Below, one piece after another: positions 1 through 45,399 of a stretch of 45,399 nt of DNA; positions within the stretch are counted from its first letter, which is position 1, and each line of letters begins with the position of its first letter. Below the pieces are notes generated by a model. The model was not told the origin of the DNA and ran no database searches. It was given only the letters and a program-made list of their open reading frames with translations. The position numbers were made by a program, and so were the translations under genes. Source of the DNA: ANME-2 cluster archaeon (GTDB taxonomy: Archaea; Halobacteriota; Methanosarcinia; Methanosarcinales; Methanocomedenaceae); assembly GCA_019429385.1 (NCBI GenBank), contig JAHYIS010000017.1:1-45399 (forward strand). Reading direction: 5' to 3'.

Positions 1-72
1 ATCTTTGAGATAATCTACCAATGATTCGAAGCTATTAATATTTTTTAAATCCGAAATTCCAGATGTTGACAT
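1..72 (-). CDS. Start of a gene cut by the window edge; possible DNA methyltransferase partner of the helicase
   Basis: An open frame starts with ATG at 72 and runs off the left edge. Only 24 codons are visible, beginning MSTSGISDLKNINSFESL and continuing into VDYLKD. The start lies 13 nt after the stop of the helicase gene, with a GAAGGGG stretch just upstream as a ribosome binding site, so the two are almost certainly co-transcribed. From memory, an N-terminus with a 'LVxYLRDEL' character is found on Eco57I-type restriction-methylase proteins, which often sit next to PLD/SNF2 helicases. That identification is an inference from very few residues. Confidence 0.45.
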   Translation of the reverse strand, partial: MSTSGISDLKNINSFESLVDYLKD

Positions 73-85
73 AAAACCCCTTCAA

Positions 86-3000
86 TTAAGATAATTCCAT
101 CCATGTTTTCAATAAAGCATTCACACCTATTGGTGCTTGTACAGATTTCAAATATGTATTTTTTATATGTTTGTCCATCTTCAATCTGATTTCTTTTAAT
201 GATTCGTGTGGGATTATTTGTTTCTTTGGCGTGTCAATGTCACATCGGATATGTTCAAGTATCTCAGCAGAATCCTCAATTATATTTTCAGAACCAATAT
301 TATAAAGATACCATTTTGTAAATCCTGCATCTTCAGTCCACTCATCAGTTGAAATATCTTTTGCGGGGAGACTATAACAGAAAAACACCCCTTTTGCATC
401 TGGTGATATGTGCTCCTTTCCACTGAACACCTTTAGGGGTAGATATTGTATTTTTGCTAAAAGCTCAGGATTGGTTTGAATTAATTCTTGATATTCTAAA
501 TGCATTTCTTCAAGAAATGTAGTACTGCCTTCATAATCTTGATTAAATTCATTTAAGGCTTCATAGTCATCATCTGGTGTGAGCAATTTTTTACCTTCAA
601 TACCAAATGTCTTTGAAATCCTGAGAGTCTTACTCGTAACTTTCTCGTACAAACTTAAAACTTCATTCAATTCATCGGGTGGTAGGAAGTTCCAATATTG
701 CACTTTTCCACGTATATCTGCATATTCAGGATGATCGTTTACGATTTTTTCTTCGATATCTGGATTAAGTCTTCGGTCCACACGACCAATCCTTTGCATT
801 AATCGTACAGGATTCCAGTGCAAATCATAGTTAATGAGCAATGTTGCATCTTGGAGATTCAACCCTTCAGCAAGTACGTCTGTTGAGATGAGAATTCTTG
901 TGTCTGTTTTCCCCATCTCTATTATTTCTTGACTACTCAATCCGTTATAATAAGGCGAGAAACAATTGATGATCTCCCCACGATCTCTTTTAGATGAACT
1001 ATCAACCTCATCAACCTGCTCAAATCCTCTGGATTTCAATTCCCTAAATAGATATTGAGCTGTCGTCATATATTCGGTAAAGATTATGACTTTGTTTTTC
1101 TTCAAAAGTGGATTTTCATTAAGGGTCTTTACCAAATTTTCTAATTTATCATCTTTACTCTGTTTAATCTCCAACAAATCTTTTATAAATACTGCCAGTT
1201 GGTCCATGTCTCGCAGGGTTTTATAAATAATTGTAGCAACATCAAACTCCTTATATGATAATGTTTCAACTTTTTGAAGTAATTCTTCGGGCAAATAATC
1301 TTCATCAGAATCTTCATCTTGAATTCGTCCCCTTTCTGTTTGATGTTGCTTAATGTGTTCGAGAATATCTTTATGCTGCCGTTCCCACCGAGTACATATT
1401 TCCTCATTATGAATACGTACAAATGCTAATAATTTAAGCAATAAATCCTCACAGGAAAATTCAAAAGCCTGTCTGGAACTTTCAAATCTTTTTAAAAGTA
1501 ATGTGCGAATCAATCCAACAACTTGCCTCTGCCTTCCTTCAGCCATCGGGTCAATATCTTCATCTTGACCAATGTAATGCCTCAAAGGATAGTAAATTAC
1601 CAAATCTAAAAGTGGTTCATCCTTGTTGAATGCTTCTTCCAAATGAGTCAACAATTTCCCATATGTCTTTTTCAAAGAATAATCAATGACAATCGGAGGT
1701 CTCCTTTCTGGGAACACTACATCTCTTCCTTCTGTTCTTCTTTGACTATCTTTAACATATGAACGACTTCTCTGGACTACAAGTGCATTAAATAAATCAT
1801 CTCCTGCCAATGTATCCTTTGCTTCATCAGCATCTATGGTCACATCAGAGCCGTCTACATTACCAATTAAAGTGTTTTGAAGTTCCTTTTCCAACTTCAT
1901 AAAATGCCCTTTAAGACTATGGATTCCTAATGGAGCTTCACCAAAATAATCCACGATCTCTCTTGAGAATAACTCTATTTGATGTTGAATATCTAAAAGA
2001 GAATTATTAATCGGTGTGGCAGTTAGAAGAAACACTTGCTTGTTATCACAAATTTCGAACATCTTTCGATATCTTTCAGTATTACGGTTTCTGAAATGGT
2101 GTGCCTCATCTATAATGATGACTTCTGCCTGTTCTTTAATACTTTCCAATACTTCCGGCCAGTCTATTTCAGAATTTGCACTTCTTGTCAAATCAGAATG
2201 GTTGATTATTCTAAATGGCAAAAAACCATTCAGAACTTTAGGCATGTAATTCTTTATTGTAAATTCCCAAACAGGTTTACGTGTTGCTTTTGGTACGATT
2301 AATACAACCCGTTTATTTTCAAGCATTAACAGGCGTTCAATCAACATCAAACCAATGAAAGTCTTACCAAGACCCACGCCATCACATAAAAACCCCCCAT
2401 TATAGCTAGATGCGATTTTCATTAAAGCATGATATCCATCTCTTTGATACTGATCAAGGATAGGGTACATCTTTGAAATATCCCTCTCCCATTCACTCTC
2501 GGTCAATTCATGTCCTTTGAAGTATTCGTAAAGTGATTTTGCATAGACTTCAAAAGGTAAAAATTCCTGTGTATGCCGTTTTATGGTTTTAAGAATTTCA
2601 GGTGTAACATCTTCTGCTTCATTCCAATGCTTCTCGAACCAATCTTGTAGAACTTGAACCTCTTGTTTTATTTGTACATTCAATTCAACATTTTGATTCA
2701 ATCCAGGTGACGTGAAATTACTTGAACCAACCAAAGCGGCGGGTCCAACAACTTCAAATTTTGAATGTGTAATGTATGCTTTTGCATGAAATTTCTTTTT
2801 TCTATATACTCTACACTCGATTTTTTGATTATTGATCCCATTTACAATTGCGGGTACTCCATTGAGAAAGTCGTTTTCCTCTTTTTCCCCTTCAATACTG
2901 TTGTCAAGTTTTGAATTTATTTCTAGAAGTCCTTCAGCAAAAGCCTGTTGAGTTCTTTTTGAAACTTCATCTCCCATCAATATTCTAATTTTTTCAAGAT

Positions 3001-3163
3001 TTTGCCATTTTCCATCTAAATTCAATAAAGAACCAATTTCAAAGTATCCGGTAGCAATGTCAAATTTCTTCGAGAGCTCACACCATTCAGCAAGATACTT
3101 TTCCACCTTCCATTCCGAATCACTATTATCTACAATGAATATATCAGATTGTTTATCTTTCAT
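86..3163 (-). CDS. PLD-like nuclease / SNF2-family helicase fusion protein, probable defence protein
   Basis: A protein of about 1025 aa. Residues about 30-180 form a phospholipase D-like domain with H126-x-K128 and the downstream GSSNF motif near 146-150. This is the HxK...GSxN pattern of PLD nucleases, but only one copy is seen. A superfamily 2 helicase follows: Walker A DGVGLGKT near 261-268, DEAH at about 352-355, and a C-terminal helicase domain with ISTDVLAEGLNLQ and the motif VI QRIGRVDR. Such fusions act on DNA and are common in restriction or phage-defence islands. I chose ATG 3163 over the upstream ATG at 3181 because GGAG lies 5 nt before it. The gene is AT-rich compared with queE and mch, which suggests acquisition. 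The next gene starts 13 nt downstream and is cut off. Helicase call strong; exact defence system unknown. Confidence 0.85.
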   Translation of the reverse strand: MKDKQSDIFIVDNSDSEWKVEKYLAEWCELSKKFDIATGYFEIGSLLNLDGKWQNLEKIRILMGDEVSKRTQQAFAEGLLEINSKLDNSIEGEKEENDFLNGVPAIVNGINNQKIECRVYRKKKFHAKAYITHSKFEVVGPAALVGSSNFTSPGLNQNVELNVQIKQEVQVLQDWFEKHWNEAEDVTPEILKTIKRHTQEFLPFEVYAKSLYEYFKGHELTESEWERDISKMYPILDQYQRDGYHALMKIASSYNGGFLCDGVGLGKTFIGLMLIERLLMLENKRVVLIVPKATRKPVWEFTIKNYMPKVLNGFLPFRIINHSDLTRSANSEIDWPEVLESIKEQAEVIIIDEAHHFRNRNTERYRKMFEICDNKQVFLLTATPINNSLLDIQHQIELFSREIVDYFGEAPLGIHSLKGHFMKLEKELQNTLIGNVDGSDVTIDADEAKDTLAGDDLFNALVVQRSRSYVKDSQRRTEGRDVVFPERRPPIVIDYSLKKTYGKLLTHLEEAFNKDEPLLDLVIYYPLRHYIGQDEDIDPMAEGRQRQVVGLIRTLLLKRFESSRQAFEFSCEDLLLKLLAFVRIHNEEICTRWERQHKDILEHIKQHQTERGRIQDEDSDEDYLPEELLQKVETLSYKEFDVATIIYKTLRDMDQLAVFIKDLLEIKQSKDDKLENLVKTLNENPLLKKNKVIIFTEYMTTAQYLFRELKSRGFEQVDEVDSSSKRDRGEIINCFSPYYNGLSSQEIIEMGKTDTRILISTDVLAEGLNLQDATLLINYDLHWNPVRLMQRIGRVDRRLNPDIEEKIVNDHPEYADIRGKVQYWNFLPPDELNEVLSLYEKVTSKTLRISKTFGIEGKKLLTPDDDYEALNEFNQDYEGSTTFLEEMHLEYQELIQTNPELLAKIQYLPLKVFSGKEHISPDAKGVFFCYSLPAKDISTDEWTEDAGFTKWYLYNIGSENIIEDSAEILEHIRCDIDTPKKQIIPHESLKEIRLKMDKHIKNTYLKSVQAPIGVNALLKTWMELS

Positions 3164-3246
3164 GTGAACTCCAGAACACACATTTTGTAAAATTCATTAA
3201 TTTCTGGATATTTATATCATTCGATTTTATAGAAGTTGCACAAAAG

Positions 3247-3495
3247 TCACAATATACCCCGCACGAAATGTAACGGGGCCTGCACATCATTAATGGTTTC
3301 AATCCCGTCAAGAGCAAGTTCCCAGTCACAGAAATCCTCTTCAACTTCGAAAGACCACCCTGATTCTTCAACTATCCTCTTAGTTTTACAATCCTCAAAA
3401 CTCATATTGTATTTCTCCCGCAACTTCTGATCCATTAACCTATATTCAGCAAGCTTCCTACGCAACTCGTCAGGTAATTTCACAGATACAGGCAT
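3247..3495 (-). CDS. Small antitoxin-like protein (MPVSVKLPDEL-type N-terminus)
   Basis: An 82-aa protein. Its first residues, MPVSVKLPDELRRKLAEY, look like the DNA-binding strand and first helix of ribbon-helix-helix antitoxins. The rest is acidic, with a DWELALDGIE segment typical of archaeal antitoxin-like proteins. I used the ATG at 3495 rather than a TTG two codons upstream; GTGA lies just before it. No toxin-like gene is seen beside it: the downstream neighbour is the helicase, and the upstream neighbour, queE, lies across a change in base composition. It is either an orphan antitoxin or the regulator of the defence operon that follows. Family assignment is moderate and function is inferred. 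Confidence 0.55.
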   Translation of the reverse strand: MPVSVKLPDELRRKLAEYRLMDQKLREKYNMSFEDCKTKRIVEESGWSFEVEEDFCDWELALDGIETINDVQAPLHFVRGIL

Positions 3496-3541
3496 TTTCA
3501 ATCACTAATAATCAGTTAGTCTTAGGGCGTTAATAGTTTTC

Positions 3542-4297
3542 TCACAACTGCCCCATCATCTTATGCACCTGCGGAATCGCCCGCACATCCATAAGAAACT
3601 CCCCTGCCACATCCATCAGTTCCAGCAGCCTGCCCCCGGCCGGCGGCTCGAAACCCGGGCAGGGAGTCACCGGCTGCACTATCATGGGCAGGGTCTCATC
3701 AATATCAGACAGGCTGCTGGCAATGATCTGCAAAGCATCATCCGAAGTCCTGTCGGTCACCACACACTTTGTAAAGGTTACAGCCCCTGCCTCGTAGAAT
3801 ATACCCACCGTCTCCAGTTCAGCCTTCAACAGCGAACGGTAATCATCTGAAGCATTGTGTTCCGGCAGCTTGATATCACAGGCAGCCACGTCCACCACGT
3901 ATTGCACCTTCCGGGCTTCATCAGGCAGGCACCCGTTGGTCTCAAGATACAGGGGATAATCCACCAGCCTTGATAGTTCATCAATAAACTCCGCATGCTC
4001 CAGCGGCTCGCCCCCGGTCAGGGACAGGTGCCGTGTGGCAGGTGACCAGAGCTCATTGATAATCTCAACCAGCTCCTCCATAACAATAGGATTGGGAACC
4101 TCCCTGAACTCACCGGTGCCAGGGACCGTTTCAACCTTACAGACCGGAGCTGTAGGCTTTCTGGACTGCGGAGTATCACAATAGTCACAATGCAGGGGAC
4201 AGCCCAGGAACCTGACAAACACCTGGCGCATACCCGTGAAGATACCCTCACCCTGGATGGAATTGAAAATCTCGCCGAGAAATACCGGTCCTGTCAT
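3542..4297 (-). CDS. queE: 7-carboxy-7-deazaguanine synthase (radical SAM)
   Basis: A 251-aa radical SAM enzyme that makes 7-carboxy-7-deazaguanine, the precursor of preQ0 and of archaeosine in archaeal tRNA. The N-terminal FNSIQGEGIFTG segment is characteristic of QueE. The 4Fe-4S cluster cysteines are C33, C37 and C40 in CPLHCDYC, and the SAM-binding GGEPLEH follows near residue 95. The length fits the family. It starts 25 nt after mch on the same strand, but a terminator-like hairpin lies between them and no Shine-Dalgarno sequence precedes the ATG, so it may be expressed by read-through or from a leaderless start. Confidence 0.9.
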   Translation of the reverse strand: MTGPVFLGEIFNSIQGEGIFTGMRQVFVRFLGCPLHCDYCDTPQSRKPTAPVCKVETVPGTGEFREVPNPIVMEELVEIINELWSPATRHLSLTGGEPLEHAEFIDELSRLVDYPLYLETNGCLPDEARKVQYVVDVAACDIKLPEHNASDDYRSLLKAELETVGIFYEAGAVTFTKCVVTDRTSDDALQIIASSLSDIDETLPMIVQPVTPCPGFEPPAGGRLLELMDVAGEFLMDVRAIPQVHKMMGQL

Positions 4298-4315
4298 TTT
4301 GAAAAAGAGAAAAAC

Positions 4316-4333
4316 GCGGGAATTAAATCCCGC
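4316..4333 (-). terminator. Terminator hairpin overlapping the mch stop codon
   Basis: The minus strand reads GCGGGA-TTTAAT-TCCCGC followed by GTTTTTCTCTTTTTC. The 6-bp stem is perfect, and the mch stop codon TAA lies in the loop. It looks like a uridine-tract terminator and separates mch from queE. Confidence 0.65.
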
Positions 4334-5273
4334 TGATGCCGTATGATTCCAGAATAACCTCAGCGTTCAGGTGACCGGCGTGATAGGTCATACCTGTATC
4401 CAGGTCATTTACCGTCATCTCTGCAGGTGCAAAGATATTGGGATCTATCTTGTAGAAATCATACCCGCCATCCTTGAACGTCTTGAAGAACGGTTTACCG
4501 TAATCTGAAGACGTTGAAGATGGGACCTGCTTGAACAGTTCTTCATCAAATCCCCTGGTCGTCAGTACAATTGAACCATAGTAGATAACACTGTCATTCG
4601 TGCAACCCATGGCTTTCAGGTCATCCTTGACGACCGGTGCAATAGGTGCAGTCCCGGTACCACTCACGATCCTGGTCGTATCGAAACCCAGTTCATTGAG
4701 CTTGAAGATACCGGTCTCCACTACCCTGCCCGATACCTGTACCGAACCCACGATACTGGCAGTGGGTGCAACCAGGGCGATCGTGTTCTCTACAGGCACA
4801 TTACAGGCATCAGCAATGAACTGTATAACCTTCTCATCAGGGATTTTATTGGATTCCAGGGCTATCACAGCATGGTCATAGTCATCTTCATACTGGATCC
4901 TCTCATACGTGTGCTTGGGTTTTAAAGCAAGTGCCCGTGCCGGACCTGAACCCATTGCGAAATACTTATCCACACTGATCTGCCAGCCCGCTTTCTGTGC
5001 CCCCAGGCATGAGATGGCAGGGTGGTCGGTTGTCACGTCAATGAACGCCAGCGGAATATCACCTACCTTATGCACGCTTACATTGGTGGTGCAAAAACCC
5101 CCCATGCAAATATCGGTAAACATCAGTCCTGCATCGTAACTGCCGCTTACATTCACACCGCAGTCAATAACACGTGCATCGTTCTTGAGCTCAATGGCCT
5201 TGACCTTAAGCTCCTCGGCCCAATCCATCATCTCTTCAGCGATCTCAAGTCCCTTTTCATTAACACTTAACAT
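4323..5273 (-). CDS. mch: Methenyltetrahydromethanopterin cyclohydrolase
   Basis: A 316-aa protein matching Mch throughout. It interconverts methenyl-H4MPT and 5-formyl-H4MPT in the cytoplasm, a core step of methanogenesis and of reverse methanogenesis in methane oxidisers. Recognisable segments are [16 protein letters not shown] at the start, [34 protein letters not shown] and [10 protein letters not shown]. An open frame extends 29 codons further upstream, but ATG 5273 gives the normal family length and has GGTGA just before it. The terminator at its stop codon suggests a monocistronic unit, which fits a highly expressed enzyme. Confidence 0.96.
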
Positions 5274-5361
5274 CCAATCACCTACCGCAATTAATTTGTT
5301 TAGTTGCATGTGCAACCTTATGATATAAGGGTTTTGAAATGTATTCCGCCTGGAAGACACT

Positions 5362-5811
5362 TCATATATCCATTCTAAAGAACAGGGTGTCTCCTTCCTC
5401 TTTTACCACCGAAAAACCAGAACTCAGGTACAAACTGATCGCCCTGACAAGAGACCTGTCGGTTTTTAACGTAACAACTGGATAATGGGACCCGGCATAT
5501 TCGAGAGCTTGCAGGAACAATTGCCTGCCATACCCCCTGCCTCTGAACTCCTGCTTCATATATACACGACGAATTTCGCATTTTCCGGTATCCACCATCT
5601 GCACCGCGGCAGTGCCTATGACCTCCCCCTCAAGTATCCCGGTAAAGAACACGCCGCCATCATCAAGGTAATAACCTGTGATATCATCCAGGTCAGAGTC
5701 CTTACCGGGGTCAAGATCGAATCCCTGCTCAGCAAGCACTCCGAGAACCAGAGCCTTTACTTCAGTACTCCTGGAGGGAATGAATCTCTCAATTCTCATA
5801 CTATCCTTCAT
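5362..5811 (-). CDS. GNAT-family N-acetyltransferase
   Basis: A 149-aa protein with the acetyl-CoA binding signature [11 protein letters not shown] near residue 95 (the R/Q-x-x-G-x-G/A motif). It is preceded by the strand IRRVYM and followed by a helix and the SLYLSSGF motif, the usual GNAT order. The substrate cannot be read from the sequence. Its ATG at 5811 overlaps the stop codon of the M20 amidohydrolase in an ATGA arrangement, so the two are translationally coupled. An alternative ATG lies four codons in at 5799 (MRIERF), with GGAT before it. Being coupled to an amidohydrolase could mean a role in acetylating or deacetylating amino acids, which is speculation. Confidence 0.85.
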
Positions 5812-7010
5812 GGCAAATAGTGGCCAGGTTGGTCCAGGTAGTCCAGCACGATGGTGGTCAACATCTCAGCACCCCTGACAAGTATATCCTCGTCAATATC
5901 GAACCTGCTGGAATGATTGCTCTCAATGATACCTTTCCCAACGTTCCTTGTGCCCAGACCCATGTACACGCCAGGTATCTCATCCAGGTAATGGGCAAAA
6001 TCCTCTGCTCCAAAGAACGGTTCGATATCTTCACTTACTACAGGGAAATGTGCTTTGAGTGTGGCAAGCGCCTGCCTGGAAAATACCGGGTCGTTGACCA
6101 GTACCGGATATCCATGCATTACCTCCAGCCCATACACGGGTAGTCCCTGGAATAGCTCATTGTCATATTCGTCCATTATGCCATCCAGCGTGTGCCTGAT
6201 AGTGTCCTCGATAATGGCAGAATCTTTACTGTCGAAGGTACGGAAACTGCCCAGTATTTCCGCTTCGTCCGGTGTCCTGTTGAACTGTGACCCTCCCGCT
6301 ACCTTCCCAAACCCCAGAGTGAACCTCTCTTTGGGCACCCGTAGTTCAATATCCCCCTTTATACGGCCGATGAACCGGGATGCCATGGAAATGGGGTCGA
6401 TGCACAGGTGCGGACTTAAATGATGCCCGCCCTTACCCGTTAACCTGATGGTCATGATATTTGAAGTAGCCATGAACGGCCCTGCCCTGAATTTGATCTC
6501 TCCTGAATCGATGTTACTGAAAACATGCAGCCCGACAATCGCATCTACTCCTTCCAGCCCACCATCCCTGATCACTTCTATTGCACCTCCGGGCGGTTGC
6601 TCCTCGCCAGGCTGGAAAATCAACCTGACAGCACCTTTGAAAGTATCGCGTTCGTGTATAAGCAACCGTGCAGCACCAAGTATTATAGAAATATGAGCAT
6701 CATGCCCGCATGCATGCATAAAACCAGGATGCTGTGAGATATACTCCCGGTTTATAGACGTGAGCTCTTCAGCAACTTCCAGCCCGTCCATATCGGCACG
6801 AAGTGCAATGGTACTACCGGGCCCGTTTCCCCGAATAGTGGCTATAACCCCGGTGTTTGCGATCGGTCTTCCTTTAAGCCCCAGCTCTTTTAATATCCCT
6901 ATAACCTTTTCCTGTGTCCGGAACTCTGCAAAACTTACCTCAGGTATCCTGTGGAACTCACGCCGCCGGGCAATAATCCAGTTCCTGAACTGCTTATCGG
7001 TATTGTTCAC
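5808..7010 (-). CDS. M20-family metallo-amidohydrolase (N-acyl amino acid hydrolase type)
   Basis: A 400-aa protein of the M20D amidohydrolase family, which cleaves N-acyl groups from amino acids or small peptides using two metal ions. Visible motifs are RRREFHRIPEVSF at the N-terminus, ALRADMDGLEV, the metal ligands in HACGHD, the catalytic PGEEQPPGGA pair of glutamates, GLHV, and the C-terminal metal site FFGAEDFAHYLD. A lid/dimerisation domain sits between residues about 185 and 300. It starts a two-gene unit with the GNAT gene and faces an AT-rich divergent promoter region. The substrate is unknown. Confidence 0.9.
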   Translation of the reverse strand: MNNTDKQFRNWIIARRREFHRIPEVSFAEFRTQEKVIGILKELGLKGRPIANTGVIATIRGNGPGSTIALRADMDGLEVAEELTSINREYISQHPGFMHACGHDAHISIILGAARLLIHERDTFKGAVRLIFQPGEEQPPGGAIEVIRDGGLEGVDAIVGLHVFSNIDSGEIKFRAGPFMATSNIMTIRLTGKGGHHLSPHLCIDPISMASRFIGRIKGDIELRVPKERFTLGFGKVAGGSQFNRTPDEAEILGSFRTFDSKDSAIIEDTIRHTLDGIMDEYDNELFQGLPVYGLEVMHGYPVLVNDPVFSRQALATLKAHFPVVSEDIEPFFGAEDFAHYLDEIPGVYMGLGTRNVGKGIIESNHSSRFDIDEDILVRGAEMLTTIVLDYLDQPGHYLP

Positions 7011-7148
7011 TTTTATCCCTGCCTGTACATTCCATATTACCGTGTCTAATCTTGATACCAGGATACAATAAATTATGGACTACCATTTTCGACTCATGAG
7101 CATTTCATGGTTCGATGTTGAATTTCCTGTATGATAGGTTAATTAATT

Positions 7149-7215
7149 ATTCATTGTAATCATAACATAATTCTTTAATTGATCATTCATTATAATCAAT
7201 GCATAATTATTTATT
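7149..7215. repeat. Direct repeat of about 32 bp in the divergent intergenic region
   Basis: Two imperfect copies spaced 36 bp apart: ATTCATTGTAATCATAACAT with a following AATTCTTTAAT, and ATTCATTATAATCAATGCAT with a following AATTATTTATT. They lie between the divergent M20 gene and the membrane protein gene. This could be a tandem regulator-binding site or simple AT-rich duplication. Confidence 0.55.
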
Positions 7216-7296
7216 AGATGCGAAAATTGTATACGTTAATAAACTAATTGTCTAAAAAATGTAATGGAAAGGTGATTAAGTATTCCAATAACGGAA

Positions 7297-7632
7297 ATGA
7301 TCCACACTTTTATTGAACTTTATAATGTGGGAGCAGCATTTATCCTCATTTTTATGATTGGACAGATTCTGATTTTGCTTAGAGGCGTTGATAAGACCGT
7401 CCTTCGGGCCAGGATATTCTTGAAAGAAGATATTCTTGAAAAAACCTGGATGTTCATAGCTATTGCAGGAGCATCCTTTGCCCTTCATTCATTGACAAAC
7501 TTTATTGATGCCATGTTGGAAATGAATACGTATTATTTAAATGAACTCACCCAGATAATTTTCCTCATAGCATTTATTCTGGCAGTATACCAGTGGTATG
7601 TTTTCCTGGGCAGTCTCGATAAAAAAGAATAA
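7297..7632 (+). CDS. Small membrane protein, three predicted transmembrane helices
   Basis: A 111-aa protein that I do not recognise. Hydrophobic stretches at residues about 9-27, 51-69 and 84-103 predict three membrane helices joined by short charged loops, ending in a lysine-rich tail. The ATG at 7297 has only a weak CGGA before it. An AGGTGA at 7270-7275 is too far for this start, so a non-ATG start slightly upstream remains possible. A translin-family gene follows 32 nt later on the same strand and may be co-transcribed. No catalytic motif is visible. Confidence 0.7.
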   Translation: MIHTFIELYNVGAAFILIFMIGQILILLRGVDKTVLRARIFLKEDILEKTWMFIAIAGASFALHSLTNFIDAMLEMNTYYLNELTQIIFLIAFILAVYQWYVFLGSLDKKE

Positions 7633-7664
7633 CAAAATAGTTGCACCATTGGAAATGACTCGAT

Positions 7665-8288
7665 ATGCTTTCTAAGATCTCAGCGCGACTTTTTGAGCAT
7701 TTTGAAGTAAAAGATATTGCAAGGGAACATGCGTTAAAACTGTCTCGCACCGTGGTACGGCTCAGCAGCAGTGCCATCAAGTCCATCCACAGAAAGCAAT
7801 TTGACCAGGCAAAAGATATCATTGTAGAAGCCGGTACAATAAATACTGAAATAAAATCCATACTTGCGGACCATCCTGAACTGTACTTTGCCGGGTTTGT
7901 AGAGCAGGCCCAGCAGGAATTTGCCGAAGCCACCATACTTTATTGCATTATTAATGAGAACAGGATCCCCGACACTTCAGAAATAGATGTTGAAGACCCT
8001 GCATACCTGATGGGATTAGGGGATGTAGTAGGAGAACTGAGGCGTGTAATCCTTGACCTTATCAGGCTTGATAAACCTACTGAGGGTGAAAAATACCTGG
8101 ATATTATGGATGACATATATACAACTATTTTATTCTTTGATTTTCCTGACGCGTTGCTAAGGGGATTGAGACATAAAGGAGATGTGGCGCGCAGTCTTGT
8201 CGAACGCACGCGTGGCGAACTGACCAATGCCATAGGGCACGAAAAGCTTAAAGAACGTATGTCTGAACTTGAAAAAAAGCTGGAATAG
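7665..8288 (+). CDS. Translin-family protein, predicted RNA-binding
   Basis: A 207-aa, almost entirely alpha-helical protein resembling archaeal translin-family proteins (COG2178). These form oligomeric shells that bind single-stranded nucleic acid and, in some members, have RNase activity. Telling parts are the N-terminal REHALKLSRTVVRLSS helix, the EFAEATILY segment, and the GDVVGELRRVILDLIR motif with conserved acidic and arginine residues. A C-terminal basic helix (RHKGDVARSLVERTRGEL) and a charged tail follow. It probably shares a transcript with the small membrane protein gene upstream. I am fairly sure of the family but not of the biochemical role. Confidence 0.8.
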   Translation: MLSKISARLFEHFEVKDIAREHALKLSRTVVRLSSSAIKSIHRKQFDQAKDIIVEAGTINTEIKSILADHPELYFAGFVEQAQQEFAEATILYCIINENRIPDTSEIDVEDPAYLMGLGDVVGELRRVILDLIRLDKPTEGEKYLDIMDDIYTTILFFDFPDALLRGLRHKGDVARSLVERTRGELTNAIGHEKLKERMSELEKKLE

Positions 8289-8389
8289 AATTTGCGTACG
8301 GGGTAAGTACTGAATATGTTATTTCTGAGAATATCCTGTTCATGTTGATTTAAAAGCGGTAGATTGTACTATGGGCTGTTGGGTATATG

Positions 8390-8433
8390 GTTGCCAGGCA
8401 TATTGTTGCCAGGCATATGGTTGCTGGATACAT
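8390..8433. repeat. 15-bp tandem repeat, three copies, upstream of sepS
   Basis: GTTGCCAGGCATAT occurs at 8390-8403 and 8405-8418. A decayed third copy, GTTGCTGGATACAT, follows at 8420-8433, giving a 15-bp period. It lies 40 bp upstream of the sepS TATA box, so it could bind a regulator, or it may be neutral. Confidence 0.6.
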
Positions 8434-8473
8434 GATATACCTGATACCTGATGCGTCAAAAACCTTAGTGTAG

Positions 8474-8481
8474 TTTATATA
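8474..8481 (+). promoter_or_regulatory. TATA box of sepS
   Basis: TTTATATA lies 43 bp upstream of the sepS ATG. Initiation about 25 bp downstream would leave a short leader containing AGGACGG, a usable ribosome binding site. The spacing suits an archaeal promoter. Confidence 0.55.
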
Positions 8482-8524
8482 CCAACATTGTTGTATATTA
8501 TTACGTTTTAACAGGACGGCTGAC

Positions 8525-10138
8525 ATGAAATTTGACCCTGAAGAGATTAAGAAAGCGGCAAAAGAAGATTTTGATGCTGCCTGGAACCGTGGAAAAGAGT
8601 ACCTAACACAACCGACTATTCCGGACCAGTATCCCAGGTTCAAACTGGGTTACGGGAAACCCCATCCGATTTACGATACTATTCAGAAACTGCGGGAAGC
8701 CTATCTCCACCTGGGATTTACCGAAGCCTCAAACCCATTGATCGTGGAAGACAGGGAGATACACAAGCAATTCGGGTATGAAGCACTGGCTGTCCTGGAC
8801 CGCTGTTTTTACCTTGCAGGCTTGCCCAGGCCCAATGTCGGCATCTCTGATGAGCGGATAATCCGTATTAAGGAGATCATCGAGGTAGATGATGCCGGGA
8901 TAGATACCATTCGCAAGATCTTGCATTCATACAAGAAAGGTGAAATTGAAGGCGATGACCTGGTGCCTGAGATATCCCACCGGCTGGATGTGCCTGACTC
9001 TAAAGTAGCAGTAATGCTTGACCATGTTTTTCCAGAATTCAGGGAACTGGCACCAATCGGTTCCAATAAGACCCTGAGAAGCCATATGACCTCTGGCTGG
9101 TTCATTTCATTGGGGGCAATGGTTGAACGCGTCCGACCTCCGATCAGGCTCTTCAGCGTGGACAGGTGTTTCAGGCGGGAACAGCAGGAAGATGCGACCC
9201 GCTTGATGACCTATTTCTCTGCATCATGTGTCATCATGGACCCTGAGGTTACCGTCGAACATGGTAAGGCCGTAGCCGCCGGGTTATTGTCACAGTTCGG
9301 TTTTGAGAAGTTCAGTTTCAGGCCCGATGAGAAGCGCAGTAAGTACTACATACCGGATACCCAGATAGAGGTATTCGCCTACCACCCGGGCCTGGTAGGC
9401 AGCAGCACAAAATACAGTGACGGATGGGTCGAAGTGGCCACGTTCGGCATATATTCCCCATCTGCCCTTGCCCAGTACGACATACCCTACCCGGTAATGA
9501 ATCTGGGCCTGGGTGTGGAGCGGCTGGCCATGATACTGCACAACTCAACTGACGTGCGCGCCCTTACCTACCCCCAGTTCCCGGTATACGAGAACGAATG
9601 GAAGATGAAGGACGAGGAACTGGCAGGCATGGTATCTGTGGAAAAGGCACCCGCAACCAGGGAAGGATGGGATATCCAGCGCGCCATTGTCAGGGTATGC
9701 GAGGAGCATGGTAACGATGCCAGCCCGTGCGAGTTCCTGGCATGGGAAGGTATGGTGATGGGCCGGAGCGTTAAGGTATGGGTAAGTGAACCTGAAGAAA
9801 ATACAAAGCTGTGCGGACCTGCAGCCATGAACCATATTGTGGTGGTGGATGGCGATGTACTTGGTCTGCCTGATTCACCCAAGTACGAGAAGAAGTTCAG
9901 TCAGGGTACGGTGGCGAACCTGAGGTATATCGAAGCCTTTGCTGCCCTGGCTGCAAAAGAAATCGAGTCTGCCTCAGTGAATGGGGATGCGACTGAAACG
10001 AGAGTACGTATCGTGAAAGTGCCTTCCGAAGTGAATGTGAAGCTTGGCCCCATTGCCCAGCGCTACATTACCGGGCACAAGAAGAAGATCGACCTTCGCG
10101 GTCCGGTTTTTACAACTGTCAGGTCTGAATTTAATTAA
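8525..10138 (+). CDS. sepS: O-phosphoserine--tRNA(Cys) ligase (SepRS)
   Basis: A 537-aa class II synthetase that charges tRNA-Cys with O-phosphoserine. SepCysS then converts it to Cys-tRNA, so this is the tRNA-dependent cysteine pathway found mainly in methanogens and relatives. The N-terminal MKFDPEEIKKAAKEDF and the KPHPIYDTIQKLREAYL segment are typical of SepRS. Class II motif 2 is seen as the FSVDRCFRRE region and motif 3 as NLGLGVERLAMI. The family length of about 540 aa fits. SepCysS is not in this window. Confidence 0.96.
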   Translation: MKFDPEEIKKAAKEDFDAAWNRGKEYLTQPTIPDQYPRFKLGYGKPHPIYDTIQKLREAYLHLGFTEASNPLIVEDREIHKQFGYEALAVLDRCFYLAGLPRPNVGISDERIIRIKEIIEVDDAGIDTIRKILHSYKKGEIEGDDLVPEISHRLDVPDSKVAVMLDHVFPEFRELAPIGSNKTLRSHMTSGWFISLGAMVERVRPPIRLFSVDRCFRREQQEDATRLMTYFSASCVIMDPEVTVEHGKAVAAGLLSQFGFEKFSFRPDEKRSKYYIPDTQIEVFAYHPGLVGSSTKYSDGWVEVATFGIYSPSALAQYDIPYPVMNLGLGVERLAMILHNSTDVRALTYPQFPVYENEWKMKDEELAGMVSVEKAPATREGWDIQRAIVRVCEEHGNDASPCEFLAWEGMVMGRSVKVWVSEPEENTKLCGPAAMNHIVVVDGDVLGLPDSPKYEKKFSQGTVANLRYIEAFAALAAKEIESASVNGDATETRVRIVKVPSEVNVKLGPIAQRYITGHKKKIDLRGPVFTTVRSEFN

Positions 10139-10272
10139 TAATAAATCACACAGTATTAATGATAAAATACGAATAAGGCGTAATATATAATTTATAATAG
10201 GTATAAAATATAATTTTATGAACGTAAATATTTAATATGTAAACATTTAATTATATTTCAGAGGGGATTCAA

Positions 10273-11145
10273 ATGTCAAGAAAAAAAGAAATCGTCATTG
10301 TCCTGTTAATACTGACATCTGTATCATTGATTCTGGGATGTACTGGTATCGGCCAAATTGGGAATACAAGTCCTCAAAAAGAGGTTAGCGCTAATGGTAA
10401 GGAACTGTATGACCATATTACCATTGAGAATTATTATCAGAACTGGTCATACTGGCCTGGGAAAGGTGAATTTGAACCGGCACGTGAACCTCATGGAGAC
10501 TTTTCGACTACATATGTATCTAATACTTCCCTGTCCTCAATAGAAAATAAGGAAGGGAATATGTCAGCCGGGAGTATCATCGTCAAGAATAATTACGATG
10601 ATAATAAGGAACTGGTTGCAATTACAGCCATGTACAAATCGGATGGATTTGACCCTGAACATAATGACTGGTTCTGGGTAAAATATTCGCCCGATGGAAC
10701 TATCGAGTCAGAAGGAATGATTGCGGAGTGCAACGAATGCCATGGGATGAAAAAGAGTAATGATTATATCTTTACCGGTAAATTGACTGAGGGAATTACC
10801 GAACCTGTTACTGCTATACAGAATGCTACCCAGACACCAGTTGCTACACCCACTCCTGAACCGACACCCAGGCCAGAACCTACGAATGTATCGATATGGA
10901 TCGAAGGATTCGGATTCACACCCCGCAAAAATATGGTAATTAACATGGGAGATACTGTTGTATGGTGGAATCGTGAAAAATTCAAAAATCCACGTGATAT
11001 TATAAGTGAAGAAGGATTATGGGACGAAACGGTACACCTGAATTTCATGAAGAAATTCTATTACACTTTCAATGAAACAGGGACCTATAATTTCAGTCTT
11101 AAGTACAATGAAGTTGGGTCAAGGCAGATGATAACCGTAATATGA
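10273..11145 (+). CDS. Lipoprotein with cytochrome P460-like heme domain and a cupredoxin-like domain lacking copper ligands
   Basis: A 290-aa exported lipoprotein. Residues 1-22 are a signal peptide ending in the lipobox LILGC, with C23 the predicted lipid-anchored cysteine. Residues about 40-170 match a cytochrome P460-type domain: a W-rich start, the HGDFSTTYV strand, GSIIVKNNY, the DWFWVKYSPDG motif and the heme-binding CNECH at 153-157. A proline/threonine linker at about 185-205 follows, then a cupredoxin-like beta-sandwich from about 206. In that domain the usual His, Cys, His and Met copper ligands are not present. It probably sits on the outer face of the membrane. SD GAGGGGATTC precedes the ATG. 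The next lipoprotein gene carries a related C-terminal domain. Confidence 0.8.
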   Translation: MSRKKEIVIVLLILTSVSLILGCTGIGQIGNTSPQKEVSANGKELYDHITIENYYQNWSYWPGKGEFEPAREPHGDFSTTYVSNTSLSSIENKEGNMSAGSIIVKNNYDDNKELVAITAMYKSDGFDPEHNDWFWVKYSPDGTIESEGMIAECNECHGMKKSNDYIFTGKLTEGITEPVTAIQNATQTPVATPTPEPTPRPEPTNVSIWIEGFGFTPRKNMVINMGDTVVWWNREKFKNPRDIISEEGLWDETVHLNFMKKFYYTFNETGTYNFSLKYNEVGSRQMITVI

Positions 11146-11270
11146 AATCAATAAAAGTACAAAACTCTGTCATAGGTTAAATTGGAAAAAGTCTTTATAA
11201 ACTGGGAATGTATTAATACTGGTAAGTAGAAATTATACAGTAAGTTATTGGCTTTATGAGGTGATAAGAG

Positions 11271-11735
11271 ATGGAAAACAAGCATGCTTTTTTAATTTTA
11301 CTGGTTACTGCTATGCTGGCATTATCCCTGTTTGTTTCGGGTTGTACTGATACCGGGACGGAAATTGATGGTACGCCAACTGCAACACCCACGGCACGTG
11401 CTACAGAAGATGAAACTGCTGAAATGACCGCTGAACCTACAGCTACGACTGAACCCACCACTCCATCAGTTCCACAGGAGTATTTGATCAGGATAGATAA
11501 TTATATGTTTTTGCCTGTAGGGGACAGGGTAATAAATGTGGGCGATAAGCTCACCTGGCGAAATTTTGAGGATATCAGGCAGGCACGGATACTTGTAAAT
11601 GAGAATGGTATATGGGAAGAGGAACAGTACCTCGCTTATATGAGGCAGGTCAACTATACCTTTAACGAACCGGGATTATACACGTTCTACCTCAAGGGCA
11701 GGGAAGGAAAAAAACAGAATGTCACTGTGGTATAA
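11271..11735 (+). CDS. Lipoprotein with cupredoxin-like domain, paralogous to the neighbour's C-terminal domain
   Basis: A 154-aa exported lipoprotein. A signal peptide ends in FVSGC (C25), followed by a long Thr/Pro/Glu-rich linker (about 26-72) and a beta-rich domain of about 80 aa. That domain shares its layout with the end of the P460 lipoprotein: IRIDNYMFLPVGDRVINVGD, then W-x-N, then NENGIWEEE, then YTFNEPGLYTF. Both lack copper ligands; leucine replaces the expected cysteine. A strong SD, GAGGTGATAAGAG, precedes the ATG. A TTTATAAA box near 11190 suggests its own promoter. The two genes probably arose by domain duplication. trm1 begins 6 nt after the stop. Confidence 0.75.
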   Translation: MENKHAFLILLVTAMLALSLFVSGCTDTGTEIDGTPTATPTARATEDETAEMTAEPTATTEPTTPSVPQEYLIRIDNYMFLPVGDRVINVGDKLTWRNFEDIRQARILVNENGIWEEEQYLAYMRQVNYTFNEPGLYTFYLKGREGKKQNVTVV

Positions 11736-11741
11736 TACAAA

Positions 11742-12914
11742 ATGAAGACATCAGTCATTGGTGAGGGGAATATCAGCATCAGGCTTCCCCTTTCTGATGA
11801 TTCGCCAGAGCTTACTACTTCTTCTGCATCAGTATTTTACAATCCAGAGATGGAATTGAACCGTGATATTACGGTGGCAGCTATTTCGGGATTTATAGAA
11901 CGAATAGAAGTTGAATCCGCTTTTCTCTCCTATGCAGATGTTATGTCAGCCTCTGGTATCAGGGGTATTCGTATGGCCAGTGAAGTGGGGTTGAAGTGCT
12001 GGCTCAATGACTGGAATCAGGAAGCTTACGAACAGATACAGGAAAATATTAATCTGAATCACCTTGAAGGAACATGCATTGCCTCACACCAGAATGCTAA
12101 TACATTGTTGCATCAGGAACAGTTTGATATTGTTGACCTTGACCCATTTGGCTCTCCTGCACCATTCATAGACGCTGCAGCCCGCTCGGCCCGACGATTG
12201 CTATGCATCACTGCCACCGATACTGCGCCACTGTGTGGTGCTCACCTGAAGTCAGGAATTCGCAAGTATGCGGCCGTGCCACTGAACACCGAATACCATC
12301 GGGAAATGGGGGCGCGTGTCCTGCTGGGTGCGGCAGCACGGGCACTGTCACGGCGGGATAAGGGAATGACTGTACTGCTCACCCACGTTACACGCCATTA
12401 TGTCAGAGTATATCTCGAGATTACCAAGGGGGTGCTATTTGCTGATACGACCATGGAGAAGATGGGGGTTATCAGTCACTGCTTCCATTGTGGCTTCAGG
12501 TCATGGAAATATGGGCTTCTACCTGAACCGGTGTCCGGGTGTCCCAACTGCGGGAAATCCCTCAAATTCGCCGGACCTTTGTGGCTGGGCGCTATCCATG
12601 ATCATGATTTCTGCCGTACTGTGCTGGACGAACTCAAACACCGGAAGACCGGAAAATGTAAAGATGCGGTGAAGATCATCGAACTTTGCAGGGATGAGAT
12701 AGAAATTCCCACATACTATGACCAGCACTGGCTATGCAAGCGCAACAAAATTTCAGCCGGACCTATCAATGAACTGGTCGAAGAGCTCATATCTGCAGGT
12801 TTCAGTACATCACGTACGCATTTTTCCGGCACTGGTTTTAAGACCGATGCGTGTCTGGACAGGATAAATAAAACACTGCATGAACTTGATACCAGGAGGA
12901 AAAATCACCGATAG
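11742..12914 (+). CDS. trm1: tRNA (guanine(26)-N2)-dimethyltransferase
   Basis: A 390-aa SAM-dependent methyltransferase that dimethylates G26 of tRNA. Features are the N-terminal SASVFYNPEMELNRD segment typical of Trm1, the SAM-binding stretch YADVMSASGIRGIR near residue 65, the catalytic DLDPFGSP motif near residue 135, and TDTAPLCG. A C-terminal zinc-binding part has CFHCGFR and CPNCGK, two CxxC pairs. The length and motif order fit the archaeal enzyme. It follows the lipoprotein gene by 6 nt, without an obvious Shine-Dalgarno sequence, so translation may depend on read-through coupling. Confidence 0.95.
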   Translation: MKTSVIGEGNISIRLPLSDDSPELTTSSASVFYNPEMELNRDITVAAISGFIERIEVESAFLSYADVMSASGIRGIRMASEVGLKCWLNDWNQEAYEQIQENINLNHLEGTCIASHQNANTLLHQEQFDIVDLDPFGSPAPFIDAAARSARRLLCITATDTAPLCGAHLKSGIRKYAAVPLNTEYHREMGARVLLGAAARALSRRDKGMTVLLTHVTRHYVRVYLEITKGVLFADTTMEKMGVISHCFHCGFRSWKYGLLPEPVSGCPNCGKSLKFAGPLWLGAIHDHDFCRTVLDELKHRKTGKCKDAVKIIELCRDEIEIPTYYDQHWLCKRNKISAGPINELVEELISAGFSTSRTHFSGTGFKTDACLDRINKTLHELDTRRKNHR

Positions 12915-12994
12915 CTTTTTGGTAGTGTATGATTTATACCAAACCGTGATATGTAACACTTATCTGTACAATCATCATAAGAGGTCATCAAATT

Positions 12995-14530
12995 ATGACA
13001 AATCCTGTAACAATTCTGTTCAACCATATCTTCGGTCCAAAACCCAGAATATCCAAAAGTCCATACGTCAGATTGCTGGACCTGAAATCCAAACCGTACT
13101 TTATCGTAGCTTCCGTTGAAGTTGGCAATACTACTACCAAATCCATTCTCACTGCCACCAACCTGGAGACAGGGAAAACCAGTCTGGTCAATAAGACCGT
13201 AAAGATGACCCGGGACGTAAGGAGTCCCAGGCCTAATGAGGAGATATTCGGGAAGACCCTCACTGGGGTGCCGTTTACAAGGGAATCTGTGGCCGAACTG
13301 GTGCACGACACGCTCATAGAATCAGTGAAGAGTGCCAGTCTTGATATCAAGGAAGACCTTCATTTTGTGGTGCGCTCAACCGGTGTCGTGGCAGGATTTG
13401 ATTCTCCTGATGAGGTTGGTAATTTTGTCAAAGCCCTGGCAGACGGATGCATGATAGCGGGAGTGCCGCCTAAGAATATGATCCCTGCTATGTCAATCGA
13501 GAATGTACACAGTCGCTTCAGGAAATTCAGCCTGATCAAGAAGATAGTATTTACCGGTGCAGTGGGTGGCGTGCTTCCTCCAACAGGTGCTTCTGGTCTT
13601 GAAATTGTCGCAAATGAGATGGAAGGTGAACTGGCAACTGCAGGTATCAAGGAAGGTGCGAAATGGGCTGGGATCGATTTCAGGAACCCATGTGCATCTA
13701 TTGATTTTGGGACCACGCTTGATGGCCGTATCACCAATGACGACAGTCCTTATGCAAAAACCATCGGGAATTTTGCTGGGTATGCCGGCGCAATCCCTGA
13801 TGCTATCATAAAGGGTACACACCTGGTAGATGAAAAGGTAGGTACTGCCCTTGACCTTTTCAATAACAAACCGGTTGGACTATTTACCTGGATGCGCCGT
13901 GGCAAGGTCATACAGGAATATGCTGCAAAACTGAATGAACTGATATCTATTGAAGTAGTGCCTGATAATGTGACCCGGTATGGCAGTGTGCCGGTAAATC
14001 CCATGGCTGCCAGGGAAATTGGCGTAACTCTTATCGGATGTGATGTGGGGAAAAATGGTTCTGGCCTGGAGAAACTCTCACAGATGGGAAGTGAGATATA
14101 TAAACGCTACGGTCTTTCTACCCTGTTCGCAGTAGTGGATACGGTATGTGCAGATATGGCACAACGGATGGTAAAGGTTGCCATGGACGAAAATCTGGTC
14201 ACCGAAAAAAGTGCCATCGGATTTACAGGGCGCGCAGCCATTACAGGATGCAAACCCAGGTTGATACTCAACCGGATACAAAAACTGGGCATGTACGATT
14301 CACCGGAGAACAATGTGGTGTTCGTGGATGACGGACTGGCCAGGGGTGCTGCGGTCATGGCACGATGCATGAATTCACTGGGCACTCCCAAAAATCCACT
14401 TGGCGGCAGCAGGGGGAATAAGTGTGTCCTGGGAGAGCGCATGAAGTTACAGGGCAGCGGGCGTATTGATGAAAAAGAGATGCAAAAACTGACATCCAGA
14501 GGGTCAGGTATAGGACGTTCAATGTCATAG
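12995..14530 (+). CDS. Methanogenesis marker protein 14
   Basis: A 511-aa protein that I recognise as methanogenesis marker 14, conserved in organisms carrying methyl-coenzyme M reductase. Near residue 38 it has FIVASVEVGNTTTKSI, an ASKHA-type phosphate-binding loop like that of RACo-type ATPases that reactivate corrinoid proteins. IDFGTTLDGRI near 236, GFTGRAA near 408 and the C-terminal VFVDDGLARGAA support an ASKHA ATPase fold. The exact role is not known; a link to cofactor activation is inference from the fold. SD GAGGTC lies upstream. It heads an operon with the DUF1890 and DUF1894 genes, which start 11 nt and then -4 nt downstream. Confidence 0.9.
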   Translation: MTNPVTILFNHIFGPKPRISKSPYVRLLDLKSKPYFIVASVEVGNTTTKSILTATNLETGKTSLVNKTVKMTRDVRSPRPNEEIFGKTLTGVPFTRESVAELVHDTLIESVKSASLDIKEDLHFVVRSTGVVAGFDSPDEVGNFVKALADGCMIAGVPPKNMIPAMSIENVHSRFRKFSLIKKIVFTGAVGGVLPPTGASGLEIVANEMEGELATAGIKEGAKWAGIDFRNPCASIDFGTTLDGRITNDDSPYAKTIGNFAGYAGAIPDAIIKGTHLVDEKVGTALDLFNNKPVGLFTWMRRGKVIQEYAAKLNELISIEVVPDNVTRYGSVPVNPMAAREIGVTLIGCDVGKNGSGLEKLSQMGSEIYKRYGLSTLFAVVDTVCADMAQRMVKVAMDENLVTEKSAIGFTGRAAITGCKPRLILNRIQKLGMYDSPENNVVFVDDGLARGAAVMARCMNSLGTPKNPLGGSRGNKCVLGERMKLQGSGRIDEKEMQKLTSRGSGIGRSMS

Positions 14531-14541
14531 GAGCGAGTATT

Positions 14542-15024
14542 TTGAATACAACACTTGTTGCGCCAAAGGCCATGCTATTGCTGGGATGCCCGGAGGTGCC
14601 AGTGCAGACCAGCCTTGCGATCTATCTCACAGACCTGCTCAATAAAAGTGGTGCACAGGTCGTGATTGCAGGGAATAATGCCGCGCTGGAACTGGTCAGG
14701 ACCGCTGACCCAGCAGAACAGTATATCAGGGATACCGCAGACCTCGATGCCACCATCGGCGCTCTTGCCAGCAAGGAGGTGGATGCCGATATTTGTTATG
14801 TATTCATTCACAACGATGCAGGAGTATCATATCTTGCCACTGCCAGTGTGCTGGTAAGCGGGGAATGTGTAGGCATCATTTTCGGAAAAAATGCACAGGC
14901 ACTGGGACGGGAGTGTGATGACCTGGGACTTGCGAATATCTGGGCAAAGGCCGTACACAATCCCAGGCCGCTCAAAGCGAAGATACATTCAGAGGTGGAA
15001 CGTTGGGCTGTATCGACGAAATGA
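14542..15024 (+). CDS. DUF1890-family methanogen-specific protein
   Basis: A 160-aa protein resembling the DUF1890 family found almost only in methanogens and their relatives. It looks like a small alpha/beta fold: LLLGCPEVPVQTSLAIYL, then GAQVVIAGNNAALELV, resembling a Rossmann-like or periplasmic-binding half domain. The function is unknown. The start is read as TTG at 14542 because GGAG lies at a suitable distance; the ATG at 14572 (MLLLGC) is an alternative. The gene end overlaps the DUF1894 start as ATGA. The constant linkage with marker 14 and DUF1894 suggests a shared task. Confidence 0.8.
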   Translation: MNTTLVAPKAMLLLGCPEVPVQTSLAIYLTDLLNKSGAQVVIAGNNAALELVRTADPAEQYIRDTADLDATIGALASKEVDADICYVFIHNDAGVSYLATASVLVSGECVGIIFGKNAQALGRECDDLGLANIWAKAVHNPRPLKAKIHSEVERWAVSTK

Positions 15025-15302
15025 ACTATGAGGTGCTGCTCTCCAAGGTCACGTTCAAGGAATGTGCCAAATACCTCAGTTCCAACTACCAGGAACTCTA
15101 TAATGTCCAGCCAGGGTATCGCATGTTCGATGTGTTCATTATCGGTGTACCACCTATCTATGTGGGAGTGGACGGTGATAATATCATATTCCCCTATACG
15201 AAACCATGCCATGGTACCTTTATACTCAGGATCAACAGCCCTGAGGAGATTGAAAGACTTAAAAAAACAGCCCGTAAAGTGAAGAAAAGTGGAGCGAAAT
15301 AG
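15021..15302 (+). CDS. DUF1894-family methanogen-specific protein
   Basis: A 93-aa protein with the DUF1894 pattern: MNYEVLLSKVTFKECAKYL, GYRMFDVFIIGVPPI, YTKPCHGTF and a basic C-terminal helix. As I recall, a member from Methanothermobacter (MTH1880) has a solved structure described as calcium-binding. The biological function is unknown. I moved the start to the ATG at 15021, which overlaps the DUF1890 stop (ATGA), instead of the TTG at 15003. It is the last gene of the marker 14 operon; a purine-rich, repeat-containing spacer follows. Confidence 0.8.
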   Translation: MNYEVLLSKVTFKECAKYLSSNYQELYNVQPGYRMFDVFIIGVPPIYVGVDGDNIIFPYTKPCHGTFILRINSPEEIERLKKTARKVKKSGAK

Positions 15303-15361
15303 CGTAACGTGAAATCGCATACCATGAAGAGGAGTTGGGTGGGGTGAAGCAAGGTAGGGTC

Positions 15362-15415
15362 GAGTGAATTAGCCTGGAGTGAAGGGGAGTAGGTTAGAGT
15401 TGAGTGAATTAACCT
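15362..15415. repeat. Purine-rich direct repeat after the DUF1894 gene
   Basis: GAGTGAATTAGCCT at 15362 recurs as GAGTGAATTAACCT at 15402, a 40-bp period, inside a spacer rich in GGAGT and GGGGTGA words. No gene is seen here. Confidence 0.5.
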
Positions 15416-15447
15416 GAAATAAAGGAGAATTGAACGAAGATATTCCA

Positions 15448-16008
15448 CTACAGGCTGGCGGGTTTTGAGCAGTCAAGTGCCCACCTGATAAATTCGGGTG
15501 TGGGGAATTCATGGATGGTAGTAGCGATTATCTGTCCAGTACCATATTCCATAGTCATCAGTACTGGTTCACCGAATTCGTTCACCATGATGCAGTCCCC
15601 ATCACATGACGTGAAGTATCCGTCACATTCAGGCGAGGTATCTGCAATGATCATCGAAGCTTTATGCTGGCAATGTTCTGATAGTTCTGCAGGACCGTAG
15701 CGCTGGACATACGTAAGTTTCACAGGCAGCCAGTCATAGGTATGGGACTGGGTCAGGGCGCCGTAGACCAGCAACGTACCGCCGGTTTCAATGAAATTGC
15801 CTATCCTGTTCCGGTTGCGCATGAGTGAGGGCAGCACGCTGGAATACTGCGGATTGGCGAAACCTGTGGGGATGATTACCAGTTTGAACCTGGGGAGGAA
15901 GGGTGAACCAAGAGATGAGGGATGTACAAGCTGGTAATCATAACCGTGCTCTACAAATAACTTTTCAAAAAGTAATTTGGATTCCCATATAAGACCAATG
16001 TCAGGCAT
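15448..16008 (-). CDS. Class I glutamine amidotransferase-like (ThuA/GATase-type fold) protein
   Basis: A 186-aa protein that seems to have a flavodoxin-like GATase1/ThuA-type fold. IGLIWESKLLFEKLF is followed by YDYQLVHPSS, FKLVIIPTGFANPQ, and FIETGGTLLVYGAL, the usual 'gG.l...g' strand. The end, MTMEYGTGQIIATTIHEFP, resembles the conserved 'GkGrv.a...Hp' tail of these proteins. No catalytic cysteine in a G-x-C-x-G elbow is visible, so it is probably not a functional glutaminase. It is divergent from the NifU-like gene. Function unknown. Confidence 0.6.
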   Translation of the reverse strand: MPDIGLIWESKLLFEKLFVEHGYDYQLVHPSSLGSPFLPRFKLVIIPTGFANPQYSSVLPSLMRNRNRIGNFIETGGTLLVYGALTQSHTYDWLPVKLTYVQRYGPAELSEHCQHKASMIIADTSPECDGYFTSCDGDCIMVNEFGEPVLMTMEYGTGQIIATTIHEFPTPEFIRWALDCSKPASL

Positions 16009-16062
16009 AACAATATATATTATACAATGTCTGCAAATAATTATCTCATCACAGGGAGTGAG

Positions 16063-16347
16063 ATGATGGAAGAATCAATTAACGAGATCATGTCCAGATT
16101 CCAAAAAAGCCTCCAGGCCGATGGGGGGGATATTGAACTGGTGGATATTTCGAATGGGATTGTCAAAGTACGAATTACGAGGACCACGGTTCCTGTTACT
16201 TTCAGTAGGTTTTTGAGGGATTACAGGACAAGGGAGGGAATTACATGTGGTAAGTGCCGTATACCTACAAGTACTATTGTCGGCGCACTGGAATCTGCAC
16301 TGAAAGAAAAGGTGCAGGGAATAACAAAGGTGGAAGTTGTGAAATAG
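16063..16347 (+). CDS. NifU C-terminal-like protein with an insertion before the CxxC motif
   Basis: A 94-aa protein. It begins like NifU C-terminal domains (EIMSRFQKSLQADGGDIELVDI, then NGIVKVRI) and ends like them (STIVGALESALKEKV, then ITKVEVVK). Known relatives bind Fe-S clusters through a CxGC motif. Here the pair is CGKC, and about 20 extra residues (TTVPVTFSRFLRDYRTREGI) lie between the strand and the cysteines. The ATG at 16063 is chosen because GGGAGTGAG precedes it. A role in Fe-S cluster handling is inferred; the insertion makes it a divergent member. Confidence 0.75.
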   Translation: MMEESINEIMSRFQKSLQADGGDIELVDISNGIVKVRITRTTVPVTFSRFLRDYRTREGITCGKCRIPTSTIVGALESALKEKVQGITKVEVVK

Positions 16348-16476
16348 ATTCATTTCCAGACGCTTCAAATATTTCTAATAATTCTGGTATCAAAGGCAAT
16401 TACAAGTATACAGGCAATTGCAACTATGATAAGGTGTGAATTCTCATTCCTTTATTCCGTCTCTTTTGATGGAACG

Positions 16477-16644
16477 TTATGACATCCTGGACTTGATCTT
16501 GGTTGAACCGCATACTGGACATTGTGTTGCATCCTTTTTCATGAAGGCTTTCATGCAGGATCTGCAATAGTATATGGCACTGTTCTGTTTCAGGGCTTCA
16601 ATGTCCTCAGGCATTGATGAAAAACTGATCGACGTGCTGCACAT
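16477..16644 (-). CDS. 55-aa zinc-ribbon protein
   Basis: A small protein whose C-terminal half has two zinc knuckles, CRSC and CPVC, 12 residues apart, with the usual basic and aromatic residues of a treble-clef/ribbon (YYCRSCMKAF, then QCPVCGSTKIKS). The start at 16644 (MCSTSIS) is preferred over the one six codons upstream because GGGAGGTGG lies 5 nt before it. Its target is unknown; nucleic acid binding is the commonest role for such ribbons. It is convergent with the NifU-like gene and divergent from rps17e. Confidence 0.75.
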   Translation of the reverse strand: MCSTSISFSSMPEDIEALKQNSAIYYCRSCMKAFMKKDATQCPVCGSTKIKSRMS

Positions 16645-16824
16645 GTTCGCCACCTCCCTCATTCAAAATGGTATGTAGTTTTTTGATATATAACCTTTGA
16701 TGAGAATATCAATGAAATGAATCATCTCTAACGTATCGGGACTACACAGGAATATCAATGAAGGACAAAATATATGAGTAGTGGAGTAGTATGCAGGGCA
16801 TATTACAATCATAGGAGCTATAAA

Positions 16825-17019
16825 ATGGGAATCAGACCAAGCTATATTAAATCTCTTGCAAATCAATTATTGAATGAGAAAGGCGATGTATTTACTGGTG
16901 ATTTTGAAGCAAACAAGCCTCTTGTCACCCAGTTCACCGATGTCCAGAGTAAGGTTATCAGGAACCGCATAGCCGGATACATCACAAGGAAGAAGAACAG
17001 ACAGCCTTATATCAGGTAA
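16825..17019 (+). CDS. rps17e: 30S ribosomal protein S17e
   Basis: A 64-aa protein, the usual size for archaeal S17e. The sequence [16 protein letters not shown] followed by [13 protein letters not shown] is diagnostic. The ATG at 16825 follows GGAGC; an upstream in-frame extension is not real. It is absent from bacteria, so it supports the archaeal origin. dapA follows 18 nt later, and I believe the S17e-dapA-dapB order also occurs in other Methanosarcinales. Confidence 0.96.
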
Positions 17020-17037
17020 ATTATGGGTGGTTCCGGT

Positions 17038-17910
17038 ATGCTGGATGGCGTACTTGTTGCTTTGATAACACCTTTCACCCAGGACGATGTGATCGACACA
17101 GATGGAGTGCGCTCCAATATCGATTTCCTGGCAAAGAAGGGAGTTTCCGGCATCGTGCCTTCCGGAACAACCGGTGAATCTGCAACACTTACTTTTCAGG
17201 AACATAAGGACCTCATTGAGCTGACAGTGGATTATAGTCCTGTGCCTGTGGTCGCGGGAACCGGCTCAAATAGTACGGCTGAGGCCCTTGAACTCACAAA
17301 ATTTGCAGCCGATGCCGGAGCTGATGCTGCATTACTCATAACGCCTTATTACAACAAGCCCAATGATGAAGGCCTGTTCAGGCATTTTACCAGGATTGCG
17401 GATAATGCAGATATTCCACAGATACTGTATAATGTACCCACCCGGACCTGTATCAACCTGAAGCCTGAGGTGACAGCCCGGCTTGCCCGGCACCCCAACA
17501 TTATCGGCATTAAGGAAGCCAGCGGCGACCTGAAGCAGATATCTGATATAATCGAGTTGACAAGGGATGAGGATTTCGTGTTGTTCTCGGGAGACGATGC
17601 CATGACCCTGCCAATAATGGAACTGGGCGGCGTGGGAGTTATCAGCGTGACTGCCAATATAGTGCCGGAAAAGATGGCGGCTATGGTTGCGGCTTTCAAT
17701 AAGGGGGACAGGACCGAGGCGAAGAGGATTGAAAAGGAGCTGTTGCCCCTGATCGATGCATTGTTCCTTGAAACAAATCCCATACCGGTAAAAAGGGCGG
17801 CTGAACTGATAGGACTGGCTTCAGGACATCTGAGGTTGCCCCTGGCGCCGTTGAGTCCTGAGAACGAAGTCAGGCTGATAGCAGAATTAAAGGCGATCGG
17901 GGCGCTGTAA
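17038..17910 (+). CDS. dapA: 4-hydroxy-tetrahydrodipicolinate synthase
   Basis: A 290-aa (beta/alpha)8 enzyme that condenses pyruvate with aspartate semialdehyde in the diaminopimelate route to lysine. Visible motifs are GVLVALITPF at the start, SGTTGES (substrate binding), GTGSNST, ALLITPYYNKP, YNVPTRT with its catalytic tyrosine, and IGIKEASGD with the Schiff-base lysine. I start at ATG 17038 (MLDGVL) because GGTGG lies just before it and the length then fits the family. dapB follows one nucleotide after the stop, so the two are co-transcribed. Confidence 0.95.
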   Translation: MLDGVLVALITPFTQDDVIDTDGVRSNIDFLAKKGVSGIVPSGTTGESATLTFQEHKDLIELTVDYSPVPVVAGTGSNSTAEALELTKFAADAGADAALLITPYYNKPNDEGLFRHFTRIADNADIPQILYNVPTRTCINLKPEVTARLARHPNIIGIKEASGDLKQISDIIELTRDEDFVLFSGDDAMTLPIMELGGVGVISVTANIVPEKMAAMVAAFNKGDRTEAKRIEKELLPLIDALFLETNPIPVKRAAELIGLASGHLRLPLAPLSPENEVRLIAELKAIGAL

Positions 17911-17911
17911 T

Positions 17912-18709
17912 ATGATACGGGCTGCGGTTACCGGTGCATGCGGCCGGATGGGGACCCTTATTATCCAGAATATCCTTGCAGCACAGGATATTGAACTCTC
18001 GGCGGCATTCGATATTACCAATATAGGTATGGATGTGGGTGAGGCCGTTGGTTCCGGGCAGCTGGGTGTGCCTGTATCGAATCCGGATGATATGGAAAAC
18101 GTGATCAAGGATTCGCGTACGCAGGTTGTTATAGATTTTACGATTGCCACAGCATCAGCCGGGAATGTGGTCAGGGCTACAAATGCCGGGGCCAACCTGG
18201 TGGTGGGCACTACGGGTTTTAACGAGGAACAGATGCGGCAGATGCGTCAGGCTATCAGTGATAATGGTGTGGCTGCGGTCATTTCGCCTAACTTTGCAGT
18301 GGGTGTCAATATCTTCTGGGAATTGCTCAGGGAGGCTGCCGGAAAACTGGAGGGTTTCGATGTGGAGATCATGGAGGTACACCACAACAAGAAGAAGGAC
18401 GCGCCCAGCGGTACTGCGGTGAAGGCTGCACAGGTCATCAATGATGTGCTGGGCGGCAGGGAGTATGTGTACGGCCGCAAGGGAATTGCGCCACGGGGTG
18501 ATGAGATTGGTATTCATGCAGTGCGGGGCGGCGATGTGGTGGGGGACCATACGGTTATGTTCTTTGGTGATGGTGAGCGTATCGAGGTACGTCACCAGGC
18601 TCACAGCAGGCAGGCGTTTGCCGGGGGTGCCATCAGGGCTGCTATGTGGGTGATGGGGCAGCCGGCCGGGGTGTACGGGATGGCTGATGTGCTGGGGCTG
18701 GGGAAGTAA
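17912..18709 (+). CDS. dapB: 4-hydroxy-tetrahydrodipicolinate reductase
   Basis: A 265-aa NAD(P)H-dependent reductase of lysine biosynthesis. The N-terminal Rossmann motif AVTGACGRMG binds the cofactor. VVGTTGF, then SPNFAVGVNIF, the catalytic EVHHNKKKDAPSGTA and the late [11 protein letters not shown] segment are typical. The gene is intact and GC-rich. Two decayed copies of its 3' part lie downstream at 19473-19694 and 20437-20514, each behind a toxin-antitoxin module. A TAA stop ends the intact gene, while both copies end in TAG. Confidence 0.96.
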   Translation: MIRAAVTGACGRMGTLIIQNILAAQDIELSAAFDITNIGMDVGEAVGSGQLGVPVSNPDDMENVIKDSRTQVVIDFTIATASAGNVVRATNAGANLVVGTTGFNEEQMRQMRQAISDNGVAAVISPNFAVGVNIFWELLREAAGKLEGFDVEIMEVHHNKKKDAPSGTAVKAAQVINDVLGGREYVYGRKGIAPRGDEIGIHAVRGGDVVGDHTVMFFGDGERIEVRHQAHSRQAFAGGAIRAAMWVMGQPAGVYGMADVLGLGK

Positions 18710-18918
18710 GCTATATCGATATTGTATTTTGCCAGTATAGTTAGTTGGTGCATAACGTAACCTTATTAAATCCGATTCTATTTTTTTTATCCAGCGAATT
18801 TTGCAAAGATACAAAGGATTAACAAAATCATACCAAACGTACCGGAGGTAAAAGATAACCAAATAAAGTATAAGACAAATTAATACCTATTTACCAATTA
18901 AATTTATCGAGGTTTTAC

Positions 18919-19140
18919 ATGCCAACAATAACTGCATATATCGAAAAAGATGTTGAAACCGGTTTATATGTAGCTATAGTACCGGGAATCCCGGGAGCCC
19001 ACACCCAGGCTGAAACACTGGATGAACTTCAAGTCAATCTCAAAGAGGTATTAGAATTATGCTTTGAAGAGATGGAACCTGAAACAAGACATAATTTGCC
19101 CGAATTTATTGGAATCCAACAGGTCGAGGTGACCTGTTGA
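18919..19140 (+). CDS. hicB: HicB-family antitoxin
   Basis: A 73-aa protein with the degenerate RNase H-like HicB fold: ITAYIEKDVETGLYVAIVPG, then PGAHTQAETLDEL, then LKEVLELCFEE. It should neutralise HicA. It lacks the extra C-terminal DNA-binding domain of longer HicB proteins. SD GAGGTTTTAC precedes the ATG. The stop overlaps the hicA start by four bases. The base composition is AT-rich compared with dapB, which suggests insertion. Confidence 0.88.
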   Translation: MPTITAYIEKDVETGLYVAIVPGIPGAHTQAETLDELQVNLKEVLELCFEEMEPETRHNLPEFIGIQQVEVTC

Positions 19141-19370
19141 CAAGGCTAACAGTAATTAATTCCAACAAAATGGAAAAATTACTGTTTAAACTCGGTTTTG
19201 AAAAAATTCGTCAAAGGGGGAGTCATGTTTTCTACAGGCATCCTGACGGTAGAACCACTACTATCCCTCATCACAGCGGAAGGGATTTGGTACGTCCACT
19301 GATAAAAGAGATTCTGAGGGAAATAGAACTCAGTGTTGATGAATATAATGAATATTTAAAGAAATTGTAA
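19137..19370 (+). CDS. hicA: HicA-family mRNA interferase toxin
   Basis: A 77-aa toxin of the HicA/YcfA family, which cleaves mRNA. The dsRBD-like fold is seen as MEKLLFKLGFEKIRQRGSH with the catalytic histidine in GSHVFYRHPDGR, then TTIPHHSGRDLVRPLIKEIL. It starts with TTG at 19137, overlapping the hicB stop, and GGTGA lies just before. The order antitoxin-toxin differs from the usual hicA-hicB order but occurs elsewhere. The module is bounded by dapB on the left and a dapB relic on the right. Confidence 0.9.
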   Translation: MTRLTVINSNKMEKLLFKLGFEKIRQRGSHVFYRHPDGRTTTIPHHSGRDLVRPLIKEILREIELSVDEYNEYLKKL

Positions 19371-19472
19371 TTGCTTATTGGAGTAACATCGGCTGAATTG
19401 AAATTTTAAGGTGTGGGACAAAAAATCCTGGGTCATTAACTTCGAAATAGATTTCTCCACAATTTTCAAAAA

Positions 19473-19694
19473 ACTGCACTGAAAGCTGCACAGGTTATCA
19501 ATGATGTGCGGGGCGGCGATGTGGTGGGGGACCATACGGTTATGTTCTTTGGTGATGGTGAGCGTATCGAGGTACGGCACCAGGCTCACAGCAGACAGGC
19601 CTTTGCCGGGGGTGCCATCAGGGCTGCTATGTGGGTGATGGGGCAGCCGGCCGGGGGTGTAAGGGATGGCTGATGTGCTGGGGCTGGGGAAGTA
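19473..19694 (+). pseudogene. Relic of the dapB 3' end, copy 1
   Basis: This matches dapB codons from ACT at 18413 to the stop, with an in-frame deletion of 75 bp. The deletion joins GATGTGC to GGGGCGGCGAT, between two short direct repeats (GTGCxGGGCGGC) in the parent gene. Elsewhere it is nearly identical. I count eight substitutions. Six are silent third-position changes, one is a first-position change, and one (TAC to TAA) lies just after a one-base insertion that shifts the frame near the end. It has no start codon. The silent pattern suggests it diverged while still part of a working gene, so it may be the stump of the former resident dapB rather than a recent copy. Confidence 0.85.
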
Positions 19695-19833
19695 GGGTGT
19701 AAAAGCAGCATGAACAAGCTTTGTACATTGTATGGAAAATGCGGGTTTGTGACTTTGGACGATGGGCGGGTCTCAAGCTCCAAATAGGTTACAGATAGCC
19801 TTAAACAATCCCAGAACTATTGGAAGGCGCACA

Positions 19834-20097
19834 TTATCGATACGCATTGTCGTGATGTTCAAACTCAAGGAAAACCACGGTTTGTTTTTTCTTATCAATG
19901 AGATATAAAAGAACAAATGAACCAATATGAACTCTACGTTTACCTTTCAACACGTTTCGAAGTGGTTTACCCAACTCTGGATTGTTGCCAATCTCGATTA
20001 TTTTGAGGATTATCCTCTGATGAAGAGAATTATCCTTCTTTTTGAGTTTATCCAGTTTTATTTCCAGAGTAGAATCAATTTGAATAGTATATGCCAT
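19834..20097 (-). CDS. RelE/ParE-superfamily toxin
   Basis: An 87-aa protein with the RelE-like layout: MAYTIQIDSTLEIKLDKLKKK, then IGNNPELGKPLRNVLKGKRRVHIGSFVLLYLID, then a VVFLEFEHHDNAYR tail. This is the common 'P..g..l.g.l.g..r.riGdyRliY.i' pattern ending with H-x-D/Y. The likely action is ribosome-dependent mRNA cleavage. It overlaps or abuts the antitoxin gene upstream, depending on whether the TTG at 20103 or the ATG at 20097 is used. It has the same AT-rich character as the antitoxin. Confidence 0.85.
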   Translation of the reverse strand: MAYTIQIDSTLEIKLDKLKKKDNSLHQRIILKIIEIGNNPELGKPLRNVLKGKRRVHIGSFVLLYLIDKKKQTVVFLEFEHHDNAYR

Positions 20098-20099
20098 AA

Positions 20100-20324
20100 T
20101 CAAAGAAACCTTTTCTCAAACTCTTCAGGGGTGTATTTTATCAACGTTCCTTCTTTCGCCCTTCGTTCGGCTTCTTCAACTTTTTTTATAAATTCTTTGC
20201 GAATATTTTCTTCCGGAGGATAAAACTCATCTCGAATTATATCCAGAACTTCTGTCAGGATCTCCTGACGAAGTTCTTTTTTCAATTCCAATTTTAATTG
20301 TTCCAGATTGGCAACAGTATCCAT
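20100..20324 (-). CDS. Antitoxin partner of the RelE-like toxin
   Basis: A 74-aa, highly charged helical protein. Residues 1-45 form an amphipathic helix rich in Lys, Glu and Leu. The C-terminal KEGTLIKYTPEEFEKRFL, like many antitoxins, probably wraps the toxin. The stop TGA is immediately before the toxin start. No DNA-binding domain is obvious. The assignment rests mainly on its position upstream of the toxin. No Shine-Dalgarno sequence is seen before the ATG. Confidence 0.75.
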   Translation of the reverse strand: MDTVANLEQLKLELKKELRQEILTEVLDIIRDEFYPPEENIRKEFIKKVEEAERRAKEGTLIKYTPEEFEKRFL

Positions 20325-20436
20325 AAAAGTAGATAGAATTTCATGGACTTTAAAGATTTGTATTGACTTTAGAAGGCATTTCGCATCTTATTATCAATCC
20401 TTTAAAATAATCCACGCTCAAGAGCATATTGAACCC

Positions 20437-20514
20437 GGCAGGCGTTTGCCGGATGTGGGATGGTGCAGCCGGCTGGGGTGTACGGGATGGCGATGTGCTG
20501 GGGCTGGGGAAGTA
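20437..20514 (+). pseudogene. Relic of the dapB 3' end, copy 2
   Basis: A more decayed copy. GGCAGGCGTTTGCCGG matches dapB. About 22-28 bp are then deleted, followed by CAGCCGGCTGGGGTGTACGG with a silent GCC to GCT change, then a one-base deletion, and the closing GCTGGGGCTGGGGAAGTAG. Both relics are followed by related sequence (TAGGGTGTAAAAG and TAGGGAGTAAAAG, then GTACATTGTA). The intact dapB is not. That shared flank suggests the two relics were once the same junction. Confidence 0.8.
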
Positions 20515-20538
20515 GGGAGTAAAAGGAGGTTATACAGG

Positions 20539-20557
20539 CCCGGTACATTGTACGGGG
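20539..20557. repeat. Hairpin in the relic's downstream flank
   Basis: CCCGGTAC-ATT-GTACGGGG forms an 8-bp stem with one mismatch. It lies between dapB relic 2 and the metK terminator. No function is evident. Confidence 0.45.
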
Positions 20558-20609
20558 TATACCGGCGACTACAAAATAAATCTTCCAATAATACCTAAAA
20601 ACAAAGCAT

Positions 20610-20632
20610 CAGGGATTCGATCAGAACCCCTG
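20610..20632 (-). terminator. Terminator of metK
   Basis: The minus strand has CAGGGGTTC-TGATC-GAATCCCTG, a 9-bp stem with one mismatch, followed by ATGCTTTGTTTTTAGG. It lies 18 bp beyond the metK stop. Confidence 0.6.
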
Positions 20633-20649
20633 AACATAAAATTTTTACC

Positions 20650-21825
20650 CTAAAGCCCGGCAGACCTGGCAATATCGTCGGCAACATCGGTCCGCTCCCA
20701 GGTAAAGTCTGGGTCGTTCCTGCCGAAATGCCCGTATGCTGCGGTCTTCCTGAAAATGGGCCGTCTCAGGTCAAGGGTCTCGATAATGCCCTTGGGGGTC
20801 AGGTCAAAATGCTTGCAGGCAAGGCCAATAATATCCCGGTCCTTCATCTTGCCAGTACCGAACGTATTGATCATAATAGAAGTAGGCTCGGCAATACCTA
20901 TGGCATAAGCCAGGGATACCGCACAGCGGTCGGCCACGCCTGATGCAACGATGTTCTTGGCCACATACCTGGCAGCATAGGCAGCACTGCGGTCCACCTT
21001 CGTGGAATCCTTGCCTGAAAAGGCACCGCCACCGTGGGGCACCAGACCGCCGTAGGTGTCCACCACGATCTTCCGGCCAGTCATACCGGTATCGCTCTGG
21101 GGTCCTCCGATGACGAACTTACCTGTGGGGTTCACGTAATATTTCGTATTCTTATCCAGCAGTTCAGGGTCAATGACTGAGTTGACAACCTTATCGATTA
21201 TCTCGTTGACAGCATCCTGGGTAATGCGATTACCCGTGCTGTCAAGTATCTCTTCGGTATGCTGAGTGCTAACAATAACGGAGTCTACCCGCTGGGCCAC
21301 CCCCATCTTATACTCGACCGTGGCCTGGGACTTACCATCCGGACCCAGGTAAGATAGTGCTTTGCTCTTCCTCAATTCAGCCAGTTTCCTGCACATCCTG
21401 TGGCTCTGCATGATAGGCAGAGGCATCAGTTCCTCGGTTTCCCTGCAGGCATATCCTATCATCATACCCTGGTCCCCGGCACCGCCCACATCCACACCCT
21501 GGGCGATATCAGGTGACTGCTTACCTACAGCATTGAGCACACCGCATGTTTTGTAATTAAAACCATATTTCTCACTGATATAGCCAATATCTTTCAATAC
21601 ACCACGTGCAATAGTGGGTACATCGATATGTGCCGATGTAGTGATCTCGCCCCCAACGATCACAAAACCCACACTGATAAATGTCTCGCAGGCCACCCTG
21701 GCTGCAGGGTCCTGCCCTATTATCGCATCCAGCACACCGTCCGATATCTGGTCGCAGACCTTATCAGGATGTCCTTCCGTCACCGATTCTGAAGTTAACA
21801 CGCTGTATTCCATATTTGATATCAT
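20650..21825 (-). CDS. metK: S-adenosylmethionine synthetase, bacterial type
   Basis: A 391-aa enzyme forming SAM from methionine and ATP. It is of the bacterial/eukaryotic family, not the divergent archaeal MAT family. It has [20 protein letters not shown] at the start, the [23 protein letters not shown]/phosphate loop, and DQGMMIGYA. The archaeal family would show a different N-terminus and a GIGHPDSICDG-type motif. The ATG at 21825 is preceded by AGGTGA at good spacing. It is bordered downstream by the dapB-relic/toxin region. The family is certain; horizontal origin is inferred. Confidence 0.96.
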
Positions 21826-21925
21826 TTTTTCACCTATTTTGACTCAAGAATAATTCTTGCCATTTATAACTTTATCTGATTGAACCGCAACTACCAAAAT
21901 CTAACTACACAAACAACAGGAGTAG

Positions 21926-22468
21926 TTATCTCTCCAGTCTCACAATATCATAGATGGCACCGGGACTGTCCAGTATTGTGATATTCTCCATTCTGGACAG
22001 CTTTTCAGTGTTCTCAACATCCACATCCCGCATTTTCAGTACCATCTTTTTCCCCTCGGGAGAGTACGTAGTAACAGTACCCTTGACCCTGTCCACTGGC
22101 AGGATATAGATGGGGGTATTCCCCTTGGCTGTCTGGGCCACTGCATTGGTAACAAGCGTATCTGCTATGCCGTGTACTATTTTTGCCACTGAATTGGCAG
22201 TGGCGGGCGCGATAAGCAATGCATCATAATGTCCTACCTGCAGGGGGCCGGCAATGAAGGGTGAATTTGGCCCTGCATCAGTCTTGAAATTAGGAAAATC
22301 CCTCTGGATATTATCCCACATCCTGTACCATTTCATGACAGTTTCCCCTTCTTTGGACAGGAACACCATGAATTTAATATCAGTCCTGCGTTTAATGTCG
22401 ACCAGTATATCATACGTTTCTTTTATAAGGTCGCCAGACCCCGTAATCCCCCATGCTATCCGCTTCAT
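21926..22468 (-). CDS. afpA: Archaeoflavoprotein (AfpA-like)
   Basis: A 180-aa flavoprotein of the UbiX/DFP-like fold. KRIAWGITGSGDLIKETYDI at the N-terminus, PNSPFIAGPLQVGHYDALLIAPATANSVAKI in the middle (the flavin-binding PATANT-like loop) and TPIYILPVDRVKG are all typical of AfpA. It should accept electrons from ferredoxin and pass them on. It lacks the extra ferredoxin-like domain of DmrX, the related dihydromethanopterin reductase. It lies downstream of, and close to, the nucleotidyltransferase gene on the same strand. Confidence 0.82.
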   Translation of the reverse strand: MKRIAWGITGSGDLIKETYDILVDIKRRTDIKFMVFLSKEGETVMKWYRMWDNIQRDFPNFKTDAGPNSPFIAGPLQVGHYDALLIAPATANSVAKIVHGIADTLVTNAVAQTAKGNTPIYILPVDRVKGTVTTYSPEGKKMVLKMRDVDVENTEKLSRMENITILDSPGAIYDIVRLER

Positions 22469-22492
22469 TATGGTAAACTCCTTGAACTCTGG

Positions 22493-23485
22493 TTAATGTT
22501 CTCCCTCTGCATTAATAATGCTTACTATCTCCTGCGCACCAGATCCCAGCAGGGACAACGAGCGTATCCACTCGCCCTTTGGCTCCCGGCTAGTGCCCAC
22601 AACCAGTCGCCTGTGACCCTCAACATCTTCCACCATGCCCCTGGCCTCGATAGTCTCCCCTTCCAGTGCCTGCCCGGCATAGGTATGGGTATAGGATAGC
22701 ACATACTCCATCTCCGGATGGTCAACTTTATAGATGGATGGACTGTCAAAAGCCAGTTGAGCTTCAGTCACTATTGCTTCTATGGTCTCATGACCAAGGT
22801 CAGTACCCCTGCCCTGGGGTGCTGTTACCTGGTCCCAGTCCCTGACAAAAAGCAGGTCGAAATACGTATCCCCTACCATTCCCCTGTTCCCCTTTCTTAC
22901 CTCATGGAGTTTGAACTCCTCAAAACTAATTTCCGGGATGCGTTTATGGTAGATACGTTCCCACATCCTCTCATCCAGGTGCTGGATGTTCCTGCCGGGA
23001 TTATCCTTTGCCCTGGCTATGATATCCCTGGCTTTGAACCATAGAGGGCCATAGACCACAAAATCAATATCTGAATCCCCATTTTGTAATCCTGGCAAAA
23101 ATGAACCGGTAATTCCCATACTCTCCATGGGAATCCCACCTTCAAGCAAGGTCGCGGTAATCTCCTCTATCCTGGGATCTGAGTGCCATATCTCTCCCAG
23201 CCGCTCAGAAGGGCTCAATACCCGTTCAACCTGGTCCCAGGGTACGACGTGGACATCCTGTACCCACTCTGGTTTATGGATGTCCATATACCGGTATGCT
23301 TCATCAAAATCGTATTTCCTGTAATTCCGGGTGCCATCGGTGCGCTCTCCTTCAGGGTCGGGTACATAGCGCAGTACGCCCCTGACACCTTCCGGATGAT
23401 AGTAATCGGCTGAGGAAAATACCCACCCATCCCTGGTGATTATGAAATCTCTCAGACGCACTCCTGGATGATCGAATCGGTCCAT
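22493..23485 (-). CDS. Predicted nucleotidyltransferase (COG1665-like)
   Basis: A 330-aa protein. Its centre has GITGSFLPGLQNGDSDIDFVVYG (near residue 147), the G-S...D-x-D motif of the polymerase-beta nucleotidyltransferase superfamily, which binds two metals and an NTP. The N-terminal 130 residues (DFIITRDGWVFSSADYYHPE and a WVQDVHVVPW segment) and the C-terminal beta-rich region are found in an archaeal family of unknown substrate. The C-terminal region (ARGMVEDVEGHRRLVVGTSRE) resembles a small nucleic-acid-binding barrel. It is probably co-transcribed with afpA, 24 nt downstream. Confidence 0.75.
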   Translation of the reverse strand: MDRFDHPGVRLRDFIITRDGWVFSSADYYHPEGVRGVLRYVPDPEGERTDGTRNYRKYDFDEAYRYMDIHKPEWVQDVHVVPWDQVERVLSPSERLGEIWHSDPRIEEITATLLEGGIPMESMGITGSFLPGLQNGDSDIDFVVYGPLWFKARDIIARAKDNPGRNIQHLDERMWERIYHKRIPEISFEEFKLHEVRKGNRGMVGDTYFDLLFVRDWDQVTAPQGRGTDLGHETIEAIVTEAQLAFDSPSIYKVDHPEMEYVLSYTHTYAGQALEGETIEARGMVEDVEGHRRLVVGTSREPKGEWIRSLSLLGSGAQEIVSIINAEGEH

Positions 23486-23598
23486 TATTTTTCTAAGTGG
23501 TTTGAAGCCACCTTAAACATTATCATATTTATGTAATAAAATCAACTATAGTACAGAATAACCTATTATGTATTAAAGGATGAAAAAGGATAACAAAA

Positions 23599-24747
23599 AT
23601 GAAGGCCACCACAAAGTTTTACGATTCAATTGATATACAGCTGAAATTCCTGGAGCAATTACGTAACATTCCTCCTGACAGGATCGACGGTCTGATAAGG
23701 GTATTGAAGGATTTTATTTACCAGGTTGATGCGAAACAGAAGGTCATATACGGCATCGGTGAAGGGAGAAGTGCCCTCGCATTATACGATTTCCTGCACC
23801 AGTTATTGAAATACGAACAGTTATTCCCTGCCACTCTGGACGACCCCATACGACGCTACTTTGACCCTGAACGGTCTAACATGGTCATTGCTGCTACTGG
23901 TTCCGGAACTACAGAAAGTGTTATCAATTACCTTGAAGACGCAAATACCCTGGGCGCCAAAGTGCTCCTTATTACTTCAAAAAGCAAATCGCCTGCATAT
24001 GAAAAAGCTCTGGTGAACAATGGTTTTGTTTTCCTGATGGAAGATATCAAACTGGAAAAACCCAGTGAACTGGCAGTCATGGGGTCAGAGTTCGAACTGA
24101 AATTGTGCACTCTGTTAAATTGTATCCTTCCCGCACTTGATGAGGGAGATAACGAACTGTATTACCGGCAGATGGAACATTTTATCGGGAATGCAACCCT
24201 GCTCAAGAACATCGATAAGACATACCTGCGCTCATGGGTCGAGAGACTGCTCAACCGTCGTGGCCATTTTATCGTGGACGGCGTGGGACGGTCCGGGTTC
24301 GTGGCAAAAGCGTTCGGAATGCGTATTGCACACCTGGGTCAGCTTGCCTACATAAAAGGCGATGCTACCACTCCCAGTTTTGTCAGGGGTGATGTGTATA
24401 TCCCCATCAGCGGCAGCGGAAACACACGTGAGATACTGGAAGCAATGATGAAGGCCCGCAGCAAGGGTGTTGATGTGTTTCCCATCACAGTGAATGAAAA
24501 TTCAGGTATGGTTGAGAAAATGAAAGAATGGGGCTATGAAGATAATATTATCTTCATACCGGTATTGGAAGGTGACAGGGATATCTTCCATGACAAGATG
24601 CCCAGCAAGATTTCAACCACAAAACTTAACCAGATGAGACCCTCATATTCTGAGATTAACTCATACATATTTACGAATGCTGTTATCGCCTCAGCCATTG
24701 ATTTTTTGGGCGTGGAAGAAAAATATATGAAACAAAAACACTGGTAG
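23599..24747 (+). CDS. Double SIS-domain protein, second half like 6-phospho-3-hexuloisomerase
   Basis: A 382-aa protein with two sugar isomerase (SIS) domains. The first (about 30-195) contains IYGIGEGRSALALYDFL and AATGSGTTESVINYL. The second (about 210-370) contains FIVDGVGRSGFVAKAFGMRIAHLG and PISGSGNTREILEAM, close to the pattern of 6-phospho-3-hexuloisomerase, which interconverts hexulose-6-phosphate and fructose-6-phosphate in archaeal pentose synthesis. Single-domain enzymes are about 180-200 aa, so this is a tandem fusion. The first domain is the more divergent. SD AAAGGAT lies upstream. The substrate is inferred. Confidence 0.8.
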   Translation: MKATTKFYDSIDIQLKFLEQLRNIPPDRIDGLIRVLKDFIYQVDAKQKVIYGIGEGRSALALYDFLHQLLKYEQLFPATLDDPIRRYFDPERSNMVIAATGSGTTESVINYLEDANTLGAKVLLITSKSKSPAYEKALVNNGFVFLMEDIKLEKPSELAVMGSEFELKLCTLLNCILPALDEGDNELYYRQMEHFIGNATLLKNIDKTYLRSWVERLLNRRGHFIVDGVGRSGFVAKAFGMRIAHLGQLAYIKGDATTPSFVRGDVYIPISGSGNTREILEAMMKARSKGVDVFPITVNENSGMVEKMKEWGYEDNIIFIPVLEGDRDIFHDKMPSKISTTKLNQMRPSYSEINSYIFTNAVIASAIDFLGVEEKYMKQKHW

Positions 24748-24756
24748 TGATACAGG

Positions 24757-25344
24757 ATGGGAATTACAAAAACTTTCAAGAAAATGATGGGTCGAAGTAC
24801 AAAAAACGAAACCACGCCTGGTAAAGACGGTCAGCCTGTCGTGTCTGCCACACATGTACATTTGGTCCCTGATACTGCCGTTGAACAGAACAGGCAGGTG
24901 GGCAGCACGTGGGAACACAAACATGGCGACCTTGACTGGCATTCCATGTCCAGACCTCATCCACTTCAAATCCCAACACAGACTGAAAAAGTTGTGGCAA
25001 GTGCACCTGGCATACCAGCAGGCACCATGAAAGCTGATACTTCACATGGACAGGTGCAGGAAGAAGAAAAAGTGGTAAAAAAGCAGGATATTCTCTGCAA
25101 GTTCGTAGTCCAGAATAATACGAGAATCGGCGAGACCATATCCATTGACTCGGGTCGTCTTGTGTTCAAGAGCAAGGCTGAGAAACTATCCATCCCCATG
25201 TCATCCATAACCAGTATCACTGACGAGATTATTGTGGTCGGCGATTTTAAGAGGGATGAAGCCTTGAAGCTGGGTGAAGAATGGTACAAACGGACCACGA
25301 ATGCTCTGAAATTCGATGAACATGGGATGCTCATCAATGACTGA
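24757..25344 (+). CDS. Conserved archaeal protein with a small C-terminal beta domain
   Basis: A 195-aa protein that I cannot name with confidence. The first 110 residues are low-complexity and polar (rich in Thr, His and Pro) and probably disordered. The last 85 (KQDILCKFVVQNNTRIGETI, then DSGRLVFKSKAEKLSIPMSSI, then VGDFKRDEALKLGEEWY) look like a small beta barrel; it may be the DUF5749-type domain known from Methanosarcinales. It lies 9 nt after the SIS gene, and pth2 starts inside its final codons (overlap 8 nt), so the three form an operon. Confidence 0.6.
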   Translation: MGITKTFKKMMGRSTKNETTPGKDGQPVVSATHVHLVPDTAVEQNRQVGSTWEHKHGDLDWHSMSRPHPLQIPTQTEKVVASAPGIPAGTMKADTSHGQVQEEEKVVKKQDILCKFVVQNNTRIGETISIDSGRLVFKSKAEKLSIPMSSITSITDEIIVVGDFKRDEALKLGEEWYKRTTNALKFDEHGMLIND

Positions 25345-25684
25345 ATACAAGCAGTGCATCGTTACCCGTGACGACCTCAAACTCTCAAAAGGCAAGCTTG
25401 CTGTGCAGGTGGCGCATGCTGCCGTAACCGCCTCTGATTTTGCCGATAAGAAAGACCGTGATGCCTGGATGAAGGACGGCCAGAAAAAGGTCGTGCTCAA
25501 GACCGGGACCCTGCAGGACCTGTTCCTCCTGAAGGAGGTGGCACGCAGGGAAGGGCTGCCCACGGCCCTCATCACCGATGCCGGGCTTACCCAGATACCT
25601 CCAGGGACCGTTACTGTGCTGGGTATAGGACCGGCTGCGGTCGAGAAACTGGACAAGGTAGTAGGAAAGCTGAAACTGGTGTAG
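25337..25684 (+). CDS. pth2: Peptidyl-tRNA hydrolase, archaeal/eukaryotic type
   Basis: A 115-aa Pth2 enzyme that releases peptides from dropped-off peptidyl-tRNA. YKQCIVTRDDLKLSKGKLAVQVAHAA is followed by KVVLKTGTLQDLFLLKE, ALITDAGLTQIPPGT and VLGIGPA, all hallmark Pth2 motifs with the conserved Lys, His and Asp residues. The ATG at 25337 overlaps the previous gene by 8 nt and gives the exact family length; the upstream extension starting at 25316 is unlikely. Confidence 0.96.
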   Translation: MTEYKQCIVTRDDLKLSKGKLAVQVAHAAVTASDFADKKDRDAWMKDGQKKVVLKTGTLQDLFLLKEVARREGLPTALITDAGLTQIPPGTVTVLGIGPAAVEKLDKVVGKLKLV

Positions 25685-25772
25685 TTCACCAATTGATGTT
25701 CAGATATTGGATAAAGGTTAATCTTAATCATTACCATATATACATTACAGGGGAGTAGCAGGAGGTTGCTGT

Positions 25773-26441
25773 ATGGCATTGATACAGGAATCAGATAAGG
25801 AAAAATTGAAAAAGAAACTTGATGAAGGTCTTGAAGGGAACGTCAAACTGGTAATGTTCACCCAGGAGAACGAATGCCAGTTCTGTGCCGATACCAGGGG
25901 TATGGTGGAAGAGCTGGCAAAAATATCACCTAAGATCGAAGCTGAGGTCCACGATTTTGTCAAGGATGAAAAACTGGCAAAGTCATATGGTGTCAAGTTA
26001 ATTCCTGCCATCGTGATGCTGGGTGAGAAAGATTACGGTATCAGGTTCTATGGTATCCCGTCTGGCTATGAGTTTGCCACGTTCCAGGAAGACCTTATCG
26101 ATGTGTCAAGAGGTAAGACCGACCTGTCCGATGATGTGAGGAAAAAACTGGCCGGGGTCAAGAAACCGGTCCATATCCAGGTGCTTGTGACCCCCACCTG
26201 TCCCTATTGCTCAATGGCAGTTCGCACAGCCCACAAACTAGCCATCGAGAATGAGCACATAAAAGCTGACATGGTGGAAATGGTGGAGTTCCCGCATATT
26301 GCCCAGAGATATATGGCAATGAGCGTACCCAAGATAATCATCAATGAAGTGGTGGATTTCGTAGGTGCCCAGCCTCCCGAGCATTTCGTGGAAGAGATAT
26401 TAAGGGCATTGCGCACTGGCGACAATCCCATGTACTCATAA
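25773..26441 (+). CDS. Protein disulfide oxidoreductase (two thioredoxin-fold units)
   Basis: A 222-aa PDO/glutaredoxin-like protein with two tandem thioredoxin folds, as usual in archaea. The first carries CQFC near residue 36. The second carries the more reactive CPYC near residue 148, followed by the cis-proline segment SVPKIIINE. It catalyses thiol-disulfide exchange in the cytoplasm. A strong SD, AGGAGG, lies upstream of the ATG. It converges with the TauE/SafE gene, 14 nt apart. Confidence 0.92.
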   Translation: MALIQESDKEKLKKKLDEGLEGNVKLVMFTQENECQFCADTRGMVEELAKISPKIEAEVHDFVKDEKLAKSYGVKLIPAIVMLGEKDYGIRFYGIPSGYEFATFQEDLIDVSRGKTDLSDDVRKKLAGVKKPVHIQVLVTPTCPYCSMAVRTAHKLAIENEHIKADMVEMVEFPHIAQRYMAMSVPKIIINEVVDFVGAQPPEHFVEEILRALRTGDNPMYS

Positions 26442-26455
26442 TCGTGGTACTATCG

Positions 26456-27208
26456 CTACAAAAGCCCGGACACTATCTTAACGGCCATGATCCACAGGAC
26501 AGCGCCGAACAACTGCTTGATGGTCTTTGATTGTATTTTGCTGTGCATCAGGTGAGAGCCTACCTGACCGCCAAGGAACGCAGCCACGGCCGTGTAAGCC
26601 ATAAGTGTCATATCAAGACGACCTGTCCCAAGATGCCCCAGGAATCCTGAGAACGATATGAATGCCACGATGACTGCCGAGGTGGCAGAAGCACGTTTTG
26701 TACCAAACCCCAGCATTACCAATACCGGTACAATGAACACACCACCGCCAATGCCCATCAGTCCTGCAGCTGCGCCTATCACGAATCCAAAAACGAGCCC
26801 TATCATTATGTGCCGGCCATTATCCACATCTTGAACCTGGTTATCCCCCTCCGGGTCCCTGGAAAATATCATCTGTGTCCCGGCAAGTACCAGCACTATG
26901 CTGAGTATCCATAATAGCGTTTCAACAGGAGTGAACTGGGTGAAATATGCACCAATGGGTGCCCCTAGTATGGATGCAGCTATAAATGGCGCAGCTGTGT
27001 GCAGGTCAACCATTTTCTTGCGAAGATACGTAATAGCTGCTGAACTGGTGGTAATGCCATTGAGCAGCAGGGCCGTGGGTATTGCCACCAGTATGTCAAT
27101 GCCGAGCCAGTAGAACAGTGGTACGTACACCAATGCACCACCAAGACCCAGCATCGAGAACAGGACTGCCAGGAAGAATATGATCACTGCAATTAAAATG
27201 GGGTCCAT
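26456..27208 (-). CDS. TauE/SafE-family sulfite or sulfonate exporter-like permease
   Basis: A 250-aa membrane protein with about eight hydrophobic helices. It has the TauE/SafE (DUF81) signature twice: GLGGALVYVPLF near residue 21 and GIGGGVFIVPVLVMLGFGTKRA in the second half. The two halves are an internal duplication. Relatives move organosulfur, sulfite or other anions; the substrate is not predictable. It is transcribed toward pdo and starts 33 nt after the FmdE gene on the same strand. Confidence 0.88.
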   Translation of the reverse strand: MDPILIAVIIFFLAVLFSMLGLGGALVYVPLFYWLGIDILVAIPTALLLNGITTSSAAITYLRKKMVDLHTAAPFIAASILGAPIGAYFTQFTPVETLLWILSIVLVLAGTQMIFSRDPEGDNQVQDVDNGRHIMIGLVFGFVIGAAAGLMGIGGGVFIVPVLVMLGFGTKRASATSAVIVAFISFSGFLGHLGTGRLDMTLMAYTAVAAFLGGQVGSHLMHSKIQSKTIKQLFGAVLWIMAVKIVSGLL

Positions 27209-27241
27209 GGTGTATCAGTTTCAGGTTTAGCGGGTAACTAT

Positions 27242-27886
27242 TTAAAATAAATGTTGTGGTGCAATATGCACCTGCAATGTGTGTACTTTTTCCAGGCAGG
27301 GTTGACAAACAATTTTGTCATCCATAACATGTGCGTATTTTTCAATCACCATATCTCCACATTTGTTACATCTGACACGTTTGAACTGCACTACCGGAGA
27401 TTCCATTTCGTAATCGAACACGTCACTTACTCCGATGAAAGCCGAATCTGGCATTGACATTACCATGTCGATGGAAGGTTGTGATATGTCAGTTGATATC
27501 CGGGATGCCGGGACACCTGAGTTTCTCTGTTGCATGAACGGGGATTGCTCCATCTTTGCAAAAAAACCAGGGAGGGCATAGGCCCTGACTGCTCTGTTAT
27601 TCTTGCGGGAGATAAGGGTCACTGCAATTTTTCCGTAATAGGTCTTCTTGATGTTACCCTTACCCAGGGTACAACCCGAGGCAACCTGAACCCCGTCGCC
27701 AAAGCATCCGGCACAATGTGCATCACCGGTCTCAATGAGGGCTACGACCTCGCCGTCCTCAGCCCTGGATACACCAAGTTTTTCCATAGCTGCCCAGGCT
27801 ACTCTCAGTCCCAGGGGCATGCCGGGACATCGGTGCCCGTGAAACTTGAATCCAAGTTCAAGCATTTCATCTTTTGTCATTTCCAT
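27242..27886 (-). CDS. FmdE-family protein with C-terminal zinc finger
   Basis: A 214-aa protein of the FmdE family. The N-terminal FKFHGHRCPGMPLGLR holds the conserved His and Cys, and AHCAGCFGDGVQVASGCTLGKGN holds three more Cys that bind metal. The C-terminal part has CNKCGD and CQPC, a zinc knuckle pair like that seen in many FmdE proteins. FmdE was first found with tungsten/molybdenum formylmethanofuran dehydrogenase, but its role is unclear. The ATG at 27886 is chosen because GAGGTGAC precedes it; the longer frame from 27940 is not needed. It is divergent from the biotin transporter operon. Confidence 0.85.
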   Translation of the reverse strand: MEMTKDEMLELGFKFHGHRCPGMPLGLRVAWAAMEKLGVSRAEDGEVVALIETGDAHCAGCFGDGVQVASGCTLGKGNIKKTYYGKIAVTLISRKNNRAVRAYALPGFFAKMEQSPFMQQRNSGVPASRISTDISQPSIDMVMSMPDSAFIGVSDVFDYEMESPVVQFKRVRCNKCGDMVIEKYAHVMDDKIVCQPCLEKVHTLQVHIAPQHLF

Positions 27887-28012
27887 TTTAGTCACCTCAA
27901 TCATCTGTTTGTGTGGGTTTGGCATAACTGTGCAAACCAATCACTTAAAATGTTTTTGAAATACTTAACCATTGCGGTTTCGAATGTTTTTGAAATGCAG
28001 GTGTACAAAATA

Positions 28013-28020
28013 TTATATAA
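28013..28020 (+). promoter_or_regulatory. TATA box of the biotin transporter operon
   Basis: TTATATAA lies 63 bp upstream of the bioY ATG. A start site about 25 bp further on would fall inside the BirA-like operator. Confidence 0.6.
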
Positions 28021-28035
28021 CACCGGCATCACTAA

Positions 28036-28068
28036 TTGTCAACCTCTAACTGATAGAGATGTTGACAA
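28036..28068 (+). promoter_or_regulatory. BirA operator-like site
   Basis: TTGTCAACC, a 15-bp spacer, then TGTTGACAA. The published BirA signal is about TTGTAAACC-N14/15-GGTTTACAA. The two half sites here match each other at eight of nine positions in inverted orientation, and the spacer length is as expected. It sits just downstream of the TATA box, over the expected transcription start and ending 14 bp before the bioY ATG, so a bound repressor would block initiation. The prediction is that biotin represses the operon through a BirA protein with a DNA-binding domain; no birA gene is in the window. Confidence 0.8.
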
Positions 28069-28082
28069 TAAAGGATGATACC

Positions 28083-28622
28083 ATGAACGAAAATACAAAT
28101 GTAAAACCCTTGCTCTATGCTGCCCTGTTTGCAGCCCTGACAGCCATTGGCGCTATCATCAAGATACCACTCCCTTTGAGTCCCGTACCCATAACCTTGC
28201 AGGTATTCTTTGTACTGCTGGCGGGACTGCTCCTGGGTGCCAGGTGGGGAGGGACCAGTATGGTGGTATATGTGATGCTTGGCATCATCGGTCTTCCAGT
28301 ATTTTCAGGCGGCTCGTCAGGGCTGGGTGTACTGATGGGTCCCACCGGCGGGTACCTGATAGGATTTGTTGCAGGTGCTTTCATTACCGGACTGATATAC
28401 ACTGGGGCCGGTCACAGTATGCCTGTGACCATCGGCGCAATGATCTGTGGTCTTGCTGCAATATACCTGCCGGGAGTGATCCAGTTATCAGTCGTTGCGA
28501 ATATGTCCCTGCTACAAGCTGTTGCAGTGGGAATGGTGCCGTTTTTGATAGGGGATGCTATCAAAATAGTGGCTGCATTGATAGTGGCGGACAGGATAAG
28601 GCCCTTTTTGAACATATCATGA
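28083..28622 (+). CDS. bioY: Biotin ECF transporter substrate-binding subunit
   Basis: A 179-aa membrane protein of the BioY family, the S component that binds biotin. It has about six helices. Typical segments are LLYAALFAALTAIGAIIKIP, then PLSPVPITLQVFFVLLAGLLLG, and SGLGVLMGPTGGYLIGF. SD GGATGATACC precedes the ATG at 28083. The gene ends in an ATGA overlap with the first ATPase gene. With the next three genes it forms a complete energy-coupling-factor transporter for biotin uptake. Confidence 0.95.
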   Translation: MNENTNVKPLLYAALFAALTAIGAIIKIPLPLSPVPITLQVFFVLLAGLLLGARWGGTSMVVYVMLGIIGLPVFSGGSSGLGVLMGPTGGYLIGFVAGAFITGLIYTGAGHSMPVTIGAMICGLAAIYLPGVIQLSVVANMSLLQAVAVGMVPFLIGDAIKIVAALIVADRIRPFLNIS

Positions 28623-29419
28623 TATCACTGCAAGACGTTTCTTTCTCTTACCCCGCCACGGGTCCGGTACTGGAAAATATCAGTTTTGGAGTCAATAAAG
28701 GGGAATACCTTGGAATCATGGGTGATAACGGGTCGGGAAAGACCACCCTGGCACGGCTCATGACCGGGCTATTACTGCCCAAAAAAGGGACCGTCAGGGT
28801 AAACGGGATATCCACCGGCGACACGAAACAGTTACTTAACATCCGCAGGGCAGCAGGTATGGTGTTCCAGAACCCGGATGCGCAGGTTATTGGCGAGACC
28901 CTGGAAGAAGACCTGGTATTTGGCCTGGAAAACCTGGGATTGTCCGTTGCTGAGATCGATACGAGGATTGCACGATACCTCGACCTCTTTGGGATACGGG
29001 AATTACGGCACCGAAATATCAGGATGCTCAGCGGAGGGCAGAAACAACTGGTGAACCTTGTCGCGGTCATGGTCATGGAACCGGAGTGCATCATCCTCGA
29101 TGAACCGGTCTCCATGGTGGATGCCGGGTACAGGAGAATTATCCTTGAGCATATAGCCAGGTTGAACCACCAGGGGACAACCATTGTACATATTACCCAT
29201 GACCCTGAAGAACTGACACGTTGCACCAGGCTTATTGTGCTCTCAGGGTCCGGGATAATGAACCAGGGAGCAGCAACCGAAGTCTTCAGCCAGTTACTGG
29301 ATGAGAAGAACATGGATGTTCCGGTCTCTTTTGTCATCTCAAGAGCATTGGGGCTGTCTCCCGTCCTGACCACAGAGTCTCTCATGGAGGAATTATGTCG
29401 ATTGAGATCAGGAACCTGA
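28619..29419 (+). CDS. ecfA1: ECF transporter ATPase, first subunit (BioM/EcfA-like)
   Basis: A 266-aa ABC ATPase. Walker A is GDNGSGKTT (35-43), the Q loop is MVFQNP (81-86), the signature is LSGGQ (137-141), Walker B is CIILDEP (157-163), the D loop is unusual as SMVDAGYR, and the switch histidine is in HITHD. It should power the biotin transporter with the second ATPase. It starts at ATG 28619, overlapping the bioY stop. Its 3' end overlaps the second ATPase gene by 25 bp. Confidence 0.93.
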   Translation: MISLQDVSFSYPATGPVLENISFGVNKGEYLGIMGDNGSGKTTLARLMTGLLLPKKGTVRVNGISTGDTKQLLNIRRAAGMVFQNPDAQVIGETLEEDLVFGLENLGLSVAEIDTRIARYLDLFGIRELRHRNIRMLSGGQKQLVNLVAVMVMEPECIILDEPVSMVDAGYRRIILEHIARLNHQGTTIVHITHDPEELTRCTRLIVLSGSGIMNQGAATEVFSQLLDEKNMDVPVSFVISRALGLSPVLTTESLMEELCRLRSGT

Positions 29420-30213
29420 CCCATGTATACGATGCTGGCACTCCCGGGGAAACAAAAGCACTGGACAAGATCGACCTCTCCATAAAGAAAGGTGGCGTAT
29501 TCGGATTGGTGGGGGGTATCGGTTCCGGTAAATCTACACTTGCATCTCTTATTGCAGGTCTTGAAAAACCCACTGGCGGCAGAATTACTATTGAAAGAGA
29601 ACCACCGTGTCCCGGAAAGAATGTGGGGATACTGTTCCAGCAGCCTGAGGACTTTTTCTTTGAAAAGACCTTGTTCAGGGACATGGCCTGTGGTCTGTTA
29701 CATTCGGGTCTTACTGAGGATGAAGTGAATGAGCGCATCCATTCCACGCTGGACCTGGTAGGGCTTGACCGGCAGATACTCCGCCATTCCCCCTTCCACC
29801 TGAACAGAGGTACGTTGAGACTGGCAGCCTTTGCTTCGGTGCTGGCCATGAGACCCGATGTCCTCATACTTGACGAGCCCACGGCCAGCCTGGACCCGAT
29901 AAGCAGAAAGAGGTTGTTAGAGGTTATTGAAAACATATCAGAAGATATTACGGTCATTTTTATCTCTCACAGGCTGCAGGAAGTTGTAGCTGTATCCAGG
30001 TATCTGGCCGTCCTGGACCAGGGAAAGGTAGCTTATACCGGTACTGTCCCCGGCTACCTGGACTGGGCGTTTAGAATGGGGAGGGAGGATTACCTTCCGG
30101 TATTGAACCAGGTCATGTACGGATTGCTACGGCTGGGGTTCGAGGTGAATCCTGATGTAATCCTTCGCAATGATGCAATTGAACAGATACGACGTTCACT
30201 GGAGAAGATATGA
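29395..30213 (+). CDS. ecfA2: ECF transporter ATPase, second subunit with a degenerate signature motif
   Basis: A 272-aa ABC ATPase. Walker A GGIGSGKST (40-48), the Q loop FQQPED, Walker B LILDEP and the D loop ASLD are normal, and ISHR carries the switch histidine. The signature motif, expected as LSGGQ, reads LNRGT (136-140), losing the key serine and first glycine. In a heterodimer with the first ATPase, one of the two ATP sites would then be weak or inactive. The gene overlaps both the gene before (25 bp) and ecfT after (4 bp), so all four are tightly coupled. Confidence 0.9.
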   Translation: MSIEIRNLTHVYDAGTPGETKALDKIDLSIKKGGVFGLVGGIGSGKSTLASLIAGLEKPTGGRITIEREPPCPGKNVGILFQQPEDFFFEKTLFRDMACGLLHSGLTEDEVNERIHSTLDLVGLDRQILRHSPFHLNRGTLRLAAFASVLAMRPDVLILDEPTASLDPISRKRLLEVIENISEDITVIFISHRLQEVVAVSRYLAVLDQGKVAYTGTVPGYLDWAFRMGREDYLPVLNQVMYGLLRLGFEVNPDVILRNDAIEQIRRSLEKI

Positions 30214-30950
30214 TCGGGATATATGGTCACGGCAGGTCGTACCTGCACCTGCTGGACCCGAGAACAAAACTGGTACTGATGGTGGGAATGAGCCTGCTGA
30301 TATATGCTGCCCGGCCGACTGCACTGATTGTTCTGCTGGGTCTTGTCTTGCTGCTATCCCGCGCGTGTGGATTACCGTATGCAAGATTGGTACAGGGGCT
30401 TAGACCTGTGCTGGTATTCTTTGGGTTAATATTCCTGATGCATGTATTGTTCACACCCGGAGCGCCTCTTATTGATGGGCTGCCCGTGCCTGCTCTCGAG
30501 GGGATTGTTGGGGGTAGTGTCCTTGTTTTGCGATTTATCCTGTTGATACTGTACACATCTATGTTGACCTATACCACTTCACCATCCGGCCTGAACTATG
30601 CTCTTTTGTTCTTTTTGAGACCTTTGGGCACTTTTGGCAGTGACCTTGCATTCATGACAGGGACCGCTATGACATTTATACCTGAACTGTTCAGGGAAAA
30701 GAATACCATTTCGAGGGCCCAGGCTGCCAGGGGATATCAACCACGGGGGTTGAAGGGGTTTACTGCCCTGGTGGTCCCATTGCTGCACAGGTCATTTAGA
30801 AAGGTGGATGAACTGTCGGATGCGCTGGAATCCCGGTGCTTTCATTCAAAAAGACGAAATTATTATTACAGAAGATCCCTGGGAACACGGGACTATGCAG
30901 GAATGGGAATATTTCTGGTTATGGCTTTGACGATGTTGTTTTTCGTGTGA
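30210..30950 (+). CDS. ecfT: ECF transporter transmembrane subunit
   Basis: A 246-aa membrane protein linking the ATPases to BioY. It starts HLLDPRTKLVLMVGMSLLIY, has about five to six hydrophobic helices, and has the coupling-helix motif AQAARGYQPRG near residue 171. The second coupling motif is DALESRCF, where the more common form has glycine in place of this cysteine. Its last codons are the first unit of a 56-bp repeat that continues past the stop. It completes the biotin transporter. Confidence 0.92.
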   Translation: MIGIYGHGRSYLHLLDPRTKLVLMVGMSLLIYAARPTALIVLLGLVLLLSRACGLPYARLVQGLRPVLVFFGLIFLMHVLFTPGAPLIDGLPVPALEGIVGGSVLVLRFILLILYTSMLTYTTSPSGLNYALLFFLRPLGTFGSDLAFMTGTAMTFIPELFREKNTISRAQAARGYQPRGLKGFTALVVPLLHRSFRKVDELSDALESRCFHSKRRNYYYRRSLGTRDYAGMGIFLVMALTMLFFV

Positions 30951-31074
30951 ATGGAATGATGTGAATATTTCTGGTTGTGGCTTTGTTGATGTTGTATTTC
31001 ATGTGAATGGAATGATGTGAATATTTCTGGTTATGGCTTTGTTGATGTTGTATTTCATGTGAATGGAATGAGGT
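30907..31074. repeat. 56-bp tandem repeat starting inside the ecfT 3' end
   Basis: Three nearly identical units begin at 30907, 30963 and 31019. The first contains the last codons and stop of ecfT; the other two lie outside. Units differ by only a few bases (for example TTGTGGC for TTATGGC). Since 56 is not a multiple of three, the extra units are not an extended reading frame. Confidence 0.85.
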
Positions 31075-31133
31075 AAAATAGGATATATACCACCTCAGCA
31101 AATACATTACAGCAGGAAAGGAAACAGGATAAA

Positions 31134-31991
31134 ATTATTCGAAATATTGAAACTGTATTTAAGAGCGTACCTACTATCGAAGGAGCAGGTGTGCATTTAA
31201 AAAGGGTATTCGGGAACTCTGAAGTCCCTTTACTGGACCCCTTTTTGCTCCTCGATGATTTCCATTCAAAAAATCCTGATGACTATATCGCCGGATTTCC
31301 ATGGCACCCTCACAGAGGTATAGAAACAGTAACCTATGTACTTGAAGGCAGCGTGGAACACGGGGACAGTATGGGAAACAAAGGCATCATCGAACCCGGA
31401 AATGTTCAGTGGATGACCGGGGGAAGCGGAATAATTCACCAGGAAATGCCAAAGGGTGACAATGGGCGCATGTGGGGTTTTCAATTATGGGTGAATTTGC
31501 CATCCACCCATAAAATGATGGAACCCAGATACAGGGAAGTAAAAAATCATCAAATACCTGAAGTGATTCGTGGAAATAACATTGCGATAAAGATCATCAG
31601 CGGAGAAGTAGGGGATAAAAGAGGGCCGGTCCGGGATATCGTAGTTGACATCGAATATCTTGATGTTACCATTCCGTCATTTACAGAATTCAATCATCCT
31701 ATCCAAAACGGATTTAAAGCGTTTGCTTATGTTATAAAAGGAAGGGGCCATTTCGACCTTGACGAATCTGCATCAATAGGCGTAGAACATCTTGTCATAT
31801 TTGGCGATGGAGATGAAGTCAATATATCCACCAGGGATGAAAAACTCCGTTTCTTTTTGATATCTGGAAAACCCATTGGTGAACCTGTAGCATGGGCCGG
31901 ACCAATCGTCATGAACACACGGGAAGAATTGGCGACTGCATTTGAAGAGTACAGGATGGGAACTTTTATTAAACACAGGGTTTCGGGATGA
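31134..31991 (+). CDS. Pirin-family protein
   Basis: A pirin-type double cupin of 285 aa if started at the ATT codon at 31134. The N-terminal cupin has metal ligands in PWHPHRGIETVTYVLEGSVEH and SGIIHQE. Family members often act as quercetinases or regulators; the function here is unknown. The frame from 31134 encodes the normal pirin start (IIRNIETVFKSVPTIEGAG) before VHLKRVFG. No ATG, GTG or TTG lies in frame upstream of the GTG at 31191, but AGGA sits 4 nt before the ATT. So the start is ATT, or it begins at GTG 31191 and lacks 19 family residues. A terminator overlaps the stop. Confidence 0.85.
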   Translation: MIRNIETVFKSVPTIEGAGVHLKRVFGNSEVPLLDPFLLLDDFHSKNPDDYIAGFPWHPHRGIETVTYVLEGSVEHGDSMGNKGIIEPGNVQWMTGGSGIIHQEMPKGDNGRMWGFQLWVNLPSTHKMMEPRYREVKNHQIPEVIRGNNIAIKIISGEVGDKRGPVRDIVVDIEYLDVTIPSFTEFNHPIQNGFKAFAYVIKGRGHFDLDESASIGVEHLVIFGDGDEVNISTRDEKLRFFLISGKPIGEPVAWAGPIVMNTREELATAFEEYRMGTFIKHRVSG

Positions 31992-32014
31992 AATAAATCC
32001 CTGGGATTCATCCC
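31985..32014 (+). terminator. Terminator overlapping the pirin stop codon
   Basis: GGGATGAA and TTCATCCC form an 8-bp stem with a 14-nt loop, followed by ATTTTTTC. The stop TGA lies in the 5' arm. Confidence 0.65.
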
Positions 32015-32120
32015 ATTTTTTCAGGACATTGAACGGCACCACTCATACAAATTGTGAATGATGTTTGGTGAAGCTTTTATCTTTTTAATTCCTAACAATT
32101 ACCTGGAGTGTGAGTTGCAA

Positions 32121-33305
32121 ATGAAAATCAATAGCAGGATTTCAGTTGTAATTTCCATTGTTGTGGTCATAATTGCAGTATCATCTATCTTATTTCAACG
32201 GTTTGGTGTAAGACCATCCATAGATCCTGGTTCAATGGATGATATCCAGCTTCCTCCGGGATTTACGATCGATGTGTATGCACAGGACCTGGGGGGCAGT
32301 TCACTATCTTTCCCTGAACCCAATACTGCTCCGAGGATGCTGCTGCTCAAAGATGGCATCCTCTATGTTTCATTAACTAGTCAGGGTAAGGTCGTGGCAC
32401 TGCCAGACAGTGACCGCGATAATAAAGCAGATGAGACTATCATTTTTATTGATGGTCTCAATAATCCCCACGGATTGGATTTCTCTGATGGCTGGTTCTA
32501 TATCGCAGAAGAAACCAGGGTGATTCGAATTAAAGACCGGAACAATGACCTGGTCGCTGATAGGGATTCTCTTGAAGTGCTCATTGATGACCTGCCGGGC
32601 GGGGGACATTTTACCAGGTCTATCAGGATACATAACAATAGCCTCTACCTGAGCATCGGCTCATCCTGCAATGTCTGCAATGAACAGGATGAACGAAGAG
32701 CTGCAATTTCCCGGTGCGACCTTGATGGTACTGATTGTGAGATATTTGCACGCGGATTAAGGAATGCGGTTGGCATTACGTTCCACCCGCTGACAGGTGA
32801 AATGTACGTCACTGAGAATGGTCGTGACCTGTTAGGTGATGACCTTCCACCTGATGAATTAAATCTGGTAAGAGAAGGAACCAACTATGGCTGGCCCATA
32901 TGCTATGGCCAGAATATCCATGACACGCAATTTGATAAGAATGTGTATATCCGCAACCCATGCGAGCAGCCCTTCGAGATGCCGGCTTTAGTCGACCTCC
33001 AGGCTCATTCCGCACCTCTCGGGTTGATGTTCTATTATGGTGAAAACTTCCCTGAACAATACAGGGGAGATCTGTTCGTGGCTTTTCACGGTTCATGGAA
33101 CCGAAAGGAACCAACCGGTTACAAGATAGTGACCATTGACATGAATAATTTTGAAGTAAAGGATTTTGCCACAGGCTGGCTGAAAGGAGGCACTGTGTCA
33201 GGAAGACCGGTGGACATCATCACAAATGACGATGGCTCGCTTTTTGTAAGCGATGATAATGCAGGGAAGATATACCGGATATATTACCTGGATAGTGATT
33301 TATAA
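32121..33305 (+). CDS. PQQ-dependent sugar (glucose/sorbosone) dehydrogenase-like protein, membrane-anchored
   Basis: A 394-aa protein. Residues about 8-26 form a hydrophobic segment (signal or anchor), and the rest is a beta-propeller of the soluble glucose/sorbosone dehydrogenase family. Evidence includes LPPGFTIDVYAQDLGG, then APRMLLLKDGILYVS, NPHGLDFSDGWFYIAEE, RNAVGITFHPLTGEMYVTEN and the FHGSWNR segment of the active-site region. The family usually needs PQQ and calcium, but archaea often lack PQQ synthesis, so the cofactor and activity are uncertain. The start at 32121 is favoured over the 21-codon upstream extension. Confidence 0.8.
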   Translation: MKINSRISVVISIVVVIIAVSSILFQRFGVRPSIDPGSMDDIQLPPGFTIDVYAQDLGGSSLSFPEPNTAPRMLLLKDGILYVSLTSQGKVVALPDSDRDNKADETIIFIDGLNNPHGLDFSDGWFYIAEETRVIRIKDRNNDLVADRDSLEVLIDDLPGGGHFTRSIRIHNNSLYLSIGSSCNVCNEQDERRAAISRCDLDGTDCEIFARGLRNAVGITFHPLTGEMYVTENGRDLLGDDLPPDELNLVREGTNYGWPICYGQNIHDTQFDKNVYIRNPCEQPFEMPALVDLQAHSAPLGLMFYYGENFPEQYRGDLFVAFHGSWNRKEPTGYKIVTIDMNNFEVKDFATGWLKGGTVSGRPVDIITNDDGSLFVSDDNAGKIYRIYYLDSDL

Positions 33306-33598
33306 AGGTGGGAGGGTGAAAGATTGCCTGAAGGGTGAATAATCCGGAATACGTTACATCCACGCTTGTGAGAAAAAAAGAAGCATGCAGTACAAATCTT
33401 AACATCGGTACTGCAATAAATGAATTATTCTTATTTCACCAGGATATCGACGTATCCTTATTGCCGCCACCAGTTGAAGCAATCTGGAATAGCCAGATAT
33501 TGCATAGCTGGTGTACGGATATGGATCTTGTCTTACCTTCGATACGTTAAAGGGCTACAATGTGAGTAGTACATTCATGCCCTTATTCCTTCAAACGA

Positions 33599-33751
33599 TC
33601 AGATTGGTGCAATATTTTGATGATTATTTGTCATTCCACTAAAATATCCAGTTCTGCAGGATTCACATACCATATAGACCGTGTCATTGTACAAGCCTTC
33701 GACATTAAAGTCCTGACTACCACAATGACTGCATTTTTCGATTGTATTCAT
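33599..33751 (-). CDS. 50-aa zinc-ribbon protein
   Basis: A short gene translated from ATG 33751 to TGA 33599. It reads MNTIEKCSHCGSQDF, and then, after a tyrosine-rich stretch, MVCESCRTGYF. The two CxxC pairs are 22 residues apart, as in a zinc ribbon. A good ribosome binding site, GAGGGGATATAACA, lies just upstream. Function unknown. It lies alone between the sugar dehydrogenase gene and a long AT-rich gap. Confidence 0.7.
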   Translation of the reverse strand: MNTIEKCSHCGSQDFNVEGLYNDTVYMVCESCRTGYFSGMTNNHQNIAPI

Positions 33752-33779
33752 TGTTATATCCCCTCTATTTTTTTATAAT

Positions 33780-34395
33780 TAGAGAAATATGTTTTACTAT
33801 CGATAGGTTAAATACTTTTCTATTGATGAGAATTATATTTTCATTAATGTAAGAGATTAGAACAAAAATATTATTATTTCATCTATTGGTAAATTTATAA
33901 CTTTATTATTATATTCTCGCAATTCAGCTGACCTGTAAACCTTTTATCCCTTCATTCGAATCGATTTTTTTTTGCATGCTTCGTATTTTCGTTTCCTTTA
34001 ATCCAGAGTCAACAGCTGATCATTAATCTTGTTCAAAACAATATGGATAATTATTGGCATATATTAGCATGATAATCATATTTTTCTTGACGGTATGATA
34101 TCAGGCACAATATTGTACAGATGAACATCTATTCCGGACCAGGGGAATTGGATTCTATAATTTGAACTTCGATGGACTGCCCAAAAGGATGGATAGTTAG
34201 GTAAAATTTACCTTATTTTTTTAAAATCGGCAATAAATCTGACTAAATTAGGGAAAACGTCTATTTTTAAGTATTATAAAGTAATCAAATCGATAATAAA
34301 GCTTAAAAATTAAATGCTTCGAAAGTATGCTTATATTCTCCACCTACCATGTTGTATTCAAAGAAGTCGTGCAGACTTCCCTGAACAAAGGAGGA
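33780..34395. other. AT-rich intergenic region of about 600 bp, no gene seen
   Basis: No convincing protein or tRNA gene is visible. It holds a perfect 10-bp palindrome, CTATCGATAG, at 33797-33806. A palindrome GGTAAAATTTACC near 34200 is followed by TTATTTTTTT and could end a transcript entering from the left. It should also contain the promoter of the coiled-coil protein gene that follows. Confidence 0.5.
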
Positions 34396-34402
34396 ATGAA
34401 TT

Positions 34403-35668
34403 ATGGAAAAGACACCAAAATTGTTCGCAATGCTTACCATGGTTGTATCAGTAATAATGGTGCTGGGAATATTTGTCCCGGCAGTAGCCTATGCTGAAAC
34501 ACCAAGGGAGCAATACCAGGACGTACAGGATAAATACCAGAACTATTCAGACAGGATACAAAATGCCCGGCAGAACTATCAAGACTCAAGAGAAAAATTC
34601 AATGAAGCAAAAGACAGATTGAATGATACAAGGTCCAGAGAAAATACCTTTGCTTTAAAACAAGCCACTAAGGACCATCTGAACCATACCATCGACTATA
34701 CCATTCAACAACTTGAAATGCTCATGATACGGGCCCAGGTCGCCGAAGAGAACGGCAATGCTCCCTTCACAGCATCCGGGAATATCCAGGAATATATTGA
34801 CAATCTTCAGGACCTGAAGGATGATGTTGCCTCTGCTGAAACCAGGGAAGATTTCCAGGCCATAATCAAGGAGATAAGGAATACATGGCAAAAAGTCAAC
34901 ATGGAATCAAAATATTTCACCCTCGCAACAGTGAACAACAAAGTCGACGCATTCATTGACCGCAGCGAATCCATTGCTGAGCGCATCCAGGATGAGATAG
35001 ATAGACAAAACGCAGCAGGCAAGGACACAACCGAACTGGAACGCCTGCTGGATAACTATAATGATGCACTTGATAAAGCAATAGCCAGCCATGAAACTGC
35101 CACCGAACTGTTTGGCGAACACACAGGGTTCGATGACAAGGGACAACTCACCAATGCTGGTGAAGCAACCCGGTTCTTACGGGAAGCAAATGTACAGATA
35201 AGGGAAACAAACCAGGCACTCAGGGAAGCAAATTCCATATTAAGGGAGATCTTTGCCGAACTCAAGCAGCACAGACCTGGTTTTGTTGACCTGAGGGGGA
35301 CCGGCACACTCACCGCCACTGGCAATGGAAAAGTAACTCTTTCCGGCGACATGGACATCGAACTAAGTGCCAAAAGCGGTGTACTGACCATAGCTGACTA
35401 TGACGGGAATGCCAAAATCGAAGTGACCGGCAACGGTACCAGGACAAAAAATGATGATGGTACGGTCAAGTACAGCGGGTTCGACGGCACAGCCACCATC
35501 AGCGGCAGCAGTGTTACCGTGACCATAAATGGTGACGATATCGAACTGACCGCAGAAGGCTCAGGCAGCGCAGTACTCAAAGGCAATGGCACCTATACAG
35601 CCACATCCGAGGGCGGGCAGACCGTAGAAAACAATTGGTCACCCATGAGCGGAGTTGATGAATCATGA
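34403..35668 (+). CDS. Secreted coiled-coil protein with a beta-repeat C-terminal domain
   Basis: A 421-aa exported protein. A signal peptide ends near AYA (31). Residues about 35-295 are long charged helices likely to form coiled coils (many Gln, Glu, Lys and Arg residues). Residues about 296-410 are rich in Gly, Thr and Asp with short repeated strands such as GTGTLTATGNGKVTLSGDMD and GNAKIEVTGNGT, suggesting a beta-helix or similar repeat fold. I do not recognise a named family. A very strong SD, AAAGGAGGAATG, lies upstream. The next gene, a small lipoprotein, overlaps its stop as ATGA, so the two are made together and may form a cell-surface complex. Confidence 0.75.
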   Translation: MEKTPKLFAMLTMVVSVIMVLGIFVPAVAYAETPREQYQDVQDKYQNYSDRIQNARQNYQDSREKFNEAKDRLNDTRSRENTFALKQATKDHLNHTIDYTIQQLEMLMIRAQVAEENGNAPFTASGNIQEYIDNLQDLKDDVASAETREDFQAIIKEIRNTWQKVNMESKYFTLATVNNKVDAFIDRSESIAERIQDEIDRQNAAGKDTTELERLLDNYNDALDKAIASHETATELFGEHTGFDDKGQLTNAGEATRFLREANVQIRETNQALREANSILREIFAELKQHRPGFVDLRGTGTLTATGNGKVTLSGDMDIELSAKSGVLTIADYDGNAKIEVTGNGTRTKNDDGTVKYSGFDGTATISGSSVTVTINGDDIELTAEGSGSAVLKGNGTYTATSEGGQTVENNWSPMSGVDES

Positions 35669-35925
35669 ACCTGCTCAATATCATGGTACTGGCATTATTG
35701 ATAACAGGTCTTGCAGTGTCCGGTTGTACTTCACCACGGGAAGAAGCACCCGGGGTTGACATTACCGCACCTGCTCCATCAGCAACACTGGCAGCTACCG
35801 GGGATGTAATGGACAGCGAGATATCTACCATTGAATCAGATATGGCTGAACTGGATACATTGCTTCAAGATATGGAAAACATCGAAGATATGAGTTTTTC
35901 TGAACTTGATGGGCTCACTTTTTGA
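35665..35925 (+). CDS. Small lipoprotein coupled to the coiled-coil protein
   Basis: An 86-aa protein with a signal peptide ending in the lipobox AVSGC (C21), then a short Pro/Ala linker, and an acidic helical tail (ISTIESDMAELDTLLQDMENIEDM). The ATG overlaps the previous stop codon. It could anchor the secreted coiled-coil partner through helix-helix contact; this is inference from size and pairing. A terminator hairpin contains its stop codon. Confidence 0.7.
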   Translation: MNLLNIMVLALLITGLAVSGCTSPREEAPGVDITAPAPSATLAATGDVMDSEISTIESDMAELDTLLQDMENIEDMSFSELDGLTF

Positions 35926-35929
35926 GCCC
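35911..35929 (+). terminator. Terminator overlapping the small lipoprotein stop codon
   Basis: GGGCTCA-CTTTT-TGAGCCC has a 7-bp perfect stem and includes the stop TGA in its 3' arm, followed by TTCCACCCTTTTTTATATTTTT. It lies between convergent genes and might serve both. Confidence 0.7.
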
Positions 35930-35941
35930 TTCCACCCTTTT

Positions 35942-37090
35942 TTATATTTTTCCTTGCTTTAAAGCACCCATTGGCAAAAATACCATTGCCATCATCAGGA
36001 CAACATTCAGGATGAAAACCCCGCTGTAACCAAGTGTGGATAACATAAGCCCGCTGAGTAATGGGACCATGGCAAGCCCGGCGTAGGTAAAGGTATTGAA
36101 TATTCCCATTGCCTGACCCTGTTCAATATTCAGGTTGGATACACCTGTAACCAGTCCCACCAGTCCCAGTCCGGAACCGGCACCCATAAGGGTCAGGCCG
36201 ATAGGATGGAACACCGCAGCCAGTGCGCCCACACCGGTTATGCCCATACCTGCCCTGACAAGGTTATCTCCCCTAACATGGAACCTGCCCCCCAAAAGCG
36301 ATGTCACCATTGCGCCCAGGTATACGCTGGCCAGGTACATGCCCAGTGCACCTTTATCAAGGAACCCTATACTGAAATCAGGGTACAGGGCTATGAGTAC
36401 CCCGCTGCTTCCGAACAGCACGAAAGAGAGTACCCAGATCTGGAGATATTCTGTATGGATAAAGAGGGATTTCGACCTGACCAAAGCCGATATGATCTCG
36501 TGCTTACTCGATACAGGATTGCCAGGACCGTTGTTCACCAGGACCATGATGGATATCATAAACACCGGAACCATCAGTCCTTCAAACAGCATAAGGCCGT
36601 TTTTTGTGCCTGTTGCCACGAGCAAGCCTGCCATTCCCATTCCGGCAGCCAGTCCCAGGTTGAGCAGTGAATTGAATTCCCCGAAATACTGTCCCCGTTT
36701 CTCGAAATAGGAAAGCATGGCAAATGCGGCAGGGAAGAATGCACCACATCCGGCTCCTTCCACGAAACGGGCGGCCACTATCACCCATACATTATCCGAA
36801 ATAATGATTGCCATGCCTGAGAGCAAGGACAGGAATATGCCCAGAATGATGAACAGCCTGTGACCGTAAGCATCTGACAACAGGCCAAAGGGCATCATTG
36901 TTATCAGTGCCCCGATAAAAAAGGATGAGAATATCAGGCTGGATGCAGCACCGTTGGCCAGCAGCGTGCTGTCTGAGAGTTCCGGCAATATGGGAATGGC
37001 TGCATCGGACAGTCCCATTAAGACAAAGACTGACGAATAGAGCATTATGCGGTCAAGCAGGTGTGCGTATGGTTTTTCTTCACGGTTCAT
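35942..37090 (-). CDS. Major facilitator superfamily transporter
   Basis: A 382-aa membrane protein with about twelve hydrophobic helices. The loop between helices 2 and 3 has the MFS motif A, GLLSDAYGHR. The early segment SDAAIPILPEL resembles drug/sugar efflux (DHA1-like) members. The substrate is unknown. It follows surE on the same strand by 10 nt, so they may share a transcript, though their functions need not be related. Confidence 0.88.
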   Translation of the reverse strand: MNREEKPYAHLLDRIMLYSSVFVLMGLSDAAIPILPELSDSTLLANGAASSLIFSSFFIGALITMMPFGLLSDAYGHRLFIILGIFLSLLSGMAIIISDNVWVIVAARFVEGAGCGAFFPAAFAMLSYFEKRGQYFGEFNSLLNLGLAAGMGMAGLLVATGTKNGLMLFEGLMVPVFMISIMVLVNNGPGNPVSSKHEIISALVRSKSLFIHTEYLQIWVLSFVLFGSSGVLIALYPDFSIGFLDKGALGMYLASVYLGAMVTSLLGGRFHVRGDNLVRAGMGITGVGALAAVFHPIGLTLMGAGSGLGLVGLVTGVSNLNIEQGQAMGIFNTFTYAGLAMVPLLSGLMLSTLGYSGVFILNVVLMMAMVFLPMGALKQGKI

Positions 37091-37100
37091 TTTTAGTCAC

Positions 37101-37889
37101 TCAAAAAAGGTGTTCCAGTTTACTGAAATCCACAGGAGCAGTGGAGTCAAGTGTTATAGGTGTTACCGAGATATGCCCGCACTTCATGACCGCATGGACA
37201 TCTGTGCCGTCCTCGTCGTCATGTATCAGGTCACCGTCGATCCAGTAGTAGGGACGGCCCCTGGGGTCGTGCCGTTCCTGCACCGATGTCCTGAATATCT
37301 TGCGCGCAAGCCTGGTCATCTCGATCTCAGTATCAGGGGCCGCATGCCTGGGTATATTGACATTGAGCAGGTCCACTCCAGGGGGCAGACCCGCGTCAAG
37401 GACCTTCCTGGCGATGCGTTTCACGACCCGGATACCCACCTGGAAATCATATTCATAAGCGCGCAGGTCATCGAATTTGTCGCCTTCGTCCAGTACCTGT
37501 ATGGAAGCTGCAATAGCAGGAATGCCATAACTGGCAGCCTCCATTGCCGCACCGATTGTACCTGACGTGGTCACGCTGTCGGAACTGATATTCTCACCGA
37601 TATTAAAACCCGAGAGCACCATGTCAGGCATGGCTTTTAAGATGGAGAATATGCCCAGTATCACGGAATCGGTTGGGGTGCCGTCCACTGCATACGCCTG
37701 CATACCGTCCACTCTTGCCTGATGTATCCTGAGAGGTTCAAAAATGGATATACTGCGCCCTACACCGCTTTTTTGTATGGACGGTGCCACGACGGTCACA
37801 TCGCCCAGGTCATGCACGCACTGGTATGCAGCTTTTATCCCGGCAGCGTAGACACCGTCGTCATTGGTTACAAGTATTTTTTTTGTCAT
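37101..37889 (-). CDS. surE: 5'/3'-nucleotidase SurE
   Basis: A 262-aa metal-dependent phosphatase acting on nucleoside monophosphates. The N-terminal ILVTNDDGVYAAG has the two metal-binding aspartates. VAPSIQKSGVGRSIS and PDMVLSGFNIGENIS carry further ligands, and TSGTIGAAMEAA follows. SD AGGAATAAC lies before the ATG. It is divergent from mfnD, with 55 bp between the starts. Confidence 0.95.
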   Translation of the reverse strand: MTKKILVTNDDGVYAAGIKAAYQCVHDLGDVTVVAPSIQKSGVGRSISIFEPLRIHQARVDGMQAYAVDGTPTDSVILGIFSILKAMPDMVLSGFNIGENISSDSVTTSGTIGAAMEAASYGIPAIAASIQVLDEGDKFDDLRAYEYDFQVGIRVVKRIARKVLDAGLPPGVDLLNVNIPRHAAPDTEIEMTRLARKIFRTSVQERHDPRGRPYYWIDGDLIHDDEDGTDVHAVMKCGHISVTPITLDSTAPVDFSKLEHLF

Positions 37890-37944
37890 GTTATTCCTGG
37901 TGTATTTGATAAGATTAATGTTGAATAAGACTTGTTATTCCCCC

Positions 37945-38877
37945 ATGGACATAATGATAGCAGAGTATGCAGTCGGCACCGGGGAAGGCGGCACCATACT
38001 CCTGGAAGGCAGGGCCATGCTGGACGTCCTCGTCAGGAGTTTCGTGGACTCAGGACACAGGGTACTCTACCCCACCAGTGGCACAATATTGCAATCAGGA
38101 ACCGCTGTTAAGACCGATGATTTTAAAAAGACGGTGGAGCAACTCTCCAGCCAGTGCGATGCCGGCCTGGTAGTTGCACCCGATGTACTGCTGGGCGACC
38201 TGACCGAGCTGGTGGAAGAGCACACGGTAAACCTGGGATGTCCTTCAGTTTCGGTCAGGGTATGCGCGGATAAACTGGAGTGTGCCAGGATACTGGAAAA
38301 AGAAGGAATAAAGGTTCCCGATACGATCATATCAGGCGGGCAGGAGGTATTTTCACTGGGAGACAGGCTGGTACTCAAACCCAGATGGGGCTGTGCCTCG
38401 GAAGATACCACCCTGACCAGGTATTCCTGTGCCACCATGATACCGGAAGGCTTTGTTGCGACCAGGTTTATCGAGGGCCAGCATCTGAGCGCCAGCATGG
38501 TTGTTGGAGATACTGTCCTCCCTCTGACCGTAAACAAACAGCATATCAAGATAGGGAATGACATAATGTATGACGGGGGCACCGTGGGGATAGACTGCGG
38601 CAGGAATGATGAGATATTCGAGGTTGCCGGACATACAGCCAGGGTGCTGGGCTGTAAGGGGTATGTAGGCATTGATATCGTGCTGGCTGAAGAGCCATGG
38701 GTCATAGATGTGAACCCCAGGCCGACCACATCCATTATCGGTATCGAGAAGGTAATGGATGAGAAGCTGGGCGAGCTATTATTGAGGGCTGGTTTTGGAG
38801 CATTGCCTGAAAGGGTGAGCATTACCGGCCAGTTCGGCTTTACCAAGGCTTACCTGAAGAAGGGTAACATTGATTAG
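37945..38877 (+). CDS. mfnD: ATP-grasp enzyme, probable tyramine--L-glutamate ligase of methanofuran biosynthesis
   Basis: A 310-aa ATP-grasp ligase. It starts MDIMIAEYAVGTGEGGT, typical of the MfnD-type family, which joins tyramine and glutamate in methanofuran synthesis. LVLKPRWGCASEDT is the nucleotide-binding loop, and GYVGIDIVL with WVIDVNPRPTTSI carries the metal ligands. ATG 37945 has no Shine-Dalgarno sequence, so the mRNA may be leaderless; a second ATG lies three codons in. Other ATP-grasp carboligases of archaeal cofactor pathways are the main alternative. A 49-aa gene follows 38 nt later. Confidence 0.75.
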   Translation: MDIMIAEYAVGTGEGGTILLEGRAMLDVLVRSFVDSGHRVLYPTSGTILQSGTAVKTDDFKKTVEQLSSQCDAGLVVAPDVLLGDLTELVEEHTVNLGCPSVSVRVCADKLECARILEKEGIKVPDTIISGGQEVFSLGDRLVLKPRWGCASEDTTLTRYSCATMIPEGFVATRFIEGQHLSASMVVGDTVLPLTVNKQHIKIGNDIMYDGGTVGIDCGRNDEIFEVAGHTARVLGCKGYVGIDIVLAEEPWVIDVNPRPTTSIIGIEKVMDEKLGELLLRAGFGALPERVSITGQFGFTKAYLKKGNID

Positions 38878-38915
38878 ATATTGGAATAAATAACTATAGT
38901 GGAGGTGTTCATTTC

Positions 38916-39065
38916 ATGGACTTTGAAGAGATGGTAAAGAAGATCGATGCCAAGGTACTGCGAGAAGAGGCAAAGAAAAGGGGTATTCCCACCAGGTGCG
39001 TGACAAAAATCAACCTTGCCAAAGCCCTGCCTGCAGATGTGCTGGAAAAAATGGCACAAAAATGA
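38916..39065 (+). CDS. 49-aa protein with a SAP-like helix-loop-helix
   Basis: A short gene from ATG 38916 to TGA 39065, with a strong SD, GGAGGTG, 8 nt upstream. It encodes MDFEEMVKKIDAKVLREEA, then KKRGIPTRCVTKINLAKALP, and ends in VLEKMAQK. The second part resembles the helix-extended loop-helix of SAP/HeH domains, which bind nucleic acid, though a match to the full profile was not tested. It probably shares the mfnD transcript. Confidence 0.7.
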   Translation: MDFEEMVKKIDAKVLREEAKKRGIPTRCVTKINLAKALPADVLEKMAQK

Positions 39066-39192
39066 TGCGATAAATCGAATGTGGCTTCCCGTATATCCTG
39101 TCCATCCGCTCAGGGATTATGGAATCATGTTTAGCGTCACGTTTTAAATCGCAAGATTACCAACACGAGGTTAGAAATACCAAAAATTGAGA

Positions 39193-39266
39193 AGCCTCGG
39201 GAGGGATTTGAACCCTCGACCTAGTGATTACAAATCACTCGCTCTGCCGGGCTGAGCCACCGAGGC
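39193..39266 (-). tRNA. tRNA-Thr (anticodon UGU)
   Basis: The minus strand folds as a standard cloverleaf: acceptor GCCTCGG/CCGAGGC, D arm GCTC/GAGC, anticodon stem AGTGA/TCACT with loop TTTGTAA (anticodon TGT), variable loop AGGTC, and T arm GAGGG-TTCAAAT-CCCTC. The discriminator base is U and no CCA is encoded. No intron. Confidence 0.95.
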
Positions 39267-39412
39267 ATTTGATTCGTCCTGAAATGTGCCCGCTTGAAGG
39301 TTATAATAGAACATATAATCTTCGGTGTTCTACCATCAACATTAAATGCATTGCCATACTATTTTAATTTGAAGATAAAAATATACATTCATCAAGAAAA
39401 AGGAGGCAAATC

Positions 39413-39655
39413 ATGGGATTTGAAATAGAATACCTTAAAAAACGGTACAGGGAAATGTCGTCGTCTCAGCTTGAACTCATTATTGAACAGATTAAACGGG
39501 AACTGGAACATCATCCGGAACCTGACTATATCGAACTTCAAATTGCTGTGGATGCCCTTGAAGAAATGAACAAGGCTGCCCATGAACAAAAGAAAAACCG
39601 GCCATTCCTGCCAGGGCGTTTTGAATATCAACTTGATGTCGGCGAGGAATATTGA
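39413..39655 (+). CDS. Small hypothetical helical protein
   Basis: An 80-aa protein preceded by a strong SD, AAAGGAGGCAAATC. It is mostly charged and helical (YLKKRYREMSSSQLELIIEQIKREL, then LQIAVDALEEMNKAAHEQKKNR). No family is recognised. The TGA stop is followed in the same frame by a further open stretch of about 29 codons (to a TGA near 39698), which may be chance or a decayed C-terminus. Confidence 0.65.
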   Translation: MGFEIEYLKKRYREMSSSQLELIIEQIKRELEHHPEPDYIELQIAVDALEEMNKAAHEQKKNRPFLPGRFEYQLDVGEEY

Positions 39656-39844
39656 GTTCGACGTGAAAGATGTTTTGTTGACCTGCTGCCGGGAAAGATG
39701 ACACCCTTTGCACCTGTGCGTGCGGGGGTGTTCATCAAAAGATGAGCAACGAACTCGTGCCAAATGGGACGAATAGAGTAAGGCATGGTAATATACATCC
39801 GGCAATAATGGCGGCAATTTGAGTGCAAAGGTAATAATTCACTA

Positions 39845-40456
39845 TTACACTTGGAATTTCATCCCCATCAAAAGGATCTCGTTTGCCTTATTGTATATGG
39901 CTTCCGTAAATTGAGGGTCAATTTCGATTGCCTTATCATACATCTGAACAGCCTGAGAATGTTTATTGAGCGCACTCAATACATTACCTTTGTTGTTCCA
40001 TGCGTTTTTAAAATATGGCCTGACCTTCAACACTTCATCATAAGCCCGGTTCGCTTCTTCATACTTTTTGAGTTTGAATAATGAATTGGCTTTGTGGTAC
40101 CAGGCATCAGCCAAATGGGAATCGATTCTCAGTACCTCATCGAAAGCCTTAATTGCCTCGTTATATTTTTTTAGTGAATAGAGAACAAATCCTTTATTCA
40201 GCCAGGCTTCAATAAAATTCGGATTGATTTTCAAAGCGTCATCATATAACCGTATCACGTTTTGATACCTTTCAAGAGAATCCAGTCTTGATTTTTGCAT
40301 CATTGTAATCTCGAGGCGCTTCATCAAGTTTTCGAGGCTAAGCTCTTTTTCATCTTGTCGATGCTTTTCAGGGCACTTGATATTCCGGGAAATAAATGCA
40401 AGTGTTCTTTCACTTTCCACTTTAGGACTGGACTCTGATGTCTTCTTCCGGTTCAT
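39845..40456 (-). CDS. Tetratricopeptide-repeat protein
   Basis: A 203-aa protein. After a polar N-terminus of about 60 residues come about four TPR units of 34 aa: AWLNKGFVLYSLKKYNEAIKA, AWYHKANSLFKLKKYEEANRA, AWNNKGNVLSALNKHSQAVQM and a partial last one. TPRs mediate protein-protein contact; the partner is unknown. ATG 40456 follows GGGAGTCAAC and is preferred over the codon four residues earlier. Cytoplasmic, no signal peptide. Confidence 0.85.
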   Translation of the reverse strand: MNRKKTSESSPKVESERTLAFISRNIKCPEKHRQDEKELSLENLMKRLEITMMQKSRLDSLERYQNVIRLYDDALKINPNFIEAWLNKGFVLYSLKKYNEAIKAFDEVLRIDSHLADAWYHKANSLFKLKKYEEANRAYDEVLKVRPYFKNAWNNKGNVLSALNKHSQAVQMYDKAIEIDPQFTEAIYNKANEILLMGMKFQV

Positions 40457-40658
40457 GTTGACTCCCATTAGAAATGCAATAATATTTAAATAAGTCCATT
40501 ACTATATATTTTTTTGTATACTGTCTGAAAAATAATGCTTATTTCAATAACCATTATGATGAAATAAAAATTCAAGCACAATCAATGAGATAACATTGGA
40601 TCAGTAATAACTTCTATGAACGCGGGAAGGAACGCGTGTTAGAAATAGTGAAAAAAAA

Positions 40659-40679
40659 GGCCGGACCATTTCTCCGGCC
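40659..40679 (-). terminator. Terminator of glutamate dehydrogenase
   Basis: On the minus strand GGCCGGA-GAAATGG-TCCGGCC makes a perfect 7-bp stem, directly followed by eight uridines (TTTTTTTT). It lies 61 bp beyond the gdhA stop. Confidence 0.85.
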
Positions 40680-40740
40680 AGGGATTCACATACATTGAAA
40701 GGATCTGCAAAATGAAAATCCTTCCAATCATAGTGCATAA

Positions 40741-41988
40741 TTAAAGTCTGCCGCGAAGCCGCATTGCTGCAACAACGCGTTCAACTGCAACAACATAAGC
40801 AGCTTTGCGCATGTTTACCTTGTACTTCTTGGAAGCCTGGAGTGTAGCATGGTACGCGCTGGTCATCTTCTTGTCCAGACGCTCGTATACCAGTTCCTCG
40901 TCCCAGTAATACATGTAGAAGTTCTGCACCATCTCGAAATAAGACACAGTCACTCCACCTGCATTGGCAAGGAAGTCAGGTATCACATGGACGTTATTCT
41001 TGTACAGAATATCATCCGCTTCAGGTGTAGTGGGCCCGTTTGCCAGTTCACACATTATCTTTGCCTTGAGATTACCTGCATTTGCATCGGTGATCACATT
41101 CTCAAGTGCTGCAGGTATGAGTATATCAACGTTTAGTTCCAGCAGATCTTCATTTGAAAGCGGCTTGCTGCCGGGGAAACCTACAACAGAACCGGTCTTT
41201 GCCTTATGCTCTGAGACTTTTTCACCGTCAAGCCCGGCCATGTTCACTATACCTCCCCTGCTGTCACTGACAGCCACTACCTTGCAGCCGAAGAGTGAAG
41301 TAACAAGGTTTGCTGCAAAGTGCCCGACATTGCCGAAGCCCTGTATGGCTACAGTAGCACCCTTAAGGTCCAGACCCAATTCGCTTGCAGCTTCACGGAT
41401 AGTATAACATCCGCCCCTTGCAGTTGCGTCACCGCGACCTGCAGAACCGCCCAGTTCGAGAGGCTTGCCAGTGATCAAACCGAACTGGTTCTTCTGGTAT
41501 ATCTTTGAGAACTCATCCATCATCCAGGCCATTATCTGGGGGGTGGTATACACATCAGGAGCAGGTACATCCTTCTCAGGACCTACTATCTGGGATATGG
41601 ATTGAATGTATGCCCTGCTCAGGCGTTCCAGTTCGCCATCTGACATTTCCTTGGGGTTGCAGATAACTCCACCCTTTCCTCCGCCAAGAGGTATGTCAAC
41701 GACAGCTGCCTTCCAGGTCATCCATGCTGCAAGAGCCTTCACGGTATCGACAGTCTCATCAGGATGGAACCTGATGCCACCCTTTGTCGGTCCGCGGGCA
41801 TCATTGTACTGTACCCTGAATCCCTGGAATACACGAATCTTGCCATTGTCCATGCGTACTGGTAGAGACACATGCATTTCACGCATCGGAACCCTGAGGA
41901 CTTCCCTCACGCTGTCATCAAGCTCCAATATTCTTGCACATTCATCCAATTGCCGTTGAGCAATCAGAAATGGGTTAAGTTCTGACAT
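40741..41988 (-). CDS. gdhA: Glutamate dehydrogenase
   Basis: A 415-aa Glu/Leu/Phe/Val dehydrogenase that links 2-oxoglutarate and ammonium with glutamate. Motifs are [14 protein letters not shown], the catalytic lysine in [28 protein letters not shown], the NAD(P)-binding GFGNVG near residue 220, and [12 protein letters not shown]. Family length fits. SD GAGGTACAAAGAA precedes the ATG, but this SD and the ATG lie inside the end of an upstream 47-aa ORF in another frame. Confidence 0.96.
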
Positions 41989-42107
41989 TTCTTTGTACCT
42001 CTATTTTTTATTTTAATGTTTAGTATGTAGTTGGGATTGATAAGCAATCCTGCAAGAGCATCAATTTCATTTTGTACTGAATCTAGCTTGGATTCGGCAT
42101 TTGTCAT
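41964..42107 (-). CDS. 47-aa upstream ORF overlapping the gdhA start
   Basis: From ATG 42107 to TGA 41964, in the +1 frame relative to gdhA and overlapping its first 25 bases. It reads [20 protein letters not shown] and then [12 protein letters not shown], followed by a basic tail. AGAGG lies 6 nt before its ATG. It is the first ORF after the likely TATA box, so it might be a leader that controls gdhA translation or a separate small protein. No family recognised. Confidence 0.5.
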
Positions 42108-42136
42108 TCGATGCCTCTGGTTTATTCAATTTACCA

Positions 42137-42144
42137 TATTATAA
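42137..42144 (-). promoter_or_regulatory. TATA box for the uORF-gdhA transcript
   Basis: TTATAATA on the minus strand, 30 bp upstream of the small ORF start and about 150 bp upstream of gdhA. The site is read from sequence only. Confidence 0.45.
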
Positions 42145-42744
42145 TTCAATTATGGGGGACCGTATAAAGCAAAATTCTGAATTCTGCAATTTTAGATCAA
42201 TAGTTGAGATTCTATTCCTATTAATTTGACACACAGTCTGACCCGATATGGATACTATCTGATTTTATAAGTACGGCAAGTTGGATGTAATCAACCACTT
42301 ACTGACCAGATATTATTTAAACCTAACTATTTTCCAAGTATTAGGAAAAAGGTAGCCGATATCTAAATGTATACTTTAAAGTTATATACAGAATATTTAA
42401 ATTTATTAATGGAATAGGCAATTTACTTCTTTTAATTAATATTAATACATTACTAATCTTAACGATATTTTGAAATATTATAATACGCTATTCAGATGTC
42501 GGCCACCTAGTAATAGGACATCACCAAATCATGGAAATTCCCCTTATCTCATTAAACTCCAGCCTTTTAATTGAACTCGGTCTTACTCAATAATCTACAA
42601 TTATGGGGTAAATTCTATCTAACTCCAAATATCGGTTTGTAATTGCAGAAGTTGATAGGGGAATAATCGTAAGTGAATTACAATTTTCTTCCTGATATTA
42701 CACTCCGATTCGCAACAGTTAGCTTCCCGATAAAAAAGAAAACA
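42145..42744. other. AT-rich intergenic region of about 600 bp, no gene seen
   Basis: Only short open frames without ribosome binding sites are present. GATGTC and GACATC at 42496-42522 form an inverted repeat with a spacer of about 16 nt. No tRNA-like or CRISPR-like structure is seen. Confidence 0.5.
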
Positions 42745-42766
42745 GTTCCGGATGATATTCCGGAAC
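42745..42766 (-). terminator. Terminator of the multiheme cytochrome gene
   Basis: GTTCCGGA-ATATCA-TCCGGAAC on the minus strand makes an 8-bp perfect stem, followed by TGTTTTCTTTTTTATC. It lies 14 bp beyond the stop. Confidence 0.8.
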
Positions 42767-42780
42767 GGTTAAATTTATTT

Positions 42781-44586
42781 TCACTCTTTGCGCTTGAGCA
42801 CAAGATACCCAACAGTGAGTAAACCTGCGATCATAAACAGACCTTCAAATCCTGGTGTTGACTTTGTTTGTGAAGGAGCTGGTGCCTCTTCAGAGAAACG
42901 AAGTATCTGGTACTGGCCTTCACCATAGGTGGTGTGTCCAGGTGGAATTTCTCCCCTGCCGCAGTTGTCAAATACGGCTACAGAATAATCATACTCCGTT
43001 GCTGTAGCAAGGTCAAACTGCACATCATCAGCATTTCCGGTTACCAGTTTCCGCCTGAATTCCTGTGTCCATACACCATCTTTCCAGACAGCTGTATTCA
43101 GGACATCACCACGGCTTCCATCCGGTTCCCTCAGGATACGTTCAGGTACCACAGCGCTCAGGTCTTCATAGTTATTCCATGCCTCGTCCACCGCAGCAGC
43201 GTCATATGCAGCATCGTTCGGATCTGCCGTAATGGTCTGGCCATTATCAATTTCAGCCTGGGTAAGAACCATGGCGTCTGACCATGAAGTTGGTGCTGTC
43301 TCGATCACTTTAGGTGCACTTTTGTCGCCATTCCGGTTATTCGAGTAAGCGCTCTTGCCTTTATCAGCACGCCTTCCGGAATCTTCAGTGTCGTATCCGT
43401 CATTGGTATCCATATACCAGATGAGTCGCTTGTCGTCCACCACTCCTGATAATTTGACTGTTCCGGCAGTGGCTTCAAAAGCTTCATTTCCAGCTATTAC
43501 CAGGTCGCTATCTGTAGCGCTGAATACTCCAAGACCTCTGGCAGCCTTATTGTGCCAGATATCCATTGTCGCACCTGAGGTGTCCGTGAATTTAGCAGAA
43601 CCCGGCACATTACCGTGACATGAGATCGCACAACCATAGCGTGCCTTGTAATTTTGCGTGTCAATGTTCCAGAAAACTGCAAAGCGATCTTCCGACTGCT
43701 TATCATTTCCAGTGCTTGTCGCAGGATGCCGCCACTTGCCGGTAGAACTATCTTTTACCCACGAGTCAGCTCTGGTAAGGCTTGCGGTAGTATCGTCCCA
43801 TTCGGCGCGTATGTAGAGGTATTCATCGCTGTACAAAGCTTTCAGTTTGATCTTGTCCGCTGACGTATATATCGTCGGGGTTACCGAGATAACGTGTTCT
43901 GTTGCTTTGTCCCAGGCAGCATTGTCGGTCCCTGTAACCAGGTCGTTAATATCAAAGTCGGTGGTTTTGACTGCATCCAGGTATGGATCGTATCCAAGGG
44001 AACGGTCATTGGTATAGGTAGAATCTATCCAGTCTGTGATAGTAGCAACCTCGTCATCAGTGAGGTATTTTGCCATAAAACCGCCTGGCTGGATCCATGA
44101 ACGCAATGTCCCCTGTTGGGCTGCTGCGATGATCTCTTCATCTGTTTGCAGAGGGGGAAATCCTTTTCCAACTGCTAATGGACCTGTGGTGAAACCACTA
44201 CCCCCATTTTCTACATGACAGGAAATACATTTTCCTTCCGCACTATCTGCCAATTTGGTCTGGTCGTTATCATCACGCAGGAAAAAATGTGTTGTTTCAA
44301 CTGTGGCATGACAACTGATACAACCAGTAGTAGTTGCAGTGTGCACAAAGGTAGCAGTATTCCCGTAAGGAATGTGGCACAATCCACACTGGTCAGAATT
44401 CTGGCCACCTGGGGTGGCATCGGTATGCGTTGCCGGACGATCTGCATGACAATTTGCACAGTTGTTCGAAATTATGATAGAAATGTCGGTCGGAACCGTA
44501 GAGGCGCCACTCACTAACCCTGCTGTAATTAGCAAGACCAACATCGTTATTGCAAAAAGTGTTCCATTATTTTTTATGGTATTCAT
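42781..44586 (-). CDS. Secreted multiheme c-type cytochrome with ethylbenzene-dehydrogenase-like domain and PGF-CTERM-like anchor
   Basis: A 601-aa exported protein. A signal peptide ends near residue 27. Heme-binding CxxCH sites are at 43-47, 67-71, 89-93 and 110-114; the last begins a small cytochrome-c-like domain ending LTDDEVATITDWI. Residues about 225-575 look like the heme-binding domain related to the gamma subunit of ethylbenzene/DMSO-type dehydrogenases. It contains an unusual C-x3-CH site, CAISCH (309-314). The C-terminus has a Ser/Thr/Pro linker, then TPGFEGLFMIAGLLTVGYLV and a KRKE tail, resembling the PGF-CTERM signal cleaved by archaeosortase A. I use ATG 44586, preceded by GAGG. 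It likely carries electrons outside the cell membrane. Confidence 0.88.
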   Translation of the reverse strand: MNTIKNNGTLFAITMLVLLITAGLVSGASTVPTDISIIISNNCANCHADRPATHTDATPGGQNSDQCGLCHIPYGNTATFVHTATTTGCISCHATVETTHFFLRDDNDQTKLADSAEGKCISCHVENGGSGFTTGPLAVGKGFPPLQTDEEIIAAAQQGTLRSWIQPGGFMAKYLTDDEVATITDWIDSTYTNDRSLGYDPYLDAVKTTDFDINDLVTGTDNAAWDKATEHVISVTPTIYTSADKIKLKALYSDEYLYIRAEWDDTTASLTRADSWVKDSSTGKWRHPATSTGNDKQSEDRFAVFWNIDTQNYKARYGCAISCHGNVPGSAKFTDTSGATMDIWHNKAARGLGVFSATDSDLVIAGNEAFEATAGTVKLSGVVDDKRLIWYMDTNDGYDTEDSGRRADKGKSAYSNNRNGDKSAPKVIETAPTSWSDAMVLTQAEIDNGQTITADPNDAAYDAAAVDEAWNNYEDLSAVVPERILREPDGSRGDVLNTAVWKDGVWTQEFRRKLVTGNADDVQFDLATATEYDYSVAVFDNCGRGEIPPGHTTYGEGQYQILRFSEEAPAPSQTKSTPGFEGLFMIAGLLTVGYLVLKRKE

Positions 44587-44689
44587 TTTTAACCTCACTT
44601 TGTCAAACGACATGTCGAGTTTTCATTCAACTTATTGCAAATAACTCGATATTGTTCAACAAATCATTGATTTAGAATCAAGTCTTTCT

Positions 44690-44710
44690 CATCGTTTGTG
44701 ATAAACGATG
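44690..44710. repeat. Perfect inverted repeat in the leader of the multiheme cytochrome gene
   Basis: CATCGTTT-GTGAT-AAACGATG has 8-bp arms with a 5-nt spacer. It lies 104 bp upstream of the cytochrome start, in the region expected to hold its promoter or leader. It could be an operator or an RNA hairpin. Confidence 0.6.
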
Positions 44711-44815
44711 TTCAAGGCTATCTTCCCACTATTTTATGATATGACATCATACATTAAAAACTTTTTCGTTTCTAAATGATGTTTAAGTACAATACATCAA
44801 AGTCCACGCTTTCCA

Positions 44816-44841
44816 GTCGTGACTGTGAGCACTCATGCTCA
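44816..44841. repeat. Two adjacent short hairpins
   Basis: CAGTC-GT-GACTG followed directly by TGAGCA-CTCA-TGCTCA. They lie between the cytochrome leader and the end of the small membrane protein gene, without a clear T-tract. Function unclear. Confidence 0.4.
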
Positions 44842-44920
44842 GTTATTTATTAGAGAGTTAACGAAATCCATGGTCAGATACAAACAGCTTCCCATATTTT
44901 CAACTGGAACAATTCGCAGT

Positions 44921-45133
44921 TCATCCTATGGCACGGTACTGCTCATAGAACCTGCGCAGTGACCAGATACCAAAAGATGTCAGCAAAGCAGTGAATACTA
45001 TCAAGCTTGTTCCCGGATACGCCTGGGTATATGCCAGTTGTTTGAGTCCTGAGAGTCCCAACAGGGAGAAAACAATACATCCAAACAAATATGATATGGT
45101 CTGGAACCGGATAATTAAATTATTGTCATACAT
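44921..45133 (-). CDS. Small membrane protein, two predicted helices
   Basis: A 70-aa protein with hydrophobic helices at about 12-30 (ISYLFGCIVFSLLGLSGL) and 42-60 (SLIVFTALLTSFGIWSL), and a positively charged tail (RRFYEQYRAIG). SD AGGTGAAGTTAA lies right before ATG. No known family. It lies upstream of the multiheme cytochrome on the same strand, 334 bp away, so a link is possible but not shown. Confidence 0.65.
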   Translation of the reverse strand: MYDNNLIIRFQTISYLFGCIVFSLLGLSGLKQLAYTQAYPGTSLIVFTALLTSFGIWSLRRFYEQYRAIG

Positions 45134-45290
45134 TTAACTTCACCTGCTTTTTATGTTCGTATTTATTAGTATATATACATTTCCGATTTTAAGGAATAAG
45201 TTTAAATATTACCAAATATACAGTAAATTACTGTTTGCCGACTAAGATCGGTTAAAATATAATGGAGGTACTGGCCTTGGGACAATATTA

Positions 45291-45399
45291 TTAGATCGGC
45301 CCAAATTTGCTTAAAAAAACCTCATCCTCATCCAACAAAATTATATCCCTAATATAATACTCCGCGTTATACTCTTTTAAGAAATCAATCACTTTTTCA
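45291..45399 (-). CDS. C-terminal end of an unidentified gene, cut by the window edge
   Basis: Thirty-five codons are open from the right edge to TAA at 45291 on the minus strand, ending in RDIILLDEDEVFLSKFGPI. The residue mix (many Asp, Glu, Ile, Leu and Lys) looks like true coding. It would lie upstream of the small membrane protein gene, with a spacer of about 155 bp between. The family cannot be told. Confidence 0.5.
   Translation of the reverse strand, partial: EKVIDFLKEYNAEYYIRDIILLDEDEVFLSKFGPI

Follow-up and report, generated by a model that had tools for sequence, protein, structure and literature searches.

A PLD-SNF2 fusion and a partner methyltransferase as a candidate two-protein restriction-modification system in an ANME-2 cluster archaeon

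The window analysed here is the entire contig C17 of the genome G000 (positions 1-45399), and its left end carries two genes on the minus strand (Table 1). The first encodes a PLD (HKD) nuclease fused to a SNF2-type helicase, whereas the second, 13 nt downstream, starts at position 72 and runs off the window after 24 codons. An earlier note on this DNA had described both genes in these terms, and its description agrees with the intact open reading frame and the Pfam domains of the first gene and with the position of the second. An 82-aa gene is present upstream of the pair.

Table 1. Features of the gene pair and its surroundings (window coordinates unless a contig is named)
Feature	Position	Strand	Remarks
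Start of the predicted partner methyltransferase (first 24 codons, opening of the ~190-residue N-domain)	1..72	minus	cut by contig end
Probable continuation of the partner	G000:C33:23798-26629 (= L016:16299-19130)	minus	943-codon open piece
PLD (HKD) nuclease-SNF2 translocase fusion (predicted)	86..3163	minus	opens the pair; 1025 aa when read from the ATG at 3163
PLD nuclease domain, PLDc_2	2624..3010	minus	residues 53-181; HxK (H at 2786-2788), GSSN
SNF2-related ATPase lobe 1	1985..2449	minus	residues 240-394; Walker A GVGLGKT, DEAH, TATP
Helicase C-terminal lobe	773..1144	minus	residues 675-798; QRIGR
82-aa gene upstream of PLD-SNF2	3247-3495

Pfam matches in the PLD-SNF2 protein follow one another in the order PLDc_2 (E 2.6e-10), SNF2-rel_dom (4.4e-15) and Helicase_C (1.1e-18). 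Its start was placed at the ATG, a GTG at 3181 being possible too; the residue numbers in Table 1 are one higher than an ATG-based count, the query having started one codon before the ATG. The HxK, GSSN, Walker A, DEAH and TATP motifs are identical in all 14 aligned relatives, and the aspartate of the PLD motif HxK(x)4D is replaced by histidine in 13 of them and by tyrosine in one. Residues 19-993 match the PADLOC model C3a139 (“HKD+Snf2”) at E 1e-59, and the PLD domain matches the solved PLD restriction enzyme 2c1l weakly (E 0.0016). The structure model of the protein was poor (pLDDT 56.5) and was left unused.

The gene cut by the contig end very probably continues on a second contig of the same genome, C33. 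This assignment is based on gene order and on the similarity between the window’s partner start and that of the partner in the related genome G043 (12/23 residues identical, with 0/2000 shuffles as good). About 150 codons between the two pieces are unseen, and with them most of the genome’s own N-domain, the N-terminal domain discussed below. The C33 piece matches Type_ISP_C (2.6e-83) and, above the Pfam cut-off, Eco57I, and it shows the motifs DPATGTGTF and NPPY. The full-length G043 partner (1099 aa) matches Type_ISP_C (5.1e-98) and N6_Mtase (1.2e-9), with Eco57I just under the cut-off. Judging from these matches, the partner is very probably an adenine methyltransferase whose specificity domain is of Type ISP. 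The earlier note had likened the truncated protein to Eco57I-type methylases and advised a search for a methyltransferase to the left; the likeness is borne out by both proteins, and the end of C33 supplies the probable methyltransferase. Own and G043 methylases share 421/569 residues (74%) in the coupler and methylase part and 119/169 after the specificity region, but only 53/184 (29%) within it. Relative to the G043 methylase, the specificity region is thus an exchanged one, a signature of restriction-modification enzymes.

The pair differs in composition from its surroundings, as had been noticed from the sequence. GC content is 34.9% in the PLD-SNF2 gene and 34.6% in the C33 partner piece; it rises to 46.0% in the remaining window and, over the first 15 kb of the C33 stretch, to 48.8%. 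Beyond the pair, C33 carries two short ORFs of 108 and 109 aa, neither with a Pfam match, an AbiE-like pair and then moaC and nnrE. In two of eight relatives examined (G009, G011) moaC/nnrE directly adjoin queE, and in four queE has different neighbours; the AT-rich pair appears to sit between moaC and queE. The proposal of an acquired, restriction-like pair is supported, and the genes next door on C33 did not turn out to be housekeeping genes.

The 82-aa gene had been called antitoxin-like, a label that did not hold: the gene has no family match in PADLOC or NCBIfam, and its best Pfam match (E 0.016) lies below the cut-off. It resembles a truncated member of a family of 103-105-aa proteins, and 20 of 99 related genomes, its own included, have a relative of it. 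Only two of these 20, G000 and G043, gave a PLD-SNF2 match at E 1e-60, and the G043 copy lies on a contig other than that of its pair. In G005 the copy has moaC on one side and a queE fragment of 37 residues on the other, the pair being absent in the 3.2 kb seen. Since 18 of the 20 genomes gave no PLD-SNF2 match at that threshold and the G043 copy is on another contig, the gene was rejected as a component of the system.

In relatives, the partner methylase begins with a domain of about 190 residues, here termed the N-domain, whose distribution follows that of one PLD-SNF2 clade. The genome sets surveyed for both are samples, and the viral-contig sets used in separate surveys overlap. In a sample of 387 genomes from a single bacterial phylum, the N-domain was found in eight and the PLD-SNF2 clade in the same eight, on the same strand and within about 2.1 kb, and the two were never found apart. 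On viral contigs, where 80 of 91 PLD-SNF2 relatives were analysed, all eight clade members have the N-domain at most 0.3 kb downstream, and it stands beside none of the 72 other PLD-SNF2 loci. In the archaeon’s own phylum the two lists differ, with the clade in G000, G238 and G317 and the N-domain in G000 and G219. Here, G219 has the last 45 PLD-SNF2 profile positions, next to a contig end and immediately upstream of its N-domain; the PLD-SNF2 of G238 breaks off at about residue 752, and all that was found of a methylase there is a 29-residue fragment on a different contig; and in G317, a 73%-complete genome, PLD-SNF2 runs into the contig end and the methylase was not found. A search of 72,556 plasmid records at E 1e-3 gave no N-domain match. 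Broken copies among relatives affect the methylases of L009 and L038 and the PLD-SNF2 of L039, with a remnant in L202. Distances among PLD-SNF2 proteins and among N-domains are not significantly correlated (r 0.15; 720/5000 permutations as high). The coefficient is 0.64 when two loci, L033 and L035, are dropped by choice.

In the loci compared, the N-domain and a built-in nuclease are mutually exclusive. Among 42 methylase-core loci on viral contigs, all seven with the N-domain have PLD-SNF2 sequence (7/7; six of these contigs were already counted in the viral-contig pairing above), and none of the 29 with a PD-(D/E)XK N-terminus has a PLD-SNF2 neighbour, although several flanks are short (for example at L181, L189 and L208), which weakens the absence there; the remaining six, with neither N-terminus type, were set aside. 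Two further methylases begin with the N-domain, each beside the same PLD-SNF2 clade: one of Eco57I/TaqI_C type (L035) and one that is PglX-like (L033).

Two enzymes that merely travel together, a Type IIG-like methylase with an odd nuclease N-domain and a separate (e.g., Type IV) PLD-SNF2 nuclease, would offer another explanation, which we regard as rather unlikely. By eye, the helix and strand order of the N-domain model (pLDDT 82) resembles a PD-(D/E)XK core, and nine of 13 members keep (E/D)xK behind the strand spanning residues 73-79, so that a catalytic role may remain; other genes lie between PLD-SNF2 and the N-domain methylase in 6/13 loci. However, the other four members have lost (E/D)xK whereas W, R, P and L occur at invariant positions, a profile comparison of relatives’ N-domains with true PD-(D/E)XK N-termini gave nothing (E 0.65), and N-domain and PLD-SNF2 clade always occurred together in the 387 genomes. 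A degenerate PD-(D/E)XK nuclease was also set aside as the identity of the N-domain: comparing profiles of the three kinds of N-terminus revealed no relationship. Structure searches stayed at background level (nothing from Foldseek at E <= 0.001; highest second-look Z 4.8), and the second-look list, with no clear nuclease match in it, speaks neither for nor against such a fold.

The pair is probably a two-protein, ATP-dependent restriction-modification system whose motor-nuclease is recruited via a docking domain, a reading drawn from domain make-up, conserved catalytic motifs, the pairing and exclusion described above, the exchanged specificity region and the AT-rich setting. The methylase with its Type ISP domain would recognize a DNA sequence and mark the host’s own copies, while the N-domain, occupying the place of the PD-(D/E)XK nuclease in single-chain relatives, would dock the PLD-SNF2 product. 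When it meets unmodified foreign DNA, the complex would switch on the SNF2 motor and translocate, and the PLD domain would cut that DNA, which may serve in phage defence. With a slight leaning in its favour, the N-domain can further be seen as a general docking plug placed before at least three methylase/specificity types (Type ISP, TaqI_C and PglX-like), each recruiting the one conserved PLD-SNF2 in trans instead of carrying a nuclease of its own. In cyanobacteria, a similar split appears to have evolved with a different N-terminal domain.

It is quite unlikely that the pair instead forms a system of BREX/DISARM-related style, guided by methylation and either non-cleaving or abortive, with PLD-SNF2 acting otherwise and the methylase only marking self. 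The helicase part does score to DrmD, BrxHI/II and DpdE models, PLD-SNF2 helicases accompanied by N6-methylases occur in BREX-related Type-2 systems (available part of PMC12839542), and the Lactococcus report discussed below compares, in its accessible text, its pair’s domains with those of Class I DISARM, which are organised differently. Against this stand the invariant histidine and lysine of the PLD motif (14/14) and the lack of any ORF as large as those of DISARM, BREX or DUF499 beside the pair, over 9 kb on C17 and 19 kb on C33; moreover, neither the own partner nor that of G043 matches DrmMI at E 0.01, both matching IIG/ISP models instead, although the L033 and L035 variants do score weakly to DrmMI. 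As named systems, both were rejected: drmA, drmB and drmC, judged by ORF size, were not seen beside the pair, whose helicase nonetheless scores to DrmD, and BREX, raised by the helicase scores, lacks fitting core genes there. A decayed restriction locus, inactive in its own genome, is very improbable. The neighbouring small gene is shortened and relatives hold broken copies, but the 1025-aa PLD-SNF2 frame is intact with its motifs and the 943-codon partner piece is open with both of its own.

The idea of split restriction is already known and was proposed in 2018 for one distant Lactococcus pair (PMC6098607). Neither a split enzyme of Type ISP, nor the docking domain, nor its mutual exclusion with a built-in nuclease was found in the accessible portions of the open-licence literature, and no such pair is described in the available parts of PMC12715929, PMC6459918 and PMC12479173. 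If the two-protein reading is true, a one-piece restriction enzyme would become a two-piece, ATP-driven one by swapping a single N-terminal domain, and the N-domain would be a handle for finding and testing split systems. Among the genes that now carry a stand-alone “Type IIG” or “type ISP” annotation, some may then be incomplete without a PLD-SNF2 partner.

In the accessible text of the 2018 report, orf33-orf35 of the Lactococcus lactis plasmid pLd8 form a putative type IIG system, in which a PLD-SNF2 protein is proposed to supply the restriction domain that its authors did not find in the N6-adenine methylase (PMC6098607). The window likewise combines a PLD-SNF2 gene with a probable N6-methylase gene, its own N-domain being mostly unseen; the pLd8 methylase, however, has a TaqI_C recognition domain (pfam12950) where the window’s partner has Type_ISP_C, and that text describes no docking domain. 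PLD-SNF2 proteins of Lactococcus plasmids are about 27% identical to the window’s, though pLd8’s own may not be among them. The Type ISP enzymes LlaGI and LlaBIII share with the pair an adenine methylase with a Type ISP specificity domain, an SF2 motor and a nuclease, and match the G043 partner in the methylase-specificity part only (LlaBIII residues 833-1459, LlaGI 668-1352). Such enzymes consist of one chain whose nuclease belongs to the Mrr family, according to the part of PMC4666363 available, whereas the window has two genes, with the motor, of SNF2 type, on a separate protein that carries PLDc_2, and an extra N-domain.

Single-chain enzymes annotated as Type IIG or “type ISP” resemble the partner in their methylase-specificity core (34-47% identity; 40 plasmid records listed). 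In these, a PD-(D/E)XK nuclease acts in cis from an N-terminus unrelated by profile to the N-domain; the N-terminal PD-(D/E)XK fusion of Type IIG is absent from the pair, judged on relatives’ N-domains. The plasmid N-termini compared came from nine of 45 records, L177 being left out for its short annotated N-terminus. A similar layout is seen in cyanobacterial plasmid pairs (Nostoc, Synechocystis) annotated “type ISP restriction/modification enzyme” and “helicase-related protein”, which have the same methylase core, an N-terminus without PD-(D/E)XK signature and a helicase downstream (5/5). Two of these helicases were scanned and contain SNF2 and Helicase_C with PLDc_2 below the cut-off, one of them also matching PbeA across the HKD region. 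Their N-terminal domain is not detectably related to the N-domain, however, and the helicase is only distantly similar. The L173 helicase is split between frames, and L179 has a transposase gene between the pair members.

PLD nucleases with SF2 ATPases are also found in SauUSI, a single chain whose SRA domain reads methylated DNA, and in CglI/NgoAVII, where PLD+B3 is split from the ATPase (both from the accessible text of PMC7913695). HKD nuclease-SNF2/SF2 motor fusions, in some cases with a methylase, are further described, as far as the available text goes, for BREX-related Type-2 (HKD-Snf2, N6-methylase), which has DUF499/DUF3780, and for PbeA/CxC, which has an ABC ATPase with DndE; both were rejected, as fitting core genes were not seen beside the pair at its own locus. 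The pair is closer kin to Type ISP and Type IIG enzymes than to DISARM or BREX.

The left end of the window carries a fusion of a PLD nuclease with a SNF2 motor (PLD-SNF2), followed by a truncated gene, as the earlier note had recognized and as minus-strand open reading frames and Pfam domains (from the N-terminus, PLDc_2, SNF2-rel_dom and Helicase_C) bear out. The edge of a possible defence operon proposed there is an edge of the assembly, because the window is contig C17 of genome G000 from end to end. The best PADLOC model for PLD-SNF2 is C3a139 "HKD+Snf2" (E 1e-59). An alignment of 14 clade members shows the PLD-site motifs HxK and GSSN unchanged throughout, along with Walker A, DEAH and TATP, and one member has QRVGR in place of QRIGR. 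Where the classical HxK(x)4D has its acidic residue, 13 members carry His and the remaining one Tyr. The closest full-length relative among 99 related genomes, in G043, is 69% identical, and a fragment in G317 shows 73% identity over 412 residues. The small gene upstream, called antitoxin-like in the earlier note, resembles a shortened, altered copy of a family of 103–105 aa proteins that 20 of the 99 genomes encode, its own among them.

Table. Features of the pair and of related loci (L, fetched locus; C, contig)
Feature	Position	Strand	Context
Small 82-codon gene	3495-3247	minus	first in transcription order
PLD-SNF2 gene	ATG 3163, stop ending at 86	minus	second in transcription order
Partner gene, first 24 codons	72-1	minus	third, 13 nt after PLD-SNF2
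nnrE, moaC (followed by AbiE-like pair and methylase)	G000:C33	plus	
AbiE-like pair	L016:13240-14788 (G000:C33)		between moaC and restriction pair; AbiEii 6e-30, AbiEi match below cut-off
CD-NTase-like gene	L010:16880-17770 (G043)		directly after methylase
Cyanobacterial plasmid pairs	L172:3988-11685, L176:3973-11661, also L171, L173, L179		PLD-SNF2-like helicase downstream of methylase
Second, distant PLD-SNF2 of own genome	L011:3-4731 (G000:C7)		methylase-like gene 1 nt away, interrupted by contig end

In G043, a 1099-aa protein begins 15 nt after PLD-SNF2, and the 24 partner residues of the window match its start at 12 of 23 positions, a score equalled by none of 2000 shuffles. Within the genome of the window, its first 492 residues match once: a 943-codon open frame that the end of contig C33 interrupts (73% identity over query residues 173–492). 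This piece is 63% identical to the G043 protein across residues 174–1099. Its orientation fits a single gene with the 24 codons of the window, leaving a gap of ~150 codons, and the two contigs are probably linked. Both proteins have an N6-methylase domain and the Type ISP C-terminal specificity domain (5.1e-98 in the G043 protein, 2.6e-83 in the C33 piece), and among solved structures the G043 protein matched three chains, LlaBIII and LlaGI (methylase-specificity parts) and 7lo5. Restriction-modification enzymes that change their DNA specificity are expected to swap the target-recognition part alone. The own and G043 methylases conform to this pattern, since they are 74% identical in the coupler and methylase part (421/569) and 70% after the specificity region (119/169) but 29% within it (53/184); the specificity regions of G043 and G219 share 121 of 189 residues. 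The CD-NTase-like gene of G043 scores 347.8 bits, just under the cut-off of 350, to the NCBIfam "DS2_2" model of an anti-phage nucleotidyltransferase, and it matches a PADLOC Cyclase model at 2.1e-123.

In relatives, the methylase begins with a domain of ~190 residues (N-domain). Plasmid relatives align from residue 176 or later, and the first 200 residues alone have no match among 72,556 plasmid records. An unbroken PLD-SNF2 gene with downstream sequence is available for 13 fetched clade loci (L009, L010, L028–L038), and an N-domain methylase lies downstream on the same strand in all 13: immediately after PLD-SNF2 in six (L010, L028–L031, L034), ~0.8 kb away in L037, and beyond one to three intervening genes in six (L009, L032, L033, L035, L036, L038), namely a NYN protein, three small ORFs, a DUF1016/YhcG nuclease, Schlafen AlbA_2, ORF6N, DUF3800 and an MqsA/HTH-like gene. 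In L009 the methylase is shortened, in L038 it is spread over two frames, and in L029 it reaches, or nearly reaches, the end of its contig. Two further clade members are outside this count: L040 stops at a contig end, and the PLD-SNF2 of L039 is interrupted next to a putative transposase gene.

Of 387 sampled genomes from G454's phylum, eight contain the PLD-SNF2 clade (E ≤ 1e-140), and these same eight are the ones with the N-domain (E ≤ 1e-5). In the window's own phylum, PLD-SNF2 is found in 3/392 genomes (G000, G238, G317) and the N-domain in 2/383 (G000, G219); in G219 the last 45 PLD-SNF2 positions remain just upstream of the N-domain, where the contig ends; the PLD-SNF2 of G238 is broken, with only a 29-residue methylase scrap elsewhere in that genome; and the G317 genome gave no methylase match. 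On viral contigs, the N-domain lies downstream in 8/8 members of the clade (49–55% identical) and in none of the 72 other PLD-SNF2 loci retained, whose identity does not exceed 28%. Conversely, 42 viral loci with a methylase core comprise seven with the N-domain, 29 with a PD-(D/E)XK N-terminus and six with neither. PLD-SNF2 sequence lies upstream in all seven N-domain loci (a 157-residue remnant only in L202; six of the seven contigs are also among the eight clade members), and in none of the 29 PD-(D/E)XK loci within their flanking sequence, some of it short. From these counts (7/7 against 0/29), the N-domain and a built-in nuclease look like alternatives, with PLD-SNF2 accompanying the former. 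The N-domain structure model, of fair confidence (pLDDT 82, pTM 0.82), has no convincing match among solved folds, and its sole nuclease-like feature, (E/D)xK, is retained in 9/13.

The N-domain, a possible "plug", heads several methylase types alongside the same PLD-SNF2 clade: it precedes an Eco57I/TaqI_C methylase in L035 (34% identical over residues 1–188) and a PglX-like methylase in L033 (30% over 6–170; PADLOC PglX 2.3e-128), both adjoining clade members. Cyanobacterial plasmids show a parallel split, in which a helicase lies downstream of a "type ISP" methylase whose N-terminus is of another kind (5/5 fetched). Two of these helicases contain SNF2 and Helicase_C in Pfam, with a PLDc_2 match below cut-off, and PbeA models align with the HKD region in one of them. 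Three proteobacterial plasmid PD-(D/E)XK methylases have no PLD-SNF2-like helicase gene in flanks of 3.7–4.5 kb, and the three types of N-terminus have no detectable relationship. Near more distant archaeal PLD-SNF2 genes, a large methylase adjoins or lies within three genes in 4/4 loci examined, including C7 of the own genome; three match Eco57I, and that of C7 is truncated with an N6_Mtase match only, below cut-off.

The gene adjoining the island in the window is queE. Among eight relatives inspected, moaC directly adjoins queE in two (G009, G011), other genes do so in four (G002, G003, G008, G010), and the contig stops at queE in two (G005, G006). Because moaC lies beside queE in two of these relatives, the pair appears to be located between them, and its GC content (near 35%, against 46–49% around it) agrees with the AT-rich composition remarked on in the earlier note. 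On a separate G005 contig (L226), nnrE and moaC come before a full-length copy of the antitoxin-like gene, a member of the 103–105 aa family, and this copy is followed by a queE fragment of 37 residues; the pair is absent from this 3.2-kb stretch. In the own genome an AbiE-like pair intervenes between moaC and the restriction genes, so this may be a place where defence genes accumulate.

Type ISP enzymes are described as undergoing ATP-driven translocation before cleavage (PMC7049714; PMC4666363). By analogy, the methylase would locate its DNA site and, where this is unmodified, pass on to PLD-SNF2, tethered via the N-domain, which would then translocate and cut the DNA. The observed domain content, intact motifs, N-domain/PLD-SNF2 pairing and exclusion of a built-in nuclease stand beside this scheme, in which docking, methylation, translocation and cutting are proposed activities. 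Counting against a restriction pair, several copies are broken and the own-phylum lists for PLD-SNF2 and N-domain differ; distances of the two show no overall correlation, and the own N-domain falls mostly in the unseen gap. These points do not undo the pairing, though the two proteins might still act independently of each other.

Type ISP enzymes made as a single chain have been studied extensively. SauUSI, PbeA and the BREX-related Type-2 systems contain PLD (HKD) nucleases fused to SF2/SNF2 motors (PMC7913695; PMC10853773; PMC12839542). In the open-licence literature searched, including passages of PMC12707154 and PMC12458937, no account was found of a Type ISP version, the N-domain, or the way this domain excludes a built-in nuclease. 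The nearest earlier statement found concerns the Lactococcus plasmid pLd8, where a type IIG methylase in which the authors saw no restriction domain adjoins a PLD-SNF2 protein that they suggest provides restriction activity, and where the domains are likened to Class I DISARM (PMC6098607). The pLd8 pair has a TaqI_C methylase, in contrast to the Type ISP specificity domain found here.
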